The position numbers and the translations under genes were made by a program. Positions 1 to 49,542 of a stretch of DNA of 49,542 bases are shown here, piece by piece (the first letter of the stretch is position 1; every line of letters starts with the position of its first letter). The notes under the pieces are model-generated. The model made no database searches. It was not told the DNA's origin and worked only from the letters and a program-made list of their open reading frames with translations. The stretch is from assembly GCA_947498315.1 (NCBI GenBank), contig CANMLD010000010.1:1-49542 (forward strand). Reading direction: 5' to 3'. This stretch comes from Pseudomonadota bacterium. Lineage in GTDB: Bacteria > Myxococcota_A > UBA9042 > GCA-2863065.

Positions 1-655
1 GGCCGAGCATCTCGACGCGCAGGCTGCCCTCCTCGAGGTAGACGCGGTTCAGGTCCGTGATCTCGAGCTCGCCGCGCGCCGAGGGTCGCAGCGCCTCCGC
101 CTTCTCCGAGACGGTGCCGTCGTAGAAGTAGAGGCCCGTGACCGCGTAGCGAGAGCGCGGGTTCACCGGCTTCTCCTCGAGGCTGAGCACCCTGCCCTCG
201 CGGTCGAACTCGACCACGCCGTAATCCTGAGGATTGTCGACGGGGTACGCGAACACTTTGGCGCCGGTCGTGAGCGACGCCGCGTTGCGCACGATGTTCG
301 AGAGCCCTTCCGCGGCGAAGATGTTGTCGCCGAGGACGAGCGCCGAGGGGTCGCCGGCGAGGAAGTCCTTGCCGATGAGGAAGGCCTGCGCGATCCCGCC
401 GGGGTTCGGCTGGGCCGCGTACTCGATGCGGATGCCCCACTGCGAGCCGTCGCCGAGCAGCCGGCGGAACGCGTCCTGCTCGTGGGGCGTCGTAATCACG
501 AGGAAGTGCCGGATCTTAGCCAGCATCAGCACGCTGAGTGGGTAGTAGATCATGGGCTTGTTGTAGATCGGCATGAGCTGTTTGCTGGTGCCGCGCGTGA
601 TCGGGTAGAGCCGGGTGCCGCTGCCGCCGGCGAGGATGATGCCCTTCTGGATCAT
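1..655 (-). CDS. rmlA: Glucose-1-phosphate thymidylyltransferase, N-terminal part (runs off the window)
   Basis: Makes dTDP-glucose from glucose-1-phosphate and dTTP, the first step towards dTDP-rhamnose and other dTDP-deoxysugars, in the cytosol. The first 218 codons are visible. The protein starts [18 protein letters not shown], the nucleotide-binding signature, followed by [17 protein letters not shown] and later VLGDNIF and LEEKP, all typical of RmlA. Family members are about 290 residues, so roughly the last 70 lie beyond position 1. The ATG at 655 overlaps the stop of rmlB in an ATGA, which fixes the start and implies coupled translation within one polysaccharide operon. The rest of the rml pathway (rmlC, rmlD) is not visible and may lie to the left. 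Confidence 0.94.
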
Positions 656-1707
656 GAGCTCCTCCCGCCGTAGTTCGTGTCGAGCCACTTCCGGTACTCA
701 CCGGTGCGGACCTGATCGACCCACTCCCGGTTGTCCACATACCACTGAACCGTGCGCTCGAGGCCGGTCTCGAAGGTCTCGGCCGGTCTCCAGCCGAGCT
801 CGCGCTGAATCCGCGACGCATCGATGGCGTAGCGGTGGTCGTGGCCCGGCCGGTCTTTGACGAAGGTGATGAGCGCCTCGACGCTGGCCGGATCCACGCC
901 GCGTACGGCGGCGACGCGCGCACAGATCTGCCGGACCACGTCCAGGTTGTTCCGCTCGCAGTCGCCGCCCACGAGATAGGTCTCGCCCACGCGACCGCGC
1001 TCGAGCACCGCCAGGATGGCGCGGCAGTGGTCGTCTACGAAGAGCCAGTCGCGCACGTTCTCGCCGCGGCCGTACACCGGCAGTGGTTTGCCCTCGAGCG
1101 CGTTCTGGATCATGAGCGGGATGAGCTTCTCGGGGAACTGGTAAGGCCCGTAGTTGTTCGAGCAGTTGGTGACCTTGATCGGCATGCCGTACGTGTGATG
1201 GTAGGCGCGCACGATGTGGTCGCTGCCGGCCTTGGACGCCGAGTACGGGCTGTTCGGGCTGTACGGCGTGTCCTCACGGAACTTGCCGGTGTCGCCGAGC
1301 TCGCCGAAGACCTCGTCCGTGCTCACGTGAAGGAACACTTTGCCGTCGAAGTCGCGCCAGTTCGCGCGCGCCGCTTCGAGCAACGTGAGGGTCCCCATCA
1401 CGTTGGCTTCGAAGAAGCGCCGGGGGCCCACGATGCTGCGGTCGACGTGGCTCTCGGCGGCGAAGTGCACGACGTGGGTGGGCGCGTGCGCCTCGAAGAG
1501 CCCCTGGACGAGCGCCTCATCACAGATGTCGCCGCGCACGAACGTGTGGTTGGGCGCGCCCGCGATGGGCGCCAGGTTCGCGACATTGCCCGCATAGGTG
1601 AGCTTGTCGAGCGTCACGAAACGCCAGTCGGGGTTCTCGCGCACGGCGATGCGCAAGAACGCGCTGCCGATGAAGCCGCAACCGCCCGTAACCAATACCG
1701 TCGTCAT
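652..1707 (-). CDS. rmlB: dTDP-glucose 4,6-dehydratase
   Basis: Converts dTDP-glucose to dTDP-4-keto-6-deoxyglucose with tightly bound NAD+, the second step of dTDP-deoxysugar synthesis. The 351-residue protein is full length for the family. It has the Rossmann motif GGCGFIG near residues 8-14, the STDEVFG motif at 129-135 that carries the catalytic Asp and Glu, and the YSASK motif at 155-159 (catalytic Tyr and Lys). The ATG at 1707 shares one base with the TGA of the upstream aminotransferase. A TTG at 1710 in the same frame is a less likely start. Its stop overlaps the start of rmlA, so the genes form one operon read leftwards. Confidence 0.96.
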
Positions 1708-2822
1708 CAAGGCGCCTCCGGCTTGAACGCCGCGACCAGCTCGGCGACACGGTCGATCTCCGCGGAGGTGAGCTCCGGGTAGATCGGCAGCGACAGCACC
1801 TCGCGGCAGGCTCTCTCGGTCTCAGGGAGCGCGCCCTCACGGACGCCGAGGTCCGAGAAGGCGGGCTGGAGATGGACGGGCACGGGGTAGTGCATCGACG
1901 TCCCCACGCCGTTCTGGGCGAGCCATGCGGCGAGCTGATCGCGATGCGGGGTGCGCACGACGAACAGGTGGTAGTTGTGGAGAGCCCACTCGCGAACGGC
2001 CGGGATGGACACGGGCGCCCCCGCGAGGCGCTCGCGGTAGCGGGCAGCGTGTTCGCGCCGACGCGCGTTAGCCCGGTCGAGGTGGGGCAGCTTCGCCCGG
2101 AGGATGGCCGCGTGGATCTCATCGAGGCGGCTGTTGACCCCACCGGCCACGTCGCTGAAGTAGCGGCGGCCACCTTCGCCGTAGTTCCGAAGGGCGCGAA
2201 GGGCCCTATCCACGTCGGCGCGCTGGGTGGTCACGAGGCCCCCGTCGCCGTAAGTGCCGAGGTTCTTGGTGGGATAGAAGCTGAACGCACCGGCGTCGCC
2301 GATGGAGCCCGCACGCCGTCCCTTGTATTCTGACCCGGCCGCCTGACAGGCGTCCTCCACGACGGGGATGCCAGCGGCGCCGGCCAGCTCCATGAGCGGG
2401 TCCATGTCGACCATGTGGCCGTAGAGGTGAACCGGCACGATCGCGGTCGTGCGCGGCGTGATGGCGGCAGCGACAGCGGAGACCGACACGCCGCAGGTGT
2501 CCGCCTCGATGTCGGCGAACACGGGGATGGCGCCGGCCGCCCGGATGGCGCACGCCGTGGGGACCCAGACGTTGCCGACCGTGAGGACCTCGTCGCCGGG
2601 CTTGACGCCCACGGCCCGGAGCGCGAGGTGGATGGCGTCGGTGCCCGAAGCCACGCCCACCGCGTGCGCGGCGCCGCAGTACGCGGCGAACTCCTCCTCG
2701 AAGAGGCGGCCGCTCTCGCCGAGCACGAAGTGGGATCGCTTGAACACGCCGTCGATGGCGGCTCGGATCTCAGCCCCGAGCTCATCGGCTTGTTCCCGCA
2801 GCGAAACGAACGGAATCTTCAT
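1707..2822 (-). CDS. DegT/DnrJ/EryC1/StrS family PLP-dependent sugar aminotransferase
   Basis: Expected to transfer an amino group to a nucleotide-linked keto-sugar for a surface polysaccharide. The 371-residue protein matches the family length. It has SGTDAIHLAL near residue 59, VVEDACQA with Asp157 (contacts the PLP ring nitrogen), and SFYPTKNLG with Lys186, the residue that binds PLP. The frame stays open further upstream, but the ATG at 2822 is preceded by GGAGA a few bases away, and MKIPFVSLREQ is the usual N-terminus. It sits 13 bp after the epimerase gene and overlaps rmlB by one base. With rmlA/rmlB adjacent, a dTDP-4-keto-6-deoxyglucose substrate is likely, giving an amino-deoxyhexose. 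The exact product cannot be read from the sequence. Confidence 0.93.
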   Translation of the reverse strand: MKIPFVSLREQADELGAEIRAAIDGVFKRSHFVLGESGRLFEEEFAAYCGAAHAVGVASGTDAIHLALRAVGVKPGDEVLTVGNVWVPTACAIRAAGAIPVFADIEADTCGVSVSAVAAAITPRTTAIVPVHLYGHMVDMDPLMELAGAAGIPVVEDACQAAGSEYKGRRAGSIGDAGAFSFYPTKNLGTYGDGGLVTTQRADVDRALRALRNYGEGGRRYFSDVAGGVNSRLDEIHAAILRAKLPHLDRANARRREHAARYRERLAGAPVSIPAVREWALHNYHLFVVRTPHRDQLAAWLAQNGVGTSMHYPVPVHLQPAFSDLGVREGALPETERACREVLSLPIYPELTSAEIDRVAELVAAFKPEAP

Positions 2823-2835
2823 ATGTTCTCCGGAC

Positions 2836-3861
2836 TTACCAGTAGTTGGACTTGTGCTGTTCGTAGAACGCCACAGTGCGCGCGAGCCCGTCGTCGAGGG
2901 ACGTCGCGGGCGACCATCCGAGTAGGCGCTGGATCTTGCTGATGTCAGCGACATAGTCGCCGACCTCCACCCGGCGCGACGCCTCGGGATAGGGGACGAG
3001 CTCGACGCGGCCTCGCCCGGCGGCCTTGACGATCGCTTCGGCGAGCTCACCGAGCGCGATCGGCGCGGAGCCGAGGTTGAACGCCTGGCCGGCGGCGGCG
3101 TCGCGAGCGCCCGCGAGGAGCAGCGCGTCAACGACGTCGTCGACATAGGTGGCGTCGCGGACCTGCCGCCCGTCGCCAAAGACCTTGATGGTCCCGCCTT
3201 CCATCGCCTGTCGCACGAACCACCCGATGACGCCCTGGCGGTGGTGCCGCATCTGATGGCGTGGCCCGTAGGTGTTGCTCATGCGCAATGAAGAGGCCTT
3301 GAGCCCGAAGTGCTCGTGGTAGAGCAGGTGGTAGGCCTCGCCGGCGGTCTTGTTGATGCCGTTCGTGTCCGCCGAGGTCAGAGGGTGCCTCTCGTCGACG
3401 GGCAGGTACTGAGGACGTCCATACTGCCCACGGGTCCCAGCATAGACGATGCGGACGTCGGGGTTTCGGTGCCGGCACAACTCCAAGAGCCCCACCTGCG
3501 CGCGGCAGTTGATGTCGAGGTCTTCGAGCGGGTTGGCCATGCTGCCGGTGTGGCTCAGCGCGCCGGCGAGGTTGAAGATGACCTGCGCGTTCGGGACGAG
3601 GTCGGCGAGCGCTTCGCCGTCGCGCACATCGCCGATGCGGAGCGTGACTCGATCGCGGATGGACTCGATGTTGTGCGGGTTTGCGCCGCTGTCCGCGAGG
3701 AGCGCGTCGAGGATGACGACCTCCGCGTCCACCGCGACGAGGCGGTGGGCGAGGGTGCTGCCGATGAAGCCGAGCCCGCCGGTGATGAGCACCCGCTTCC
3801 GAGCGTATTGCTGGTCAATCAGGCCAGGAGCGATCGCGGCGGTCGGATCAGGGTTGGGCAT
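2836..3861 (-). CDS. NAD-dependent epimerase/dehydratase of the extended SDR family, atypical active site
   Basis: Likely acts on a nucleotide sugar for the polysaccharide made by this cluster. The 341-residue protein has the NAD-binding motif GGLGFIG at residues 28-34 and the later SNTYGPR and GDGRQVRD motifs common in sugar-nucleotide epimerases. The catalytic YxxxK is changed: the lysine is kept (Lys171, in NGINK), but the tyrosine position is Asn167. The serine/threonine region reads AGTRGQYG. I recall a subfamily with NGINK, so this need not be a dead enzyme. The ATG at 3861 lies inside the end of the upstream glycosyltransferase (14-base overlap), which supports it over an in-frame start at 3948. 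The stop is 13 bp before the aminotransferase. Confidence 0.88.
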   Translation of the reverse strand: MPNPDPTAAIAPGLIDQQYARKRVLITGGLGFIGSTLAHRLVAVDAEVVILDALLADSGANPHNIESIRDRVTLRIGDVRDGEALADLVPNAQVIFNLAGALSHTGSMANPLEDLDINCRAQVGLLELCRHRNPDVRIVYAGTRGQYGRPQYLPVDERHPLTSADTNGINKTAGEAYHLLYHEHFGLKASSLRMSNTYGPRHQMRHHRQGVIGWFVRQAMEGGTIKVFGDGRQVRDATYVDDVVDALLLAGARDAAAGQAFNLGSAPIALGELAEAIVKAAGRGRVELVPYPEASRRVEVGDYVADISKIQRLLGWSPATSLDDGLARTVAFYEQHKSNYW

Positions 3862-5074
3862 GGGTGCTCCGGATCGCGTCGTAGACCTCGATGGTGCGCT
3901 CGACCATCGTGGAGAGCCCGAAGGCCGACACGGCTTTGTCGCGGGCACGGGCGCCCATCTGCTTCAAGCGAGGCCGGTCGTTGAGTGCGCCGATGATGCG
4001 GTTCGCGAGGGCCCGGGAGTCACCGATGGGGACGAGCAGGCCGTCGACATCGTCGGCGATGAGGGTTGGTGTGCTGCCAACATCCGAAGAGACCACGACG
4101 CGACCGCAGGCCATCGCCTCGACCATCGTCAGGTCGTAGCCGTTGCGGCGTATCGTCGCGTTCACGAACAAGTCCGAGATGGCGAAGTAGCGTGGAAGAT
4201 CGTTGAGTGGCACGTAGCCGGTGAAGTGCAAGTGACGGGCCACGCCGAGGCGTTCCACCTGTGCCGTGAGGGCTGGGCGCTCTTCGCCGTCGCCCACGAG
4301 CACCAGATGGACGTCGGGGTGGGCTTTCGCGATGGCCGGGAGCGCGTCCACGACGAAGCGCAGCCCCTTGTCGCGCACGAAGCGAGCGATGCAGAGGAGT
4401 ACGGGTGCACCAGCGGGGATGGCGAGCTGGGTACGGAGCACGTCGTCGCCCTCGGCCGGCACGAAGGTCTCGAGGTCCATGCCGTTGTAGACCTTGTGCA
4501 GTCGCCCGGGCGCGACGGGGAACTGACGCCGGAACAGCGCCTCTTGTTGGTCGCTGGTCGCGATCAGCGCGTCGGCCGCCGCCGCGGCGCCCCGGTAGTA
4601 GAGCAGGTACTGCGCCGCCCAATAGCCCATCTTGTAGGCGTCATTGAAGAAGCGCCGCGAGGGGGGCGCGTAGCGGATGAGGTTGAAGCTGCTGACCAGC
4701 TCGTCGTAGGGCGTGCCGTGGAAGGTGACGGCCGCCGGGAGCGACGCGCTGCGGTGGAGGCCGCGCCGAAGGAACTCGTACGCCCCGATGCTTTGACTGT
4801 GGAGCACGTCGAAGCGGCGCTCCGCGTGGAGCTTCTCGATGGCCGCGGTCCCGAGCGCGCGCCAGGCGGGCGAGTACACCCGCGATGGCGTGCCCGCGAC
4901 GCAGTGGATCTCGACGCCGCCAACCTGCTCGACGGTGATCTTCTCATGGCCGGTGGTGACCACCGTCACGTCATGGCCGCGGGCCGCGACCCCCTGCGCG
5001 AGGGACAGCGCGTGGTCCTCCATGCCGCCACGCCCGTGGCACGGCATAGCGCGCGTCACCATGCAGACCTTCAT
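3848..5074 (-). CDS. Glycosyltransferase family 4 (GT-B fold)
   Basis: Transfers a sugar from a nucleotide donor to a growing glycan on the cytosolic side of the membrane. The 408-residue protein starts MKVCMVTRAMPCHGRGGMED, with the glycine-rich N-terminal loop of GT4 enzymes. The C-terminal half has the donor-binding segment VEAMACGRVVVSSDVG, with the E-x7-E-type region typical of the family. The first glutamate of that motif is in VEAMACG. The acceptor and donor cannot be inferred. The gene overlaps the epimerase gene downstream and begins 137 bp after the flippase stop, so it probably belongs to the same leftward transcript. Confidence 0.93.
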   Translation of the reverse strand: MKVCMVTRAMPCHGRGGMEDHALSLAQGVAARGHDVTVVTTGHEKITVEQVGGVEIHCVAGTPSRVYSPAWRALGTAAIEKLHAERRFDVLHSQSIGAYEFLRRGLHRSASLPAAVTFHGTPYDELVSSFNLIRYAPPSRRFFNDAYKMGYWAAQYLLYYRGAAAAADALIATSDQQEALFRRQFPVAPGRLHKVYNGMDLETFVPAEGDDVLRTQLAIPAGAPVLLCIARFVRDKGLRFVVDALPAIAKAHPDVHLVLVGDGEERPALTAQVERLGVARHLHFTGYVPLNDLPRYFAISDLFVNATIRRNGYDLTMVEAMACGRVVVSSDVGSTPTLIADDVDGLLVPIGDSRALANRIIGALNDRPRLKQMGARARDKAVSAFGLSTMVERTIEVYDAIRSTHAQP

Positions 5075-5211
5075 GATGCGGGGCTCGGCGTGCGGGGCGG
5101 CATGGCTCGGCGCACCTTAGCGTCCGGCTGGTGGGCTGTCGAGAACGAGGAAACGGGCTCTGGGCCGCTTTGGGGCGCGGTGTCGCGGTTCAAAGGCGCC
5201 GTGCGCCCGAG

Positions 5212-6699
5212 TCACCGGCCGAGCTTCTGGCGCACCCGCGCCGTGGCGACGCGCCAGTCTTCCGGCGTGATATAGCCGACGGCGGTGGCCAGGATGGCGT
5301 AGGTCGTGAGGAGCGCCGTCGCCTCGAGCGCCAGCAGCGCCCCCGGGCCGAATGGGACCCAGGCCTTCACCGCGAGCGCTGGCGCTGAGGACACCGCGAC
5401 CAAGAGGATGACCCGGGCGTGCCCGAGTAGGGGGTACACCGCTCGCAGGCGAACGCCTGTAATCTCTGCGATTCCGTAGCAGTAGTAGGTCGCGGTCGGC
5501 AGGAACGCGAGCGTGGTCCCGAGCGCGGCACCTGCCGGGCCGAAGAAGGCGACGCAGGGGACGGTGATGAGGGCGTTCGACGCCACAGCGAGGAACGAGG
5601 CGCGGGTGATGAGGCCGGTGCGCCCGGCGGCGAGCAGCAAGTTCCCAAAAGTCGCGACGCGCAACATCATGAACACCGAGAAGAGCCTGAAGACCGTGGC
5701 GGAGTCGCTGTACGCGTCGGTGAAGAGCAGCGTCATCGTCTCTTCGGCGCCGACGATGAAGACGGCCGAGAGCGGAGTGACGAGGACGGCGGTTCGGACC
5801 GCGAGCTGCCGCCACGCGGCGAGCACCTCCGCCCGCATGCCTTGCCCGAACCAGACCACGAACTGCGGGGTGAACGCGACCCCGATGATGTGGGGGATGG
5901 AGCCTACGAGCGGCACCTGCCAGGCACCCGCGTGATACTCCGCGAAGGTCTCCGCGGTGAACCAGCCGAGGACCAGGTACCGGTCGAGCTGCGCGTTCGT
6001 GATCGACGCGACCTCGGTGAGCCCGAGCGGTACGGCGAAGCGCAGGACCTCCCGGTTGGCCACCGGCGACGGCTGGGGAGCGGCGTCGCGGAAGTGCCGG
6101 CGGACGACCCACAGGCTGAGCCCCGCGAAGCCGATCCCGAACGCGCAGGTCGAGGCGACGACCCCCTCCGGCGACCAGCCCGACAGCGCTGGGACGAGCG
6201 TCGCGATGGCGACCCCGGTGGCTCTGAAGACGCCGAGTGCGGCTGTGGTGGCGGCGCGGCCCTCGACGACGAGGACGTTGGTGACCATGCGGCTCGGGAG
6301 ATCGGCCAAAGCGAGGAGCGCGAACCACGGGAGCAAGGCGGCGCCTTTCGCCCAATCCGAGCCGCCGAGAGACAGCGCTGAAACCCCCGAGATGAGGACC
6401 AGAAGCGTGGCGGCGAGGACGCCGACACCGAGCAGGATCCTGGCCAACTGCGCGGTAATAGCGCGCCGCTCTGGGGCGCTTCGGCCGGGCAAGAAGTAGG
6501 TCGCGGCCTCGGGGAAGCCCGCTTGCAGGATGGTGGTGAGCGCGAAGTACGTGAGCTGGGCCGACGCCACATGGCCGACCTCGGCCTTGCCCCAAAGGCG
6601 GACGATCATCAGGGGCACGAGGGCCTCGGAGATCGTGCCGAGCACCTTACCCGCGAGGAGGATGGCGGCCTGACGGGCGGCGGAAGGGGTGGCGGTCAC
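5212..6699 (-). CDS. Polysaccharide flippase, Wzx/MATE-like (MOP superfamily)
   Basis: Expected to flip lipid-linked oligosaccharide across the inner membrane. The 495-residue protein is strongly hydrophobic, with about 12 to 14 likely transmembrane helices. It begins ATPSAARQAAILLAGKVLG after the start codon, resembling the first helix of polysaccharide transporters. The frame stays open upstream, but that part is Arg/Glu-rich, not membrane-like, and would run across the start of the divergent gene at 6769. The GTG at 6699 is therefore the best start, with GGGGTAGGT upstream as a weak ribosome site. Context (glycosyltransferases, nucleotide-sugar genes) supports a Wzx role in a Wzy-type pathway. 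No polymerase gene is visible in the window. Confidence 0.88.
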   Translation of the reverse strand: MTATPSAARQAAILLAGKVLGTISEALVPLMIVRLWGKAEVGHVASAQLTYFALTTILQAGFPEAATYFLPGRSAPERRAITAQLARILLGVGVLAATLLVLISGVSALSLGGSDWAKGAALLPWFALLALADLPSRMVTNVLVVEGRAATTAALGVFRATGVAIATLVPALSGWSPEGVVASTCAFGIGFAGLSLWVVRRHFRDAAPQPSPVANREVLRFAVPLGLTEVASITNAQLDRYLVLGWFTAETFAEYHAGAWQVPLVGSIPHIIGVAFTPQFVVWFGQGMRAEVLAAWRQLAVRTAVLVTPLSAVFIVGAEETMTLLFTDAYSDSATVFRLFSVFMMLRVATFGNLLLAAGRTGLITRASFLAVASNALITVPCVAFFGPAGAALGTTLAFLPTATYYCYGIAEITGVRLRAVYPLLGHARVILLVAVSSAPALAVKAWVPFGPGALLALEATALLTTYAILATAVGYITPEDWRVATARVRQKLGR

Positions 6700-6755
6700 G
6701 TCGTGGCTACCTACCCCGAGTTTCGCGCGCTGTCGACGCTCCGGGCGCGAAGCGG

Positions 6756-6761
6756 TATATC
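6756..6761 (+). promoter_or_regulatory. Candidate -10 box giving a leaderless mRNA
   Basis: TATATC at this position ends 7 bp before the ATG at 6769, so transcription would start at or next to the start codon. A partial -35 (TCGACG at 6733-6738) sits 17 bp upstream. No ribosome-binding sequence is visible between them. Confidence 0.35.
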
Positions 6762-6768
6762 TGCCGGC

Positions 6769-7374
6769 ATGTTCTTCGCGAAGAAAAAGCCGCAGCTCGA
6801 CGGGCTGCCCGTCTGGATGGACCCAACCGAGTTTGCGACGTTGGTCGCTGCCGTTCACGCCGTTGGGCCAACGAGCTTTCTGGAGTGGGGGGTCGGCGGG
6901 AGCACCCGCGCCCTCCTCGCTGCGTTCCCGACCATCGAGCGCTACTTGGCCGTAGAGCACAACCCCGCGTGGGTTGAGCAGGTGCGCAGCGTCGTGGCTG
7001 ACCCGCGCCTGTCCTTGCAGCTCGTGTTGCCCGACACGCCGCCGCCCCCCGGCGGAGGCCCGCGGCGCGCGGCCGGGCAGCCGGCGCAGGAGAGCCCGGC
7101 GTTCGATGATCGGGCCGAGTACGACCGCTCACTGATGAAGACCTACATCGAGACGCCCCGGCGCCTCGGCTTCAGACCCGACTTCGTGCTGGTCGACGGG
7201 CGTGCGCGACGCTTCTGCCTGATGGAGGCGTTCGACCTCGTACGGCCCGGCGGCGTGGTGGCGCTCCATGACGCCCAGCGCGAGGAGTATCACGGCGTCC
7301 TGCGCGACCTCGGCGCACCGCGCTTCCTCGAGCCCTGGACCCAGGGCCAGATCGCGCTGCTGAGGAAGGCCTGA
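6769..7374 (+). CDS. Class I SAM-dependent methyltransferase-like protein
   Basis: The 201-residue protein has the glycine-rich motif LEWGVGGSTRALL near residues 42-54, like motif I of class I methyltransferases with a Glu start. Later come VLVDGRARR and LVRPGGVVALHDAQ, which match the post-motif region ending in His-Asp. The substrate is unknown; in this setting a sugar or glycan is possible. A proline/glycine/arginine-rich loop near residues 88-105 looks disordered. The ATG at 6769 opens the conserved part, and upstream codons in this frame overlap the divergent flippase. It is the only plus-strand gene inside an otherwise minus-strand glycan cluster and ends 21 bp from the end of the next gene. 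Confidence 0.72.
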   Translation: MFFAKKKPQLDGLPVWMDPTEFATLVAAVHAVGPTSFLEWGVGGSTRALLAAFPTIERYLAVEHNPAWVEQVRSVVADPRLSLQLVLPDTPPPPGGGPRRAAGQPAQESPAFDDRAEYDRSLMKTYIETPRRLGFRPDFVLVDGRARRFCLMEAFDLVRPGGVVALHDAQREEYHGVLRDLGAPRFLEPWTQGQIALLRKA

Positions 7375-7395
7375 CCGCGCCTCTTGCGTGCGTTA

Positions 7396-8607
7396 CTACG
7401 CCGTCTCGTCGAGGCGCCGTTCTACGTGCTGTGACAGCTCCGAGACGCGCTTCTCCCACGAGTTTCGTTGCGCGAGCGCGATTCGGGCGTCCCGCTGCTC
7501 TGGGGTGTCCTGAAGCGCCGCCTCGCAGGCGGTGACGAAGCCGTCGGCGTCGCGCGCGACGAGCACGTCATCGAAATAGGCTTCGAGCGACGGGAGCGCC
7601 GAGATGACGAGCGGTTTGCCGGTGGCCAACATCTCGAAGAACTTGATGGGGAAAACGGACTCCGTGTAGCGGTTGATGTTGTAGGGGATGACCGTCACGT
7701 TCACGCCCTTCAGCACGGCCGGCAGCTCGTCGTAAGGCTTGATGCTCGTGATTCGAACGTTCGGCAGCGACTTCAGTGTCTGCACGTTGGTCTCGGGATC
7801 GGCCATGCCGACGGGACCGACGAGCAGGAACGTCCAGCTCGGGCGCTCGCGTGCCGCATGCACCATCCAGTCGATGTTGAGCTTGTACCCGCTTACGGCG
7901 CCGACGAACGCGATCACCGGCCGAGGCAAGGCTGAGACCTCAACGGGGACCTGCGTCTCCTCGGCGAACGCCTTTCCGAAGTGCGCCGCATCGCCCACGT
8001 TCTCCGCGAGGAAGGTGTGGGGGTTGAGCGGCTTTCGGAGCTCGTACAATGTCTTGGACGTTGCGAACACCGCGTCGGCCATTCGGCAGAGGCGCTCTTC
8101 GCGCCGCGTGAGCCACTCCCCGTCAGCCGCGTATTCGGGGAAGGCTGCGTAGTCGTCGACACAATCGTAGACCAAGAGGCGCCGCGGGAGCATGTCGACG
8201 ATCTCGCCATAGCCGGGGTGATAAACCCACACGATCGGGCGCTCGATGCCTTCGCGAGTGAGGAAACGCTTCACCCGGGCGATCTTGTGCTCGTAGCTGA
8301 AGTAGTCGCGGACGCGGTTCTGACGCGGGAGACGGCCCACGCCCCAAGGCGCCCATGAGCCCGACACCCACAGCTTGTCGCCGCGCTTCGAGACCCCGTC
8401 GACGGCGCTGTCGAGGCGCCACGCCTCTGAGCCCTTCTGTCGGATCCGGCTCCAGAGGTACGCGATGGGGTCGCGCAGGCCGAAGTCGACGTGGATGACG
8501 CGCGTCCTTCGGGCGAGGCGGCTCATGATGTGCTGCTTGTTGGTCCACATGCCTTCATCCCATCGCTGGGACGAGAGGCAGACGATCGCGTGTTGCTCAA
8601 GCGCCAT
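7396..8607 (-). CDS. Glycosyltransferase, GT-B fold (TuaH-like)
   Basis: Probable sugar transferase for the neighbouring polysaccharide cluster. The 403-residue protein starts MALEQHAIVCLSSQRWDEGM, similar to the N-terminus of TuaH-like family 4 transferases. It then has VYDCVDDYAAFP, a hallmark of this group. The C-terminal donor domain contains PVIAFVGAVSGYKLNIDW, then VTVIPYNINRYTESVFPIKFFEML and ATGKPLVIS, equivalent to the usual EAMA-G-PV region. No membrane helix or signal peptide is seen. A 10-bp inverted repeat lies 28 bp upstream of the ATG and may be regulatory. Confidence 0.87.
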   Translation of the reverse strand: MALEQHAIVCLSSQRWDEGMWTNKQHIMSRLARRTRVIHVDFGLRDPIAYLWSRIRQKGSEAWRLDSAVDGVSKRGDKLWVSGSWAPWGVGRLPRQNRVRDYFSYEHKIARVKRFLTREGIERPIVWVYHPGYGEIVDMLPRRLLVYDCVDDYAAFPEYAADGEWLTRREERLCRMADAVFATSKTLYELRKPLNPHTFLAENVGDAAHFGKAFAEETQVPVEVSALPRPVIAFVGAVSGYKLNIDWMVHAARERPSWTFLLVGPVGMADPETNVQTLKSLPNVRITSIKPYDELPAVLKGVNVTVIPYNINRYTESVFPIKFFEMLATGKPLVISALPSLEAYFDDVLVARDADGFVTACEAALQDTPEQRDARIALAQRNSWEKRVSELSQHVERRLDETA

Positions 8608-8634
8608 GAGGACGGCACGTTAGCAGTTGGTCGT

Positions 8635-8684
8635 TGAGGCAGGTAGGAAAACGAAAGCGGGAGCCCAGTCCGAGACCTGCCTCA
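8635..8684. repeat. Inverted repeat with 10-bp perfect arms upstream of the glycosyltransferase
   Basis: TGAGGCAGGT at 8635-8644 is the exact reverse complement of ACCTGCCTCA at 8675-8684, with 30 bases between. It lies just upstream of the start at 8607. It could be an operator, or an end left by a lost element. No other part of an insertion sequence is recognised nearby. Confidence 0.5.
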
Positions 8685-8878
8685 CCGGTCACCGACGCCA
8701 AGGCCTCGTAACGCGCCCAGGCCGCGGAGTCCCCATCCTGGCGCCGCATCGCCCCCAATGACGCCGGCGGAACGCGACGACCGTCTCCAGGCGATGCTGG
8801 GCTTCATCGCGACCGTGCGGAAAGCCAACCCGCGACCAGGTCGATGCGCCAGCGCACTGGCGAGCTGCTCGCGCTCCT

Positions 8879-9097
8879 TCAGCCCGGAGCTTCGCCAGCC
8901 AACACGAGAGCGCGCTGAATCAGCGCATCATCGACCCGAAGTCCGAGTTTTCGGACCGCGTCGAGTTCCGTTCGGAGGTTGGCAACGATCCCGACGCGTC
9001 TTGCCCGTACCAGGAGGCCGACGGTGCCGCAGACTCGGAGGTTGAGTGCTGCCGCACATCGTCGAGCCGCTCGGTCGTCAAGGATGGCGGGGATCAT
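8879..9097 (-). pseudogene. C-terminal fragment of a PIN-type toxin-like protein (DUF3368)
   Basis: The 72 residues include ILDDRAARRCAAALNL, then VCGTVGLLVRARRVG and VDDALIQRALVLAGE. This matches the C-terminal half of DUF3368 proteins, which are VapC-like PIN-domain nucleases of about 150 to 160 residues. The first half with the early catalytic Asp is absent. Upstream in this frame there is only a short GC-rich stretch before the end of the aldo/keto reductase gene. No UPF0175-type antitoxin is recognised next to it. It is best read as a remnant of a lost toxin-antitoxin pair. The rest of 8608-8878 shows no convincing gene. Confidence 0.6.
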
Positions 9098-9128
9098 TGG
9101 GACGAGTCCCCGACGCGAGTGAACCCCC

Positions 9129-10211
9129 CTACCCCACCTGATTGCGCCGGTCCGCGCTCATTCGGTCGTGCATCCAGCCGGGGTATTCGACCGGCAGCGC
9201 CGAGGCCGCGTCGAGCGCGGCCATCTCGTCGGCCGTCAGGCTGACGGACTCCGCGCCGAGATTGTCATCGAGTTGGGCGATGGTCTTGGCTCCGATGATG
9301 ACGCTCGTCACCCACGGCTTGTGGAGGAGCCACGCGAGCGCGATTCGTGCCACGGAGATGCCCCGTGCCTCCGCCATCGGCTTCATCGCGTCCACGCAGG
9401 TAAATGCGCGCTCACGATCGACGGGCGGGAAGTCGAAGGTGGCGCGCCGAGACCCGTCCGGGCCCCCGTCTCGGCTGAACTTCCCGGAGAGGAGCCCACC
9501 CGCGAGCGGGCTCCACGGGAGGATGGCGAGGCCCTGGTCCTGGGCCATCGGCACGACCTCGCGCTCGAGGTCGCGTCCGGCGATTGTGTAATACATTTGT
9601 GCGCTTTCGAAGCGCGGGAGCCCGCGCGCCTCGGCGATCGCCAGCGCCTTCATCGCCTGCCATGCGGACAGGTTGCAGAACCCGACGTAACGCACGCGGC
9701 CCGACTTCACGATGTCCGCGAGCGCGTCGACGATCTCCTCGAAAGGCGTGATCGGGTCCCAGCCGTGGGTCTGGTAGAGATCGATGTGGTCGAGGCCGAG
9801 GCGCTTCAAGCTCGCGTCAACGGCATCGAAAAGGTGCTTTCGGCTCTGCCCATTGATGTTCTTGGCTTTCTCGCGACGGTCCTTCTCGGCGACCTCGGCG
9901 GGCGTGGCGCTCGGCCCGAGGAGATCTGACACACGACCGTGTGCTTTGGTCGCGATGACGAGCTCGTCGCGGCGAAGCCCGAGGTCCCGGATCGACTGTC
10001 CGAGGAGCCGTTCCGAGAGGCCATTGGAGTAGACGTCGGCCGTGTCGAAGAAGTTGATCCCGCCATCGAAGGCGCGGCGGACGAGCGCACTGGCGTCGTC
10101 CTGTCCCTGCTGGCCGACGACGCGCCAGAAGCCGTCGCCGCCGAAGGTCATGGTGCCAAAACACAGCTTCGAGACAACGAGGCCGGTACGGCCGAGAGTC
10201 TTGTAACGCAT
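9129..10211 (-). CDS. Aldo/keto reductase
   Basis: NADPH-dependent oxidoreductase with a TIM-barrel fold. The 360-residue protein begins MRYKTLGRTGLVVSKLCFGT. The catalytic tetrad is visible: Asp56 and Tyr61 (FFDTADVYSNG), Lys89 (IATKAHG), and the His in LYQTHGWD. The C-terminal part carries IIGAKTIAQLDDNL, the cofactor phosphate-binding region. The substrate cannot be inferred. It starts 29 bp after the hemolysin III gene and may be the last gene of the long leftward transcript from dnaN. It has no clear functional link to that transcript. Confidence 0.94.
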   Translation of the reverse strand: MRYKTLGRTGLVVSKLCFGTMTFGGDGFWRVVGQQGQDDASALVRRAFDGGINFFDTADVYSNGLSERLLGQSIRDLGLRRDELVIATKAHGRVSDLLGPSATPAEVAEKDRREKAKNINGQSRKHLFDAVDASLKRLGLDHIDLYQTHGWDPITPFEEIVDALADIVKSGRVRYVGFCNLSAWQAMKALAIAEARGLPRFESAQMYYTIAGRDLEREVVPMAQDQGLAILPWSPLAGGLLSGKFSRDGGPDGSRRATFDFPPVDRERAFTCVDAMKPMAEARGISVARIALAWLLHKPWVTSVIIGAKTIAQLDDNLGAESVSLTADEMAALDAASALPVEYPGWMHDRMSADRRNQVG

Positions 10212-10240
10212 GGCGTACTCCTGTTGCGGTGAAGTTGGGG

Positions 10241-10957
10241 TCAGCCCCCGGAGTGAATCAGCGTGAAGATCATCCCACCATGAAGCACCGCCGCGATGAT
10301 GGTGCAGGCGTGGAAGATCTCGTGGTAGCCGAAGACGGTCGGGAAGGGGTCGGGCTTCTTGGTGGCATACGCGAAGGCACCGCCGACGTAGACGACTGCG
10401 CCCGCGAGGAGGAAGGTCAGCTCCCCGGTCGTAAGCTGTTGCTGGATCTCACCCCAGAACGGCACCACGCAACCGCCGAGCATGAAGTAGAGCCAAACAT
10501 TCAGCCATTTCGACGACTTAGGCCAGAAAGCCGCACGCAACATGACGAGGGCGGCGCCGGTCCAGGCGATGATGAGCAAGGTCTTGCCTTCCCCCGGCGG
10601 GAGCGCCTCGAGGCAGACCGGCGTGTAGGTGCCAGCGATGAGCACCCCGATGGCGGCATGGTCGAGGCGCTTCATCAAGAGGTAGGCGGACGGGCCCCAC
10701 ACGACGCGGTGGTAGGTCGCGCTGACCGCGAACATCAGTACGACGCTGAGGGCGAAGACGCCGGCGCCGAACGCCTGCCGGGGCGTGTCGGCGAAGGAGA
10801 TCAAGATCCCGCCCGCGACGATCGCAGCGACTGCAGCCCACTGGTGAAGCACGCCACGAAGCGTGGGTCGATCGTGAACCGATGGTTTGGGCTTTCCCTC
10901 GAGCGATGCTGGCATCGGCTTCAGATGGGGAAGAGGTTCCGGTCGATGGTGGGTCAC
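10241..10957 (-). CDS. Hemolysin III / PAQR family membrane protein
   Basis: Integral membrane protein of 238 residues with about seven helices. Family motifs are present: SATYHRVVW (Ser and His), RLDHAAIGVLIAGTYTP, and near the C-terminus GYHEIFHACT. These conserved Ser, Asp and His residues form the metal site in PAQR receptors. Despite the name, bacterial members are not proven toxins; a role in lipid or membrane homeostasis has been proposed. Translation starts at a GTG that overlaps the TGA of the histidine kinase (GTGA), so the two are probably co-translated. Confidence 0.92.
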   Translation of the reverse strand: MTHHRPEPLPHLKPMPASLEGKPKPSVHDRPTLRGVLHQWAAVAAIVAGGILISFADTPRQAFGAGVFALSVVLMFAVSATYHRVVWGPSAYLLMKRLDHAAIGVLIAGTYTPVCLEALPPGEGKTLLIIAWTGAALVMLRAAFWPKSSKWLNVWLYFMLGGCVVPFWGEIQQQLTTGELTFLLAGAVVYVGGAFAYATKKPDPFPTVFGYHEIFHACTIIAAVLHGGMIFTLIHSGG

Positions 10958-12720
10958 GTCTCTCCTTCGGGCGGTAGTGGCGGCAGGCCGGTCGGAGCGA
11001 CGGGCAGGGTGGCCGTGAAGGTGGTGCCGACCCCAATCTGGCTGTCCACGCGAACGTCACCGTAGTGGGCAGCGACGATCTCACGGACCAGCGCGAGCCC
11101 AAGCCCAGTGCCGGACGACTTCGTGGTGAAGAAGGGCTCGAAGAGTCGGGCGCGGTTCTCTGGGGCGATCCCAGGACCGTTGTCGTGGACCGTGAGCACG
11201 ACGCGGTCACCGACGAGGAGCGTGCGCACCGTGATTCGGCCTTCTTCGCCCGATCGCGTCGCGCCGGAAGTCCCCGAGTGGCTTGTGAGGGCGTCGATCG
11301 CGTTGCGGATGAAGTTCAGCACGCACTGCCGCAACTGCCCCTCATCGAATGGGAACGGCGGGAGCGCCGCGTCTGGCTCGAACCGGTGTACGACTCGATG
11401 ACGACTCATCTCCTCCCGCATGAAGCTCAGGAGATCTTGGACGAGACTGTTCAGGTCAGCCGCTTGCAGCTCAGGCCTCGGGAGGCGCGCAAGCCGAAGA
11501 TATTGGCTGGTCACATTCGCGAGGCGGTCGATCTCGGCGCCAATGGACCGCGTTAGCGCCTTCGCCTCGGCAGGGGAGCCCTGACCTGCCTCGATGAGCT
11601 CGAGCTCGTCGATGAGCAGCTCGGTGTTGAGACCCATGCTCGAGAGGGGGTTTCGGATCTCGTGGCTGATCTGAGACGAGAGCTTGCCCACGGTTGCGAG
11701 GCGCTCAGCGCGGTGGAGCTCGTCGCGCTGCCTCGTAAGCTGGCGGTCGCGCTCGGCGAGGCGCATCGCCATCTGGTTGAAGTCTTCAGCGAGCTGGCCA
11801 AGTTCGTCACGCGAAGGCACTGTCACGAGCGCGAAGTCACCCTGTGCGACGCGGTTTGCACCGCGACGCAACGCTTGAATCGGCTTCAAGGTGGAGCTGA
11901 CCCAGACGAGGACGACGACGCTCACACCGAGCGCGCCGAGCATTGCCGTCCCGACGACCCAGATCGTGCGTTGTTCCGATGACTTGGCGACCGCATCGAC
12001 GCGGGAGACGAAGCGCGGAAACTCGCGACGAGCAGCTCCGAGCTCCTGCCTTATGGCGAGTACGATCTTCTTGAGCTCGTCTCGAAGGTCCCGGGCCTCT
12101 TCGTACTGACCGCGATCGACCGCGCGGACGTAACCGCGGGCGAGGGCCTCCCAGAGCTCCAAATTGGTCTTCACGTCGGCTCGGGTCGACGTGAGCACCT
12201 CATCGACGGCCCGGCGTTCGCGCGACCGCAGGTTGTCGAGCATGTCTCGACCCGTGAGGAGCTGGTCGAGCCGGAGAAGGCTGCGGGCCACGAGCTCGAG
12301 CGCCGTCGCATCGCCCGACGTTCTCTCCCTCATGCCCCTGAACTGCTTCTGCATCTGCTCTACGACGCCGAAGGGGTCGTACTTCGGGATCTGACTGCGG
12401 AGAAGCCGATCTTCGAGCTGACCGAGGCCCTCTTGGTAGATGCGGAGCTGCCGGAGTCCTTCCGTCATGGTCTCGGTGAGCGGCAGCACGTTCTCGACGA
12501 GGGTCGAGACGGTCTTTCGAAGATGCTGTAGCCGACTGAAGCCGAGCACCTGCACCACGCCATAGACCGCGGTGATGACGGTGAAGCCGAGGAAGACCTT
12601 CAGACGTATCGTGAGCCAAAGGGGCCGGAGCCCGACTCGGCCACCGACCGTCTTGACGGGGGGGCGCGGCTCGCCCGTAGGAGGGTCGTCTGGAGTTCGC
12701 CGCTCCAGCGCGGGCTCCAT
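10954..12720 (-). CDS. Membrane sensor histidine kinase with HAMP domain
   Basis: Sensor kinase of 588 residues. There is a helix at about 41-61, then an extracytoplasmic, helix-rich sensor region to 252. A second helix follows at 253-275, then HAMP (276-328) and HisKA with the phospho-acceptor His353 in ISHEIRNPLSS. The ATPase domain carries FIRNAIDAL (N box), DNGPGIAP (G1), FEPFFTTK (F) and GTGLGLALV (G2). The first 35 residues are Pro/Arg-rich and cytosolic. No response regulator is adjacent, so the partner is unknown. It starts 23 bp after the parvulin gene and overlaps the hemolysin III gene. The envelope context suggests that it senses membrane or periplasmic stress; this is inference. 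Confidence 0.94.
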   Translation of the reverse strand: MEPALERRTPDDPPTGEPRPPVKTVGGRVGLRPLWLTIRLKVFLGFTVITAVYGVVQVLGFSRLQHLRKTVSTLVENVLPLTETMTEGLRQLRIYQEGLGQLEDRLLRSQIPKYDPFGVVEQMQKQFRGMRERTSGDATALELVARSLLRLDQLLTGRDMLDNLRSRERRAVDEVLTSTRADVKTNLELWEALARGYVRAVDRGQYEEARDLRDELKKIVLAIRQELGAARREFPRFVSRVDAVAKSSEQRTIWVVGTAMLGALGVSVVVLVWVSSTLKPIQALRRGANRVAQGDFALVTVPSRDELGQLAEDFNQMAMRLAERDRQLTRQRDELHRAERLATVGKLSSQISHEIRNPLSSMGLNTELLIDELELIEAGQGSPAEAKALTRSIGAEIDRLANVTSQYLRLARLPRPELQAADLNSLVQDLLSFMREEMSRHRVVHRFEPDAALPPFPFDEGQLRQCVLNFIRNAIDALTSHSGTSGATRSGEEGRITVRTLLVGDRVVLTVHDNGPGIAPENRARLFEPFFTTKSSGTGLGLALVREIVAAHYGDVRVDSQIGVGTTFTATLPVAPTGLPPLPPEGET

Positions 12721-12743
12721 GGGCGAGTCGTCCGTGGAAGGGC

Positions 12744-14177
12744 CTACTTGGCGCCGCCCGCCGGAGCGGCCGGGGCCTCAGCGGGCTTGGCATCACCAGC
12801 CGGCGCGGCCGGAGCCTCAGCGGGCTTCGCGTCACCAGCGGGTGCTACCGGGGCCTCAGCGGGCTTCGCGTCTCCGGTTGGCGCTTCAGCAGGCGCCGCC
12901 GGGTCGATGGAGGGGGCTTCAGCAGGCACTGCCCCATCGGCTCGACCTTCACGCGTCGAAGCGCCGCCGTGGCCGCCGTGGGCATCGTCGCCAGCAGCGC
13001 TCTTCGGGATGACGATCTTCTCTTCGATCTTCGCCGAGGTGCGAAGGCCGTTGATGAGGTCCCGGCGCTCTTGGAAGAACTTCTTGTTGCGAAGGCTCTC
13101 GGAGATGGTCGGCTTGACCTCGTCGAGGGTCTTCTGGCGGGCCTCACGCTTCTCGAGCACCTGAATGATGTGGTAGCCGAAGCGCGTTCGGACCGGCGCG
13201 GACGTCTCGCCCGCGTTCATCGTGAAGGCCTTGTCTTCGAAGGGCTTGACCATCTGACCGCGCCCGAAGAAGCCGAGATCGCCACCCTTCGGGGCCGACG
13301 GACCCTCGGAGAACTTCTCAGCGACCTTGTCGAAATCTCCGCCCTTCTTGAGCTCGGCTTCCGCCTCTTTCACGCGAGAGAGCGCCTTGTCTTCCTCTTC
13401 CTTGGAGGCATTCTCGGCGACCTTGACGAGGATATGACGAGCCTTGATGCCTTCGCGTTCCTGATAGAAGCGCTCGTTCTTCTTGTAGAAGTCTTCGATC
13501 TCAGCGTCGGTCACAGCCAGCTTGCCGCTCTTCTCGAGGAGGAGCTCGAGCTCCTTCTTCTCGCGGATTCGGCTCTTGATCGAATCGAGGGTGACCTTGC
13601 CGTGGGTCAGGTAGCTCTGGAACTGCTCCTCGGTGCGGAAGCGCTTCTTGTACTCCTCGAACTCCTTCTCGATGTGGGCGTCGGGGACCACGATGGTCGC
13701 CGTAGCGACCGCCTGAGTGATCAGCTCCTTCTCGACGAGGCGCTTCAAGATGTTCTCTTTGATGCGCGCTAGACGCTCCGGCGGGATCTTAGCGCTGCGC
13801 TTCAGGATCTTGTCGAGCTCCTCGTAGTAGAGCGCCGAGTCGATCGGCCTGTCGTTTACGAGAGCGACGGGGCCGGTGATGCGCGGCTCGGTGTCGACCG
13901 TGCCTTCTCCGGCGGGCTGTGAGTCGGTGCCCGGTGCGACAGGCTCCACCTTCAGGTTCTCGACGCGAAGGGTCCCTTCAGTCGTGCCGGCATCGGCAGA
14001 CGGATCGGCGGGAGCCGCTGGATCGGCCGCTGGCACCGCGGGGGCAACGGGAGCGGCGGCATTGGCTGGAGCGGCGGCGGAGGGCGGTGTGTCCTTCTTA
14101 CAACCGGTGGTGGCCGCGAGCGAGGCGAGTGCGACGGTCGAAATGGCGAAGGAACGGAGCTTCAACGGGAGCTTCAT
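12744..14177 (-). CDS. Peptidyl-prolyl cis-trans isomerase lipoprotein (parvulin/SurA-PrsA type)
   Basis: Periplasmic folding helper. The 477-residue protein has a lipoprotein signal ending ASLAATTGC (Cys near 26), then a Pro/Ala-rich linker to about residue 85. A SurA-N-like chaperone region (about 95-240) follows. The parvulin domain (about 240-340) has IKARHILVKV, GGDLGFFGRGQMVKPFE and FGYHIIQVLEKR. The tail is a low-complexity Ala/Pro/Lys repeat with a 39-bp DNA period. The ATG at 14177 is preceded by GGAGA; an in-frame TTG lies one codon earlier. It begins 30 bp after the YkgJ-type gene and precedes the kinase by 23 bp. Confidence 0.93.
   Translation of the reverse strand: MKLPLKLRSFAISTVALASLAATTGCKKDTPPSAAAPANAAAPVAPAVPAADPAAPADPSADAGTTEGTLRVENLKVEPVAPGTDSQPAGEGTVDTEPRITGPVALVNDRPIDSALYYEELDKILKRSAKIPPERLARIKENILKRLVEKELITQAVATATIVVPDAHIEKEFEEYKKRFRTEEQFQSYLTHGKVTLDSIKSRIREKKELELLLEKSGKLAVTDAEIEDFYKKNERFYQEREGIKARHILVKVAENASKEEEDKALSRVKEAEAELKKGGDFDKVAEKFSEGPSAPKGGDLGFFGRGQMVKPFEDKAFTMNAGETSAPVRTRFGYHIIQVLEKREARQKTLDEVKPTISESLRNKKFFQERRDLINGLRTSAKIEEKIVIPKSAAGDDAHGGHGGASTREGRADGAVPAEAPSIDPAAPAEAPTGDAKPAEAPVAPAGDAKPAEAPAAPAGDAKPAEAPAAPAGGAK
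12775..12891. repeat. 39-bp tandem repeat, three copies, in the parvulin gene
   Basis: Units start at 12775, 12814 and 12853, each beginning GCCTCAGCGGGCTT. They encode a 13-residue Ala/Pro-rich segment containing GDAKPAE at the C-terminus of the lipoprotein. Copy number may vary between strains. Confidence 0.85.
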
Positions 14178-14207
14178 CAAGCGTCTCCTGCCCGGCTGGG
14201 CGATGAC

Positions 14208-15746
14208 TCACGCGGGAGGTGCGTGAGGCCCTGCGTGGCGTGTGATTACTGGGATGCGGTGGATGAACGATTGGATGACGGTCTCGGCGCTGTCCTTGAG
14301 GAAGTCAACCATGGCGCGCTCGCGCAGGAGTTTACTGGCGAGAACCATGCTGTCAACGAGGTCCTGTGCAACGAGGTGGACGCGGCAGGCTGCGCGAGCA
14401 CGGGACGCCGCGAGCACCACCATGAGGACGCCCTTCAAGGAGAGGAGCGCGAGCCCCAACTCGACGCTGACGCCGCGCCGCAGCGCCTCCTTTCCGAGTA
14501 GCCCAGCGACCAGCACGTCGGCCACGAGCTCGCCCGGCTCTGGGCCGATCGCCCGAAACACCCGAGGGTCGAACGCGACGTCCCAAATGGGGAGCGCGTC
14601 GGCCAGAGTTCGAAAGCGGCGCCCGAGGTGGGGCAGTTGACGGCTGTCCGCGACGGAGGCGCCTTCGTGCAGAAAGGCGCCCAGCGCGTCAAAGAACACG
14701 CCGACGTCTATCTCCGGAGTTGGGCGTTCCAGCCCGAGTTGACGGTCGCCTTCATCGATGGGCTCTCGTAGCTGTCGCCCGAGCTCGCCCGCGACGCTGG
14801 CGAAGGCAACAAGGACGGCCCGCGGCCCGGCGGAGGGCGCAACGGCACGAACAGCGGCGATGAGCCGCTGCTCGACGGCGTCGAGCTCGTCACGTCCGAT
14901 GACGATCCCGGGCGCATACTCGAGCACCGCCGGGACCGTATGAACCGGTGCCCCCTGGCGCAGAAGCTCCCGCAAAGACTCACTTTGTTCCAGCGTCGGC
15001 GTTGCGGCGGCCTTCGCTCTGTCGAAGGCTCGACACTCCATCTGCAAGCTGACGTCGATTCGGTCACCCACGCGCGAGAACACATAGGGGAACTGCTTGC
15101 ACGGCGTGGGCTTCTTTTCGACACCGAGCTTCCGGTGGACGCGGCAGAGCCGGTCTTCATCGAGGAACACACATTGGTCATTGCGCATGGCGGTCAGCCA
15201 GATGCCCTGTGCATCGCCAGACGGCGCGACGTTCCGAAAGAGCGTCTCCCTGGACTCACCAGGCAGCTCGCCTGACCAGTCAGCCTCCATGATCGCGTCT
15301 ACGACCGGCTCTGGGAGAGGACCAACGTCCGTTGCGCTGCAGCAGCTCCCGCAGGCCTGACACGCGTGGCGAAGGCCGGCTTCGGTGGCGAAAGGCAGGA
15401 GGAGCACACCCTCGGCTACAGCGGGCGGCTGCGAATAGGCGCGCCGAAGCCGCTCTGCGCGAGGGCCTTCGATCAGGGCCTGTTCATTGAGAAAGCGAAG
15501 CCGGTCGCGGAGTGCGGCGGCCGGCACCGCGGGTCCGAGCTTCGAGGACAGCTCTGTCTCGCTCCGTGCGTTCCGGAGCAGTGTCGCGACCTTCGCGCCC
15601 AAGGTATCGAGGCCGATCTTGCGCCCCGACACGGGGTCAACGACGAGGAGCCCGCCGCTGGGTCGCGGCATGAGCTGGAGCTCGGTTCGGAGAGCTGGCC
15701 ATGATGGACCCGAGCTCCGTCGCTGCGGCGGCTTGCTCGGCGTCAC
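14208..15746 (-). CDS. YkgJ/FliB-type cysteine-cluster protein with a PqqD-like N-terminus
   Basis: The 512-residue protein has the cluster HACQACGSCC (Cys129, 132, 135, 136), followed by DQCVFL, RLCRVH and TPCKQFPYVF. These Cys residues are the metal or Fe-S ligands expected for YkgJ proteins, a family related to flagellin lysine methylase FliB. The first 100 residues (GGLLVVDPVSGRKIGLDTLG and onwards) resemble a PqqD-like winged helix used to present peptides. The last 250 residues are mostly helical and unassigned. The GTG at 15746 overlaps the proB stop (GTGA). A role in protein modification is possible. The reaction is unknown. Confidence 0.78.
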   Translation of the reverse strand: MTPSKPPQRRSSGPSWPALRTELQLMPRPSGGLLVVDPVSGRKIGLDTLGAKVATLLRNARSETELSSKLGPAVPAAALRDRLRFLNEQALIEGPRAERLRRAYSQPPAVAEGVLLLPFATEAGLRHACQACGSCCSATDVGPLPEPVVDAIMEADWSGELPGESRETLFRNVAPSGDAQGIWLTAMRNDQCVFLDEDRLCRVHRKLGVEKKPTPCKQFPYVFSRVGDRIDVSLQMECRAFDRAKAAATPTLEQSESLRELLRQGAPVHTVPAVLEYAPGIVIGRDELDAVEQRLIAAVRAVAPSAGPRAVLVAFASVAGELGRQLREPIDEGDRQLGLERPTPEIDVGVFFDALGAFLHEGASVADSRQLPHLGRRFRTLADALPIWDVAFDPRVFRAIGPEPGELVADVLVAGLLGKEALRRGVSVELGLALLSLKGVLMVVLAASRARAACRVHLVAQDLVDSMVLASKLLRERAMVDFLKDSAETVIQSFIHRIPVITRHAGPHAPPA

Positions 15747-16879
15747 GCGGCGCTCTCTTCGGCAGTACGAAGCAGAACGAGGTCATCCCGATGCACTGCC
15801 GGTGGCCCGGGTTGTCCAATGAGCAAGCGAAGGTCGTCGGAGCCGAGCTTCACGAGGCCACGAGCGATTTCACGCCCGTCGTCAGCGATGACGGACACCA
15901 CCTCCCCGGCGCCGAAGGTCCCGGTGATGCGCGCGATCCCGACCGGGAGTATCGACGCGCCTGTGCGTTCGACCGCGTCGGTCGCGCCCGCGTCGAGGAT
16001 GACCTGTCCGTGAGGCCTCAAGGTGTAGGCGATCCAGTGTTTCCGCCCAGAGAGGGGCGCCTTGTCCGCGATGAAACGGGTCCCTACCGGGCGACCGTGG
16101 ACGGCGGCCGAGATGACGCCGCGGTCGCGACCACTCGCGATGAAGACCTCGATACCGCCGTGATTGGCGGCCCGTGCCGCAGCGAGCTTGCTCCCCATTC
16201 CGCCGCGCCCCATCGCGCTCTTGCCCTCCATCAGGAAGTCCTCGGGCCGGTCGTCAGGGCCGACGGTCGGGATGGGCTGGCCGTCTGGACCGAGGAGTCC
16301 CGGTACCGTGGACAGCAGGAGTAGTTGAGACGCTCCGAGGAGCTTCGCCACCTGCGTCGCGAGGCGGTCGTTGTCCCCAACCGTGATCTCGTCGGTCATG
16401 ACCGTGTCGTTCTCGTTGATGATGGGGATCACGCCCCGCGCCAGCAGGTTCTCGAGCGTCGCACGGATGTTGAGGTAGCGCGTGCGATCCGCGAGATCGC
16501 TGTGCGTCAAGAGGACCTGTCCGACCTGACGACCGTAACGACCGAACGCTTCGCGCCACAGCGACATCAGGAGGCTCTGGCCCACCGCGGCCATGGCCTG
16601 AACGTCGGCGAGCTCCGTAGGGCGGGCGTCGAGCCCAAGCGCCTCGACACCGAGCGCGACAGCGCCTGACGAGACGATGACGATCTCGAGGTGGGAGCCG
16701 TCCTGGTGGCCGGGCGGCGGGAGGAGCGCGCTGCAATCCGCAGCGAGCCGGAAGAGGGTGTTGCGATCGACCTCGACACGCGGTCGGCGCTCGCCGGTCT
16801 TGGCCGCGTCAGAGACGGTCAGGCAGCCCGAACCGATCTTCACGATGAGCCGCCCGCGGCGGGACGGGAGCGTCGTCAT
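15743..16879 (-). CDS. proB: Glutamate 5-kinase
   Basis: Phosphorylates glutamate, the first step of proline synthesis. The 378-residue protein has the amino-acid kinase fold: [11 protein letters not shown] near the start, then [21 protein letters not shown] and [12 protein letters not shown], then [16 protein letters not shown]. The last 100 residues form a PUA domain. The length fits two-domain ProB. The ATG at 16879 overlaps the murA stop (ATGA), and the stop overlaps the YkgJ-type gene. proA is not in the window. The coupling to murA is unusual and may simply reflect a need for cytosolic housekeeping products. Confidence 0.95.
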
Positions 16880-18165
16880 TCGGCAACTCGTTCGATGTGA
16901 GCGCCGAGGGCGCGGAGCTTCTCGTCGATGCGTTCATAGCCGCGGTCGATCTGGCGGATGTTGCCGATGGTGGTCTTGCCCTTGGCGCAGAGCGCCGCGA
17001 TGAGCAGCGCCATGCCGGCGCGCACGTCGGGGCTCTCCACACGCGAGGCGTAAAGAGGCGACGGTCCGACGACGACGACGCGATGGGGGTCGCAAAGGAT
17101 GATCTGGGCGCCCATGCCAATGAGGTGATCCACGAAGAACATCCGCCCTTCGTACATCTTTTCGAACACCAGCACCGTCCCCTTGGCCTGCGTCGCCGTT
17201 ACGATGGCGATGGACATCAGGTCCGTCGGGAAGGCCGGCCAGGGCGCGTCGTCGAGCTTCGGGATGGCGCCTCCGACGTCGTGTCGGATGACGAGCGGCT
17301 GGGGAGCTCGGATGTGGAGATCGTCGTCGCCAACGCGCTCGACATGAACCCCGAGGCGCTCGAAGGTCATGAGGATGCGCCGCAGGTGCTCGCAGCCGGC
17401 ACCCTCGATGCGGATGTCGGAGCCGGTGCACGCAGCGAGGCCGATGAACGAGCCTACCTCGAGGTAGTCAGGGCCAATCTTGAACTCGCACCCACCGAGT
17501 CGTTCACGCCCTTCGATGACGAGCGTGTTCGACCCGATGCCTTCGAAGCCGACACCCATGGACTGCAGCATACGGCAGAGGTTTTGAACGTGCGGCTCGC
17601 TGGCGGCGTTGCGGATGGTCGTCACCCCGTCGGCGAGAGCCGCGGCCATGACGATGTTCTCGGTGGCCGTAACGGACGCTTCGTCGAGGAAGATGTCGGC
17701 GCCACGAAGGCGGCCTCGGCGGCGGACATCGTAGGCGCGGCCGACCTGAACTTCAGCACCGAGCGCCTCGAAGCCCAGAAAGTGGGTGTCGAGTCGACGT
17801 CGGCCGATGACGTCACCGCCGGGCGGTGGCAGAACCACCTCGCCCGTGCGAGCCAAGATTGGACCCATGAGCAGGATGGAGGCGCGCAGCTGGGCGCAGA
17901 GCTCGTGATCGGGCTGCACCGTCGCGATCTGCCTGCACTGAATTCGGATCCGGTTCGGACTGCCGAGCTCCTCGACATCGGCGCCAAGGCGCCTGAGGAC
18001 CTCGAGGAGCACGTCCACGTCGCGGATGCGTGGAACGTTGTCGAGGATGACCGGCTCGTCCGTCAGAAGCGCTGCCGCGATGCAGGGGAGCGCCTCGTTC
18101 TTGTTGCCTCCCGGCCTGATGGTCCCCGAGAGCGCGTGGCCCCCTTCGATTACGAATCGACTCAC
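16876..18165 (-). CDS. murA: UDP-N-acetylglucosamine 1-carboxyvinyltransferase, Asp active-site type
   Basis: First committed step of peptidoglycan synthesis: transfers enolpyruvate from PEP to UDP-GlcNAc in the cytosol. The 429-residue protein is full length, with GGNKNEALP (Lys22) near the start. The catalytic loop reads [15 protein letters not shown], so the usual Cys (Cys115 in E. coli) is Asp118. The Cys-to-Asp form is active and insensitive to fosfomycin in other bacteria such as mycobacteria and chlamydiae. The GTG at 18165 overlaps the stop of the membrane protein gene (GTGA). The open frame continues upstream, but this start aligns with MurA N-termini. Its stop overlaps proB. Confidence 0.95.
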
Positions 18166-18806
18166 CGCTTGGACTCCTTCGGGGGACGCGTTGGTATACG
18201 CCCTTCGGCCTTGAGGTACTGAAAGAGAGCACCGAGGAAGAGCTCGGTGTTTCGCAGCCGCAAGTGCGGCTTGTAGATGCACAAGGTATGACCACGGACG
18301 GTGAGGTTGAACTCCTCCGACCGATACGCCTGCAGGTTGGTCAGCCCTAGCTCGTCGAAGTCGACCTCGGCCCATGGCACCTGATAGGCGGCGTTGTTGT
18401 CGCGCCAGGCCAGGAACGCGGGCGTGCAAATGACTCCGCTGCGCGAGCGAACCACCAGCCAATAGCCGAGGTTCACGAACGCGCCGATGGTTACGAGCGC
18501 GAAGAGCCCGCCCACGGCGCCGACCGCGACGTCGATACCCTCAGTGGCCGCTTCGTATGTCCAGAACCCCCAGATCCCGACCAACATGACGAAGTACAGG
18601 AGCAGCGCGCGCGGGTTCAGCGAGTAGGGGTAAGTCGCTGCCGGGTGTTCGGCCCAAAGCGTGGTGAAGCGCGGTACCGTAATCGGTGCCGCCACCTTCG
18701 CCGCTACCGCCTTCGCCACTACCGCCTTCGCCGCTGCCGCCTTCGCTGCTACCGTCTGTGCGGCAGCCACCTTCTCGAGCAAGAGTCCCGACCGCTCCAC
18801 GTTCAC
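18162..18806 (-). CDS. Unknown two-helix membrane protein with an Ala/Lys repeat
   Basis: Not recognised as a named family. The 214-residue protein has an N-terminal Ala/Lys/Val repeat (residues 13-40, [13 protein letters not shown]) encoded by a 15-bp DNA repeat. Two likely helices follow at about 66-83 and 93-119. The C-terminal half is soluble and beta-rich, including [14 protein letters not shown] and [11 protein letters not shown], somewhat like bacterial PH-type domains (inference). The GTG at 18806 overlaps the recF stop, and the gene's stop overlaps the murA start. It is therefore translated between recF and murA. This position suggests an envelope or membrane role, but no function can be assigned. 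Confidence 0.75.
18691..18765. repeat. 15-bp tandem repeat in the recF-murA spacer gene
   Basis: Four clear units of the type ACCGCCTTCGCCGCT start at 18691, 18706, 18721 and 18736, with a decayed fifth copy after them. Read on the minus strand they encode the Ala/Lys/Val repeat. The period is a multiple of three, so copy changes would keep the frame. Confidence 0.85.
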
Positions 18807-19876
18807 GTAACCACCTCGCCGGCGCGGATGGTAAGGCACGAAAACGGCGCGTCAATCAGGACGTGGCGACGGTCTGTCGTGGTGAGAAAGACCTGACCAT
18901 CGAAGGCCGGACCGCCCAGATAACGCATGAGCTCCGCGTTCCGGCTCGCGTCGAGCTCACTCGAGACGTCATCGAGGAGAAGGAGTGGGCTGTACCCGAA
19001 GGCATGCTGGAGGAGGCGGATTTCCGCGATCTTGAGCGCTAAGACCAGAGCCCGATGTTGGCCCTGCGACGCGACGATCCGAGCGAGATGACCGTCGATG
19101 TACACGCCAACATCATCGACGTGAGGCCCAGCGGTGGTCGTGCTCCGACGTCGGTCGTCGAGCCGGCGACGGCGTAACCAGGCGACGAGGTCTTCTTCTT
19201 CGGGGGAGCCCCCCTCGTACTGAAGCTCGACGACGTGTGCGCCGCTAGTCACCTCGGTCATGGCCGACTCGAAGAAGGGCTGCAGCTCAGCCAGATACCG
19301 GCGACGCCAGCCGATGACGCGAGCGGCAGCGGGGGCAAGCTGCTCATCGAAGGCATCGAGGAGCCGGTCTGGCCCACCGTCGCGGAGCAGTGCGTTTCGC
19401 TGCTTGAGCGCGGTCTCGTAGCGCTTCATGTCATCGAGACTCGCTCTGAAACGATTGAAGACAGCGCGATCGAGGAAGGTCCGCCGATGCGCCGGACCGC
19501 CCTTGGTGATGGCCAAATCTTCGGGTGCAAACAAAACGACCGCGAGCTGGCCGAGTGCCTCGGTCAACGACCGGGCCGCTTTCCCATCGAGGCTGACGCG
19601 ACGGCGACGCGCGCCGAGCTCGACGTCAAGGCTGCGGCGAATCCCTTCATGGACGATGAGGCCGTGGATACTCGCGTCGGACTCGCCGTGCCGGACTAGG
19701 TCAGCGATGCGGTGCGACCGGAAAGACTTGAGGCAGGCCATCACATAGATGGCCTCCAGGATGGCGGTCTTGCCCTGTCCGTTGTCTCCCTCGAGCACCG
19801 TAAAGCGGGCTGCAGGCCTCAGCTCGAGGTGTCTCAGGTTACGGAAGTCGTTTATTACGAGGCGTTCGAGGAGCAC
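18803..19876 (-). CDS. recF: DNA replication and repair protein RecF
   Basis: SMC-like ATPase that helps load RecA at gaps with RecO and RecR. The 357-residue protein has Walker A GDNGQGKTAI near residues 30-39, preceded by NDFRNLRHLELRP. The C-terminal signature region is ASQGQHRALVLALKIAE, and Walker B is LLLLDDVSSELDASR. The length is typical. The start is a GTG at 19876; the gene begins 45 bp after dnaN. Its stop overlaps the next gene in a GTGA. It lies in the conserved dnaN-recF order near the origin. Confidence 0.96.
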   Translation of the reverse strand: MLLERLVINDFRNLRHLELRPAARFTVLEGDNGQGKTAILEAIYVMACLKSFRSHRIADLVRHGESDASIHGLIVHEGIRRSLDVELGARRRRVSLDGKAARSLTEALGQLAVVLFAPEDLAITKGGPAHRRTFLDRAVFNRFRASLDDMKRYETALKQRNALLRDGGPDRLLDAFDEQLAPAAARVIGWRRRYLAELQPFFESAMTEVTSGAHVVELQYEGGSPEEEDLVAWLRRRRLDDRRRSTTTAGPHVDDVGVYIDGHLARIVASQGQHRALVLALKIAEIRLLQHAFGYSPLLLLDDVSSELDASRNAELMRYLGGPAFDGQVFLTTTDRRHVLIDAPFSCLTIRAGEVVT

Positions 19877-19921
19877 GGGCTACCAGCCTCGCCATGAATG
19901 CTCGTTGACGTGCGGCGAAGA

Positions 19922-21043
19922 TCAGACCCGCATCGGCATGACGACGAAGAGGCTCCCCGCGTCTTCAGGGGACGTGAGGAGCCCTGGCGAGAACTGATCG
20001 GAGAGCGAGAGGTGCACGTTCTCGCCGCTGATGATGCCCAGTACGTCGAGCAGGTACTTGAAGTTGAAGCCGACGCTGATCTCGGCGGCTTCATTGTCAA
20101 CGACGAGCTCATCGCGCCCTTCGCCCATCTCCGGGTTCGAAGATGACAGCACGAGGCGCCCGGGAGAGAGCTCGAACCGAATGATGTTCGTCTTGGCCGA
20201 CGTGAGCGTCGCGATCCGGCGAATCGCCGCGACGAACAGGGCCTTCGCGATGGGCACGCGCACGGTGCTTCGCTGCGGAATGACCTTGGTGTAGTCCGGG
20301 AAGGTCTCGTCGAGCTGTCGGACCTGCAGGGTCACTTCGTCGTTCATGAAGTGCACGTTCCCTCGGTGGAACGCGACTTGGGTGTCCGGCTCGCTGCCTT
20401 CTAGGCTTCGCTTTAGCTCGTTCAGCGCCTTCGTGTGGATGACCGCCTCGGCGGCCGGCCCAAACTCGCCAGTGTCACCGCCGAGCGCCTCCGCTTTTGA
20501 GAGCCGGTGCCCATCGGTCGACACCATCGTGAGGCGAACCTCGTTCTCTTCACGAACCACGCGGAGGAAGACCCCGTTGAGACTGGGGCGCGTCTCATCG
20601 TGGCTGACGCTGAAGAGCGTACGGTCGACGAGGTCAGAGAGGAGGCGCTTCGGGATGCGGAAGTACTTGAGCCCCTCCGGTTGCGTACGTTCCGGAAAGT
20701 CGCCCGGCGGCAGTCCTGCGAGCTTGAAACGCGACGACCCACACCGGACCTCGACCCAGTGGTTGTCGAGAGCGGTCAGGTGCACCGGCTTGTCAGGAAG
20801 CGTCTTCACAACCTCGAAGAGGTGCTTGGCCCCAACGGTCATACGTCCGGCCACGGCGACTTCGGCGTTATAGTGGCCGGTGAGAACGACGTCGTAGTCG
20901 GTGGCGACGACGCGAATCCCCGTGCTCGACGTCGACTCGATCAGCACGTGCGAGAGGATGTTCTGCGCAGTCTTGCGGTCGACTACGCCTTGAGCCTTAT
21001 AGAGCGCTTGCGTGAGATCGAGCTTGCTGACGGTGAACTCCAC
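19922..21043 (-). CDS. dnaN: DNA polymerase III sliding clamp (beta subunit)
   Basis: Ring-shaped processivity factor for replication. The 373-residue protein starts with a GTG, reading MEFTVSKLDLTQALYKAQG. It has three clamp domains and ends in the conserved FVVMPMRV, where the MPMR segment lines the binding pocket. The GTG at 21043 is preceded by AGGAG at a good distance. The open frame runs 19 codons further upstream, but without a family match. It follows oriC and is the first gene of the long leftward set. Confidence 0.97.
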   Translation of the reverse strand: MEFTVSKLDLTQALYKAQGVVDRKTAQNILSHVLIESTSSTGIRVVATDYDVVLTGHYNAEVAVAGRMTVGAKHLFEVVKTLPDKPVHLTALDNHWVEVRCGSSRFKLAGLPPGDFPERTQPEGLKYFRIPKRLLSDLVDRTLFSVSHDETRPSLNGVFLRVVREENEVRLTMVSTDGHRLSKAEALGGDTGEFGPAAEAVIHTKALNELKRSLEGSEPDTQVAFHRGNVHFMNDEVTLQVRQLDETFPDYTKVIPQRSTVRVPIAKALFVAAIRRIATLTSAKTNIIRFELSPGRLVLSSSNPEMGEGRDELVVDNEAAEISVGFNFKYLLDVLGIISGENVHLSLSDQFSPGLLTSPEDAGSLFVVMPMRV

Positions 21044-21217
21044 GGCCGGGCTCCTGCTATGCCTGGTTGTGCACTCGAGGACGGGGTTGGTCCCCCGCAT
21101 CCCCGAGCTTCGAGCGCCTCCATTCCAAGAGGACTCGGGACGCTGCGGGCGTTGGCTGCTTCTAACGCAAAACTCCCTCTCCTGGAATCAAAGAACCAAA
21201 AGAGGGATAGATCGTCG

Positions 21218-21226
21218 TAGTAGTAG
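21218..21226 (+). promoter_or_regulatory. DnaA-trio element of oriC
   Basis: TAGTAGTAG is followed by GGCC-type sequence and then TGTGGAGAG. B. subtilis has the same order (TAG-like trios, GGGCC, TGTGGA box). The trio lets DnaA extend from the box onto one strand. Unwinding would then spread to lower coordinates, into the A-rich stretch at 21183-21206. Confidence 0.7.
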
Positions 21227-21230
21227 GGCC

Positions 21231-21248
21231 TGTGGAGAGCGTGGAAAG
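21231..21248 (-). promoter_or_regulatory. Two adjacent DnaA boxes next to the trio
   Basis: TGTGGAGAG (21231-21239) and CGTGGAAAG (21240-21248) read on the minus strand as CTCTCCACA and CTTTCCACG. Each matches 7 of 9 bases of TTWTNCACA. They sit head to tail directly beside the GC-rich link. Confidence 0.65.
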
Positions 21249-21316
21249 TCGGAAATTCGCCATGATTTCATGGTCATTAGAGGGGACCCACCTTGCGTCG
21301 ATTCTGAGGGTGGCGT

Positions 21317-21325
21317 TGTGGAGAA
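21317..21325 (-). promoter_or_regulatory. DnaA box, inverted orientation
   Basis: The minus strand reads TTCTCCACA, 8 of 9 to TTWTNCACA. It faces the six-box array that begins 25 bp to the right. Confidence 0.6.
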
Positions 21326-21349
21326 GCTGGGCACAACCCCCCTGCGCTT

Positions 21350-21416
21350 TCGTCCACAGTTTACCCACAGGCTCGTTCACATGATTTCTCACAGGGTTAT
21401 CCACGTTTTGTCCACA
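21350..21416 (+). promoter_or_regulatory. Array of six same-direction DnaA boxes spaced 11-12 bp
   Basis: Nine-base sites start at 21350 (TCGTCCACA), 21361 (TTACCCACA), 21373 (TCGTTCACA), 21385 (TTTCTCACA), 21397 (TTATCCACG) and 21408 (TTGTCCACA). Against TTWTNCACA they match 7, 8, 7, 8, 8 and 8 of 9 bases. Start-to-start distances are 11, 12, 12, 12 and 11, about one helical turn. Confidence 0.75.
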
Positions 21417-21571
21417 GCGGATTCATCGCAGACCTCGACGACGACGGTAGGTCACCGACCATGAGGTTGTCGCAGGCGACGGACGACTGATGAGTAGAGG
21501 TCGATCGAGAAGACCAACTGACGCTTGGCTTGCGAGGCTGAGCCAGGAGCGAGAAGCACCGTGTCGGGTGG

Positions 21572-22876
21572 CTAGATCCCCAGGGCGCGTTGAAGCTCGG
21601 TCACAGCGCGGTCCACCGAGGGATCGCGCTGATCCATGAGGTCTTGAATCTTGCGAACGGCCGAGATGACGGTGCTGTGGTCTCGGTTGCCGAAGCGATG
21701 GCCGATCTCAGGGTAGCTCGACGGTGTGTGGGTGCGAGCGAGGAACATCGCGATCATGCGCGGCAAGGCGATCGCACGGTGTCGGCGTTGTCCCTTGAGG
21801 TCAGCCGTGGTGACGTTGAAGTGTGCAGCGACGACCTTCTGGATCTGGCCGACGGTGATGGTGGGGCCCGCCGTCGAGATGAGATCTTTCAATACCGACT
21901 GCGCGAGCGCGATGTCGATCGTTTGGCGGTGAATGCGTGCGTGAGCGTGCAGCCGGACTAGAGACCCCTCGAGCTCACGTACGTTCGACTTGATGTTCTG
22001 GGCAAGGAACATGGCGACGTCGTCGTGGAGCGGGATCTGCTCGACCGATGCCTTCGTGCGAAGGATGGCGACTCGGGTCTCGAGCTCCGGTGGCTGAACG
22101 TCGGCGATGAGGCCCCACTGAAAGCGGCTTCGCAGGCGCTCTTCGAGGTAGGCGATCTCGCTCGGTGGGCGGTCGCTCGTGAGGATGATTTGGCGCTTGT
22201 CGGCGTGCAGGCTGTTGAACGTGTGGAAGAACTCGTCTTGGGTGCGGTCTTTGCCAGCGAGAAACTGGATGTCGTCTACCAGCAGAACGTCGCATCCACG
22301 GCGGTACTTGGCGCGGAACTCGTTCATGCGGTCAGCTCGGAGCGAGCTGATTAGGTCGTTCGTGAACTCCTCGCAGGTGTAGTACTGCACCATGGCGGAC
22401 GGGTTGGTCTTGCGAACTTGGTTGGCGACCGCGTGAAGAAGGTGGGTCTTGCCGAGGCCAACGCCGCCGTAGATGAAGAGCGGGTTGTAGTCGCGACCGG
22501 GGGTGTCGGCGACCGCCGCGGCGGCGGCATGCGCGAAGTGGTTCGAGGAGCCGACGACAAAGGTGTCAAAGGTGTAGCGCGGTTCGAACGAGTAGGTCTG
22601 CGCGGGTGGGCGGACCAGGGCGGACCGAGTTTCGATTCGCTCTCCGTCGAAAGTGAATTGGATGTCGAGCGGCGCCCCCTGTTGGGCGAGCTGGGCGCGG
22701 AGGAGCTCGAGGTAGTTGTCGCGTACCCAGTCGCGGAAGAACCGGTCAGGGACCTTCAACACGATCGCTTCTGTTGTCACCGCTTCGCAGACGATCGGCT
22801 TGAACCAGCTGTTGTACTGGTGTGCATCGAGCTGCTCGCGGATCGAGTAAAGCGCCTTGTCCCAAACTTCCAGCAT
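21572..22876 (-). CDS. dnaA: Chromosomal replication initiator DnaA
   Basis: Binds DnaA boxes and opens oriC. The 434-residue protein begins MLEVWDKALYSIREQLDAHQ, the domain I start. It has a short linker, then the AAA+ core with Walker A GGVGLGKT (137-144) and Walker B LLVDDIQF (198-205). The DNA-binding domain IV has the signature GNRDHSTVISAVRKI (396-410). The ATG at 22876 is preceded by GGAAGA. The frame stays open upstream, but that part does not resemble DnaA. It is transcribed towards oriC, so the right-moving fork meets it head-on. Confidence 0.97.
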   Translation of the reverse strand: MLEVWDKALYSIREQLDAHQYNSWFKPIVCEAVTTEAIVLKVPDRFFRDWVRDNYLELLRAQLAQQGAPLDIQFTFDGERIETRSALVRPPAQTYSFEPRYTFDTFVVGSSNHFAHAAAAAVADTPGRDYNPLFIYGGVGLGKTHLLHAVANQVRKTNPSAMVQYYTCEEFTNDLISSLRADRMNEFRAKYRRGCDVLLVDDIQFLAGKDRTQDEFFHTFNSLHADKRQIILTSDRPPSEIAYLEERLRSRFQWGLIADVQPPELETRVAILRTKASVEQIPLHDDVAMFLAQNIKSNVRELEGSLVRLHAHARIHRQTIDIALAQSVLKDLISTAGPTITVGQIQKVVAAHFNVTTADLKGQRRHRAIALPRMIAMFLARTHTPSSYPEIGHRFGNRDHSTVISAVRKIQDLMDQRDPSVDRAVTELQRALGI

Positions 22877-23148
22877 GCTCTTCCGATACACCTTGTCCGC
22901 AGACGCAACCCTATGCCCTGGGCGTGCGTAACGGGTCGACTCGTGGTACTGCTGATTCGCCGGCACGACGAACGCTGACCGCCTTGCGGCCTTGCCCCAC
23001 GAGGTGGGGTCGAGCCGACGGGTGTTCGTTGCTGACGCCCGATTGGTTAGCACCGGGCTCGGAGGTGGCGCAAGCGGGTTTTTGTCTTTTCTCCTATCTC
23101 GTGGCGATCATTGGCGAGCTGCGATCACTTACGTGTGAGGAGCCGACC

Positions 23149-23157
23149 TGTGGATGA
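23149..23157 (-). promoter_or_regulatory. Single DnaA box in the dnaA-rpmH gap
   Basis: TGTGGATGA, which is TCATCCACA on the minus strand, matches 8 of 9 bases of TTWTNCACA. It lies 273 bp upstream of the dnaA start. It could serve autoregulation of dnaA or form a second origin sub-region. The gap (22877-23335) also holds the rpmH promoter and hairpin; I see no other clear site. Confidence 0.55.
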
Positions 23158-23194
23158 ATCGCCCCGAGTGACCCCTCCGAACCGTCCTTGAACC

Positions 23195-23223
23195 TTGACC
23201 CTGAGTTGCCTGCGTGCTAGACC
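23195..23223 (+). promoter_or_regulatory. Candidate promoter of rpmH operon
   Basis: TTGACC at 23195-23200, a 17-bp spacer ending in TGC (extended -10 element), and TAGACC at 23218-23223. It points to rpmH and would give a leader of about 105 bases holding the hairpin at 23272-23295. Confidence 0.4.
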
Positions 23224-23271
23224 CCCCGCCCCGCCGCAGGCTCGTGTCGCCAGCGGCCTTATCGATAGCCC

Positions 23272-23295
23272 GCGGTCTTGCTTTGGCAAGACCGC
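23272..23295 (+). promoter_or_regulatory. Perfect 10-bp stem-loop in the rpmH leader
   Basis: GCGGTCTTGC at 23272-23281 pairs exactly with GCAAGACCGC at 23286-23295 around a TTTG loop. No run of T follows on either strand, so it is not a standard terminator. It lies 40 bp before the rpmH ATG and could stabilise or regulate the mRNA. Confidence 0.7.
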
Positions 23296-23335
23296 TACGT
23301 GGTCATTCGCGACTACGCGAGCCCGGAGTCTTAAC

Positions 23336-23485
23336 ATGAAGCGCACGTTCCAGCCCTCCAACATCCGTCGCCGCCGTGTACACGGTTTTCGCGCCCGCAT
23401 GGCGACGAAGGGCGGTCGCCTTGTCCTGAACGCTCGCCGCCGCAAAGGCCGTAAGTGCGTCGCCGTGGCTACCGCGACGAAGTGA
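23336..23485 (+). CDS. rpmH: 50S ribosomal protein L34
   Basis: Small basic protein of the large ribosomal subunit. The 49-residue sequence begins [19 protein letters not shown] and has [20 protein letters not shown], a near-exact L34. GGAG lies 7 bases before the ATG. It is the first gene of the rpmH-rnpA-yidD-yidC-jag set, transcribed away from dnaA. Confidence 0.98.
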
Positions 23486-23540
23486 CCAGGCGTCCGGTGA
23501 CCGAGAAGGCACCGCGTGGCGTCAAGCCACCCGCTGCTCG

Positions 23541-24053
23541 GTGTTCTGCGTGAACCAGGGGTTCCCGAAGAGCGCCCGGCTCCGTCGCCGGTCCGAATAT
23601 CTCGCGCTGCAGACGCGCGGCCGAAAGATGCACACGCGGTCTTTCCTCGTGTTCATCGGCCCACGCACCGTGCCTACGGTCAGCGAGGACCCGGGCGCCG
23701 CATCGAGCAGCAGCATCGCGCCGTCGGCGGACTCTAACGTCCGCCAGGGTACGTTGCAGCTCGGCTCCACCTGTCGCATCGGCATCACCGCCAGTAAGAA
23801 GGTCGGTGGTGCCGTTGTGCGCAACCGGTGGAAACGCTGCACGCGCGAAGCGTTTCGACGCCTCCGCACGGACTATTGTCACGTGGACTTCGAGATGGTC
23901 GTCGTGGCCAAGAAGGACGTCCCCATCCCATCCGCCCGCGCCATCTATGACGAGCTTCGACCCTTCTTCGAGAGGAGCGGGGGCGGTCGCCGCAGCGGCG
24001 CGAGCTCGCGTGTTGGTCGGGGCGCGGCCGGGGTGAGCAATGATGCGAGCTGA
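23541..24053 (+). CDS. rnpA: Ribonuclease P protein component, with an insertion
   Basis: Protein subunit that helps the RNA enzyme RNase P remove tRNA leaders. The 170-residue protein is longer than the usual 110-125. The core motifs are [13 protein letters not shown], then [27 protein letters not shown] (RNR motif near 92-106) and [10 protein letters not shown]. Residues 41-73 form a Ser/Ala-rich insertion between two core strands, and a Gly/Arg-rich tail follows. Two GTG codons (23541 and 23550) could start it; neither has a strong ribosome site. It begins 56 bp after rpmH and overlaps yidD by 14 bases. Confidence 0.93.
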
Positions 24054-24384
24054 AGGCAGTGACGGTGCCATCGAGGACGTTCGGCCGAGCGCGAGCTCGT
24101 TCGGTCTGGGACCGATTGGTGTCGCGCCTGCAGACATGGCTCGGGGACGGGTCAGGACTTGGGTCCGTCTCCTCACCATCGCTCCTCTGCTGTTGCCGAT
24201 TCGGCTCTATCAGTGGCTGATCTCCCCACTCCTACCCGCAGCATGCCGGTTTTATCCGACGTGCTCTCATTACGCCGCAGCGGCGCTTCTGCGGCACGGG
24301 CTAATCAAGGGGTCTTTCCTTGGTGGCCGCCGGATCTGCCGGTGTCACCCGTGGCATGACGGTGGCGAAGACCCGGTCCCCTGA
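24040..24384 (+). CDS. yidD: Membrane protein insertion efficiency factor YidD
   Basis: Small protein that aids insertion of membrane proteins together with YidC. The 114-residue sequence has the family core [20 protein letters not shown], then [15 protein letters not shown] and [11 protein letters not shown], with the conserved Cys residues. About 40 extra residues precede the core, more than usual. ATG codons occur at 24040 and 24043. The overlap with rnpA and position before yidC are the classical arrangement. Confidence 0.94.
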
Positions 24385-24436
24385 GGCTGAGCTTTCGCCC
24401 CGTCCCCCCCGTTCGATTCGAGGTCGCTGAGGCACC

Positions 24437-26605
24437 GTGCAACGTTCCATCCTAGTCACTTTGATCGCAGCCGCCGTTGGTGGCGTGCTCTACCTCGTGT
24501 TCCGTGACAAAGGCGTCAAGCCCGAGGAGGCGAGCGCCATCGTGGCGGCCGTGAAGAAGGAGGTCGTTCCGGCCACGACCATCACCGCGGGTTCAGGAGA
24601 TACGGCGTTCCATGTCGTTATCTCTCACCGCGGTGCGGGGCTTCAGAACGTGCTCCTCGACAGCGCTCAGTACGCTCAGAAGGACCGTCTCCATACGCTC
24701 TCGGCGCGAGCGCAGCAGCTCGCGAAGTCAGGGCTCATCGACCCCACGAAGTTCGTTCCGGGTCCTTACGACCTGGTTGAGACGTGGAGCCCTGGGTACT
24801 ACCCCTTTCAGGTCCAGGTTCGAAAGCTCGAGTGGACCGATAAGGCCCGTACGATGGAGCGGCTCGTGCGTGCCGTTCGCGACATCGAAGTTGGCAAGGA
24901 GGGCGTCACCGTCGGGGCTGCGCAGGCGGGCGATCTCGTGATTCAAGCGGGCGACCGCCTCGTCATTGACGGTGCCGGGGAGTGGGCCATTGCGACCGCC
25001 ACCGACACCGCGGTGACGCTTGCGCCCGCCGCGCCGATTGCGGCTGGGGGACCTGGCGGTCCCGCAGTGGCCGCTGCGGCAGCGCCAGTTGGAAAGAACG
25101 TCGGGAAGATCGTCCGTCGCGGCACGCCAGCCGAGCAGTGGGCGAAAGACACGAACTTCACCGTAGTGGCGTCGTCTCCGAAAGACGTGACGCTGGTGTG
25201 GCCGAACCCGTCGCGCGACCGCAGCGATCTCTTCATCGAGCGGACTTGGGAAGCTCGCGACGGCTACCACGTCGAGCACGCCATCCGGGTGCGCAACCTC
25301 AGCGTTGACGCTCTTCAGGCTGAATATTCGGTCGTCCTGAACGGCTGGGTGGACCCTTGGGCGGAGGCGCCCGGGATGTTCACACCGCCGATCAAGCACT
25401 GGGCTCCCGCGTGCCACGTCGGCGGCACGAAGACGGAGGAGGCCTTCTCGTCGCTGCTGGGTGAAGAGACGCGCGAGGTCGCAGTCGAAGGCAAGGTCGA
25501 GTGGTTCGCCCTGAACTCGCAGTACTTCCTTCTCGCTGCAATCTTCGACGGCGAAGAAGGCATTGCCGGGTTGTGCCGCATGACGGCGGCTGAGAACGGC
25601 GTCATCGCCGCGGAGTTCACGCCGACCTCGATGAAGCCTCAGGAGGGCAGCGCCGCCGCGTGCGTGCCCGAGTGGCTGCCTGCCGAGCACCGAAACGGTC
25701 GGCTGACCTGCGCCGAGGCCATGAAGACACTCGGGGTAGACGACACGCACCTCGATCGCGCCAGCCTCGATCGCGCAGTTACTGCGTTCACGGGCGATCG
25801 CGACCAAGCGGCGAAGCTTCGCGCGATGGTGGAAGGTCACGCTCGCTTCACCCAGAACCCGGGCCTGGTGTTCACAGTGTTCGCCGGACCGAAGGAGCTC
25901 AAAGCTCTGGAGTCGACACGCGCATCACTCGTTGGCACGTTGGACTTCTGGTACGTCGGCTTTCTCGCGAAGCCAATGCTCTGGCTGCTGAAGGTCATCC
26001 ACGACGGCATCGGTAGTTGGTGGATCGCGATCTTCCTGCTCACGGTCATCGTGCGCGGCGTGATGTTCCCGCTCACGCACAAACAAGCGGTCCAGATGCA
26101 GAAGATGCAGGACCTCAAACCCGAGCTCGACGAGATCCAGAAGAAGCACGGGGCTGACAAACAGCGGCTTCAGCAGGAGATGCTGAACCTCTACAAGCGC
26201 GCTGGCGTGAACCCGCTGGGTGGCTGCTTCCCGATCCTCCTGCAGATGCCGGTCTACATCGCGCTTTACCGCTGCATCTACTCGGCCGTGGATCTCTACC
26301 AGGCGCCTCTCTTTGGCTGGGTCTATGACATGACGCAGCCCGACCCCTACTACATCCTACCCGTGCTGCTCGGCGTCTTCATGCTCCTGCAGCAGCGCTT
26401 CATGCCGGCCAGCCCGGGCGCCGACCCGCTACAGCAGAAGATCATCCAATACGTGATGCCCGCGATGTTCTCTGTCTTCATGCTGGTGTTGCCGGCGGGT
26501 TTGGTTTTCTACATCTTCGTCAGCACCGCGATCGGCGTTGGCCAAAGCTACTGGATCAAGAAGAAGTTTGGGGGCAAGCTCACGCCCTCGCGAGGAAAAG
26601 CCTGA
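24437..26605 (+). CDS. yidC: Membrane protein insertase YidC
   Basis: Inserts and folds inner-membrane proteins, alone or with Sec. The 722-residue protein is longer than usual (about 540-600). An N-terminal helix (residues 4-20) is followed by a large periplasmic domain. That domain contains an Ala/Gly/Pro-rich linker near residues 195-220. An extra helical stretch lies before the core (about 410-480). The conserved C-terminal core starts near 520 and has five helices, with the hydrophilic-groove arginine at about 540 (TVIVRGVMFPLT) and NPLGGCFPILLQMPVYIALY. The GTG at 24437 has GAGG upstream. The stop overlaps jag by one base (TGATG). Confidence 0.96.
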   Translation: MQRSILVTLIAAAVGGVLYLVFRDKGVKPEEASAIVAAVKKEVVPATTITAGSGDTAFHVVISHRGAGLQNVLLDSAQYAQKDRLHTLSARAQQLAKSGLIDPTKFVPGPYDLVETWSPGYYPFQVQVRKLEWTDKARTMERLVRAVRDIEVGKEGVTVGAAQAGDLVIQAGDRLVIDGAGEWAIATATDTAVTLAPAAPIAAGGPGGPAVAAAAAPVGKNVGKIVRRGTPAEQWAKDTNFTVVASSPKDVTLVWPNPSRDRSDLFIERTWEARDGYHVEHAIRVRNLSVDALQAEYSVVLNGWVDPWAEAPGMFTPPIKHWAPACHVGGTKTEEAFSSLLGEETREVAVEGKVEWFALNSQYFLLAAIFDGEEGIAGLCRMTAAENGVIAAEFTPTSMKPQEGSAAACVPEWLPAEHRNGRLTCAEAMKTLGVDDTHLDRASLDRAVTAFTGDRDQAAKLRAMVEGHARFTQNPGLVFTVFAGPKELKALESTRASLVGTLDFWYVGFLAKPMLWLLKVIHDGIGSWWIAIFLLTVIVRGVMFPLTHKQAVQMQKMQDLKPELDEIQKKHGADKQRLQQEMLNLYKRAGVNPLGGCFPILLQMPVYIALYRCIYSAVDLYQAPLFGWVYDMTQPDPYYILPVLLGVFMLLQQRFMPASPGADPLQQKIIQYVMPAMFSVFMLVLPAGLVFYIFVSTAIGVGQSYWIKKKFGGKLTPSRGKA

Positions 26606-27081
26606 TGGACATCGACGACGACTCTGTCTCCCGCCTAGACACGGCTCTGAACGTAGTGAAGCGCCTTCTCGACCTGTCGGGCTTCGACGCGACGCTCAAC
26701 GTCACCGAAGGCGACGAACGTATTGACGTCGTCCTTGGCGTCTCCGCCCCGGACGACATCGCCATCCTCGTTGGGGCGCAAGGGCAGACCTTGGCGGCGT
26801 ACCAGCTGCTCGCCAACCGCATCCTCCAGCGCATCGACGGCGAAGGGAAGCCGGTGAACCTCGACGTGGCTGGCGCAGGGGAAGCGCGGGAGCGCCGCCT
26901 TCAGCGACTCGCAGAGCGTTTCGCTGGCAGCGTGGCGGAGCATGGCCTCGAGGCCCGCATCTACGGCATGAACCCGAAGGACCGCCGCTCCATGCACGTG
27001 GCGCTTCAGTCGATGAACACGATTCAGACGTTTTCTGAAGACGAGGGGATCGCTCGGCGCCTCGTGATCACGCGGCGCTGA
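26605..27081 (+). CDS. jag: RNA-binding protein Jag/KhpB (KH and R3H domains)
   Basis: Single-stranded RNA-binding protein that in Gram-positives works with KhpA in cell division and mRNA control. The 158-residue protein has a KH domain (about 1-85, with DDIAILVGAQGQTLAAYQLL as its nucleic-acid loop) and an R3H domain (about 90-158). The R3H part has GMNPKDRRSMHVALQ and TFSEDEGIARRLVITRR. The N-terminal Jag_N domain found in many Firmicutes is absent, as usual in Proteobacteria. It starts on the yidC stop. Here mnmE does not follow. Confidence 0.94.
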   Translation: MDIDDDSVSRLDTALNVVKRLLDLSGFDATLNVTEGDERIDVVLGVSAPDDIAILVGAQGQTLAAYQLLANRILQRIDGEGKPVNLDVAGAGEARERRLQRLAERFAGSVAEHGLEARIYGMNPKDRRSMHVALQSMNTIQTFSEDEGIARRLVITRR

Positions 27082-27642
27082 CTGGGGTCAGCCCCAGCGC
27101 CGGCGCAGCCGGGGCTGACGCCGGGCCATCAGCGCTCAGCGGTCAGCCCAGCGCCGGCGTCGCCTGCTTCAGCCGGAGCTAACGTTCCGGCCGGCCGGCT
27201 GGGGCGCCGCCCCAGACCGTGCACGGGCTGTCGCCCGTGACCCTCTCGGCGCTGCCGCGCCGCCATGATTGGGAGCGGGAGCTCCTGGAGAAACGGGCGC
27301 GATTCCGGGCTCATACTCGTTGAACCCAAGTCCGAGGTCTCCGTGAGTCCGAGTTAGTCACGAGCGTTCGGCCCGGCAAGGGCCGGGAAGAGCCGCGCAG
27401 TCCGAGACACCTCGGACTGTCGGTAGCAGCCCCGGACGTCGAGTCCGTCGAAAGCGTTCAGCCGGGCAACGACCGTGGCAGTCCGTACTGAGCAGTCCCT
27501 CGGCCGGCCGGGTGACCGGAGCTGGCCGTTGACCGCTGATAGCCTCGGGGCAGGTCTAAGTGCCGCGCCGGCTCAGCCGGCAGCAGCCCTCGGTATCGAG
27601 TCAGTCACGAGCGAGCTGCGGGCGGCGTTGGCGGCCCCCAGC
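27082..27642. repeat. Hairpin-dense non-coding stretch between jag and a convergent gene
   Basis: Besides the hairpin after jag there are several perfect inverted repeats: CTGGGGCG-c-CGCCCCAG (27199-27215), CACGGGC-tgtc-GCCCGTG (27222-27239), GTCCGAG-acac-CTCGGAC (27400-27417) and GCCGGCT-c-AGCCGGC (27568-27582). A degenerate sequence GAGTYAGTCACGAGCG occurs at 27350 and 27598, with a related copy near 27440. I see no believable gene. It might be a set of interspersed repeats or a structured RNA. Confidence 0.6.
27087..27119 (+). terminator. Strong hairpin after jag
   Basis: GTCAGCCCC (27087-27095) pairs with GGGGCTGAC (27111-27119). The 15-base loop holds the self-complementary GCGCCGGCGC. 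It starts 6 bp after the jag stop. No T-run follows, so it may act as a 3' end stabiliser or as a Rho-dependent end. Confidence 0.45.
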
Positions 27643-28359
27643 TCAGCGGCCGCGTGGTCTGAGCCTCGCGACGTACCGGACGGCAAGCTGCGCGTGCGGC
27701 ACGCCCGCTAGCGTTTCGACATGGAAGTGCGGTGCAACGAGTGCTCGCAGAGTTGGCTCATCCATTTCGTGGAGGTGCCACTCGTCCTCCATGTGTTGAG
27801 GCATTGCGTAGCCCGAACGACGTTCGAGCAGCCATGTCGCTCCCGGGACGGAGAACACCCGCCTCTTGATGGCGTTGATGAGGCCCTCGTTTGGAACTGA
27901 GACAACGGCGACGCCGTTAGGCTTCAACACACGGCGAATCTCGGCGATGACGCGGCTCGGGTCGAGGACGTGCTCGAGGACCTCGGAGCAGTATACGCGG
28001 TCGAAGGCCTCGTCCGGGAACGTCAACGACTCCGCGTTCATCTCTTCAATGGTTGCGTCTCCACCCAGCCGCTGGCGAGCCTTTTGGAGCAGGAAGGGGC
28101 TCAAGTCGATACCGGTGCGCCGACCTGAAACCTGCTCTAGAACGTTGCCGGCGCCACAGCCGACCTCAAGGACCGAGTGATCGGTCGTCGCCCCGAGTAG
28201 GTCGATGACCTTCCGGACGCGCTGCCGCTCTAGGAGTCGAACCGGAAGCGGGGACGCCGTGTGGTAGAGGTCGGGGTCGTGAGCTCTCGCCATCTCGTCG
28301 TTCCAAGACGCGAAGTTGTGCGCGTCGACGCGCCGATCCGTTTTGGAGTGGCTGCTCAT
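27643..28359 (-). CDS. Class I SAM-dependent methyltransferase
   Basis: The 238-residue protein has motif I VLEVGCGAGNV near residues 63-73, then GIDLSPFLLQKA, and the post-motif region YCSEVLEHV, a Methyltransf_11-type signature. It also has RRVLKPNGVAVVSVPNEG. The substrate is unknown; sequences of this type often act on small molecules or lipids. It ends convergently with the hairpin-rich stretch and is preceded on its strand by the unknown gene at 28414, 54 bp away. No signal peptide is seen. Confidence 0.88.
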   Translation of the reverse strand: MSSHSKTDRRVDAHNFASWNDEMARAHDPDLYHTASPLPVRLLERQRVRKVIDLLGATTDHSVLEVGCGAGNVLEQVSGRRTGIDLSPFLLQKARQRLGGDATIEEMNAESLTFPDEAFDRVYCSEVLEHVLDPSRVIAEIRRVLKPNGVAVVSVPNEGLINAIKRRVFSVPGATWLLERRSGYAMPQHMEDEWHLHEMDEPTLRALVAPHFHVETLAGVPHAQLAVRYVARLRPRGR

Positions 28360-28413
28360 GTCGTCGACCTCACGGCTAGATGTTCACGGCACGGGTTGCG
28401 GTATGGGGCGTGG

Positions 28414-28884
28414 TCAGTGGAGTACGCGCGGCTCTTGCGGCTCCGGCTCTGGGATCGAGACGGGCCAGAGGAGGGTGTCGAGGTCGAGGCCGTCCGCGCG
28501 GAAGCCTCGTGAGGGAAAGGCGAGCGAATTGCTCTGCCTTTCCGGGAGAAAGACGATCGGGGTCCCGAGGCGGTTGTAGCCGAGCTGTACCAGAGTCTGC
28601 TCGCGGATTGACCGGCCTCGCGGCAGTGTGAAGTCGTCGCTAGCGACGTAGAAGCCTTCGGGCAACAGCGGGATCAGCGCGTTCAAGAAGGCGTCGTCTT
28701 GGGCTGGATGCCCATCACTTCCAAAGGACCAGACGTTATCGGTGTTGGTCCCCGGCAGCATAACGACAGGGACGCCCTGTTCACTATGGTTATGAAAGAA
28801 AACCAGCGTCCCTTCAGGCACGAGATCTGGTGCCGCGGTGAGGGCCTGGCCTGTCCGGTAGAGGCCACAGGACCGGTCGCTCAC
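28414..28884 (-). CDS. Unknown protein coupled to hemE
   Basis: Not recognised. The 156-residue protein is predicted soluble, with GTLVFFHNHSEQGVPVVMLP near residues 25-45, then NTDNVWSFGSDG, FLNALIPLLPEGFYV and a Pro/Glu-rich C-terminus. The His-Asn-His-Ser segment could bind a metal, but this is speculation. The GTG at 28884 overlaps the hemE TGA as GTGA, so it is likely translated with hemE. The overlap makes it a plausible, though unproven, helper in haem synthesis or in handling its substrates. Confidence 0.7.
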   Translation of the reverse strand: MSDRSCGLYRTGQALTAAPDLVPEGTLVFFHNHSEQGVPVVMLPGTNTDNVWSFGSDGHPAQDDAFLNALIPLLPEGFYVASDDFTLPRGRSIREQTLVQLGYNRLGTPIVFLPERQSNSLAFPSRGFRADGLDLDTLLWPVSIPEPEPQEPRVLH

Positions 28885-29918
28885 GCGAAGCCGCCGGGGG
28901 CACCGAAGGTCTTCACCGCGTCGACGAGCGCCTTGGCGTGGGCGACTGGCACGTCCGGCATGATCCCATGACCGAGGTTGAAGATGTGCGGCCCGCGGCC
29001 GTTCTCCGCGAGGACGTCACGTACGCGGGCGGCGATGACATCGGGTCGTGCGTACAGCGTGCAGGGGTCGAGGTTTCCTTGCAGCACGACGCTCTGCCCT
29101 AGGCGCTGGCGAACTTCGGTGAGACCGACGCGCCAGTCGATGCCGATGACATCAGCGCCGGAAGAGGCAATGTCCTCCAGCTTGCCGCCGACGCCGTTGA
29201 CGAAATACACGATCGGGCAACCGGTCGCTTTCACGCGCTCGATCACGTGCGCGGCGGCGGGGAGCGCCATTGCTCGGAACTCGTCCGGCATGAGGTCGCC
29301 GGCCCAGGTGTCGAAGAGCTGCACCAGCTCGGCCCCGGCTTCGATCTGCGCGATTAGCAGGTCGGCCGCGGCATCAGCAAAGCGGTACAAGAGCTCTTTG
29401 AAGCCCACGCGATCATTGAGCATGAACGACTTGGTCGCGCTGTAGTGCCGCGCCGTCTTCCCTTCGACCGCGTAACACGCGAGCGTATAGGGTGCTCCGG
29501 CGAAGCCGAGGACGGGTACGCGCCCAGCGAGCTCGGCTTTCAGCATGCGTATCGCGTCTGGCAGGAAGCGAGTCTCTTTGTTCGCGTCGTAGGCGCGCAG
29601 GCGGCTGATCTCGCCGCGGCTCCGGATCGGGTCAGAGATGATTGGTCCTTTCCCTTCATCGAACTGGAGGTTCATGCCCATCGCTTCGAGGGGGATCAGG
29701 ATGTCGCTGAAGATGATGGCGCCGTCGACGCCCAGCATGTCGATGGGCAGCATCGACGCAGCCACAGCGGCCTCAGGGGTGTGGCACAGCTCGAGGAACG
29801 AGTACTTCTGACGAAGTGCTCGGTACTCGGGCATGTAGCGGCCCGCTTGCCGCATGATCCATACCGGGGTTCGAGAAACGGGGCGGCCGAGAGCAGCGTC
29901 GATTAGGAGATGTCCCAC
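28881..29918 (-). CDS. hemE: Uroporphyrinogen decarboxylase
   Basis: Removes four carboxyl groups from uroporphyrinogen III to give coproporphyrinogen III in haem synthesis. The 345-residue protein has the signature PVWIMRQAGRYMPEYR near residues 18-33 (substrate-binding Arg) and AIIFSDILIPLEAMGM with the catalytic Asp. It also has VLGFAGAPYTLACYAVEG and IFNLGHGIMPDVPV near the end. The length is normal. The start is a GTG at 29918. Its stop overlaps the unknown gene downstream. It stands 91 bp after the Cys-rich lipoprotein. Confidence 0.96.
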   Translation of the reverse strand: MGHLLIDAALGRPVSRTPVWIMRQAGRYMPEYRALRQKYSFLELCHTPEAAVAASMLPIDMLGVDGAIIFSDILIPLEAMGMNLQFDEGKGPIISDPIRSRGEISRLRAYDANKETRFLPDAIRMLKAELAGRVPVLGFAGAPYTLACYAVEGKTARHYSATKSFMLNDRVGFKELLYRFADAAADLLIAQIEAGAELVQLFDTWAGDLMPDEFRAMALPAAAHVIERVKATGCPIVYFVNGVGGKLEDIASSGADVIGIDWRVGLTEVRQRLGQSVVLQGNLDPCTLYARPDVIAARVRDVLAENGRGPHIFNLGHGIMPDVPVAHAKALVDAVKTFGAPGGFA

Positions 29919-30009
29919 GTCTCGAGGCTACCACGCCGATGGGGCCGCGTCACTTTGGTGACTACATTCTCGAGCGAGTGTTGGTGCGCTCGGATTACTT
30001 GCGCTTGGA

Positions 30010-32229
30010 TTACTGGCAGATGAAGATCCCGTCCACGGGGCCGCAGGCGCCGTCGCACTGCTGAACGACGAGCCCTTCATCGATGCAGTACACGAGCGTC
30101 TTGCCCTCGCATTGGCCGACGATGTCGATGTTGTCGCAGCCGCAGGTGCCGTCGGCCTGGCAACGTTTCGTCGCGGTGCATGAGGCGCAGCCAGCGGGTT
30201 TGGGGGCGCAGCCGAACGAGCTGCCCGTCCAGAGGCATTCGGGGGTGGAGCCCGAGCAAGTTTTCGCCGTGGCGGTGCCGCCGGTGCACGTGGTCAGCGT
30301 CTGGTCGGCACTGCACTGGCCGAAGGCGGGGAGGTCGTTGCAGGTCGTGGAAGCGCCAGCGAGGCAGTCGTACCAGCCGTCGCCTCCGTTACCGGCGGCG
30401 TCAAACTGGCAGGTCTTCTCGCTCTCCGAGCAGTCGATCTCGGTCGTCACGCCGTCGACACAGTAGGTCAGCGTGCTGCCGTCGCACTCGCCTACGATTG
30501 TGAGGTCGCCGCAGTCGCCTGAGCCCTGTACACAGAGTCCAGCTTGGCAAGAGGTGCCCGCACCGCAGAGCCCGCACAGGTTGCCGCAGCCGTCGTCGCC
30601 GCACTCTTTTGGCGTTGGGCTGGTTGGGTCGCCGTTGTCGAGGAGGCAGTTTGGTACGCAGCCGTCGGGGACTACACACGAGTACCAAGAGAATTCTGGG
30701 TTGAAGCCACAGGTCTTGCCGAACTCGCCGCATCCGACGGTTTCGAGGACTCCGCTCGAGCAGTACTTGAGGGTTTGGCCCTGGCACTCGCCGATGAAGG
30801 TGACCGTGCCGCAGTCGCCGCCACCGCCCGCGGCGACACAGACGCCGTCCGCGTTGCAGGTTGCGCCGCCAGGGCAGGTGCCGCAGTCGCCGGTACAGCC
30901 GTCGGCCTTGGGGCCGCACTCCTTGGCGCTGCACGACGCTGCGCAGACGTCGGCGCAGTAGTAGGTCTCCTGATTGGCGATCCAGGTGCACACGAGGTTG
31001 GCTCCGAGGTCGGTGCAGTCCTGCTTCTTCGGCGTGCCGTTCTCACACCACTCGACGATCTTTCCATTACCAACACACCGGCCTTCATATGTAAGGCCGG
31101 CACACTCGCCGTCGCCGGGGAGCACGCAGTGGCCAGCGAGGTCGCACGTCTGCTGGGTGGCGCACTGGCCGCAAGAACCGGCACAACCGTTGTCCCCACA
31201 GTCGCGACCCGCGCAGTTCGGTGTGCACGCCACGAGCTTGCACTGACCGGCGTTGCAGCTCTCACCCGGCTTACAGGTTCCGCAAGAGCCTCCACACCCG
31301 TCGGGGCCACACGATTTGCCTGAGCAAGCCGGTGCGCAACCGGATGGGTCCACGCAGGCGCCTGCTTGGCAAGAATCTCCGGCGTCGCAGATACCGCACT
31401 GTCCACCGCACCCGTCTGGCCCGCAAGTCTTGCCCGAGCATGATGGCGTGCATGAGCCGTCGATCTCGCATTGCCCGTTGGCGTTGCATTGTTCGTCCGG
31501 TTTGCACTGGCCGCATTGGCCGCCGCAGCCGTCGGTTCCGCAGTTCTTGTTGCCGCAGTTGGGATTACACCCTGCTTTGAGGCAGTCATACTTGTTTTTG
31601 GTTTCGTTGAAGCCGCACACGAAGCCCTTGGCCGGGTCGCAGACCACCGCGAGGAGCTTGCCGGCCTTGCAGGTCATCGCGATCTCGCCGCCCTGCTGGC
31701 ACTCGCCCGTCTCCGTGACGTCACCGCACGCGCTCGTGTTGGTGGAGCAGGTGCCGTCCGTGCACTGCTGTCCTGCCGCGCACTTGCCGCACACGTTCCC
31801 GCAGCCATCATCGCCGCAGGCCTTGCCTTCGCACTTGGGGAGGCAGCCGCCCGCGCCGTCGGAGCAAAGGCCAGCTCCATTGCAGGACTTTCCTGCGGGG
31901 CAGAGGCCGCAGGTGCTCCCACATCCGTCTGGACCGCAGGACTTACCGTCGCATTGAGGCTTGCATCCGGGCGGGGCCTGGCACACGCCGGCAGCGGTAC
32001 AGGCGGTGCCGGCAGTGCAGGCGCCACAGAAGCTTCCGCAGCCGTTCGGGCCGCACTGCTTGCCGTCGCACAGGGGAGTGCACGCGGAGGTGTCGCCGCC
32101 AGTGCCGCCTGCGGTGTCGGTGCCACCCGACGTGTCGGCGCCGATGCCAGGAAGGTCGTTGATGGTGGGTCCCGAGTTGCCGCAGCTCGTCAGGGCTAGA
32201 AGGAAGGTCACGATTAGGGCTACACGCAT
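30010..32229 (-). CDS. Large cysteine-rich modular lipoprotein
   Basis: Surface or periplasmic lipoprotein of 739 residues. The signal ends FLLALTSC, followed by a Gly/Thr/Asp-rich linker. The rest is two kinds of Cys-rich module. Nine copies follow the pattern CxPxCxGKxCGxDGCGGxCGxC with a further short Cys loop (for example CGPDGCGGQCGQC-type). Six copies follow the pattern CGxxTxxGECxGxxLxYCxxG-C-C-C. Type two follows the third, seventh, eighth and ninth of type one, then repeats to the end. No enzyme domain is seen. Adhesion, extracellular matrix or metal binding are possible. The ATG at 32229 has GGAG upstream; an in-frame GTG lies one codon earlier. Such repeats are common in Myxococcota. 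Confidence 0.85.
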   Translation of the reverse strand: MRVALIVTFLLALTSCGNSGPTINDLPGIGADTSGGTDTAGGTGGDTSACTPLCDGKQCGPNGCGSFCGACTAGTACTAAGVCQAPPGCKPQCDGKSCGPDGCGSTCGLCPAGKSCNGAGLCSDGAGGCLPKCEGKACGDDGCGNVCGKCAAGQQCTDGTCSTNTSACGDVTETGECQQGGEIAMTCKAGKLLAVVCDPAKGFVCGFNETKNKYDCLKAGCNPNCGNKNCGTDGCGGQCGQCKPDEQCNANGQCEIDGSCTPSCSGKTCGPDGCGGQCGICDAGDSCQAGACVDPSGCAPACSGKSCGPDGCGGSCGTCKPGESCNAGQCKLVACTPNCAGRDCGDNGCAGSCGQCATQQTCDLAGHCVLPGDGECAGLTYEGRCVGNGKIVEWCENGTPKKQDCTDLGANLVCTWIANQETYYCADVCAASCSAKECGPKADGCTGDCGTCPGGATCNADGVCVAAGGGGDCGTVTFIGECQGQTLKYCSSGVLETVGCGEFGKTCGFNPEFSWYSCVVPDGCVPNCLLDNGDPTSPTPKECGDDGCGNLCGLCGAGTSCQAGLCVQGSGDCGDLTIVGECDGSTLTYCVDGVTTEIDCSESEKTCQFDAAGNGGDGWYDCLAGASTTCNDLPAFGQCSADQTLTTCTGGTATAKTCSGSTPECLWTGSSFGCAPKPAGCASCTATKRCQADGTCGCDNIDIVGQCEGKTLVYCIDEGLVVQQCDGACGPVDGIFICQ

Positions 32230-32306
32230 CACAAGGGCTCCGGCCGCAGTTTCAGCCAGCGATGCTATCTTAAGGGGCTTGGATGCGCACGTTTACGACG
32301 TCGCCC

Positions 32307-33455
32307 CTAGTTGGGGAGGGGGCGTCGGCAGATGGCGACGGTTTCGATGTGGGGCGTCTGGGGGAAGGCGTCCACCGGTTGGATGGAAGTGACCTCGTAC
32401 TCGAGCGCGGTGAGCGCTTTGAGGTCGCGGAAGAGCGTCATTGGATCGCAGCTGACGTAGATGACGGTGTGGGCGCCCGTCGCTGCGATGGCGGCGATGC
32501 AGGGTAGGGCGCCGGCACGGGGCGGGTCTAGTAGCACGCAGTCGGCGGGCCCGAAGTGGAGTGGGTCGGTTGGAGATCGGTCTGCTTTCAAGAGGTTGGC
32601 TTGGAAGGCTCGAGCTTTCGGAGCCGCCTCCCGTAACCGTGAGACCGTCACGCGGTCTCCTTCGTACGCGTCGACGCGGTGCCCGCGCGCTAAGATCGGG
32701 ACAGTGAAGGTGCCGGCGCCAGCGAAGAGCTCTACGAGCCGGATCGATTCCGAAGGTAGGGCGGCGAGGACCAGCTCCACGAGCGCGGCTTCGGCGTCTG
32801 CGCTGGGTTGGGCGAATGGCGCGGCTTCTTCGCCGACGCGTACACGGCCGTCGGGGAAGACCATCGCATCCACATTTCCGCTGGCGCGATGACGCACGGC
32901 GTGTCGAACGGCGGGGAGCGCCGCTTCGAGGTCGGGGTGTAGGATCGGACATTGTTCGATCTCGAAGAGGCTATGTGTGCCGCGGGTTCGGTAGCCCACT
33001 TTTCCGTCGCGGTGGCCGAAGCGAGCACGGCGCCGGTATCCGAACGGCGGCAGGGGCGTCAGGATCGGATGTACCGTGACGCTTGGGAGGTGGCGCGCGG
33101 CCTCGCGCCGGATCAGGGCTTCTTTTTCGGCGTGTTGCCTGGGGTCGGAGAGATGTTGCCAGGGGCAACCTCCGCAGACTCCCGCTCTCGCGTGGGTGCA
33201 TGGGGGGTCACGCCGGTCCGGCGACGCTTCGATCACCTTCGTGACCACAGCCTTTACGTAGCTGCCGTGGTCGGAGACGACCCGGGCCTCGACGCGTTCG
33301 TTGGGGGCGGCTCCGGCGATGAAGGCGACTCGTCCGTCATCGAGTCGCGCGATGGCGTCGGGACCGTTGGACATGTGGGTCGTGGTCACCATGACGAGGC
33401 CGGGGTTCGTGGGGCTGGCTGCGGTGGCGTGAGTGGGGTGATCGTCGTTGCTCAA
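32307..33455 (-). CDS. Class I SAM-dependent RNA methyltransferase (TrmA/RlmD family)
   Basis: Probably makes 5-methyluridine in rRNA or tRNA. The 382-residue protein has an N-terminal TRAM-like region (about 22-75), then an Fe-S cluster set Cys86, Cys94, Cys97 (VCGGCPWQ) and Cys169 (EQCPILHP). The methyltransferase domain follows, with ELFAGAGTFTVPI (motif I), LLDPPRAGA, and YVSCDPMTL carrying the catalytic Cys. It is somewhat shorter than RlmD. A TTG at 33455 with GAGG upstream is the first start; an ATG at 33392 just before the TRAM part is the alternative. The gene lies next to the parS array, 28 bp from the first site. Confidence 0.9.
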   Translation of the reverse strand: MSNDDHPTHATAASPTNPGLVMVTTTHMSNGPDAIARLDDGRVAFIAGAAPNERVEARVVSDHGSYVKAVVTKVIEASPDRRDPPCTHARAGVCGGCPWQHLSDPRQHAEKEALIRREAARHLPSVTVHPILTPLPPFGYRRRARFGHRDGKVGYRTRGTHSLFEIEQCPILHPDLEAALPAVRHAVRHRASGNVDAMVFPDGRVRVGEEAAPFAQPSADAEAALVELVLAALPSESIRLVELFAGAGTFTVPILARGHRVDAYEGDRVTVSRLREAAPKARAFQANLLKADRSPTDPLHFGPADCVLLDPPRAGALPCIAAIAATGAHTVIYVSCDPMTLFRDLKALTALEYEVTSIQPVDAFPQTPHIETVAICRRPLPN

Positions 33456-33482
33456 CGGGGCCTCGATGAGTGGGTGTGGGAA

Positions 33483-33498
33483 TGTTTCACGTGAAACA
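33483..33498. promoter_or_regulatory. parS: parS site 1 (perfect)
   Basis: TGTTTCACGTGAAACA is the 16-base ParB consensus with no mismatch. Confidence 0.95.
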
Positions 33499-33530
33499 TC
33501 GCGCGGAGGTGGGGATGGCCTGTCCGCTGG

Positions 33531-33546
33531 CGTTTCACGTGAAACA
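33531..33546. promoter_or_regulatory. parS: parS site 2 (15 of 16)
   Basis: CGTTTCACGTGAAACA differs from the consensus only at the first base. It is 48 bp after site 1, in a duplicated unit. Confidence 0.9.
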
Positions 33547-33578
33547 TCGCGCGGAGGTGGGGGTGGCCTGTCCGCTGG

Positions 33579-33594
33579 CGTTTCACGTGAAACA
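33579..33594. promoter_or_regulatory. parS: parS site 3 (15 of 16)
   Basis: CGTTTCACGTGAAACA, 48 bp after site 2. Confidence 0.9.
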
Positions 33595-33745
33595 TCCGTC
33601 GCGGAGTCCGGAAAGTGTGTTTAATATCGGTTGGTTGAGCGGGCGCCGCCAGCCCAGCAGCCGAAAGGTCCCACCTCCAGCATCGGCCGTGCTTCGCCTC
33701 CGCCACCAAGATACCTCCAATCATCAGGACGACGATGGTCCCGAA

Positions 33746-33761
33746 GGTTTCACGTGAAACA
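33746..33761. promoter_or_regulatory. parS: parS site 4 (15 of 16)
   Basis: GGTTTCACGTGAAACA differs only at the first base. It lies 43 bp upstream of the dprA start at 33805. The stretch 33456-33804 holds these four sites and no clear gene. Confidence 0.88.
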
Positions 33762-33804
33762 TTCCGGGCTGGCGCCGGACGACGCGTATGGTATCAAGCC
33801 TCGG

Positions 33805-34932
33805 ATGAGCCAGCACCCAATCGAACCTCCAGCCACGCATTCGTTGCCAGTCGATCACGATACCGAGGTTCGGGCCCGTCTAGCCCTATATCTCGGGGCC
33901 GGTGGTGATGTCCGCATTCTTCGGAGAGCTGTCGCGAACTTCGGGTCCGGAATCGGCGCGCTGGCCGCAAGTGCGTTACCGGCTAGACTCAGGTCGGAGG
34001 CGTCGAGTGCGACCATGCCACGTCGTGTTGCTGCCGTGCTCGCGCGAACTGCAGAGGTTGGGGGTCGCTGGACGGTGCCGGGCTGTGCAGAGTTTCCGGC
34101 AGCGCTCATTCAGTCCGACGTGGCCTTACTTTGCGTCGCAGGTACGCTGCCTGAGGGGTCCATGGTCTCACTGGTTGGCTCGCGCGACGCAGAGGAGTAC
34201 GGGCTATGGTGCGCTCGCTCGCTCTCGGGAGCCATCGCGCGTGCCGGGGGAGTGGTCGTCTCCGGCGGCGCGATGGGGATAGACTCAGCATGTCACGACG
34301 GCGCTTTGGATTCTGGTGGGAGTACTGTGGTGGTCCTGGGTCAGGGCCTCGCGTCTGCGTTGGCGTCAGGGCAGGGGGATTGTTATCGACGCTGGGCCGG
34401 CAGCGGTTTGCTAGTCACCGAGTACCTGCCTGACGCACATGGCAGCAAGCAGTCCTTCCCCGAGCGAAACCGAATCGTCGCGTCACTCGGTGTTTGCACG
34501 GTGGTCGTGCAAGCGGCGGTGAAGAGCGGAACTCTCATCACCGCGCGGCTCGCGCGGGAGTTGGGCCGGCCCGTCTTTGCGATTCCGGGTGAGGTTGGTC
34601 TGTCGGCTTGCGCTGGGTCCAACGCGCTTCTCGCGTCTCAGGATGCTCGGGCCCTCCATGCGCCGTCTGCGCTCGCCACCGTTTCGGGTCTGGCGGGACT
34701 GGTTGGATCCGCGTTCCCTGTACGAGGGCAGCCTGATCGGACATCAGGGACGCGCGACGACGCCGTTTCGATGGGGTCGGTCCATCCGGCAGTTCGCTTC
34801 CTGCGGCACGCTGGACCACAGACGGTAGCGACTCTCGTTGCTCAGTTCGGAGAAGAGTGGGCAGGTCTCGCACTGCAGCTGGAGCTCGATGGTGCCATAC
34901 GGCGCGATGCTGAGGGACGCTACTTGGCCTGA
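33805..34932 (+). CDS. dprA: DNA-processing protein DprA
   Basis: Protects incoming single-stranded DNA during natural transformation and loads RecA. The 375-residue protein has the Rossmann-like core: VSLVGSRDAEEYGLWCARSL near 115-134, then GVVVSGGAMGIDSACHDGAL, FPERNRIVASLG, AAVKSGTLITARLARELGR and VFAIPGEVG. The C-terminal winged-helix region is present. The ATG at 33805 is preceded by little ribosome-site signal; the frame stays open upstream through a parS site. It is followed after 256 bp by the pil genes, consistent with DNA uptake. Confidence 0.94.
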   Translation: MSQHPIEPPATHSLPVDHDTEVRARLALYLGAGGDVRILRRAVANFGSGIGALAASALPARLRSEASSATMPRRVAAVLARTAEVGGRWTVPGCAEFPAALIQSDVALLCVAGTLPEGSMVSLVGSRDAEEYGLWCARSLSGAIARAGGVVVSGGAMGIDSACHDGALDSGGSTVVVLGQGLASALASGQGDCYRRWAGSGLLVTEYLPDAHGSKQSFPERNRIVASLGVCTVVVQAAVKSGTLITARLARELGRPVFAIPGEVGLSACAGSNALLASQDARALHAPSALATVSGLAGLVGSAFPVRGQPDRTSGTRDDAVSMGSVHPAVRFLRHAGPQTVATLVAQFGEEWAGLALQLELDGAIRRDAEGRYLA

Positions 34933-34949
34933 GCCCACCACATCAAACA

Positions 34950-34965
34950 TGTTTCACGTGAAACA
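34950..34965. promoter_or_regulatory. parS: parS site 5 (perfect)
   Basis: TGTTTCACGTGAAACA without mismatch, 17 bp after the dprA stop, in the dprA-pilB gap. Confidence 0.95.
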
Positions 34966-35188
34966 TCCGCCCGAAATCGCTCACATTGGTCGAACCGCGC
35001 CATTTCGCAGGGATCCTGACCCCGCCGTTCCCCTCGACCACCTCCAGACGTTGACGACACCCGTAGGCCATTCTACGCTCCGAGCCGGCGACGTGTGTCC
35101 CAAATGCCATTGGCGCCAAACTTGGCTCCTGTCGCACATCGCCGTGTCAGATCCTCGATCCCTGCGGTCGCCGCCATGGAGTAGTCTC

Positions 35189-37003
35189 GTGAGCAAGGGA
35201 AACCCGTCCTCCAATCTGCCCGCCACGTTGGCCCGCGAAGCCGCTGGTGAGAACCTCCCAGCACGGGCGAGTGACGCGACCGGCTACGACGGGATCGGCG
35301 ACATGCTCGTCCGCGAGCGCATCATCTCTTTGGCGCAGCTCGAAGATGCCGCCGAAGAGGTTCAACGCACGGGTGAGTCGATCGGCTCCGCCCTCGCGCG
35401 CCTCGGCATGGTCGACCACAACAAGCTGGTCGACTTCTTGTCGCGTCACTTCGGGGTCCCTTCAATCGACCTCGAGCATTTGGAGATCAACCCGGACGTC
35501 ATAAGGCTCATCCCGAAGGAGGTGTGCGAACGCCACTCGCTCATCCCCATCGACGTTCAAGGTAGCTCGATCATCGTCGCTATGGCGGACCCGTCGAACA
35601 TCTACGCGATGGACGACATCAAGTTCCTCACGGGCTACAGCGTGGAAGCGCTCGTGTCGACGGACGTCGCCATCGCGGCTGCACTCGACCGCTACCACAA
35701 GCGAGAAGAGAACGCCGAGTACGGCGTCATGCTCGAAAACGTCATGAGCGGAATCGAGGATGTCGAGTTCGGCGACAGCGACAACGCCAGCAGCAAGGCC
35801 ATTGACGTCGGCGATCTCGAGAAGCAGGCCGAGCTCGCGCCGGTCGTCCGCTTGGTCAACCTTATCCTCGTCGACGCTATCAAGCGCCTAGCGTCCGACA
35901 TCCACGTCGAGCCCTATGAGAAGGAGTTCCGCGTCCGTTACCGCGTCGATGGCGTGCTCTACGAGATCATGAAGCCACCCATGAAGCTTCGAAACGCGAT
36001 CGTGTCGCGCCTCAAGATCATGGCGTCGCTCGACATCGCTGAGCGCCGCTTGCCGCAGGACGGCCGTATCAAGCTCGTGCTCGGCAAGTCAAAGGAGGTC
36101 GATTTCCGCGTGTCGGTCCTCCCCTGCCTCTTCGGCGAGAAGGTCGTCATGCGACTCCTCGACAAGGCGAACCTGCAGTTGGACATGACGAAGCTCGGCT
36201 TCGACCCCGCGCCCCTCAAGCTCTTCAAGGATGCCGTCCACTCGCCGTGGGGTATGGTGCTCGTGACGGGCCCGACGGGGTCGGGTAAGACCACGACCCT
36301 CTACTCCGCCATCTGGGAGCTCAACAAGAGTACGGAGAACATCTCCACGGCCGAGGACCCGGTCGAGTTCAACCTCGCCGGCATCAATCAGTGCCAGATG
36401 AACGACGCGGTCGGGCTGAACTTCTCGGCGGCCCTTCGTTCCTTCCTGCGACAAGACCCTGACATCATCATGGTTGGCGAGATCCGTGACTTCGAGACGG
36501 CCGAGATCGCGATCAAGGCGGCGCTTACCGGCCACCTCGTGCTCTCCACGCTCCACACGAACGACGCCCCTGCAACCGTGAGCCGTCTGCTCAACATGGG
36601 CATCGAGCCCTTCCTGGTCACCTCCTCCTTGAACCTCATCCTCGCGCAACGCTTGGTGCGAGCCATCTGTATTGCGTGCAAGGGAGAGGACGCGGACGCC
36701 ACCGACGAGATCCTTCGCTCAATCCAACTCACGGAGGAGCAACTGGCCAACGCGCAACGGCGAAAGGGCGCGGGCTGTGAAAAGTGCGGCGATACGGGCT
36801 TCAAGGGCCGCCGAGCCATTTACGAAATCATGCCCATGTACGACGAGCTCAAGGAAGCCGTTCTGCAGGGCTACTCCGCCATGGAGCTCAAGCGCGAGGC
36901 AATCCGCCTTGGCATGGTGAGCCTCCGAATGGCCGCGAACAAGAAGCTCGTGGAAGGCACCACCACGGTAAGCGAAGTCCTTCGCGTGACCCGAAACGAC
37001 TGA
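35189..37003 (+). CDS. pilB: Type IV pilus extension ATPase PilB
   Basis: Hexameric ATPase that drives pilus extension from the cytosol. The 604-residue protein has the T2SSE N-terminal domain (about 35-170), then the ATPase core with Walker A GPTGSGKT (361-368), Asp-box region TAEDPVEF, Walker B IIMVGEIRD (about 426-434) and the His box LSTLHTNDA. A zinc tetracysteine motif follows (Cys494, 497, 530, 533). The frame stays open further upstream, across parS site 5. The GTG at 35189, with GGAG just before it, is the likely start. It leads pilB-pilT-pilC-pilS, the gene order known from Myxococcus xanthus. Confidence 0.94.
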   Translation: MSKGNPSSNLPATLAREAAGENLPARASDATGYDGIGDMLVRERIISLAQLEDAAEEVQRTGESIGSALARLGMVDHNKLVDFLSRHFGVPSIDLEHLEINPDVIRLIPKEVCERHSLIPIDVQGSSIIVAMADPSNIYAMDDIKFLTGYSVEALVSTDVAIAAALDRYHKREENAEYGVMLENVMSGIEDVEFGDSDNASSKAIDVGDLEKQAELAPVVRLVNLILVDAIKRLASDIHVEPYEKEFRVRYRVDGVLYEIMKPPMKLRNAIVSRLKIMASLDIAERRLPQDGRIKLVLGKSKEVDFRVSVLPCLFGEKVVMRLLDKANLQLDMTKLGFDPAPLKLFKDAVHSPWGMVLVTGPTGSGKTTTLYSAIWELNKSTENISTAEDPVEFNLAGINQCQMNDAVGLNFSAALRSFLRQDPDIIMVGEIRDFETAEIAIKAALTGHLVLSTLHTNDAPATVSRLLNMGIEPFLVTSSLNLILAQRLVRAICIACKGEDADATDEILRSIQLTEEQLANAQRRKGAGCEKCGDTGFKGRRAIYEIMPMYDELKEAVLQGYSAMELKREAIRLGMVSLRMAANKKLVEGTTTVSEVLRVTRND

Positions 37004-37064
37004 TCCGACGCGACGCTGGGCGCCTTAGGCCCAGCTGAGCTCCTTCGCAGTACCGAGGTCGCCA

Positions 37065-38186
37065 ATGGATAGCCCGACGCCGGAAGTCATCGACATCCAC
37101 CGGCTACTTCAGACCATGGTCGAGAAGGGAGCATCCGACCTCCACCTCACCGTCGGTTCCCCTCCGTGCCTCCGCATCAACGGGAGCCTGTACCCGTTGA
37201 AGACAAGGCCACTCGAGGGTCCCGAGATCGAGACGCTCATCTACGGGCTCATGAACGAGCGCCAGAAGAAGACCTTCGAAGAGACCAACGAGGTCGACAT
37301 GAGCTTCCGCTGGAAGGGCGGAGCGCGCTTTCGGTCGAACTTCTTCCGACAGCAGGGTGCCGCAGCCGCAGCCCTTCGGCAGATCCCGACGGAAGTTCGG
37401 GCTCTTGCCGATCTTGGGCTCCCGAACTCGGCCAACGACCTCATCGACCGCGCGGGAGGGCTCGTCCTCGTGACGGGTCCCACTGGGTCGGGCAAGTCGA
37501 CGACGCTCGCCAGCTTCATCGACGGCTACAACGCGAAGAACCGTGGGCACATCATCACCATCGAGGATCCCATCGAGTTCGTTCACCAGCACAAGAAGTG
37601 CATCGTGAACCAACGTGAGATCGGCACTGACACAGAGTCTTTTACGACGGCCCTGAAGTACGTATTGCGCCAGGATCCCGACGCCGTCCTGATCGGTGAG
37701 GTTCGAGACCGACGCACGATGGAGGCGCTGCTCTCCATCGCCGAGACCGGTCACCTCGCTTTCGCGACTATGCACACGAACAACGCGGTGCAGACGATCC
37801 ACCGGATCTTGGACTTCTTCCCTGCGGAGCAGCAGGATATGGTCAGGACGCAGGTGTCATTCGTGCTCGAAGGTGTCATCAGTCAGCAGCTCATCCCCCG
37901 CGCCGATGGCCGCGGCCGCGCGCTCGCGTGCGAAGTGCTGATCCCGACTCCCGCCATCCGTAACCTCATCCGCGAGAACAAGACCCACCAGATCTACTCG
38001 CAGATGCAGGTTGGCCAGACTCGCCACGGCATGCAGACCATGAACCAGTGCCTTGTGAAGTTCGTCGCCGCCAAGACGATCACACGCGAAGATGCCACCC
38101 TTGCGTCCTACGACCCTGAAGAGCTGAACACCTTGCTCAACAACGCAGCGGCTCCTGGCTCGGTTGCGCCGCCAGTGCGGAGGTAG
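37065..38186 (+). CDS. pilT: Type IV pilus retraction ATPase PilT
   Basis: Hexameric ATPase that powers pilus retraction, twitching motility and DNA uptake. The 373-residue protein has ASDLHLTVGSPP at the start, Walker A GPTGSGKS (138-145), Asp box TIEDPIEFVH, Walker B VLIGEVRDRRT and His box FATMHTNN. The PilT hallmark AIRNLIRE is at 297-304. No zinc tetracysteine motif is seen, as expected. It starts 61 bp after pilB and ends 3 bp before pilC. Confidence 0.96.
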   Translation: MDSPTPEVIDIHRLLQTMVEKGASDLHLTVGSPPCLRINGSLYPLKTRPLEGPEIETLIYGLMNERQKKTFEETNEVDMSFRWKGGARFRSNFFRQQGAAAAALRQIPTEVRALADLGLPNSANDLIDRAGGLVLVTGPTGSGKSTTLASFIDGYNAKNRGHIITIEDPIEFVHQHKKCIVNQREIGTDTESFTTALKYVLRQDPDAVLIGEVRDRRTMEALLSIAETGHLAFATMHTNNAVQTIHRILDFFPAEQQDMVRTQVSFVLEGVISQQLIPRADGRGRALACEVLIPTPAIRNLIRENKTHQIYSQMQVGQTRHGMQTMNQCLVKFVAAKTITREDATLASYDPEELNTLLNNAAAPGSVAPPVRR

Positions 38187-38189
38187 ACG

Positions 38190-39404
38190 ATGGCGATGTA
38201 CGCTTGGGAGGGCACCACCAAAGACGGTGCCAGCAAGAAGGGGGTGATGGAGGCCGGCAACGAAGCCGAAGTCCAGGACCGCCTGAAGCAGCTCAACATC
38301 GCCCCAGGCAAGGTCGCGAAGAAACGCGGCGAGTTCAAGTTCAAGCTCCCTGGTCTCGGCGGCGGGGTCGACACGAAGACCCTGGTGATCTTCACTCGTC
38401 AGCTCGCCACGATGATCGACGCCGGCCTGCCGCTCGTGCAGTGCATGGACATCCTGCAGGGTTCGGAGCCGAACAAGAACTTCAAGGAGGTGCTCATCTC
38501 CGTGAAGAACACGATCGAGGGTGGCTCTACGTTCGCGGATTCGCTGAAGAAGCACCCCAAGGTCTTCGACGAGCTCTTCGTCAACCTCGTCGCCGCTGGC
38601 GAGATGGGCGGTATTCTCGACACGATCTTGAACCGCCTAGCCGCCTACGTCGAAAAGTCGATGAAGCTCATCGCCAAGGTGAAGGGCGCGATGAAGTACC
38701 CGGTGACGGTGCTGATCGTGTCCCTCATCATCACCTACGGCCTTCTGACGAAGGTCATCCCAACCTTCGGCGACATGTTCAAGTCGATGGGTAAGTCCGA
38801 GCTGCCGGCCATCACCGAGTTCATGATGGGCGTGTCGGCCAACGCCACGAAGTACATGCCGTACATCCTGTCCGGCGGGGCTGGGCTCATCTTCTTGTTC
38901 AAACAGGTCACGGCGAGACCGAAAGGGCGCCTCGCCTGGGACTCCTTCGTCCTAAAGAGTCCAGTCTTCGGCACGCTCGTGAAGAAGACCGCGGTCGCGA
39001 AGTTCACGAGAACTCTTGGGACCTTGGTGTCGTCCGGCGTGCCGATCCTCGATTCGCTCGACATCGTGGCCCGCACCGCCGGCAACAAGGTGGTCGAGAA
39101 CGCAGTCCTCTATGTCCGCGAGAAGATTTCAGAAGGCAAGTCTATCGCTGGCCCCATGCTCGAGACGGGCGTCTTTCCCAAGATGGTCGTGCAGATGATC
39201 GGCGTCGGCGAGTCGACAGGCGCGATGGACGTCATGCTCGCCAAGATCGCTGACTTCTACGACGACGAAGTGGACCAGGCTGTCGACGGGATCATGGCCC
39301 TCATCGAGCCGCTCATCATGGTCGTCCTCGGCGGCCTGATCGGTAGCGTCATGATCGCCATGTACATGCCGATCTTCCAGATGGGCGACGCCGTCAGCGG
39401 CTAA
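38190..39404 (+). CDS. pilC: Type IV pilus inner-membrane platform protein PilC
   Basis: Platform protein that links the pilus to PilB and PilT. The 404-residue protein has two T2SSF domains (about 65-190 and 270-395). The first begins VDTKTLVIFTRQLATMIDAG. The second has AVAKFTRTLGTLVSSGVPIL and GVGESTGAMDVML. Helices are at about 165-190, 215-235 and 370-395. The short N-terminal region with the phrase MYAWEGTTKDG is normal. It begins 3 bp after the pilT stop and precedes the kinase by 11 bp. Confidence 0.95.
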   Translation: MAMYAWEGTTKDGASKKGVMEAGNEAEVQDRLKQLNIAPGKVAKKRGEFKFKLPGLGGGVDTKTLVIFTRQLATMIDAGLPLVQCMDILQGSEPNKNFKEVLISVKNTIEGGSTFADSLKKHPKVFDELFVNLVAAGEMGGILDTILNRLAAYVEKSMKLIAKVKGAMKYPVTVLIVSLIITYGLLTKVIPTFGDMFKSMGKSELPAITEFMMGVSANATKYMPYILSGGAGLIFLFKQVTARPKGRLAWDSFVLKSPVFGTLVKKTAVAKFTRTLGTLVSSGVPILDSLDIVARTAGNKVVENAVLYVREKISEGKSIAGPMLETGVFPKMVVQMIGVGESTGAMDVMLAKIADFYDDEVDQAVDGIMALIEPLIMVVLGGLIGSVMIAMYMPIFQMGDAVSG

Positions 39405-39415
39405 GAGGCGGTCCG

Positions 39416-41209
39416 TTGCCATACCGTCGCGCTCCGTGGACGATGCTCGCCGCGCCGGCACCGTCCTCGAACATCCTTCGGCCCGGCGACCACGAGCTTT
39501 ATTCTCAGCTCAAGTGGCTCACCCTCTTCCGGGTCTCGCTGGTAACCGTGCTGCTCGTCGCGACCTTCGGGTTCGGCGTCAGCGAGACCGTTCCCACTGA
39601 CGACCGCGCCTATCAGCACGTCTACACGATCTGTCTGACCACCTACGTCGTCAGTCTCATCTATATGGCGCTGCTTCGATGGCTGCCGGTCGGCCTGCCT
39701 CGCCTCATTGTGGCGTATGTTCAGTTCGCCGGAGACGTCATAACCGCCGCCACGCTGGTGTTGCTGACCGGCGGCACCGCGAGTGCCTTCACGTTCTTCT
39801 TCGGCATCGTGATCATTGGCGCCGCCGGCGTCCTCCTCCGACCGGGCGCATTCGTCTTCGCGACGATGAGTGCCGTCTTCATCGTGTGCATTGGGCTCTG
39901 GGAGCTAGAGCTCCTGCCCGAGTGGGATGGGCTGCGCGAGTACCGCTTTTCCTTCAGCCCCGAGATCGACGTCCTCATTCGCCCGGACTCCCGAGAGCGT
40001 GTGTCTCGAGTCGTCTATGGTGTCTCTGTCAACACACTGGCCTTCTTCGGGGTTGGTTTCCTCGCCTCCTCGCTCTCCGAGAACGCCCGTAGAACCGCGA
40101 TCGCGGCGTCGGCGCAGGCGCGGACGCTGCTCGACCTGCAGGCGCTCCACGAACACATCGTCAGCTCGGTTCCAACGGCCATCTTGACCTGCGACCTGCG
40201 AGGGCGAATCACGCTCGCCAATCCGACGGCTCTGAGGATCCTCGGAGCGCAGCACGCATCAGTGGACCGGGGCGATCTCGCGCTCTTCGACGGTAAGGTC
40301 ATACAGGACGTCTTCCCCTGGCTTCGGTATCCTATCGAACGCCTCTCTGAAGGGCGGGACGTCATGCGAGACGAGTCGGTCCTCGTCACTAGCCGGCAGC
40401 GCACCTACCTTGGCTGGACGCTCTCGCCGCTGCGCGACTCCAACCGCGCGCGCATCGGATACACCTTTCTATTTCAGGACATTACGCGGGTGAGAGAGCT
40501 GGAGCACACGATGAGGCGAAGCGAAAAGATGGCTGCGCTTGGCGAGCTGTCGGCCGCCATCGCTCACGAGGTTCGCAATCCGCTCGCAGCCATCTCGGGT
40601 TCGGTTCAGATGCTCGAATCGAGCCAATCTGCATCCGACAAGGACCGCCGTCTCATGCGCATCGTTCTGCGTGAGACAGAGCACCTGAACCGTTGGATCA
40701 CAGACTTCTTGAGCTATGCCCGCCCAGTCGCCGTCGAGCTGCGGCCAATCGAAATCGTGGCCCTGGTCGCAGACATCGTCGAGAGCGCGCGCGCCGATCC
40801 AAGCCTCGCCGGCGCCCACATTGCCTTCGAGCGCGTTGATCCGGTCTACATCCGAGCCGACGGCACCCACGTCCGTCAAGTGCTCTGGAACCTCGTCATC
40901 AACGCTCAGCAGGCGATCGTCCGAAAGGGGCATGGCCAGGTGACGTTGTCAGTCCACCCGAACATCGCCACGACGCGGCCTGAGGTCACTCTTCGCGTCG
41001 AAGACGAAGGTGACGGCATCGCGCCAGAGCACCTCGACCGCATCTTTCAGCCCTTCTTTACGACGAGGGATCGTGGGACGGGCCTCGGCCTCGCAGTCGT
41101 CCACCGGATCGTCGAGGAGAACGACGGGCGCATCTCGGTCGACAGTGAGGTCGGGAGGGGGACCGCCTTCTCGATAGTGTTCCCGCTGGCGCTGGAGCCC
41201 GCGGCATGA
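39416..41209 (+). CDS. pilS: PilS-like sensor histidine kinase
   Basis: Membrane kinase that would control pilin expression. The 597-residue protein has about six N-terminal helices (residues 33-222), then a PAS domain (about 245-355) and HisKA with His384 in IAHEVRNPLAA. The ATPase domain has LVINAQQA (N box), DEGDGIAP (G1) and GTGLGLAVVHRI (G2). A TTG at 39416 with GAGG 7 bases upstream is used here; an ATG at 39443 is the alternative. In Myxococcus pilR follows; here a small lipoprotein-like reading frame overlaps the stop (ATGA) and no response regulator is visible. Confidence 0.9.
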   Translation: MPYRRAPWTMLAAPAPSSNILRPGDHELYSQLKWLTLFRVSLVTVLLVATFGFGVSETVPTDDRAYQHVYTICLTTYVVSLIYMALLRWLPVGLPRLIVAYVQFAGDVITAATLVLLTGGTASAFTFFFGIVIIGAAGVLLRPGAFVFATMSAVFIVCIGLWELELLPEWDGLREYRFSFSPEIDVLIRPDSRERVSRVVYGVSVNTLAFFGVGFLASSLSENARRTAIAASAQARTLLDLQALHEHIVSSVPTAILTCDLRGRITLANPTALRILGAQHASVDRGDLALFDGKVIQDVFPWLRYPIERLSEGRDVMRDESVLVTSRQRTYLGWTLSPLRDSNRARIGYTFLFQDITRVRELEHTMRRSEKMAALGELSAAIAHEVRNPLAAISGSVQMLESSQSASDKDRRLMRIVLRETEHLNRWITDFLSYARPVAVELRPIEIVALVADIVESARADPSLAGAHIAFERVDPVYIRADGTHVRQVLWNLVINAQQAIVRKGHGQVTLSVHPNIATTRPEVTLRVEDEGDGIAPEHLDRIFQPFFTTRDRGTGLGLAVVHRIVEENDGRISVDSEVGRGTAFSIVFPLALEPAA

Positions 41210-41406
41210 CTACTAAGGGCGCCGCGATCATCCTGACGGCGCTCCTTGGTTCCTGTGCGCACGTAGTCCTCCCGGACGTCCCAACGTTGCCCCGTCGCGG
41301 GTCCCATGTCGCCCTCTCGGGGGCCGCCCGTCGCTCACGCGAGCGCCCGACATCGCGCCTTGCGCCTCGGAACCCCCGCACCAGCCGCAGGGAAGGCGCT
41401 CTGTAG
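41206..41406 (+). CDS. Short lipoprotein-like protein, possibly truncated
   Basis: The 66-residue frame starts on the pilS stop (ATGA) and has a lipoprotein signal, MTTKGAAIILTALLGSCAH, with Cys17. After LPDVPTLP the sequence becomes Arg/Ser-rich and unlike a folded domain, so a frameshift or truncation is likely. It may be the start of the M14-like remnant just downstream. As it stands it could be a small peptide or a dead gene. Confidence 0.45.
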   Translation: MTTKGAAIILTALLGSCAHVVLPDVPTLPRRGSHVALSGAARRSRERPTSRLAPRNPRTSRREGAL

Positions 41407-41422
41407 CGGCCTTTAGGCGCTC

Positions 41423-41776
41423 GTGGACCCGCTTCGATGGAACATACCGGCGTGCCTCGACGAGATCGCATGGCGACAACTTGGCGCATCCGCACTCGGC
41501 GAGCCACTTCTCATCGCGGAGTTCGGAGACGTTGACGCGCCGCTTACTGTCTTGGTCATCTCCATGGTTCACCGAGACGAGATGATGCCACTCCACGCGA
41601 CGCCGGACTCCGCGAGGCGTCTGACAGGAACCTCGGCCACGTTCCGCCTGCGGTTCGCCGTACGACCACCATCGAGAATTGGAACAGGCGGGCCCGTCGA
41701 GGTGCGATCCGCGTCATGCGCCGAAGCTGGCTCAGGCCTTCGTGATCGATGCCGGGGGCATCGGCTGAAGGGCTGA
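41423..41776 (+). pseudogene. Fragment resembling M14 zinc carboxypeptidase/murein amidase
   Basis: Residues from about 17 read RQLGASALGEPLLIAEFGD, then APLTVLVISMVHRDEMM, which resembles the first zinc-binding region (HxxE) of MpaA-type M14 enzymes. The NPDG and NARGVDLNRNFP motifs expected next are absent, and the rest is Arg/Ser-rich. The piece is about a third of the family length. It may be a decayed peptidoglycan-peptide hydrolase. The stretch 41407-41816 otherwise shows nothing. Confidence 0.4.
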
Positions 41777-41816
41777 TGCGCCTGACGCATCTAAGGCGCC
41801 TTCACCTGCGCGTCCG

Positions 41817-43304
41817 TCAACTTGGAAACCAGAGCGCGTCGCGTTCGAGTAACGCTTGGGCGGCGCTGAGAACACCACTGTAGACCTGCTCGGGTGACGC
41901 ACCGCGTCCGCGGGCGATCCCGTCAGCGATCGCGCGCAGCGTGCGAGTGCCGTCGCACGCCGCCAACACCTGTGCCGTGGCAGGGTCAACCTGCATCCGC
42001 ACACGAAGGCCCCGCCGAACGATGAGCTCGAGATTCGATGTGAGCCAGCCGCTACCGCGGGTGGCGCCGGTGGTGTGGAGCTCGACGTCGGGGGACGCTC
42101 GGAAGGCCGTGTCGAGGAGGCTGTCCCCTGTCGCTGTCTGCATCGCGTCCCGGTAGGCGATACCGCGCAGAATCGCGGAGCCACCGCCGGCGTCGACCTC
42201 TTCCGCCTCCGAGGAGCGGAACCAGTTGCGACCCGAGCGGCGCCGTAGCGTGACCACGCCTGCGCCGATCCCGGTCACACTCTGGCCGTCGAACCAAGAC
42301 AGCCAGTCTTCGACGCGTGCTGCGTAGCTCTGGGGGGTGTGGACCTCGAGCTCTTTGATGAACTTCTCGGCGTGTCCGGCCGGACTTTGGAGGCGCGTGC
42401 GCATGACCCACACGTCACAGCCAGCGCCGTCGAACCACTCCGACAGCCGATCTCCAAAGTCCACACCCTCATACTCGAGCCACTGGAGCGTGAACTGGCC
42501 AATGCCGCCCTCGGCGATCGCGGACGGCAGCTCGCGTGCGACCCGCCGGACGAAGCTCTCGCCCGCCATCCCGCCGTCGCGGTACGCGAGGCCACCTTCG
42601 GGCGTAATGACGTGCGGGGCGTTCATCGTGACGAGGTCGAAGGTCTGTCCGGCGACGGGGGCCAGCATGTCCCCTGCGAAGGCCGTCACGTTGTTGCAGC
42701 CGTTCAGGAGCGCGTTGAAGCGCGTGTAGCAGATCGAACGTTCGAGGAGGTCGGTGGCCACGACCTGACTGCAATGCGTCGCCCGTACGAGCGCGGTGGC
42801 GCCGCAGCCGGTCCCGAGATCGAGGGCTCGGGCGAAAGGACGATGTGGGACGGCGTCGAGAAGACCAGCCGTCGTCGTCGCGACACCCATGACGTAGTCG
42901 CTGGGGCGAGCGACCCCCTCGTCCACTCGGTCGTAAGCCACCAGAACCCCGCGTTGCGGAGCGAGGCAGATTGGAGCGTAGAGGCGACCATCTGCGCCAC
43001 GAGCGAGGAGGCCACCGTCAATCCACTCGGAGATCGACATGGGGGCGAGGGCGCGTCGCACGGCGTCTTCGGACGCGGTCACCCCGAAGGCATACAGGCG
43101 CAGAAACACGTCGAGCGGACGCTCTTCCGACAGCACGTGCACGAAGCGAGGCGTGGTTGAGGCCTCGACCGGGACGAGCTCGACCTTCGGCGCCAGGTAA
43201 TCTCGGATGATGTCTTCGGAATACTCGACCCCGGCGAGAACGTCAGCGACACGCGCGACGAAGGCCGGGTCGAGGTAGAGCGGGGCGTGGCGGGGTCTAT
43301 TCAT
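41817..43304 (-). CDS. Methyltransferase with DUF7059-like N-terminus and winged-helix-like C-terminus
   Basis: The 495-residue protein has a helical N-terminus (about 1-130) similar to DUF7059 of actinobacterial methyltransferases. The SAM domain has RALDLGTGCGATALV near 161-175 and VVATDLLERS. The position of NPPY in PrmC and RsmC reads NAPHVI, so the usual N5-glutamine or guanine target is not assured. The last 90 residues, with DPATAQVLAACDGTRTLRAIADG, look like a PqqD-type winged helix. It starts 2 bp after the stop of the sigma factor gene, so the pair is probably one transcript. Confidence 0.78.
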   Translation of the reverse strand: MNRPRHAPLYLDPAFVARVADVLAGVEYSEDIIRDYLAPKVELVPVEASTTPRFVHVLSEERPLDVFLRLYAFGVTASEDAVRRALAPMSISEWIDGGLLARGADGRLYAPICLAPQRGVLVAYDRVDEGVARPSDYVMGVATTTAGLLDAVPHRPFARALDLGTGCGATALVRATHCSQVVATDLLERSICYTRFNALLNGCNNVTAFAGDMLAPVAGQTFDLVTMNAPHVITPEGGLAYRDGGMAGESFVRRVARELPSAIAEGGIGQFTLQWLEYEGVDFGDRLSEWFDGAGCDVWVMRTRLQSPAGHAEKFIKELEVHTPQSYAARVEDWLSWFDGQSVTGIGAGVVTLRRRSGRNWFRSSEAEEVDAGGGSAILRGIAYRDAMQTATGDSLLDTAFRASPDVELHTTGATRGSGWLTSNLELIVRRGLRVRMQVDPATAQVLAACDGTRTLRAIADGIARGRGASPEQVYSGVLSAAQALLERDALWFPS

Positions 43305-43306
43305 GG

Positions 43307-44200
43307 TCAGCCTTCGATGTCAGCGGTCCCTAGGTGGGCCAGGGCCTTCTTCAGCTTCTCTTTGACGCGGACTTCGAGCTGCCGGGCGCGTTCGCGGCTG
43401 ATCCCGAACTTCTCTCCGATGTCGGAGAGGCTCTCCGGTTCGTCTGCAAGGAGCCGGTGCTCAAGGATGTATCGGCCGCGGTCGTCGAGGTCGTTGAGGG
43501 TCGCTTTGATCGCGGCCTGAACCGTGAGGCGCATGTCCTCTGTGGCGAGCTCGTCCTCGGCGCTAGGCGCTTTCGAAGGCAGGCGCATGACGTGAGTGGT
43601 GGCGCTGTCGTCGCCTACGGCGGCGTCGAGTGAGAAGTCGCGACGGGCGAGCATCAGGTCCTCGCGGGCGTCGTTTGCGGCCGGCCGATCACCGGCCTCC
43701 GCGGCCAGCAGGTAGTGGCTCTCCTCCGAGTCGGCGTCGCCACCGAGGGCGAGCGCCGTTCCCGGCTGTGCGTTGCCATCCTCGTTGCCTTGCATCGCGC
43801 GCCGCTTGCCGAAGAGGGCCTTTCGCCGCGCCGACACGGGCACCATCGACCAGTTCTTGATCACGTAGTTCTGGATGTACGCCTTGATCCACCACACCGC
43901 ATAGGAGATGAGACGATAGCCGCGGTCCGGGTCGAACTTCGACACCGCGTGCATCAACCCGATGTTGCCTTCTTGAATCAAGTCGGTGACGCGGATGTTG
44001 TAGTTCTTGTATTCAAACGCGATCTTGACGACGAAGCGGAGGTTCGAGGCCACGAGCTTCTTGGCGGCGTCGATGTCGCCTTCATCCTTGAGGCGGCGCG
44101 CGAGCTCGCGCTCTTCATCGCGGGTCAGCAAGGGCACTCTCCCGACTTCCAGCATGTACTGGTCGAGCGAGTGATGGACGACAGGTAGGTTGCTCGACAT
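43307..44200 (-). CDS. rpoH: RNA polymerase sigma factor, sigma-32 (RpoH) type
   Basis: Directs RNA polymerase to heat-shock-type promoters. The 297-residue protein has region 1.2-2 with LDQYMLEVGRVPLLTRDEE, NLRFVVKIAFEY, DLIQEGNIGLMHAVSKFDPD and YAVWWIKAYIQNYVIKN. Region 4 has GEKFGISRERARQLE as the -35 helix-turn-helix. Between them, residues about 133-200 form a long disordered linker rich in Gly, Asp and Ala, longer than in E. coli RpoH. The RpoH-box site reads RRKALFGKRR. Myxobacteria have several sigma-32-like factors, so it may not be the main heat-shock one. clpB lies 2.7 kb away. Confidence 0.9.
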   Translation of the reverse strand: MSSNLPVVHHSLDQYMLEVGRVPLLTRDEERELARRLKDEGDIDAAKKLVASNLRFVVKIAFEYKNYNIRVTDLIQEGNIGLMHAVSKFDPDRGYRLISYAVWWIKAYIQNYVIKNWSMVPVSARRKALFGKRRAMQGNEDGNAQPGTALALGGDADSEESHYLLAAEAGDRPAANDAREDLMLARRDFSLDAAVGDDSATTHVMRLPSKAPSAEDELATEDMRLTVQAAIKATLNDLDDRGRYILEHRLLADEPESLSDIGEKFGISRERARQLEVRVKEKLKKALAHLGTADIEG

Positions 44201-44279
44201 GGGCCCCCGTGCGCTCCGCCTATCCCGAAGGGCGGCCGTGCACCGAACGAAAGACGGGCCGGACGGCGGGGCAGCTGAG

Positions 44280-44297
44280 TCAGGATCGACGTCCTGA
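44280..44297. promoter_or_regulatory. Inverted repeat between divergent rpoH and a small operon
   Basis: TCAGGA (44280-44285) and TCCTGA (44292-44297) are separated by TCGACG. It could be an operator for either direction. Confidence 0.3.
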
Positions 44298-44319
44298 ACG
44301 GTCTTGAGCGAAAGCGCGC

Positions 44320-44348
44320 TTGACAGCCAGGCCGCGAGGGGTTTAGCA
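44320..44348 (+). promoter_or_regulatory. Candidate sigma-70 promoter
   Basis: TTGACA (44320-44325) is a perfect -35; after 17 bp comes TTAGCA as a weak -10. It points to the gene at 44412. A hairpin CACCGG-cgttcc-CCGGTG lies downstream near 44371-44388 in the leader. Confidence 0.45.
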
Positions 44349-44411
44349 GTACGTCCCTTTTAAGGCAACACCGGCGTTCCCCGGTGCCGCCGAAGACAGA
44401 AGAGGTTACTC

Positions 44412-44687
44412 GTGGTGAACGCGCTCTTTCTCGACCAACGGCTCCATGAGCGAGGTCTTCGCGACAAGCACATCACCAGGGATGAGCTCGAAGGCAACTC
44501 GGCAGCGCTCCCGGACCGCACCGACAACCTCGTCGAGTTCGACGCGGCCGGCAATCCGACCAACCTGCCGCGCCGAAAGCTCAAGTCGCTCCCGGTGAAG
44601 CCGGGCGAACCGGAGTCCGAGAACGGCGATGGCAGCGCCACGGGCGACATGTTGTCCGACGCGTGGGACGACGGTCCGGACGCCTGA
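44412..44687 (+). CDS. Small unknown acidic protein
   Basis: Not recognised. The 91-residue protein has no signal or membrane helix. It reads VNALFLDQRLHERGLRDKHI at the start, then PDRTDNLVEFDAAGN and a charged tail of Asp, Glu, Gly and Ser. It is likely to be partly disordered. The start is one of two adjacent GTG codons at 44412 and 44415. Its stop shares one base with the ATG of the DUF1844 gene, so the two form an operon from the promoter at 44320. Confidence 0.65.
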   Translation: MVNALFLDQRLHERGLRDKHITRDELEGNSAALPDRTDNLVEFDAAGNPTNLPRRKLKSLPVKPGEPESENGDGSATGDMLSDAWDDGPDA

Positions 44688-44950
44688 TGAGCGATCATGC
44701 CCAGACGGCGTCGAACCTCGACGCGCTAATCGGCGGCTTCGCGGCGTCGGGCATGATGGCGCTCGGGGCCATCCCCGACCCGGACACGCAGCAGACCTAC
44801 GTGAGCTTGCCAGTCGCCAAACACTCGATCGACATGCTCTTGATGCTTCGGGACAAGACCCGGGGCAACTTGAGCGAGACCGAATCGCGCAGCCTCGACA
44901 GCATCATTGCTCGTCTCGAGCTGCGCTTCGCGGAGACCGCGCGGGGCTGA
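44687..44950 (+). CDS. DUF1844 domain protein
   Basis: The 87-residue protein matches DUF1844: LIGGFAASGMMALGAIPDPD near the start, then VAKHSIDMLLMLRDKTRGNL and ESRSLDSIIARLELRF. The family is widespread in Myxococcota, Acidobacteria and others and has no known function. The ATG at 44687 overlaps the stop of the upstream gene (TGATG). It ends 15 bp from the convergent aldolase-like gene. Confidence 0.85.
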   Translation: MSDHAQTASNLDALIGGFAASGMMALGAIPDPDTQQTYVSLPVAKHSIDMLLMLRDKTRGNLSETESRSLDSIIARLELRFAETARG

Positions 44951-44965
44951 CGTGCGGCCGCGCTG

Positions 44966-45766
44966 CTACCGAATTCGAGCAGCGTCGTATACGGCCAAGA
45001 ACCGACGCGTCGCATCTGCGACCGAATCACCCCACGCGACCACCCCGTCGTCGTGCCCTGCCATGGCGAGCACATTCGGAAGCTGCCACGGCTTACGTCG
45101 ACTCGCGGCGACAAGCACACGCGCAGCGGTCGCCATCTCAGGGGTGCCGTAAGTGACCTCTTTCGGCACATGCGGTGCACCGTTCGCCAAAAGCCACAGC
45201 CACGTCTGCCGCTCGTGACCATGCACGACGGCGCGCACTGCCAAATCGGCGTCGTAGATGGACGCATGGGTGAGCGACTCGCTCGACGGGTCGACCGGCC
45301 CTTCGGCCCACACCCGGTTCTTGTTGTGGTCGTACCGCACGACCGTGACGTAGTCGTCGGTGGTGGTTTCGCGCTTCTCGCCCGTCTGAGTCCCGCTGAC
45401 TAAAAACGCGCGCCGGCCCGCCGGCGACGCCCAGGGACCCACCCGAGCGCTCACGTTGCCGTAACACGCGTCATAGCGTCGCCGGTCGCAGCCGATGGCC
45501 TCGCGGACGAAGAGCTCGCTGCGATAACGAATGAGGTCGGCTACGGCTTGGTCGCGAGAGCCCGCCGAGTCGCGGCGCTCGAAGCTGTATTTCGTCACGC
45601 CATCTTTGGGCCCTTGGGTCACGGTCTGGCCTCCAGCGGCGGAGCCTACCTCTGCCTCGCCTCCCGTGTCACTGCCGGCGATGGTGTCACTGCCGGCGAT
45701 GGTGTCACTGCCGGCGATCGGGTGGCGCTTGGTGCCGACGTCTCCATGTCGCTGTCGCGTCTCCAT
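44966..45766 (-). CDS. Class II aldolase/adducin family protein
   Basis: The 266-residue protein carries the class II aldolase fold: GNVSARVG near the first third, AFLVSGTQTGEKRE, then SLTHASIYDADLAVRAVVHG with His residues expected to hold a divalent metal, and AGHDDGVVAWGDS. The metal His pair reads HGHE rather than the usual HxH-S. Family members act on sugar phosphates or related keto compounds. The first 60 residues are repetitive (three copies of GSDTIA-like sequence). The ATG at 45766 is used here, without a clear ribosome site; a GTG at 45598 is the alternative. The frame also stays open into the neighbouring gene. Confidence 0.72.
   Translation of the reverse strand: METRQRHGDVGTKRHPIAGSDTIAGSDTIAGSDTGGEAEVGSAAGGQTVTQGPKDGVTKYSFERRDSAGSRDQAVADLIRYRSELFVREAIGCDRRRYDACYGNVSARVGPWASPAGRRAFLVSGTQTGEKRETTTDDYVTVVRYDHNKNRVWAEGPVDPSSESLTHASIYDADLAVRAVVHGHERQTWLWLLANGAPHVPKEVTYGTPEMATAARVLVAASRRKPWQLPNVLAMAGHDDGVVAWGDSVADATRRFLAVYDAARIR
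45667..45720. repeat. 18-bp tandem repeat, three copies
   Basis: Units TGTCACTGCCGGCGATGG start at 45667, 45685 and 45703; the last differs at one base. They encode the GSDTIA repeats at the N-terminus of the aldolase-like protein. Confidence 0.9.
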
Positions 45767-45777
45767 GTCGCTGTCGG
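45740..45777. repeat. 19-bp tandem duplication at the aldolase-like start
   Basis: GTCTCCATGTCGCTGTCGC (45740-45758) is repeated at 45759-45777 with one difference. Both copies carry a minus-strand ATG. The period is not a multiple of three, so the two ATGs lie in different frames; only the one at 45766 reads into the conserved domain. Confidence 0.9.
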
Positions 45778-45792
45778 GTTGTGCGTCGCTCG

Positions 45793-46704
45793 TTACGACC
45801 CATGCGCGTGAGGCGCGCTGCACTCCAGGCTCACGACCCCTACCGACCGGAGCGTCACGCCGGTCTCGAGTGGCGGCGTCTCCGTGACCCACAGGTCTGC
45901 GTCCACGTCAGAGATCTCGTAACAGCTGTGGCCCTCGTGCTCGGGGGGCGCCGGGACGGTCCGCACATGTCGCCACGTCTTCCGGAAGACCCGGCGCTCA
46001 CCGCCAGCCACGTAGGCGTCCACGCGCGCCTTCCCGTCGTGGTAGGCCATGGCGAGGTCGCTCAAGAGCGCCCAGTCGATCGCCTCGGGCGGGTGCCGCG
46101 TCACGGTCGCTTCGAGCTCGGAACGCCAAGGCGCCTCAGCACCACCCGTGCGTTCGCCCGAAGCGGTCAACGTCAGCGAGTCCCCGAGGGCGAGCAGGTC
46201 CTTCGGGCACGACGGGCAGGCGAAGCGGTGGCCCCCACTCGACCCGGCGACGAGAACGATGCCGATGGACGTGCGGCCGGACTCGGCGGTCGCCATCAGC
46301 TCTATCCGCTCGGCCTCGCCCGGATGGAGGACCGTGAAGACGGCCGGCACCGAGCGCTCGAGCCACGCTACGACCGCGCCCTCCGGGAACCCGGCGCGTT
46401 CGGTCAAGGCGCCGCCATCGCCGCCGAAGCCCCAGTTCTCTTCGGTGAGGTCGGCAGCCCTCCCGGAACCGACCCACACCGCAGTCTCACCCGTCGTGAA
46501 GCGACCAATGAGTGAGTACAGCTCGGCCTCGGCCTCGGCGATGGCGCTCTCTCCGAAGGCTGTCACGGCGGGGACGGCGGGCGCGTCAGCCGTAGTCGAC
46601 GCCGCCGATTCGCACCCGAGCCCGACTAGCCATGCCATACCCAGCGCTGCACCGCGCGCCGCGATCTCGAAGCGTAAACCGCGACCTTGCTCTCGTCGTG
46701 CCAT
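45793..46704 (-). CDS. Unknown lipoprotein
   Basis: Not recognised beyond the lipoprotein signal. The 303-residue protein has a signal ending GMAWLVGLGC (Cys31) after a basic start, then a Ser/Ala/Pro-rich linker. A predicted periplasmic domain of mixed beta strands follows, for example PAVFTVLHPGEAERIELMA and IVLVAGSSGGHRFACPSCP with a CPSC pair. The end is SVGVVSLECSAPHAHGS. The ATG at 46704 has GGAGGG 4 bases upstream, the clearest ribosome site in this part. It is followed after 26 bp by the aldolase-like start. Confidence 0.75.
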   Translation of the reverse strand: MARREQGRGLRFEIAARGAALGMAWLVGLGCESAASTTADAPAVPAVTAFGESAIAEAEAELYSLIGRFTTGETAVWVGSGRAADLTEENWGFGGDGGALTERAGFPEGAVVAWLERSVPAVFTVLHPGEAERIELMATAESGRTSIGIVLVAGSSGGHRFACPSCPKDLLALGDSLTLTASGERTGGAEAPWRSELEATVTRHPPEAIDWALLSDLAMAYHDGKARVDAYVAGGERRVFRKTWRHVRTVPAPPEHEGHSCYEISDVDADLWVTETPPLETGVTLRSVGVVSLECSAPHAHGS

Positions 46705-46878
46705 GTCACCCTCCAGACTTGCGCCGTGGAGGTTACCGGACCGCGCTCCCTCCCTTCCACGGAAAGCGCAGCGCCGACCTTACGACTTCGTTGATCGCTG
46801 TCGTTGAGGTGGCGAGGACAACGGCGCGCCCGACGCGGTCCCAGCCTGTCACTTCGAGGGAACTTCCGAACACCTGCG

Positions 46879-46906
46879 TTGACACGGGGGGGCCCCGGCC
46901 TATGTT
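46879..46906 (+). promoter_or_regulatory. Likely clpB promoter
   Basis: TTGACA (46879-46884) is separated by a 16-bp G/C-rich spacer from TATGTT (46901-46906), 44 bp before the clpB start. The spacer part CCCCGG is close to the sigma-32 style -10 region, so heat-shock control is possible but not shown. Confidence 0.55.
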
Positions 46907-46950
46907 TGGCCTCGTCCAGCCGGACCGACCTCAAACCGGGGAGATCACCA

Positions 46951-49536
46951 ATGAAATTCGATAAATACACTGCAAGCGCCCAAGAGGCCGTCCAGGCTGC
47001 CAACCGCCTCGCCACCGAGCGCGGTCACCAATATCTCGAACCCGCACACCTCCTCGTCACGCTCCTCGAGAGCGAAGACGGCACCGTCACAAGCATCTTG
47101 AACAAGTCGGACGTGGACGCCGCCAAGGTGCTCACTCGCGCCAAGACGGTCGTCTCGAGCTTTCCGGGCGTGTCGGGGACCGGCAAGGACGTCTATGCGT
47201 CCGCGTCGTTTCAGCAGCTCTACGGGTCCGCCGAGAAGATGGCCAAGGCCTTTGCGGACGACTTCATCACGACCGAGCACTTGCTCCTGGCTTTCTTCGA
47301 CGTGAAAGACGACCCCGCACGCCGGGTCCTCGATGAGGCGAAGCTCGACAAGGCCAAGCTCCAGCGTGTCATTCAGGATCTGCGCGGCGGACGCAAGGCC
47401 GACTCGGCCTCGGCCGAGCAGCAGTACCGCGCCCTCGAGAAGTACACGCGTGACCTCACGGCGCTGGCCCGCCAAGGCAAGCTCGACCCGGTCATCGGGC
47501 GCGACGAAGAGATCCGGCGCGTGATTCAGGTCCTGAACCGTCGCCAGAAGAACAACCCGGTGCTCATCGGCGAGCCGGGCGTTGGCAAGACTGCGGTGGT
47601 CGAGGGCCTCGCCCAGCGCATCGTCGCCGGGGACGTGCCCGACAACCTCCGACGAAAGCGCGTCGCGACGCTCGACCTTGGCGCCATGATCGCCGGCGCC
47701 AAGTTCCGCGGCGAGTTCGAAGAGCGCCTGAAGGGTGTGCTGAAGGAGATTCAGTCGGCCGATGGGGACATCATCCTCTTCATCGACGAGCTCCACACCC
47801 TCGTCGGCGCGGGCGCGGCCGAAGGCGCGATGGACGCCTCGAACATGCTCAAGCCGGCGCTGGCGCGAGGCGAGCTGCACTGCGTCGGTGCGACGACGCT
47901 GAACGAATATCGGAAGTACATCGAGAAGGATGCGGCCCTCGAGCGGCGCTTTCAGCCCGTCTTGGTCGAGGAGCCTACGGTCAAGGACACCATCACCATC
48001 CTGCGCGGCCTGCGTGACAAGTACGAGATTCACCACGGCGTGCGCATCCAGGACAGCGCCATCGTCGCGGCGGCTACCTTGGCCGATCGCTACATCAACG
48101 ACCGCTTCCTGCCGGACAAGGCCATCGACCTGGTCGACGAGGCGTCGAGCCGTCTCCGCACCGAGATCAGCAGCAAGCCGACTGCCATCGACCAGCTCGA
48201 CCGGAGGGTCATGACGCTCGAAATCGAGCGGCAGGCGCTGAAGAAGGAGACCGACGAGCGGTCGGTGGGCCGCCTCGTGGTGCTCGAGCGCGAGATCGCG
48301 GAGCTGCGCGAGCAGGTGACGCGCCTCGAAGGCCAATGGCGCCATGAGCGCGAACTCATTGCGGAAGTCCGTGGCGTGAAGGAGAAGGTCGAGCGCATGC
48401 GTCACGACCTCGAAGACGCGCAGCGGCGCGGCGACCTCGAGAAGGCGGCGCGCCTGCGCTTTGGCGAGCTGCCCGCCTTGCTCAAGGAGCAGGAGGGTCG
48501 TGAGGTCAGGCTGAAGGACCTGACCCAAGGCTCGCGCATGCTGAAAGAGGAGGTGACCGAAGAGGACATCGCCCAGGTCGTGGCGCAGTGGACTGGTGTA
48601 CCGGTGAGCAAGATGCTCGAAGGCGAGAACAAGAAGCTGCTCGATATGGAGAAGCGGCTCGCGGAGCGGGTCGTGAACCAGGCGCTGGCGCTGAAGGGGG
48701 TCGCGAGCGCGGTGCGCCGGGCCCGCTCGGGCCTCCAGGACCCCGACCGTCCCATCGGCTCCTTCCTCTTCGTCGGCCCGACCGGCGTCGGCAAGACTGA
48801 GCTGGTGCGCGCCCTGGCGGCATTCCTCTTCAACGATGACACGGCGATGATCCGCCTCGACATGAGCGAGTACATGGAGAAGCATTCCGTGGCCCGCCTC
48901 ATTGGCTCGCCGCCGGGCTACATCGGCCACGACGAGGTCGGTCAGCTCACGGAAGCGGTGCGTCGCCGGCCGTACAGCGTGATCCTCCTTGACGAGGTCG
49001 AGAAGGCCCACGCCGACGTCTTCAACGTGCTCCTGCAAGTCCTCGACGACGGGCGCCTGACGGACAGCAAGGGGCGCACGGTCGACTTCAAGAACACGAT
49101 CTTCGTGATGACGTCGAACCTCGGCAGCCGCGCCATCTTGGAGCTCGGCGACAGCGACCCGAACCTCGTGCGTCTGCAGGTCATGGGCGAAGTCCAGAAG
49201 CACTTCCGACCGGAGTTCCTGAACCGCATCGACGACGTCATCGTCTTCAACCACCTGCGCCGGCAGGACATGGCGGCCATCGTCGACATCCAGTTCAGCA
49301 AGATCCGCCGCCGCCTGGCCGAGCAGGAGATCGTACTCTCACTCTCAGACGAGGCCCGCACCTTCCTCGCCAACGAAGGCTACGACCCCGACTACGGCGC
49401 CCGCCCGCTCAAGCGCACGATGCAGCGCCTCGTCCTCGACCCCCTCTCGGAGCGGCTCCTCGGCGGCGACCTGAAGAAGGGCGACGAGGTCACGGTCATC
49501 GTGAAGGGCGGGGCTATCGACTTTCGGGCGGGGTGA
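46951..49536 (+). CDS. clpB: ATP-dependent disaggregase ClpB
   Basis: Hexameric AAA+ chaperone that pulls proteins out of aggregates with DnaK. The 861-residue protein is full length. It has the Clp N-domain (1-150), first ATPase domain with Walker A GEPGVGKT (207-214) and [15 protein letters not shown], then a coiled-coil middle domain (about 405-530). The second ATPase has GPTGVGKT (609-616) and [11 protein letters not shown]. No ClpP-binding loop is expected. The ATG at 46951 has GGGGAG upstream; the frame extends further left without family match. The stop is 6 bp from the window end. Confidence 0.97.
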
Positions 49537-49542
49537 GCGGGT

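What the first reader, a model, noticed from the sequence alone, without database searches (positions are those of the whole stretch)
21183..21248. Complete origin-unwinding module: A-rich stretch, TAG trios, GGCC link and DnaA boxes
TAGTAGTAG-GGCC-TGTGGAGAG matches the order and nearly the letters of the B. subtilis unwinding module (TAG-type trios, GGGCC, TGTGGA box). An A-rich segment lies on the side where opening should begin. This pins the opening point to the dnaN side of oriC in a Myxococcota-like genome.
Basis: partly seen in the sequence, partly recalled or inferred. Interest (0 to 1): 0.7.

Follow-up and report, generated by a model that had tools for sequence, protein, structure and literature searches.

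The report
Standard DnaA unwinding module at oriC
This is most likely the spot where this bacterium starts opening its chromosome for copying; it is a known kind of module, but beside its standard three-letter repeats it carries C-centred ones that the usual definition does not count, and origins in other bacterial phyla do the same.

Summary
Confirmed. Between dnaA and dnaN the + strand reads TCG TCG TAG TAG TAG-GGCC-TGTGGAGAG-CGTGGAAAG (21212-21248): tandem DnaA boxes, GGCC link and trios, the published basal unwinding system (BUS). It meets the published search rule. TAG x3 beside a box occurs in 0 of 1000 shuffles of the gap and the pattern once in the genome. The least stable 51 bp and 101 bp of the whole window lie here. 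DnaA keeps the key base-capture residues. Two corrections: the TAG run is not kept in the two same-family genomes, although boxes, link and first trio are; and the tract may continue with two C-centred trios. That led further: in 90 distinct modules from five phyla the middle base of trios 2-5 is A 263, C 70, T 20, G 7, while trio 1 shows no C. This fits the published B. subtilis finding that C can replace the central A and conflicts with the 'middle must be A' rule. Within the window's own class the C preference is not visible. No experiment maps opening here.

The parts
21218..21226 (+). DnaA-trios 1-3, 5'-TAGTAGTAG-3' (trio 1 is 21224-21226, next to the link)
   Evidence: sequence; 0 of 1000 shuffles
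21212..21217 (+). candidate C-centred trios 4-5, 5'-TCGTCG-3', in register with trios 1-3
   Evidence: sequence; same kind of trio in other phyla; not supported within the window's class
21227..21230 (+). GGCC link between boxes and trios
   Evidence: sequence; same link in L025, L030, L066, L078, L084
21231..21239 (-). proximal DnaA box CTCTCCACA (2 mismatches)
21240..21248 (-). second, abutting DnaA box CTTTCCACG (3 mismatches), same orientation
21176..21226 (.). least stable 51 bp of the whole window, predicted opening site (21182-21282 is the least stable 101 bp)
21317..21416 (.). distal DnaA-box cluster: 21317-21325 (-), 21350-21358, 21361-21369, 21397-21405, 21408-21416 (+), each with 1-2 mismatches
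21572..23053 (-). dnaA (ORF as listed; the conserved part starts near residue 60)
19922..21043 (-). dnaN (ORF can be read from 21100)
18803..19876 (-). recF-like gene downstream of dnaN
   Evidence: Pfam SMC_N

Best explanation
This is the basal unwinding module (BUS) of the chromosome origin. Two DnaA molecules bind the co-oriented boxes at 21231-21248. Their AAA+ domains form the first base-capture pocket over trio 1 on the + strand. Further DnaA-ATP molecules add one per three bases along the + strand toward lower coordinates (toward dnaN), pulling bases out of the weak duplex 21176-21226 and holding the strand open for helicase loading. The distal box cluster 21317-21416 raises the local DnaA concentration, probably by looping. 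Shown here: sequence anatomy, rarity, duplex weakness, relatives, pocket residues. Inferred from B. subtilis work: binding, oligomer growth, opening, looping.
For: Exact order and spacing; rarity; least stable 51 and 101 bp of the window; box density 6 against 0.56; anchor on the dnaA strand in 35 of 94 dnaA-dnaN gaps of relatives against 2 of 94 on the other strand; residues equivalent to E183, N187, I190, R202, R206, K222, E228, R264 of B. subtilis DnaA identical; published mechanism (PMC8287927; PMC6669920 passages; PMC10721633).
Against: The TAG run is not kept in the two same-family genomes. 59 of 94 relative gaps lack the strict anchor. GC skew does not change sign at the gap within this contig. 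The trio-proximal boxes have 2 and 3 mismatches. N196 and E223 equivalents are D. No experiment.
Confidence: 0.86

Rival explanations
1. The working trio tract is longer than the three TAGs: TCG TCG (21212-21217) are trios 4-5, captured through the amino group of C. This extends the main reading rather than replacing it.
For: C-centred trios are the second commonest kind at trios 2-5 in five phyla (A 263, C 70, T 20, G 7; clustered counts); C replaced A in vitro and in vivo in B. subtilis (PMC10721633 section 10); Asn187 is kept.
Against: In nine class relatives C is no commoner than G over trios 1-5 (9 and 9); no C at trio 1 in Deinococcota; only trios 1-3 are essential in B. subtilis, so positions 4-5 might be free.
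Confidence: 0.55
2. The boxes are real but the TAG run is a chance trinucleotide repeat; opening is driven by duplex weakness alone, without trio recognition.
For: The run is not conserved in the same family, and loose NAN x3 beside a box is common by chance (103 of 1000).
Against: Exact TAG x3 beside a box is 0 of 1000; the same letters recur at the same place in distant phyla; trio-1 middle base is almost fixed.
Confidence: 0.08
3. The gap is a dnaA/dnaN regulatory region with DnaA boxes, and the real origin lies elsewhere in this genome.
For: In one Myxococcota family (f18) dnaA and the module lie far apart, so gene order is no guarantee; no skew switch in the window.
Against: In the f18 cases examined the module stays beside dnaN, as here; the strict module pattern occurs once in this genome, here.
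Confidence: 0.05

Closest known systems
Basal unwinding system (BUS) of Bacillus subtilis oriC (incC region, DnaA-boxes 6/7 plus DnaA-trios)
   Same: Two co-oriented boxes, 4-bp GC link, TAG-type trios on one strand, on the dnaN side of the dnaA-dnaN gap; a distal box group (PMC6669920 and PMC10721633 passages; relatives L025, L030 stand in for B. subtilis, whose own sequence I did not fetch).
   Different: Boxes spaced 9 bp rather than the 8 bp of L025; the trio-proximal box is the better match; TCG follows where B. subtilis has further A-centred trios; GC-rich genome.
Modules of Deinococcota (L066, L217)
   Same: CCACA-GNCC-CTA core in 69 of 111 genomes; many read CTA CTA CTA CGA, the same order as the window.
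   Different: There the C-centred trio 4 is usually followed by an A-centred trio; in the window a second C-centred one follows.

Membership tests
Basal unwinding system (rule of PMC8287927) | DnaA box with at most 2 mismatches; if paired, the second with at most 4 | tested here: met
   2 and 3 mismatches
Basal unwinding system (rule of PMC8287927) | 0-16 bp between box and trios | tested here: met
   4 bp, GGCC
Basal unwinding system (rule of PMC8287927) | at least three NAN trios in the right orientation | tested here: met
   TAG x3
Basal unwinding system (rule of PMC8287927) | DnaA with the ssDNA-binding residues (N187, I190, R202, E228) and arginine finger R264 | tested here: met
Basal unwinding system (rule of PMC8287927) | strand opening by cognate DnaA that needs boxes and trios | not testable with these tools
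   needs purified protein
Bacterial chromosome origin (oriC) | DnaA-box cluster in the dnaA-dnaN gap with a weak duplex | tested here: met
   6 boxes against 0.56 expected; least stable 51 and 101 bp
Bacterial chromosome origin (oriC) | GC-skew switch at the site | tested here: inconclusive
   no switch at 21 kb within the 49.5-kb contig; the assembly is in 328 contigs

The most novel reading that the evidence does not exclude
Natural origins in several phyla use DnaA-trios with a central cytosine (3'-GCT/GCC-5') beyond trio 1, so the working trio code is 'amino base in the middle' (A or C), with trio 1 strictly A. Origin finders that demand NAN truncate or miss such tracts, and the window's tract has five trios, not three.
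Probability: 0.6. Interest if true: 0.6.

Novelty: new member of a known kind. Interest (0 to 1): 0.42.

Why it matters
By itself the module is one more BUS. Its TCG trios led to a pattern that turns an open remark into a test. PMC10721633 says that C replacing the central A 'raises the possibility' that DnaA homologues read a range of sequences (section 11); [quoted passage not shown] Natural sequences show A first, C second and G nearly never, except at trio 1. If this holds at the bench, trio prediction in GC-rich bacteria must be revised, and natural variation gives ready-made substrates for testing base capture.

Tried and rejected
Idea that loss of Asn187 in DnaA goes with loss of the module: among loci with dnaN next to dnaA, 27 of 66 with N and 8 of 28 with another residue have the anchor (Fisher p 0.35); rejected.

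Idea that C may also sit at trio 1: in Deinococcota 6 of 111 genomes match with a non-T sense middle, none of the six reads like a module to my eye, and 7 of 111 have reversed-control hits; rejected.

A second, opposed module in the window: none seen by eye on the dnaN side. GC skew as an origin test: uninformative on this contig. TTWTNCACA finds no exact box in the window.

Weak points of the trio count. In one search one row (G590) is a 9-copy repeat, mostly at contig ends, probably not an origin; it was kept once. Some Deinococcota rows lose the register and supply T-middle cells. Related genomes are not independent, and clustering only partly corrects this. Genomes with reversed-control hits: 0 of 377, 4 of 201, 3 of 199, 0 of 111, 3 of 199. 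By presence per phylum and trio position (20 cells, read by hand), C occurs in 16, T in 12 and G in 5.

Full report
WHAT IS THERE. The gap 21044-21571 lies between dnaA (minus strand, 21572-23053) and dnaN (minus strand, 19922-21043), with a recF-like gene next. On the + strand it holds TAG TAG TAG at 21218-21226, GGCC at 21227-21230, and two abutting boxes at 21231-21239 and 21240-21248. In dnaA sense: CTTTCCACG CTCTCCACA GGCC CTA CTA CTA CGA CGA TCT. A distal cluster of five boxes with 1-2 mismatches lies at 21317-21416.

IS IT MORE THAN CHANCE. The exact pattern occurs once in the 5.0 Mb assembly, with none for the reversed control. Shuffling the gap 1000 times gives 0 cases of TAG x3 near a box, 2 for a four-word trio alphabet, and 103 for the loose NAN rule. 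With nearest-neighbour energies the least stable 51 bp (21176-21226) and 101 bp (21182-21282) of the entire window sit on the module; for 31 bp it ranks fourth.

RELATIVES. From 189 relative loci (120 of 137 relatives searched had a DnaA match, and not all of the weakest were fetched) I took the stretch downstream of dnaA. The anchor box-link-CTA occurs on the dnaA strand in 39 of 190 stretches (window included) and on the opposite strand in 4. Where dnaN follows directly it is 35 of 94 against 2 of 94; elsewhere 3 of 95. Halalkalibacter, a Thermaceae MAG and a Eubacteriales MAG share the letters TCCACAGGCCCTA. For the two same-family genomes dnaA was not next to dnaN on the fetched DNA (L083 for G001) or not found (G002), so I fetched dnaN. 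L220 (G002) reads AATCCACA-GGCT-TTA TTA TCC CTA and L221 (G001) reads ATCTCCACA-GGGC-CTT GTG ACT. Of eleven class loci looked at (L220-L229 and L084), nine could be aligned to the module with anchors that I chose by eye; L227 and L228 could not. Boxes, link and first trio are therefore largely kept, while the TAG run is particular to this genome.

PROTEIN. Against the B. subtilis DnaA of structure 8btg, residues equivalent to E183, N187, I190, R202, R206, K222, E228 and R264 are identical here; N196 and E223 are D. PMC10721633 (passages; sections 10 and 11) assigns Asn187 to the amino group of the central A.

MECHANISM. The reading follows PMC8287927 (abstract, parts 2-4 of the text and passages), PMC6669920 (passages) and PMC10721633. 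DnaA binds the tandem boxes, forms a pocket over trio 1, and extends along the + strand toward dnaN, opening 21176-21226. Binding, extension and opening are inferred for this organism.

THE C-CENTRED TRIOS. After three TAG the window continues in register with TCG TCG. The same appears in L084, L121, L138, L142 and L088, already at trio 2. To test this without choosing on trios 2 and later, I searched whole genomes for tandem box plus GNCC-CTA and read the next 22 bases: Myxococcota 18 of 377 genomes, Chloroflexota 12 of 201, Acidobacteriota 8 of 199, Deinococcota 69 of 111, Bacillota 14 of 199. Phylum names are inferred from the record titles of the centre loci and, for the first, from the titles. 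Over 90 distinct modules the trio-strand middle base of trios 2-5 is A 263, C 70, T 20, G 7. C against T+G is 70:27, while the same strings further out give 45:242. Clustering to 59, 52 or 43 groups keeps the excess (56:27, 48:25, 41:23). For in-frame sense-strand triplets of the form C?A or C?G the middle is T 246, G 60, A 2, C 0. Plain GC drift would be expected to favour the transition T to C, which is absent there. In Deinococcota all 26 matching genomes in the run G830-G857 have a C-centred trio at position 4 (25) or 5 (1), read by eye; L216 and L217 show that such modules lie between dnaA and dnaN.

LIMITS OF THAT RESULT. In nine class relatives of the window the trio-strand middle base over trios 1-5 is A 26, C 9, G 9, T 1, so no C preference is seen there. 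In the dnaA-anchored set of 47 stretches the excess is milder: sense-strand middles of trios 2-5 add up to T 123, G 34, C 22, A 9 (summed). In Acidobacteriota the C share alone is not significant (p 0.35). At trio 1 C is not found, although the B. subtilis assay tested trio 1. Whether the window's TCG TCG are bound is unknown.

IN PRINT. Library searches for DnaA-trio with Myxococcus, cytosine, Thermus and Chloroflexi, and for DnaA-trio since 2023, showed no report of natural C-centred trios in the passages I read or in the listings. PMC8287927 only suspects deviant trios. Supplements were not readable, so its list of predicted modules may include myxobacteria; the 2016 Nature paper is not held; subscription journals are mostly missing. 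Absence is weakly supported.

VERDICT. A well-formed, probably functional BUS: a new member of a known kind, with a side result on the trio code that deserves a bench test.

Noticed in passing
L210, L211 (3704-3795), L212, L213; partly L219 (Chloroflexota genomes G438, G456, G447, G536; G520): Two complete box-box-link-trio modules face each other over one shared weak core of about 92 bp in all, in 4 of 201 genomes (a fifth has one strict and one diverged half). In L211 they lie upstream of dnaG and rpoD, and all five genomes have two DnaA paralogues located elsewhere. A mirror-symmetric origin that could load one helicase per strand is a guess worth testing.
   Followed up: partly
L214, L215 (genomes G062, G173, family f18 of the same phylum): The module sits just upstream of dnaN while dnaA is elsewhere (about 110 kb away in G062), so the module travels with dnaN, not with dnaA.
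   Followed up: partly
window 22876-23053 (minus strand): The listed dnaA ORF has about 59 residues before the conserved DnaA start; a Met at residue 60 begins the part that aligns with B. subtilis DnaA, so the true start is probably near 22876.
   Followed up: no
L217, downstream of the module near 2445 (Deinococcota): The weak duplex after the trios is followed by GTCGTAGTAG, an opposed trio-like run without boxes.
   Followed up: no
G590, 9 places: A box-link-CTA-like string occurs in 9 identical copies, mostly near contig ends, in one Acidobacteriota-phylum genome; it looks like a repeat or mobile element rather than an origin.
   Followed up: no

Follow-up and report, generated by a model that had tools for sequence, protein, structure and literature searches.

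Five parS sites near the predicted origin and a parAB pair on a separate contig in a draft genome of an uncultured bacterial class

Five parS sites lie close to the predicted replication origin of a draft genome (G000), and the only strong parA and parB genes of that genome are located on a different contig. The five sites are very probably the centromere of a canonical, working ParABS system, with the sites kept by the origin and parAB placed elsewhere. The stretch of DNA analysed, referred to as the window, has a length of 49,542 bp and is the complete contig C10 of this genome (5.02 Mb in 328 contigs, 91% complete, 2% contamination).

Results

parS sites in the window

A pattern search allowing up to three mismatches found exactly five parS sites in the window and none beyond these. 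Two matched the 16-mer at all 16 positions and three at 15, and together they extended from 33483 to 34965; the initial annotation had named the same five sites within 1.5 kb. No strand was assigned to them. parS-1 (33483..33498, TGTTTCACGTGAAACA, no mismatch) opens a trio that continues with parS-2 (33531..33546) and parS-3 (33579..33594), both with the sequence CGTTTCACGTGAAACA and one mismatch. parS-4 (33746..33761, GGTTTCACGTGAAACA, one mismatch) is located about 43 bp 5' of the likely dprA start, and parS-5 (34950..34965, TGTTTCACGTGAAACA, no mismatch) between the dprA stop codon and the likely pilB start. In the three imperfect copies the mismatch always falls on base 1 of the 16-mer. 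The 14-base core GTTTCACGTGAAAC was exact in all five sites and absent from the remainder of the 5.02-Mb genome, where a genome-wide pattern search detected copies of the core with one mismatch at C13:9719 and C306:3279 only. All five sites fit the palindrome of chromosomal ParABS systems, TGTTNCACGTGNAACA.

Shuffling of the window yielded a mean of 0.10 sites, and five were never attained. With a dinucleotide model the number of exact cores expected by chance was 0.009 for the genome and 9e-5 for the window. The window contained 10 half-parS heptamers (GTTTCAC/GTGAAAC), every one inside the five palindromes. The cores of the first three sites start at 33484, 33532 and 33580, in steps of 48 bp, and two full units of a tandem repeat (33484..33579, plus strand) were 98% identical, each opening with a parS core and followed in register by parS-3. 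The 48-bp tandem arrangement noticed earlier was thereby borne out, and the spacing is most simply explained by duplication in tandem at this locus, which would have provided additional loading sites. A single-strand folding signal of the cluster (z = -3.7) was set aside because it reflects the palindromes.

All five sites are intergenic, given the likely start codons of dprA (ATG 33805) and pilB (GTG 35189). Four are found in the gap between a gene for an rlmD-like 23S rRNA uracil methyltransferase (32307..33455, minus strand) and the divergent dprA (DNA_processg_A; 33805..34932, plus strand; the inferred ATG is in frame with a longer open reading frame from 33631). The fifth is between dprA and a gene for a pilB-like ATPase (T2SSE and MshEN domains; 35189..37003, plus strand, with the GTG start inferred). 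The sites are therefore located around dprA, as had been noted, four upstream of it and one between dprA and pilB. The next gene encodes a pilT-like ATPase (37065-38186) and is followed by a conserved third gene (38190-39404), which is pilC by position alone, and by a gene for a PilS-like kinase (39416-41209).

The predicted oriC was assigned to the intergenic region between dnaN (19922-21100) and dnaA (21572..23053), both on the minus strand. This region (21101..21571, no strand assigned) contains DnaA-box-like 9-mers clustered at 21317-21416; beside this cluster, in the same gap, are the 100-bp windows with the highest AT content in C10. A strict DnaA-box pattern (TTWTNCACM) gave zero matches in the oriC search, and oriC was placed by boxes with one mismatch. 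Also present in the window are rnpA, yidD, yidC, jag (R3H/KH; 26605-27081) and, in the place of recF, a gene for a RecF/SMC-N protein; no mnmE was found among the window genes scanned. The distance from the parS cluster to the DnaA-box cluster was 12.07-13.65 kb, which places the parS sites near oriC and agrees with the earlier estimate of about 12-14 kb.

parAB locus of the genome

Comparison of ParA and ParB with the window by tblastn gave no significant match, in line with the initial annotation, in which both genes were reported missing. The search of the whole genome that had been proposed there located parAB on contig C13 and exact cores on C10 only. parA (C13:9795-10607; AAA_31, 228 bits) and parB (C13:10607-11485; PF02195, ParB_N, and PF17762, HTH_ParB) adjoin as one canonical pair, with the CTPase domain, the HTH and the neighbouring ParA of a ParABS system, and are the sole strong ParA and ParB genes of the genome. 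ParB possesses the CTP-binding GERR box and the motifs KxRST and GHARA, as in Thermus Spo0J. The R of KxRST and the G of GHARA are taken by us to be determinants of parS rather than Noc specificity. Nucleoid occlusion sites (Noc/NBS) were considered and rejected, as the sites are of the parS type and ParB carries KxRST and GHARA; what we assume to be the Noc site, ATTTCCCGGGAAAT, and the Noc-type HTH residues served for comparison.

The window spans the whole of C10, and parA is placed 9.8 kb into C13. A distance of at least 24 kb therefore separates parAB from the cluster, and one of at least 31 kb separates it from oriC; in this 328-contig draft both values are lower bounds only. A parAB pair just outside the window is thus not present. 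No overlap was found between the ends of C10 and C13. The tetranucleotide compositions of the two contigs correlated with r = 0.985, supporting the assignment of both to one genome on compositional grounds. GC skew was uninformative for placing C13 and appeared to track gene orientation. The neighbours of parAB on C13 (RNase J, PrmC, HMA-thioredoxin, DHDPS and SpoU methylase) do not belong to the genes usually found at an origin.

The parA promoter of G000 contains a parS site with one mismatch, GTTGCACGTGAAAC, followed by two GTGAAAC half-sites. Three GTGAAAC units thus occur at C13:9719-9754 in steps of 11 bp, an arrangement found in none of the parA promoters of the relatives examined. C10 and C13 together (91 kb) contain a single perfect DnaA box (TTATCCACA), at C13:9582, 213 bp 5' of parA; it may link DnaA to parAB expression or may be due to chance. 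Recruitment of SMC-ScpAB by ParB bound to parS is common but not universal. A search for ScpA (PF02616) in this genome, which is 91% complete, gave no match, and SMC loading at the five sites is therefore unsupported; condensin may be absent, divergent or encoded in the missing 9%.

ParB and parS in the class

The comparison set comprised 52 genomes of the class, and a ParB was considered strong at an HTH_ParB score above 95 bits. Such a ParB was present in 21 of the 52 genomes. Exact parS sites occurred in 16 of these 21 and in 0 of the 31 genomes without ParB (Fisher p = 2e-9, uncorrected for shared ancestry). Nearly all members of family f5 belong to the 31 genomes that lack a strong chromosomal ParB, which suggests repeated loss of ParABS in the class.

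In 15 of the 16 genomes with exact parS a site was located in or just upstream of parA, at its promoter or start (12 genomes were read directly, the remainder by position upstream of parB). G000 was the only exact-parS genome without an exact copy at parA, and its intact copies are near oriC. Since most parS-bearing relatives have parS at parA, the split between parS and parAB is real for the G000 lineage. The site in the parA promoter is degenerate in G000 and also in G001, a member of the same family. In a ParB tree G000 grouped with its two family members (support 100/99); judged from these sequences, ParB appears to be vertically inherited and parAB not recently imported. A scan of named genomes for ParB gave distant matches only.

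Sites of the Myxococcus xanthus type (GTTCCACGTGGAAC) were observed in some relatives, namely at L238:611-732 (contig C112 of G037), at L235:1068 and 1133 (outgroup G052) and at L239:9521 and L240:9216 (G001). The three sites in G037 are spaced by 53-55 bp on a contig without parAB. The occurrence of this type in G052 may point to an affiliation with Myxococcota.

Genomic context in relatives

The initial annotation had taken the vicinity of jag and mnmE as the usual place of parAB, which did not hold for this class. In G019 dnaA and parB share a contig at a distance of 111 kb, and the single parS is at parA. parAB adjoins dnaN in G017, with the order recF-dnaN-parB-parA-parS, and contexts differ elsewhere. 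Four parS sites, parA, parB, topA and dprA are grouped in G010, and one contig of G021 carries parABS, an ABC-transporter operon, pil genes, a GidA-family gene, topA and dprA. Because parABS occurs with topA and dprA on single contigs of G010 and G021, in the latter together with pil genes, a location of parS near dprA and pil has precedent.

Sites matching 15 of 16 positions were also found apart from parAB. One in G003 directly follows the ABC operon whose counterpart in G021 adjoins parB, and parAB of G003 is on another contig. One in G002 lies between yidC and the ortholog of the window gene at 28414-28884, besides an exact parS at parA. Both are on origin-linked contigs, one site each with one mismatch. 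They are weak evidence, because scrambled patterns gave about 0.4 one-mismatch matches per genome. Remnants of parA or parB were found neither at the G000 cluster nor at these sites of G002 and G003.

The parAB neighbours of G000, G001 and G002, which belong to one family, have no gene in common. As far as gene order can tell, this fits a parAB locus that changed place while parS persisted near the origin. Gene order in the origin region is generally scrambled across the class, and for the window genes the rearrangement relative to G001, G002 and G003 was too extensive for an ancestral order to be reconstructed. A tRNA-Pro gene is located shortly 5' of parA in G003 (contig C6, L123:9206-9279), possibly an insertion site for a relocated parAB.

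Discussion

ParB acts in trans, and parS apart from parAB is therefore not anomalous in itself. From the known biology of such systems, ParB expressed from the distant C13 locus would bind the five sites in trans, load there as CTP-dependent clamps and slide into the flanking DNA, and nucleoid-bound ParA-ATP would move the ParB-parS complex and hence the new origin. The parA-promoter site, with its one mismatch and two phased half-sites, would probably serve autoregulation if it has any role. In the G000 lineage parS would have lost the link to parA that the relatives show, with parAB elsewhere and parS maintained by the origin. The arrangement departs only modestly from a well-known and otherwise standard system.

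Clustered parS sites near oriC, one of them sufficing, are standard (PMC7022226, PMC7333895, PMC4368675). In M. xanthus a 3-kb cluster holds 22 parS sites and lies about 4 kb upstream of parA, with parAB itself about 35 kb from oriC (PMC3899335). A tight multi-copy cluster close to oriC and a canonical ParB are common to both genomes, as is a distance of tens of kb between parAB and oriC, which in G000 is a lower bound. The 22 sites, however, are of the type TGTTCCACGTGGAACG, whereas the five in G000 are of the type GTTTCACGTGAAAC. The 31-kb minimum between oriC and parAB is comparable to the M. xanthus value; what differs is the separation of cluster and parAB by at least 24 kb. A similar cluster is known from Caulobacter crescentus, where at least five parS sites are confined to a few kb at a distance of about 8 kb from the origin (PMC5815017), whereas in G000 the par genes are on another contig and three sites show the 48-bp tandem spacing. 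In Pseudomonas aeruginosa parS is required near oriC (PMC5098823), and parS1-4 are located within 20 kb of it, one being enough and some lying in promoters (PMC4368675, PMC5098823). G000 shares the cluster near oriC and the promoter-located sites but differs in the flanking genes. The ParABS systems within the class (G010, G017, G021, G019 and family f6) agree with G000 in parS sequence and have ParA and ParB proteins orthologous to those of G000, but their parS is located at the parA promoter, and G000 alone has all its exact copies by dprA.

Two histories are compatible with a centromere by the origin and differ in whether parAB was relocated. On balance we lean towards parAB lying within the origin domain, tens of kb away and merely on another contig, with parS spread over the origin region and no relocation. 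The lower bounds amount to only 24 kb (cluster) and 31 kb (oriC); for comparison, M. xanthus has its parAB about 35 kb from oriC (PMC3899335), and in G019 the pair is 111 kb from dnaA. The neighbours of parAB on C13 are atypical of an origin, and the ends of C10 and C13 do not overlap, but a moderate distance is still compatible with both. That parAB was in fact relocated beyond the origin domain in the G000 family and left the centromere behind is possible, though rather doubtful. It would account for the wholly different parAB contexts within one family, for the parAB-free one-mismatch sites on origin-linked contigs of G002 and G003, and for the decay in G000 and G001 of a parA-promoter site that is exact in 15 of the 16 parS-bearing genomes. 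However, the genomes are drafts, gene order near the origin is scrambled class-wide, and the absence of a parAB remnant at the cluster leaves "left behind" unproven against "gained later". Of the initial claim that the centromere has been separated from its genes, the distance between intact parS on C10 and parAB on C13 stands; a departure of parAB from the origin domain is unproven, the bound of at least 31 kb resembling the approximately 35 kb of M. xanthus.

The intergenic position of all five sites, four of them in a divergent promoter region, recalls P. aeruginosa, in which ParB represses promoters beside parS3 and parS4 (PMC7022226). It is nevertheless very unlikely that regulation of the rlmD-dprA-pilB promoters is their main role, as the five are the sole exact parS of the genome and must also be its main centromere, and as exact sites track parA and not dprA in the relatives; promoter regulation is possible as a side effect. 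The least probable explanation is a binning artefact, with C13 parAB from another organism, a host that lost ParB, and relic sites. Such an error is conceivable in a draft of 328 contigs with 2% contamination, but it is opposed by the compositional similarity of C10 and C13, by the grouping of ParB with the two family members, and by the fact that genomes without ParB kept no exact parS.

The centromere by the origin with parAB elsewhere extends ParABS to an uncultured class. It suggests that the position of parS near oriC is kept even when parAB is elsewhere, in agreement with parS-moving experiments in P. aeruginosa and Caulobacter. With parS at parA, parS apart from parAB, and ParB and parS both absent, the class provides a natural series for centromere drift. 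It is unlikely, in our estimate, that parAB of the G000 family lies wholly outside the origin domain with the centromere still at the origin; if true, this would represent natural chromosomes with partition genes far from the centromere, against the rule that both are located in the origin domain.
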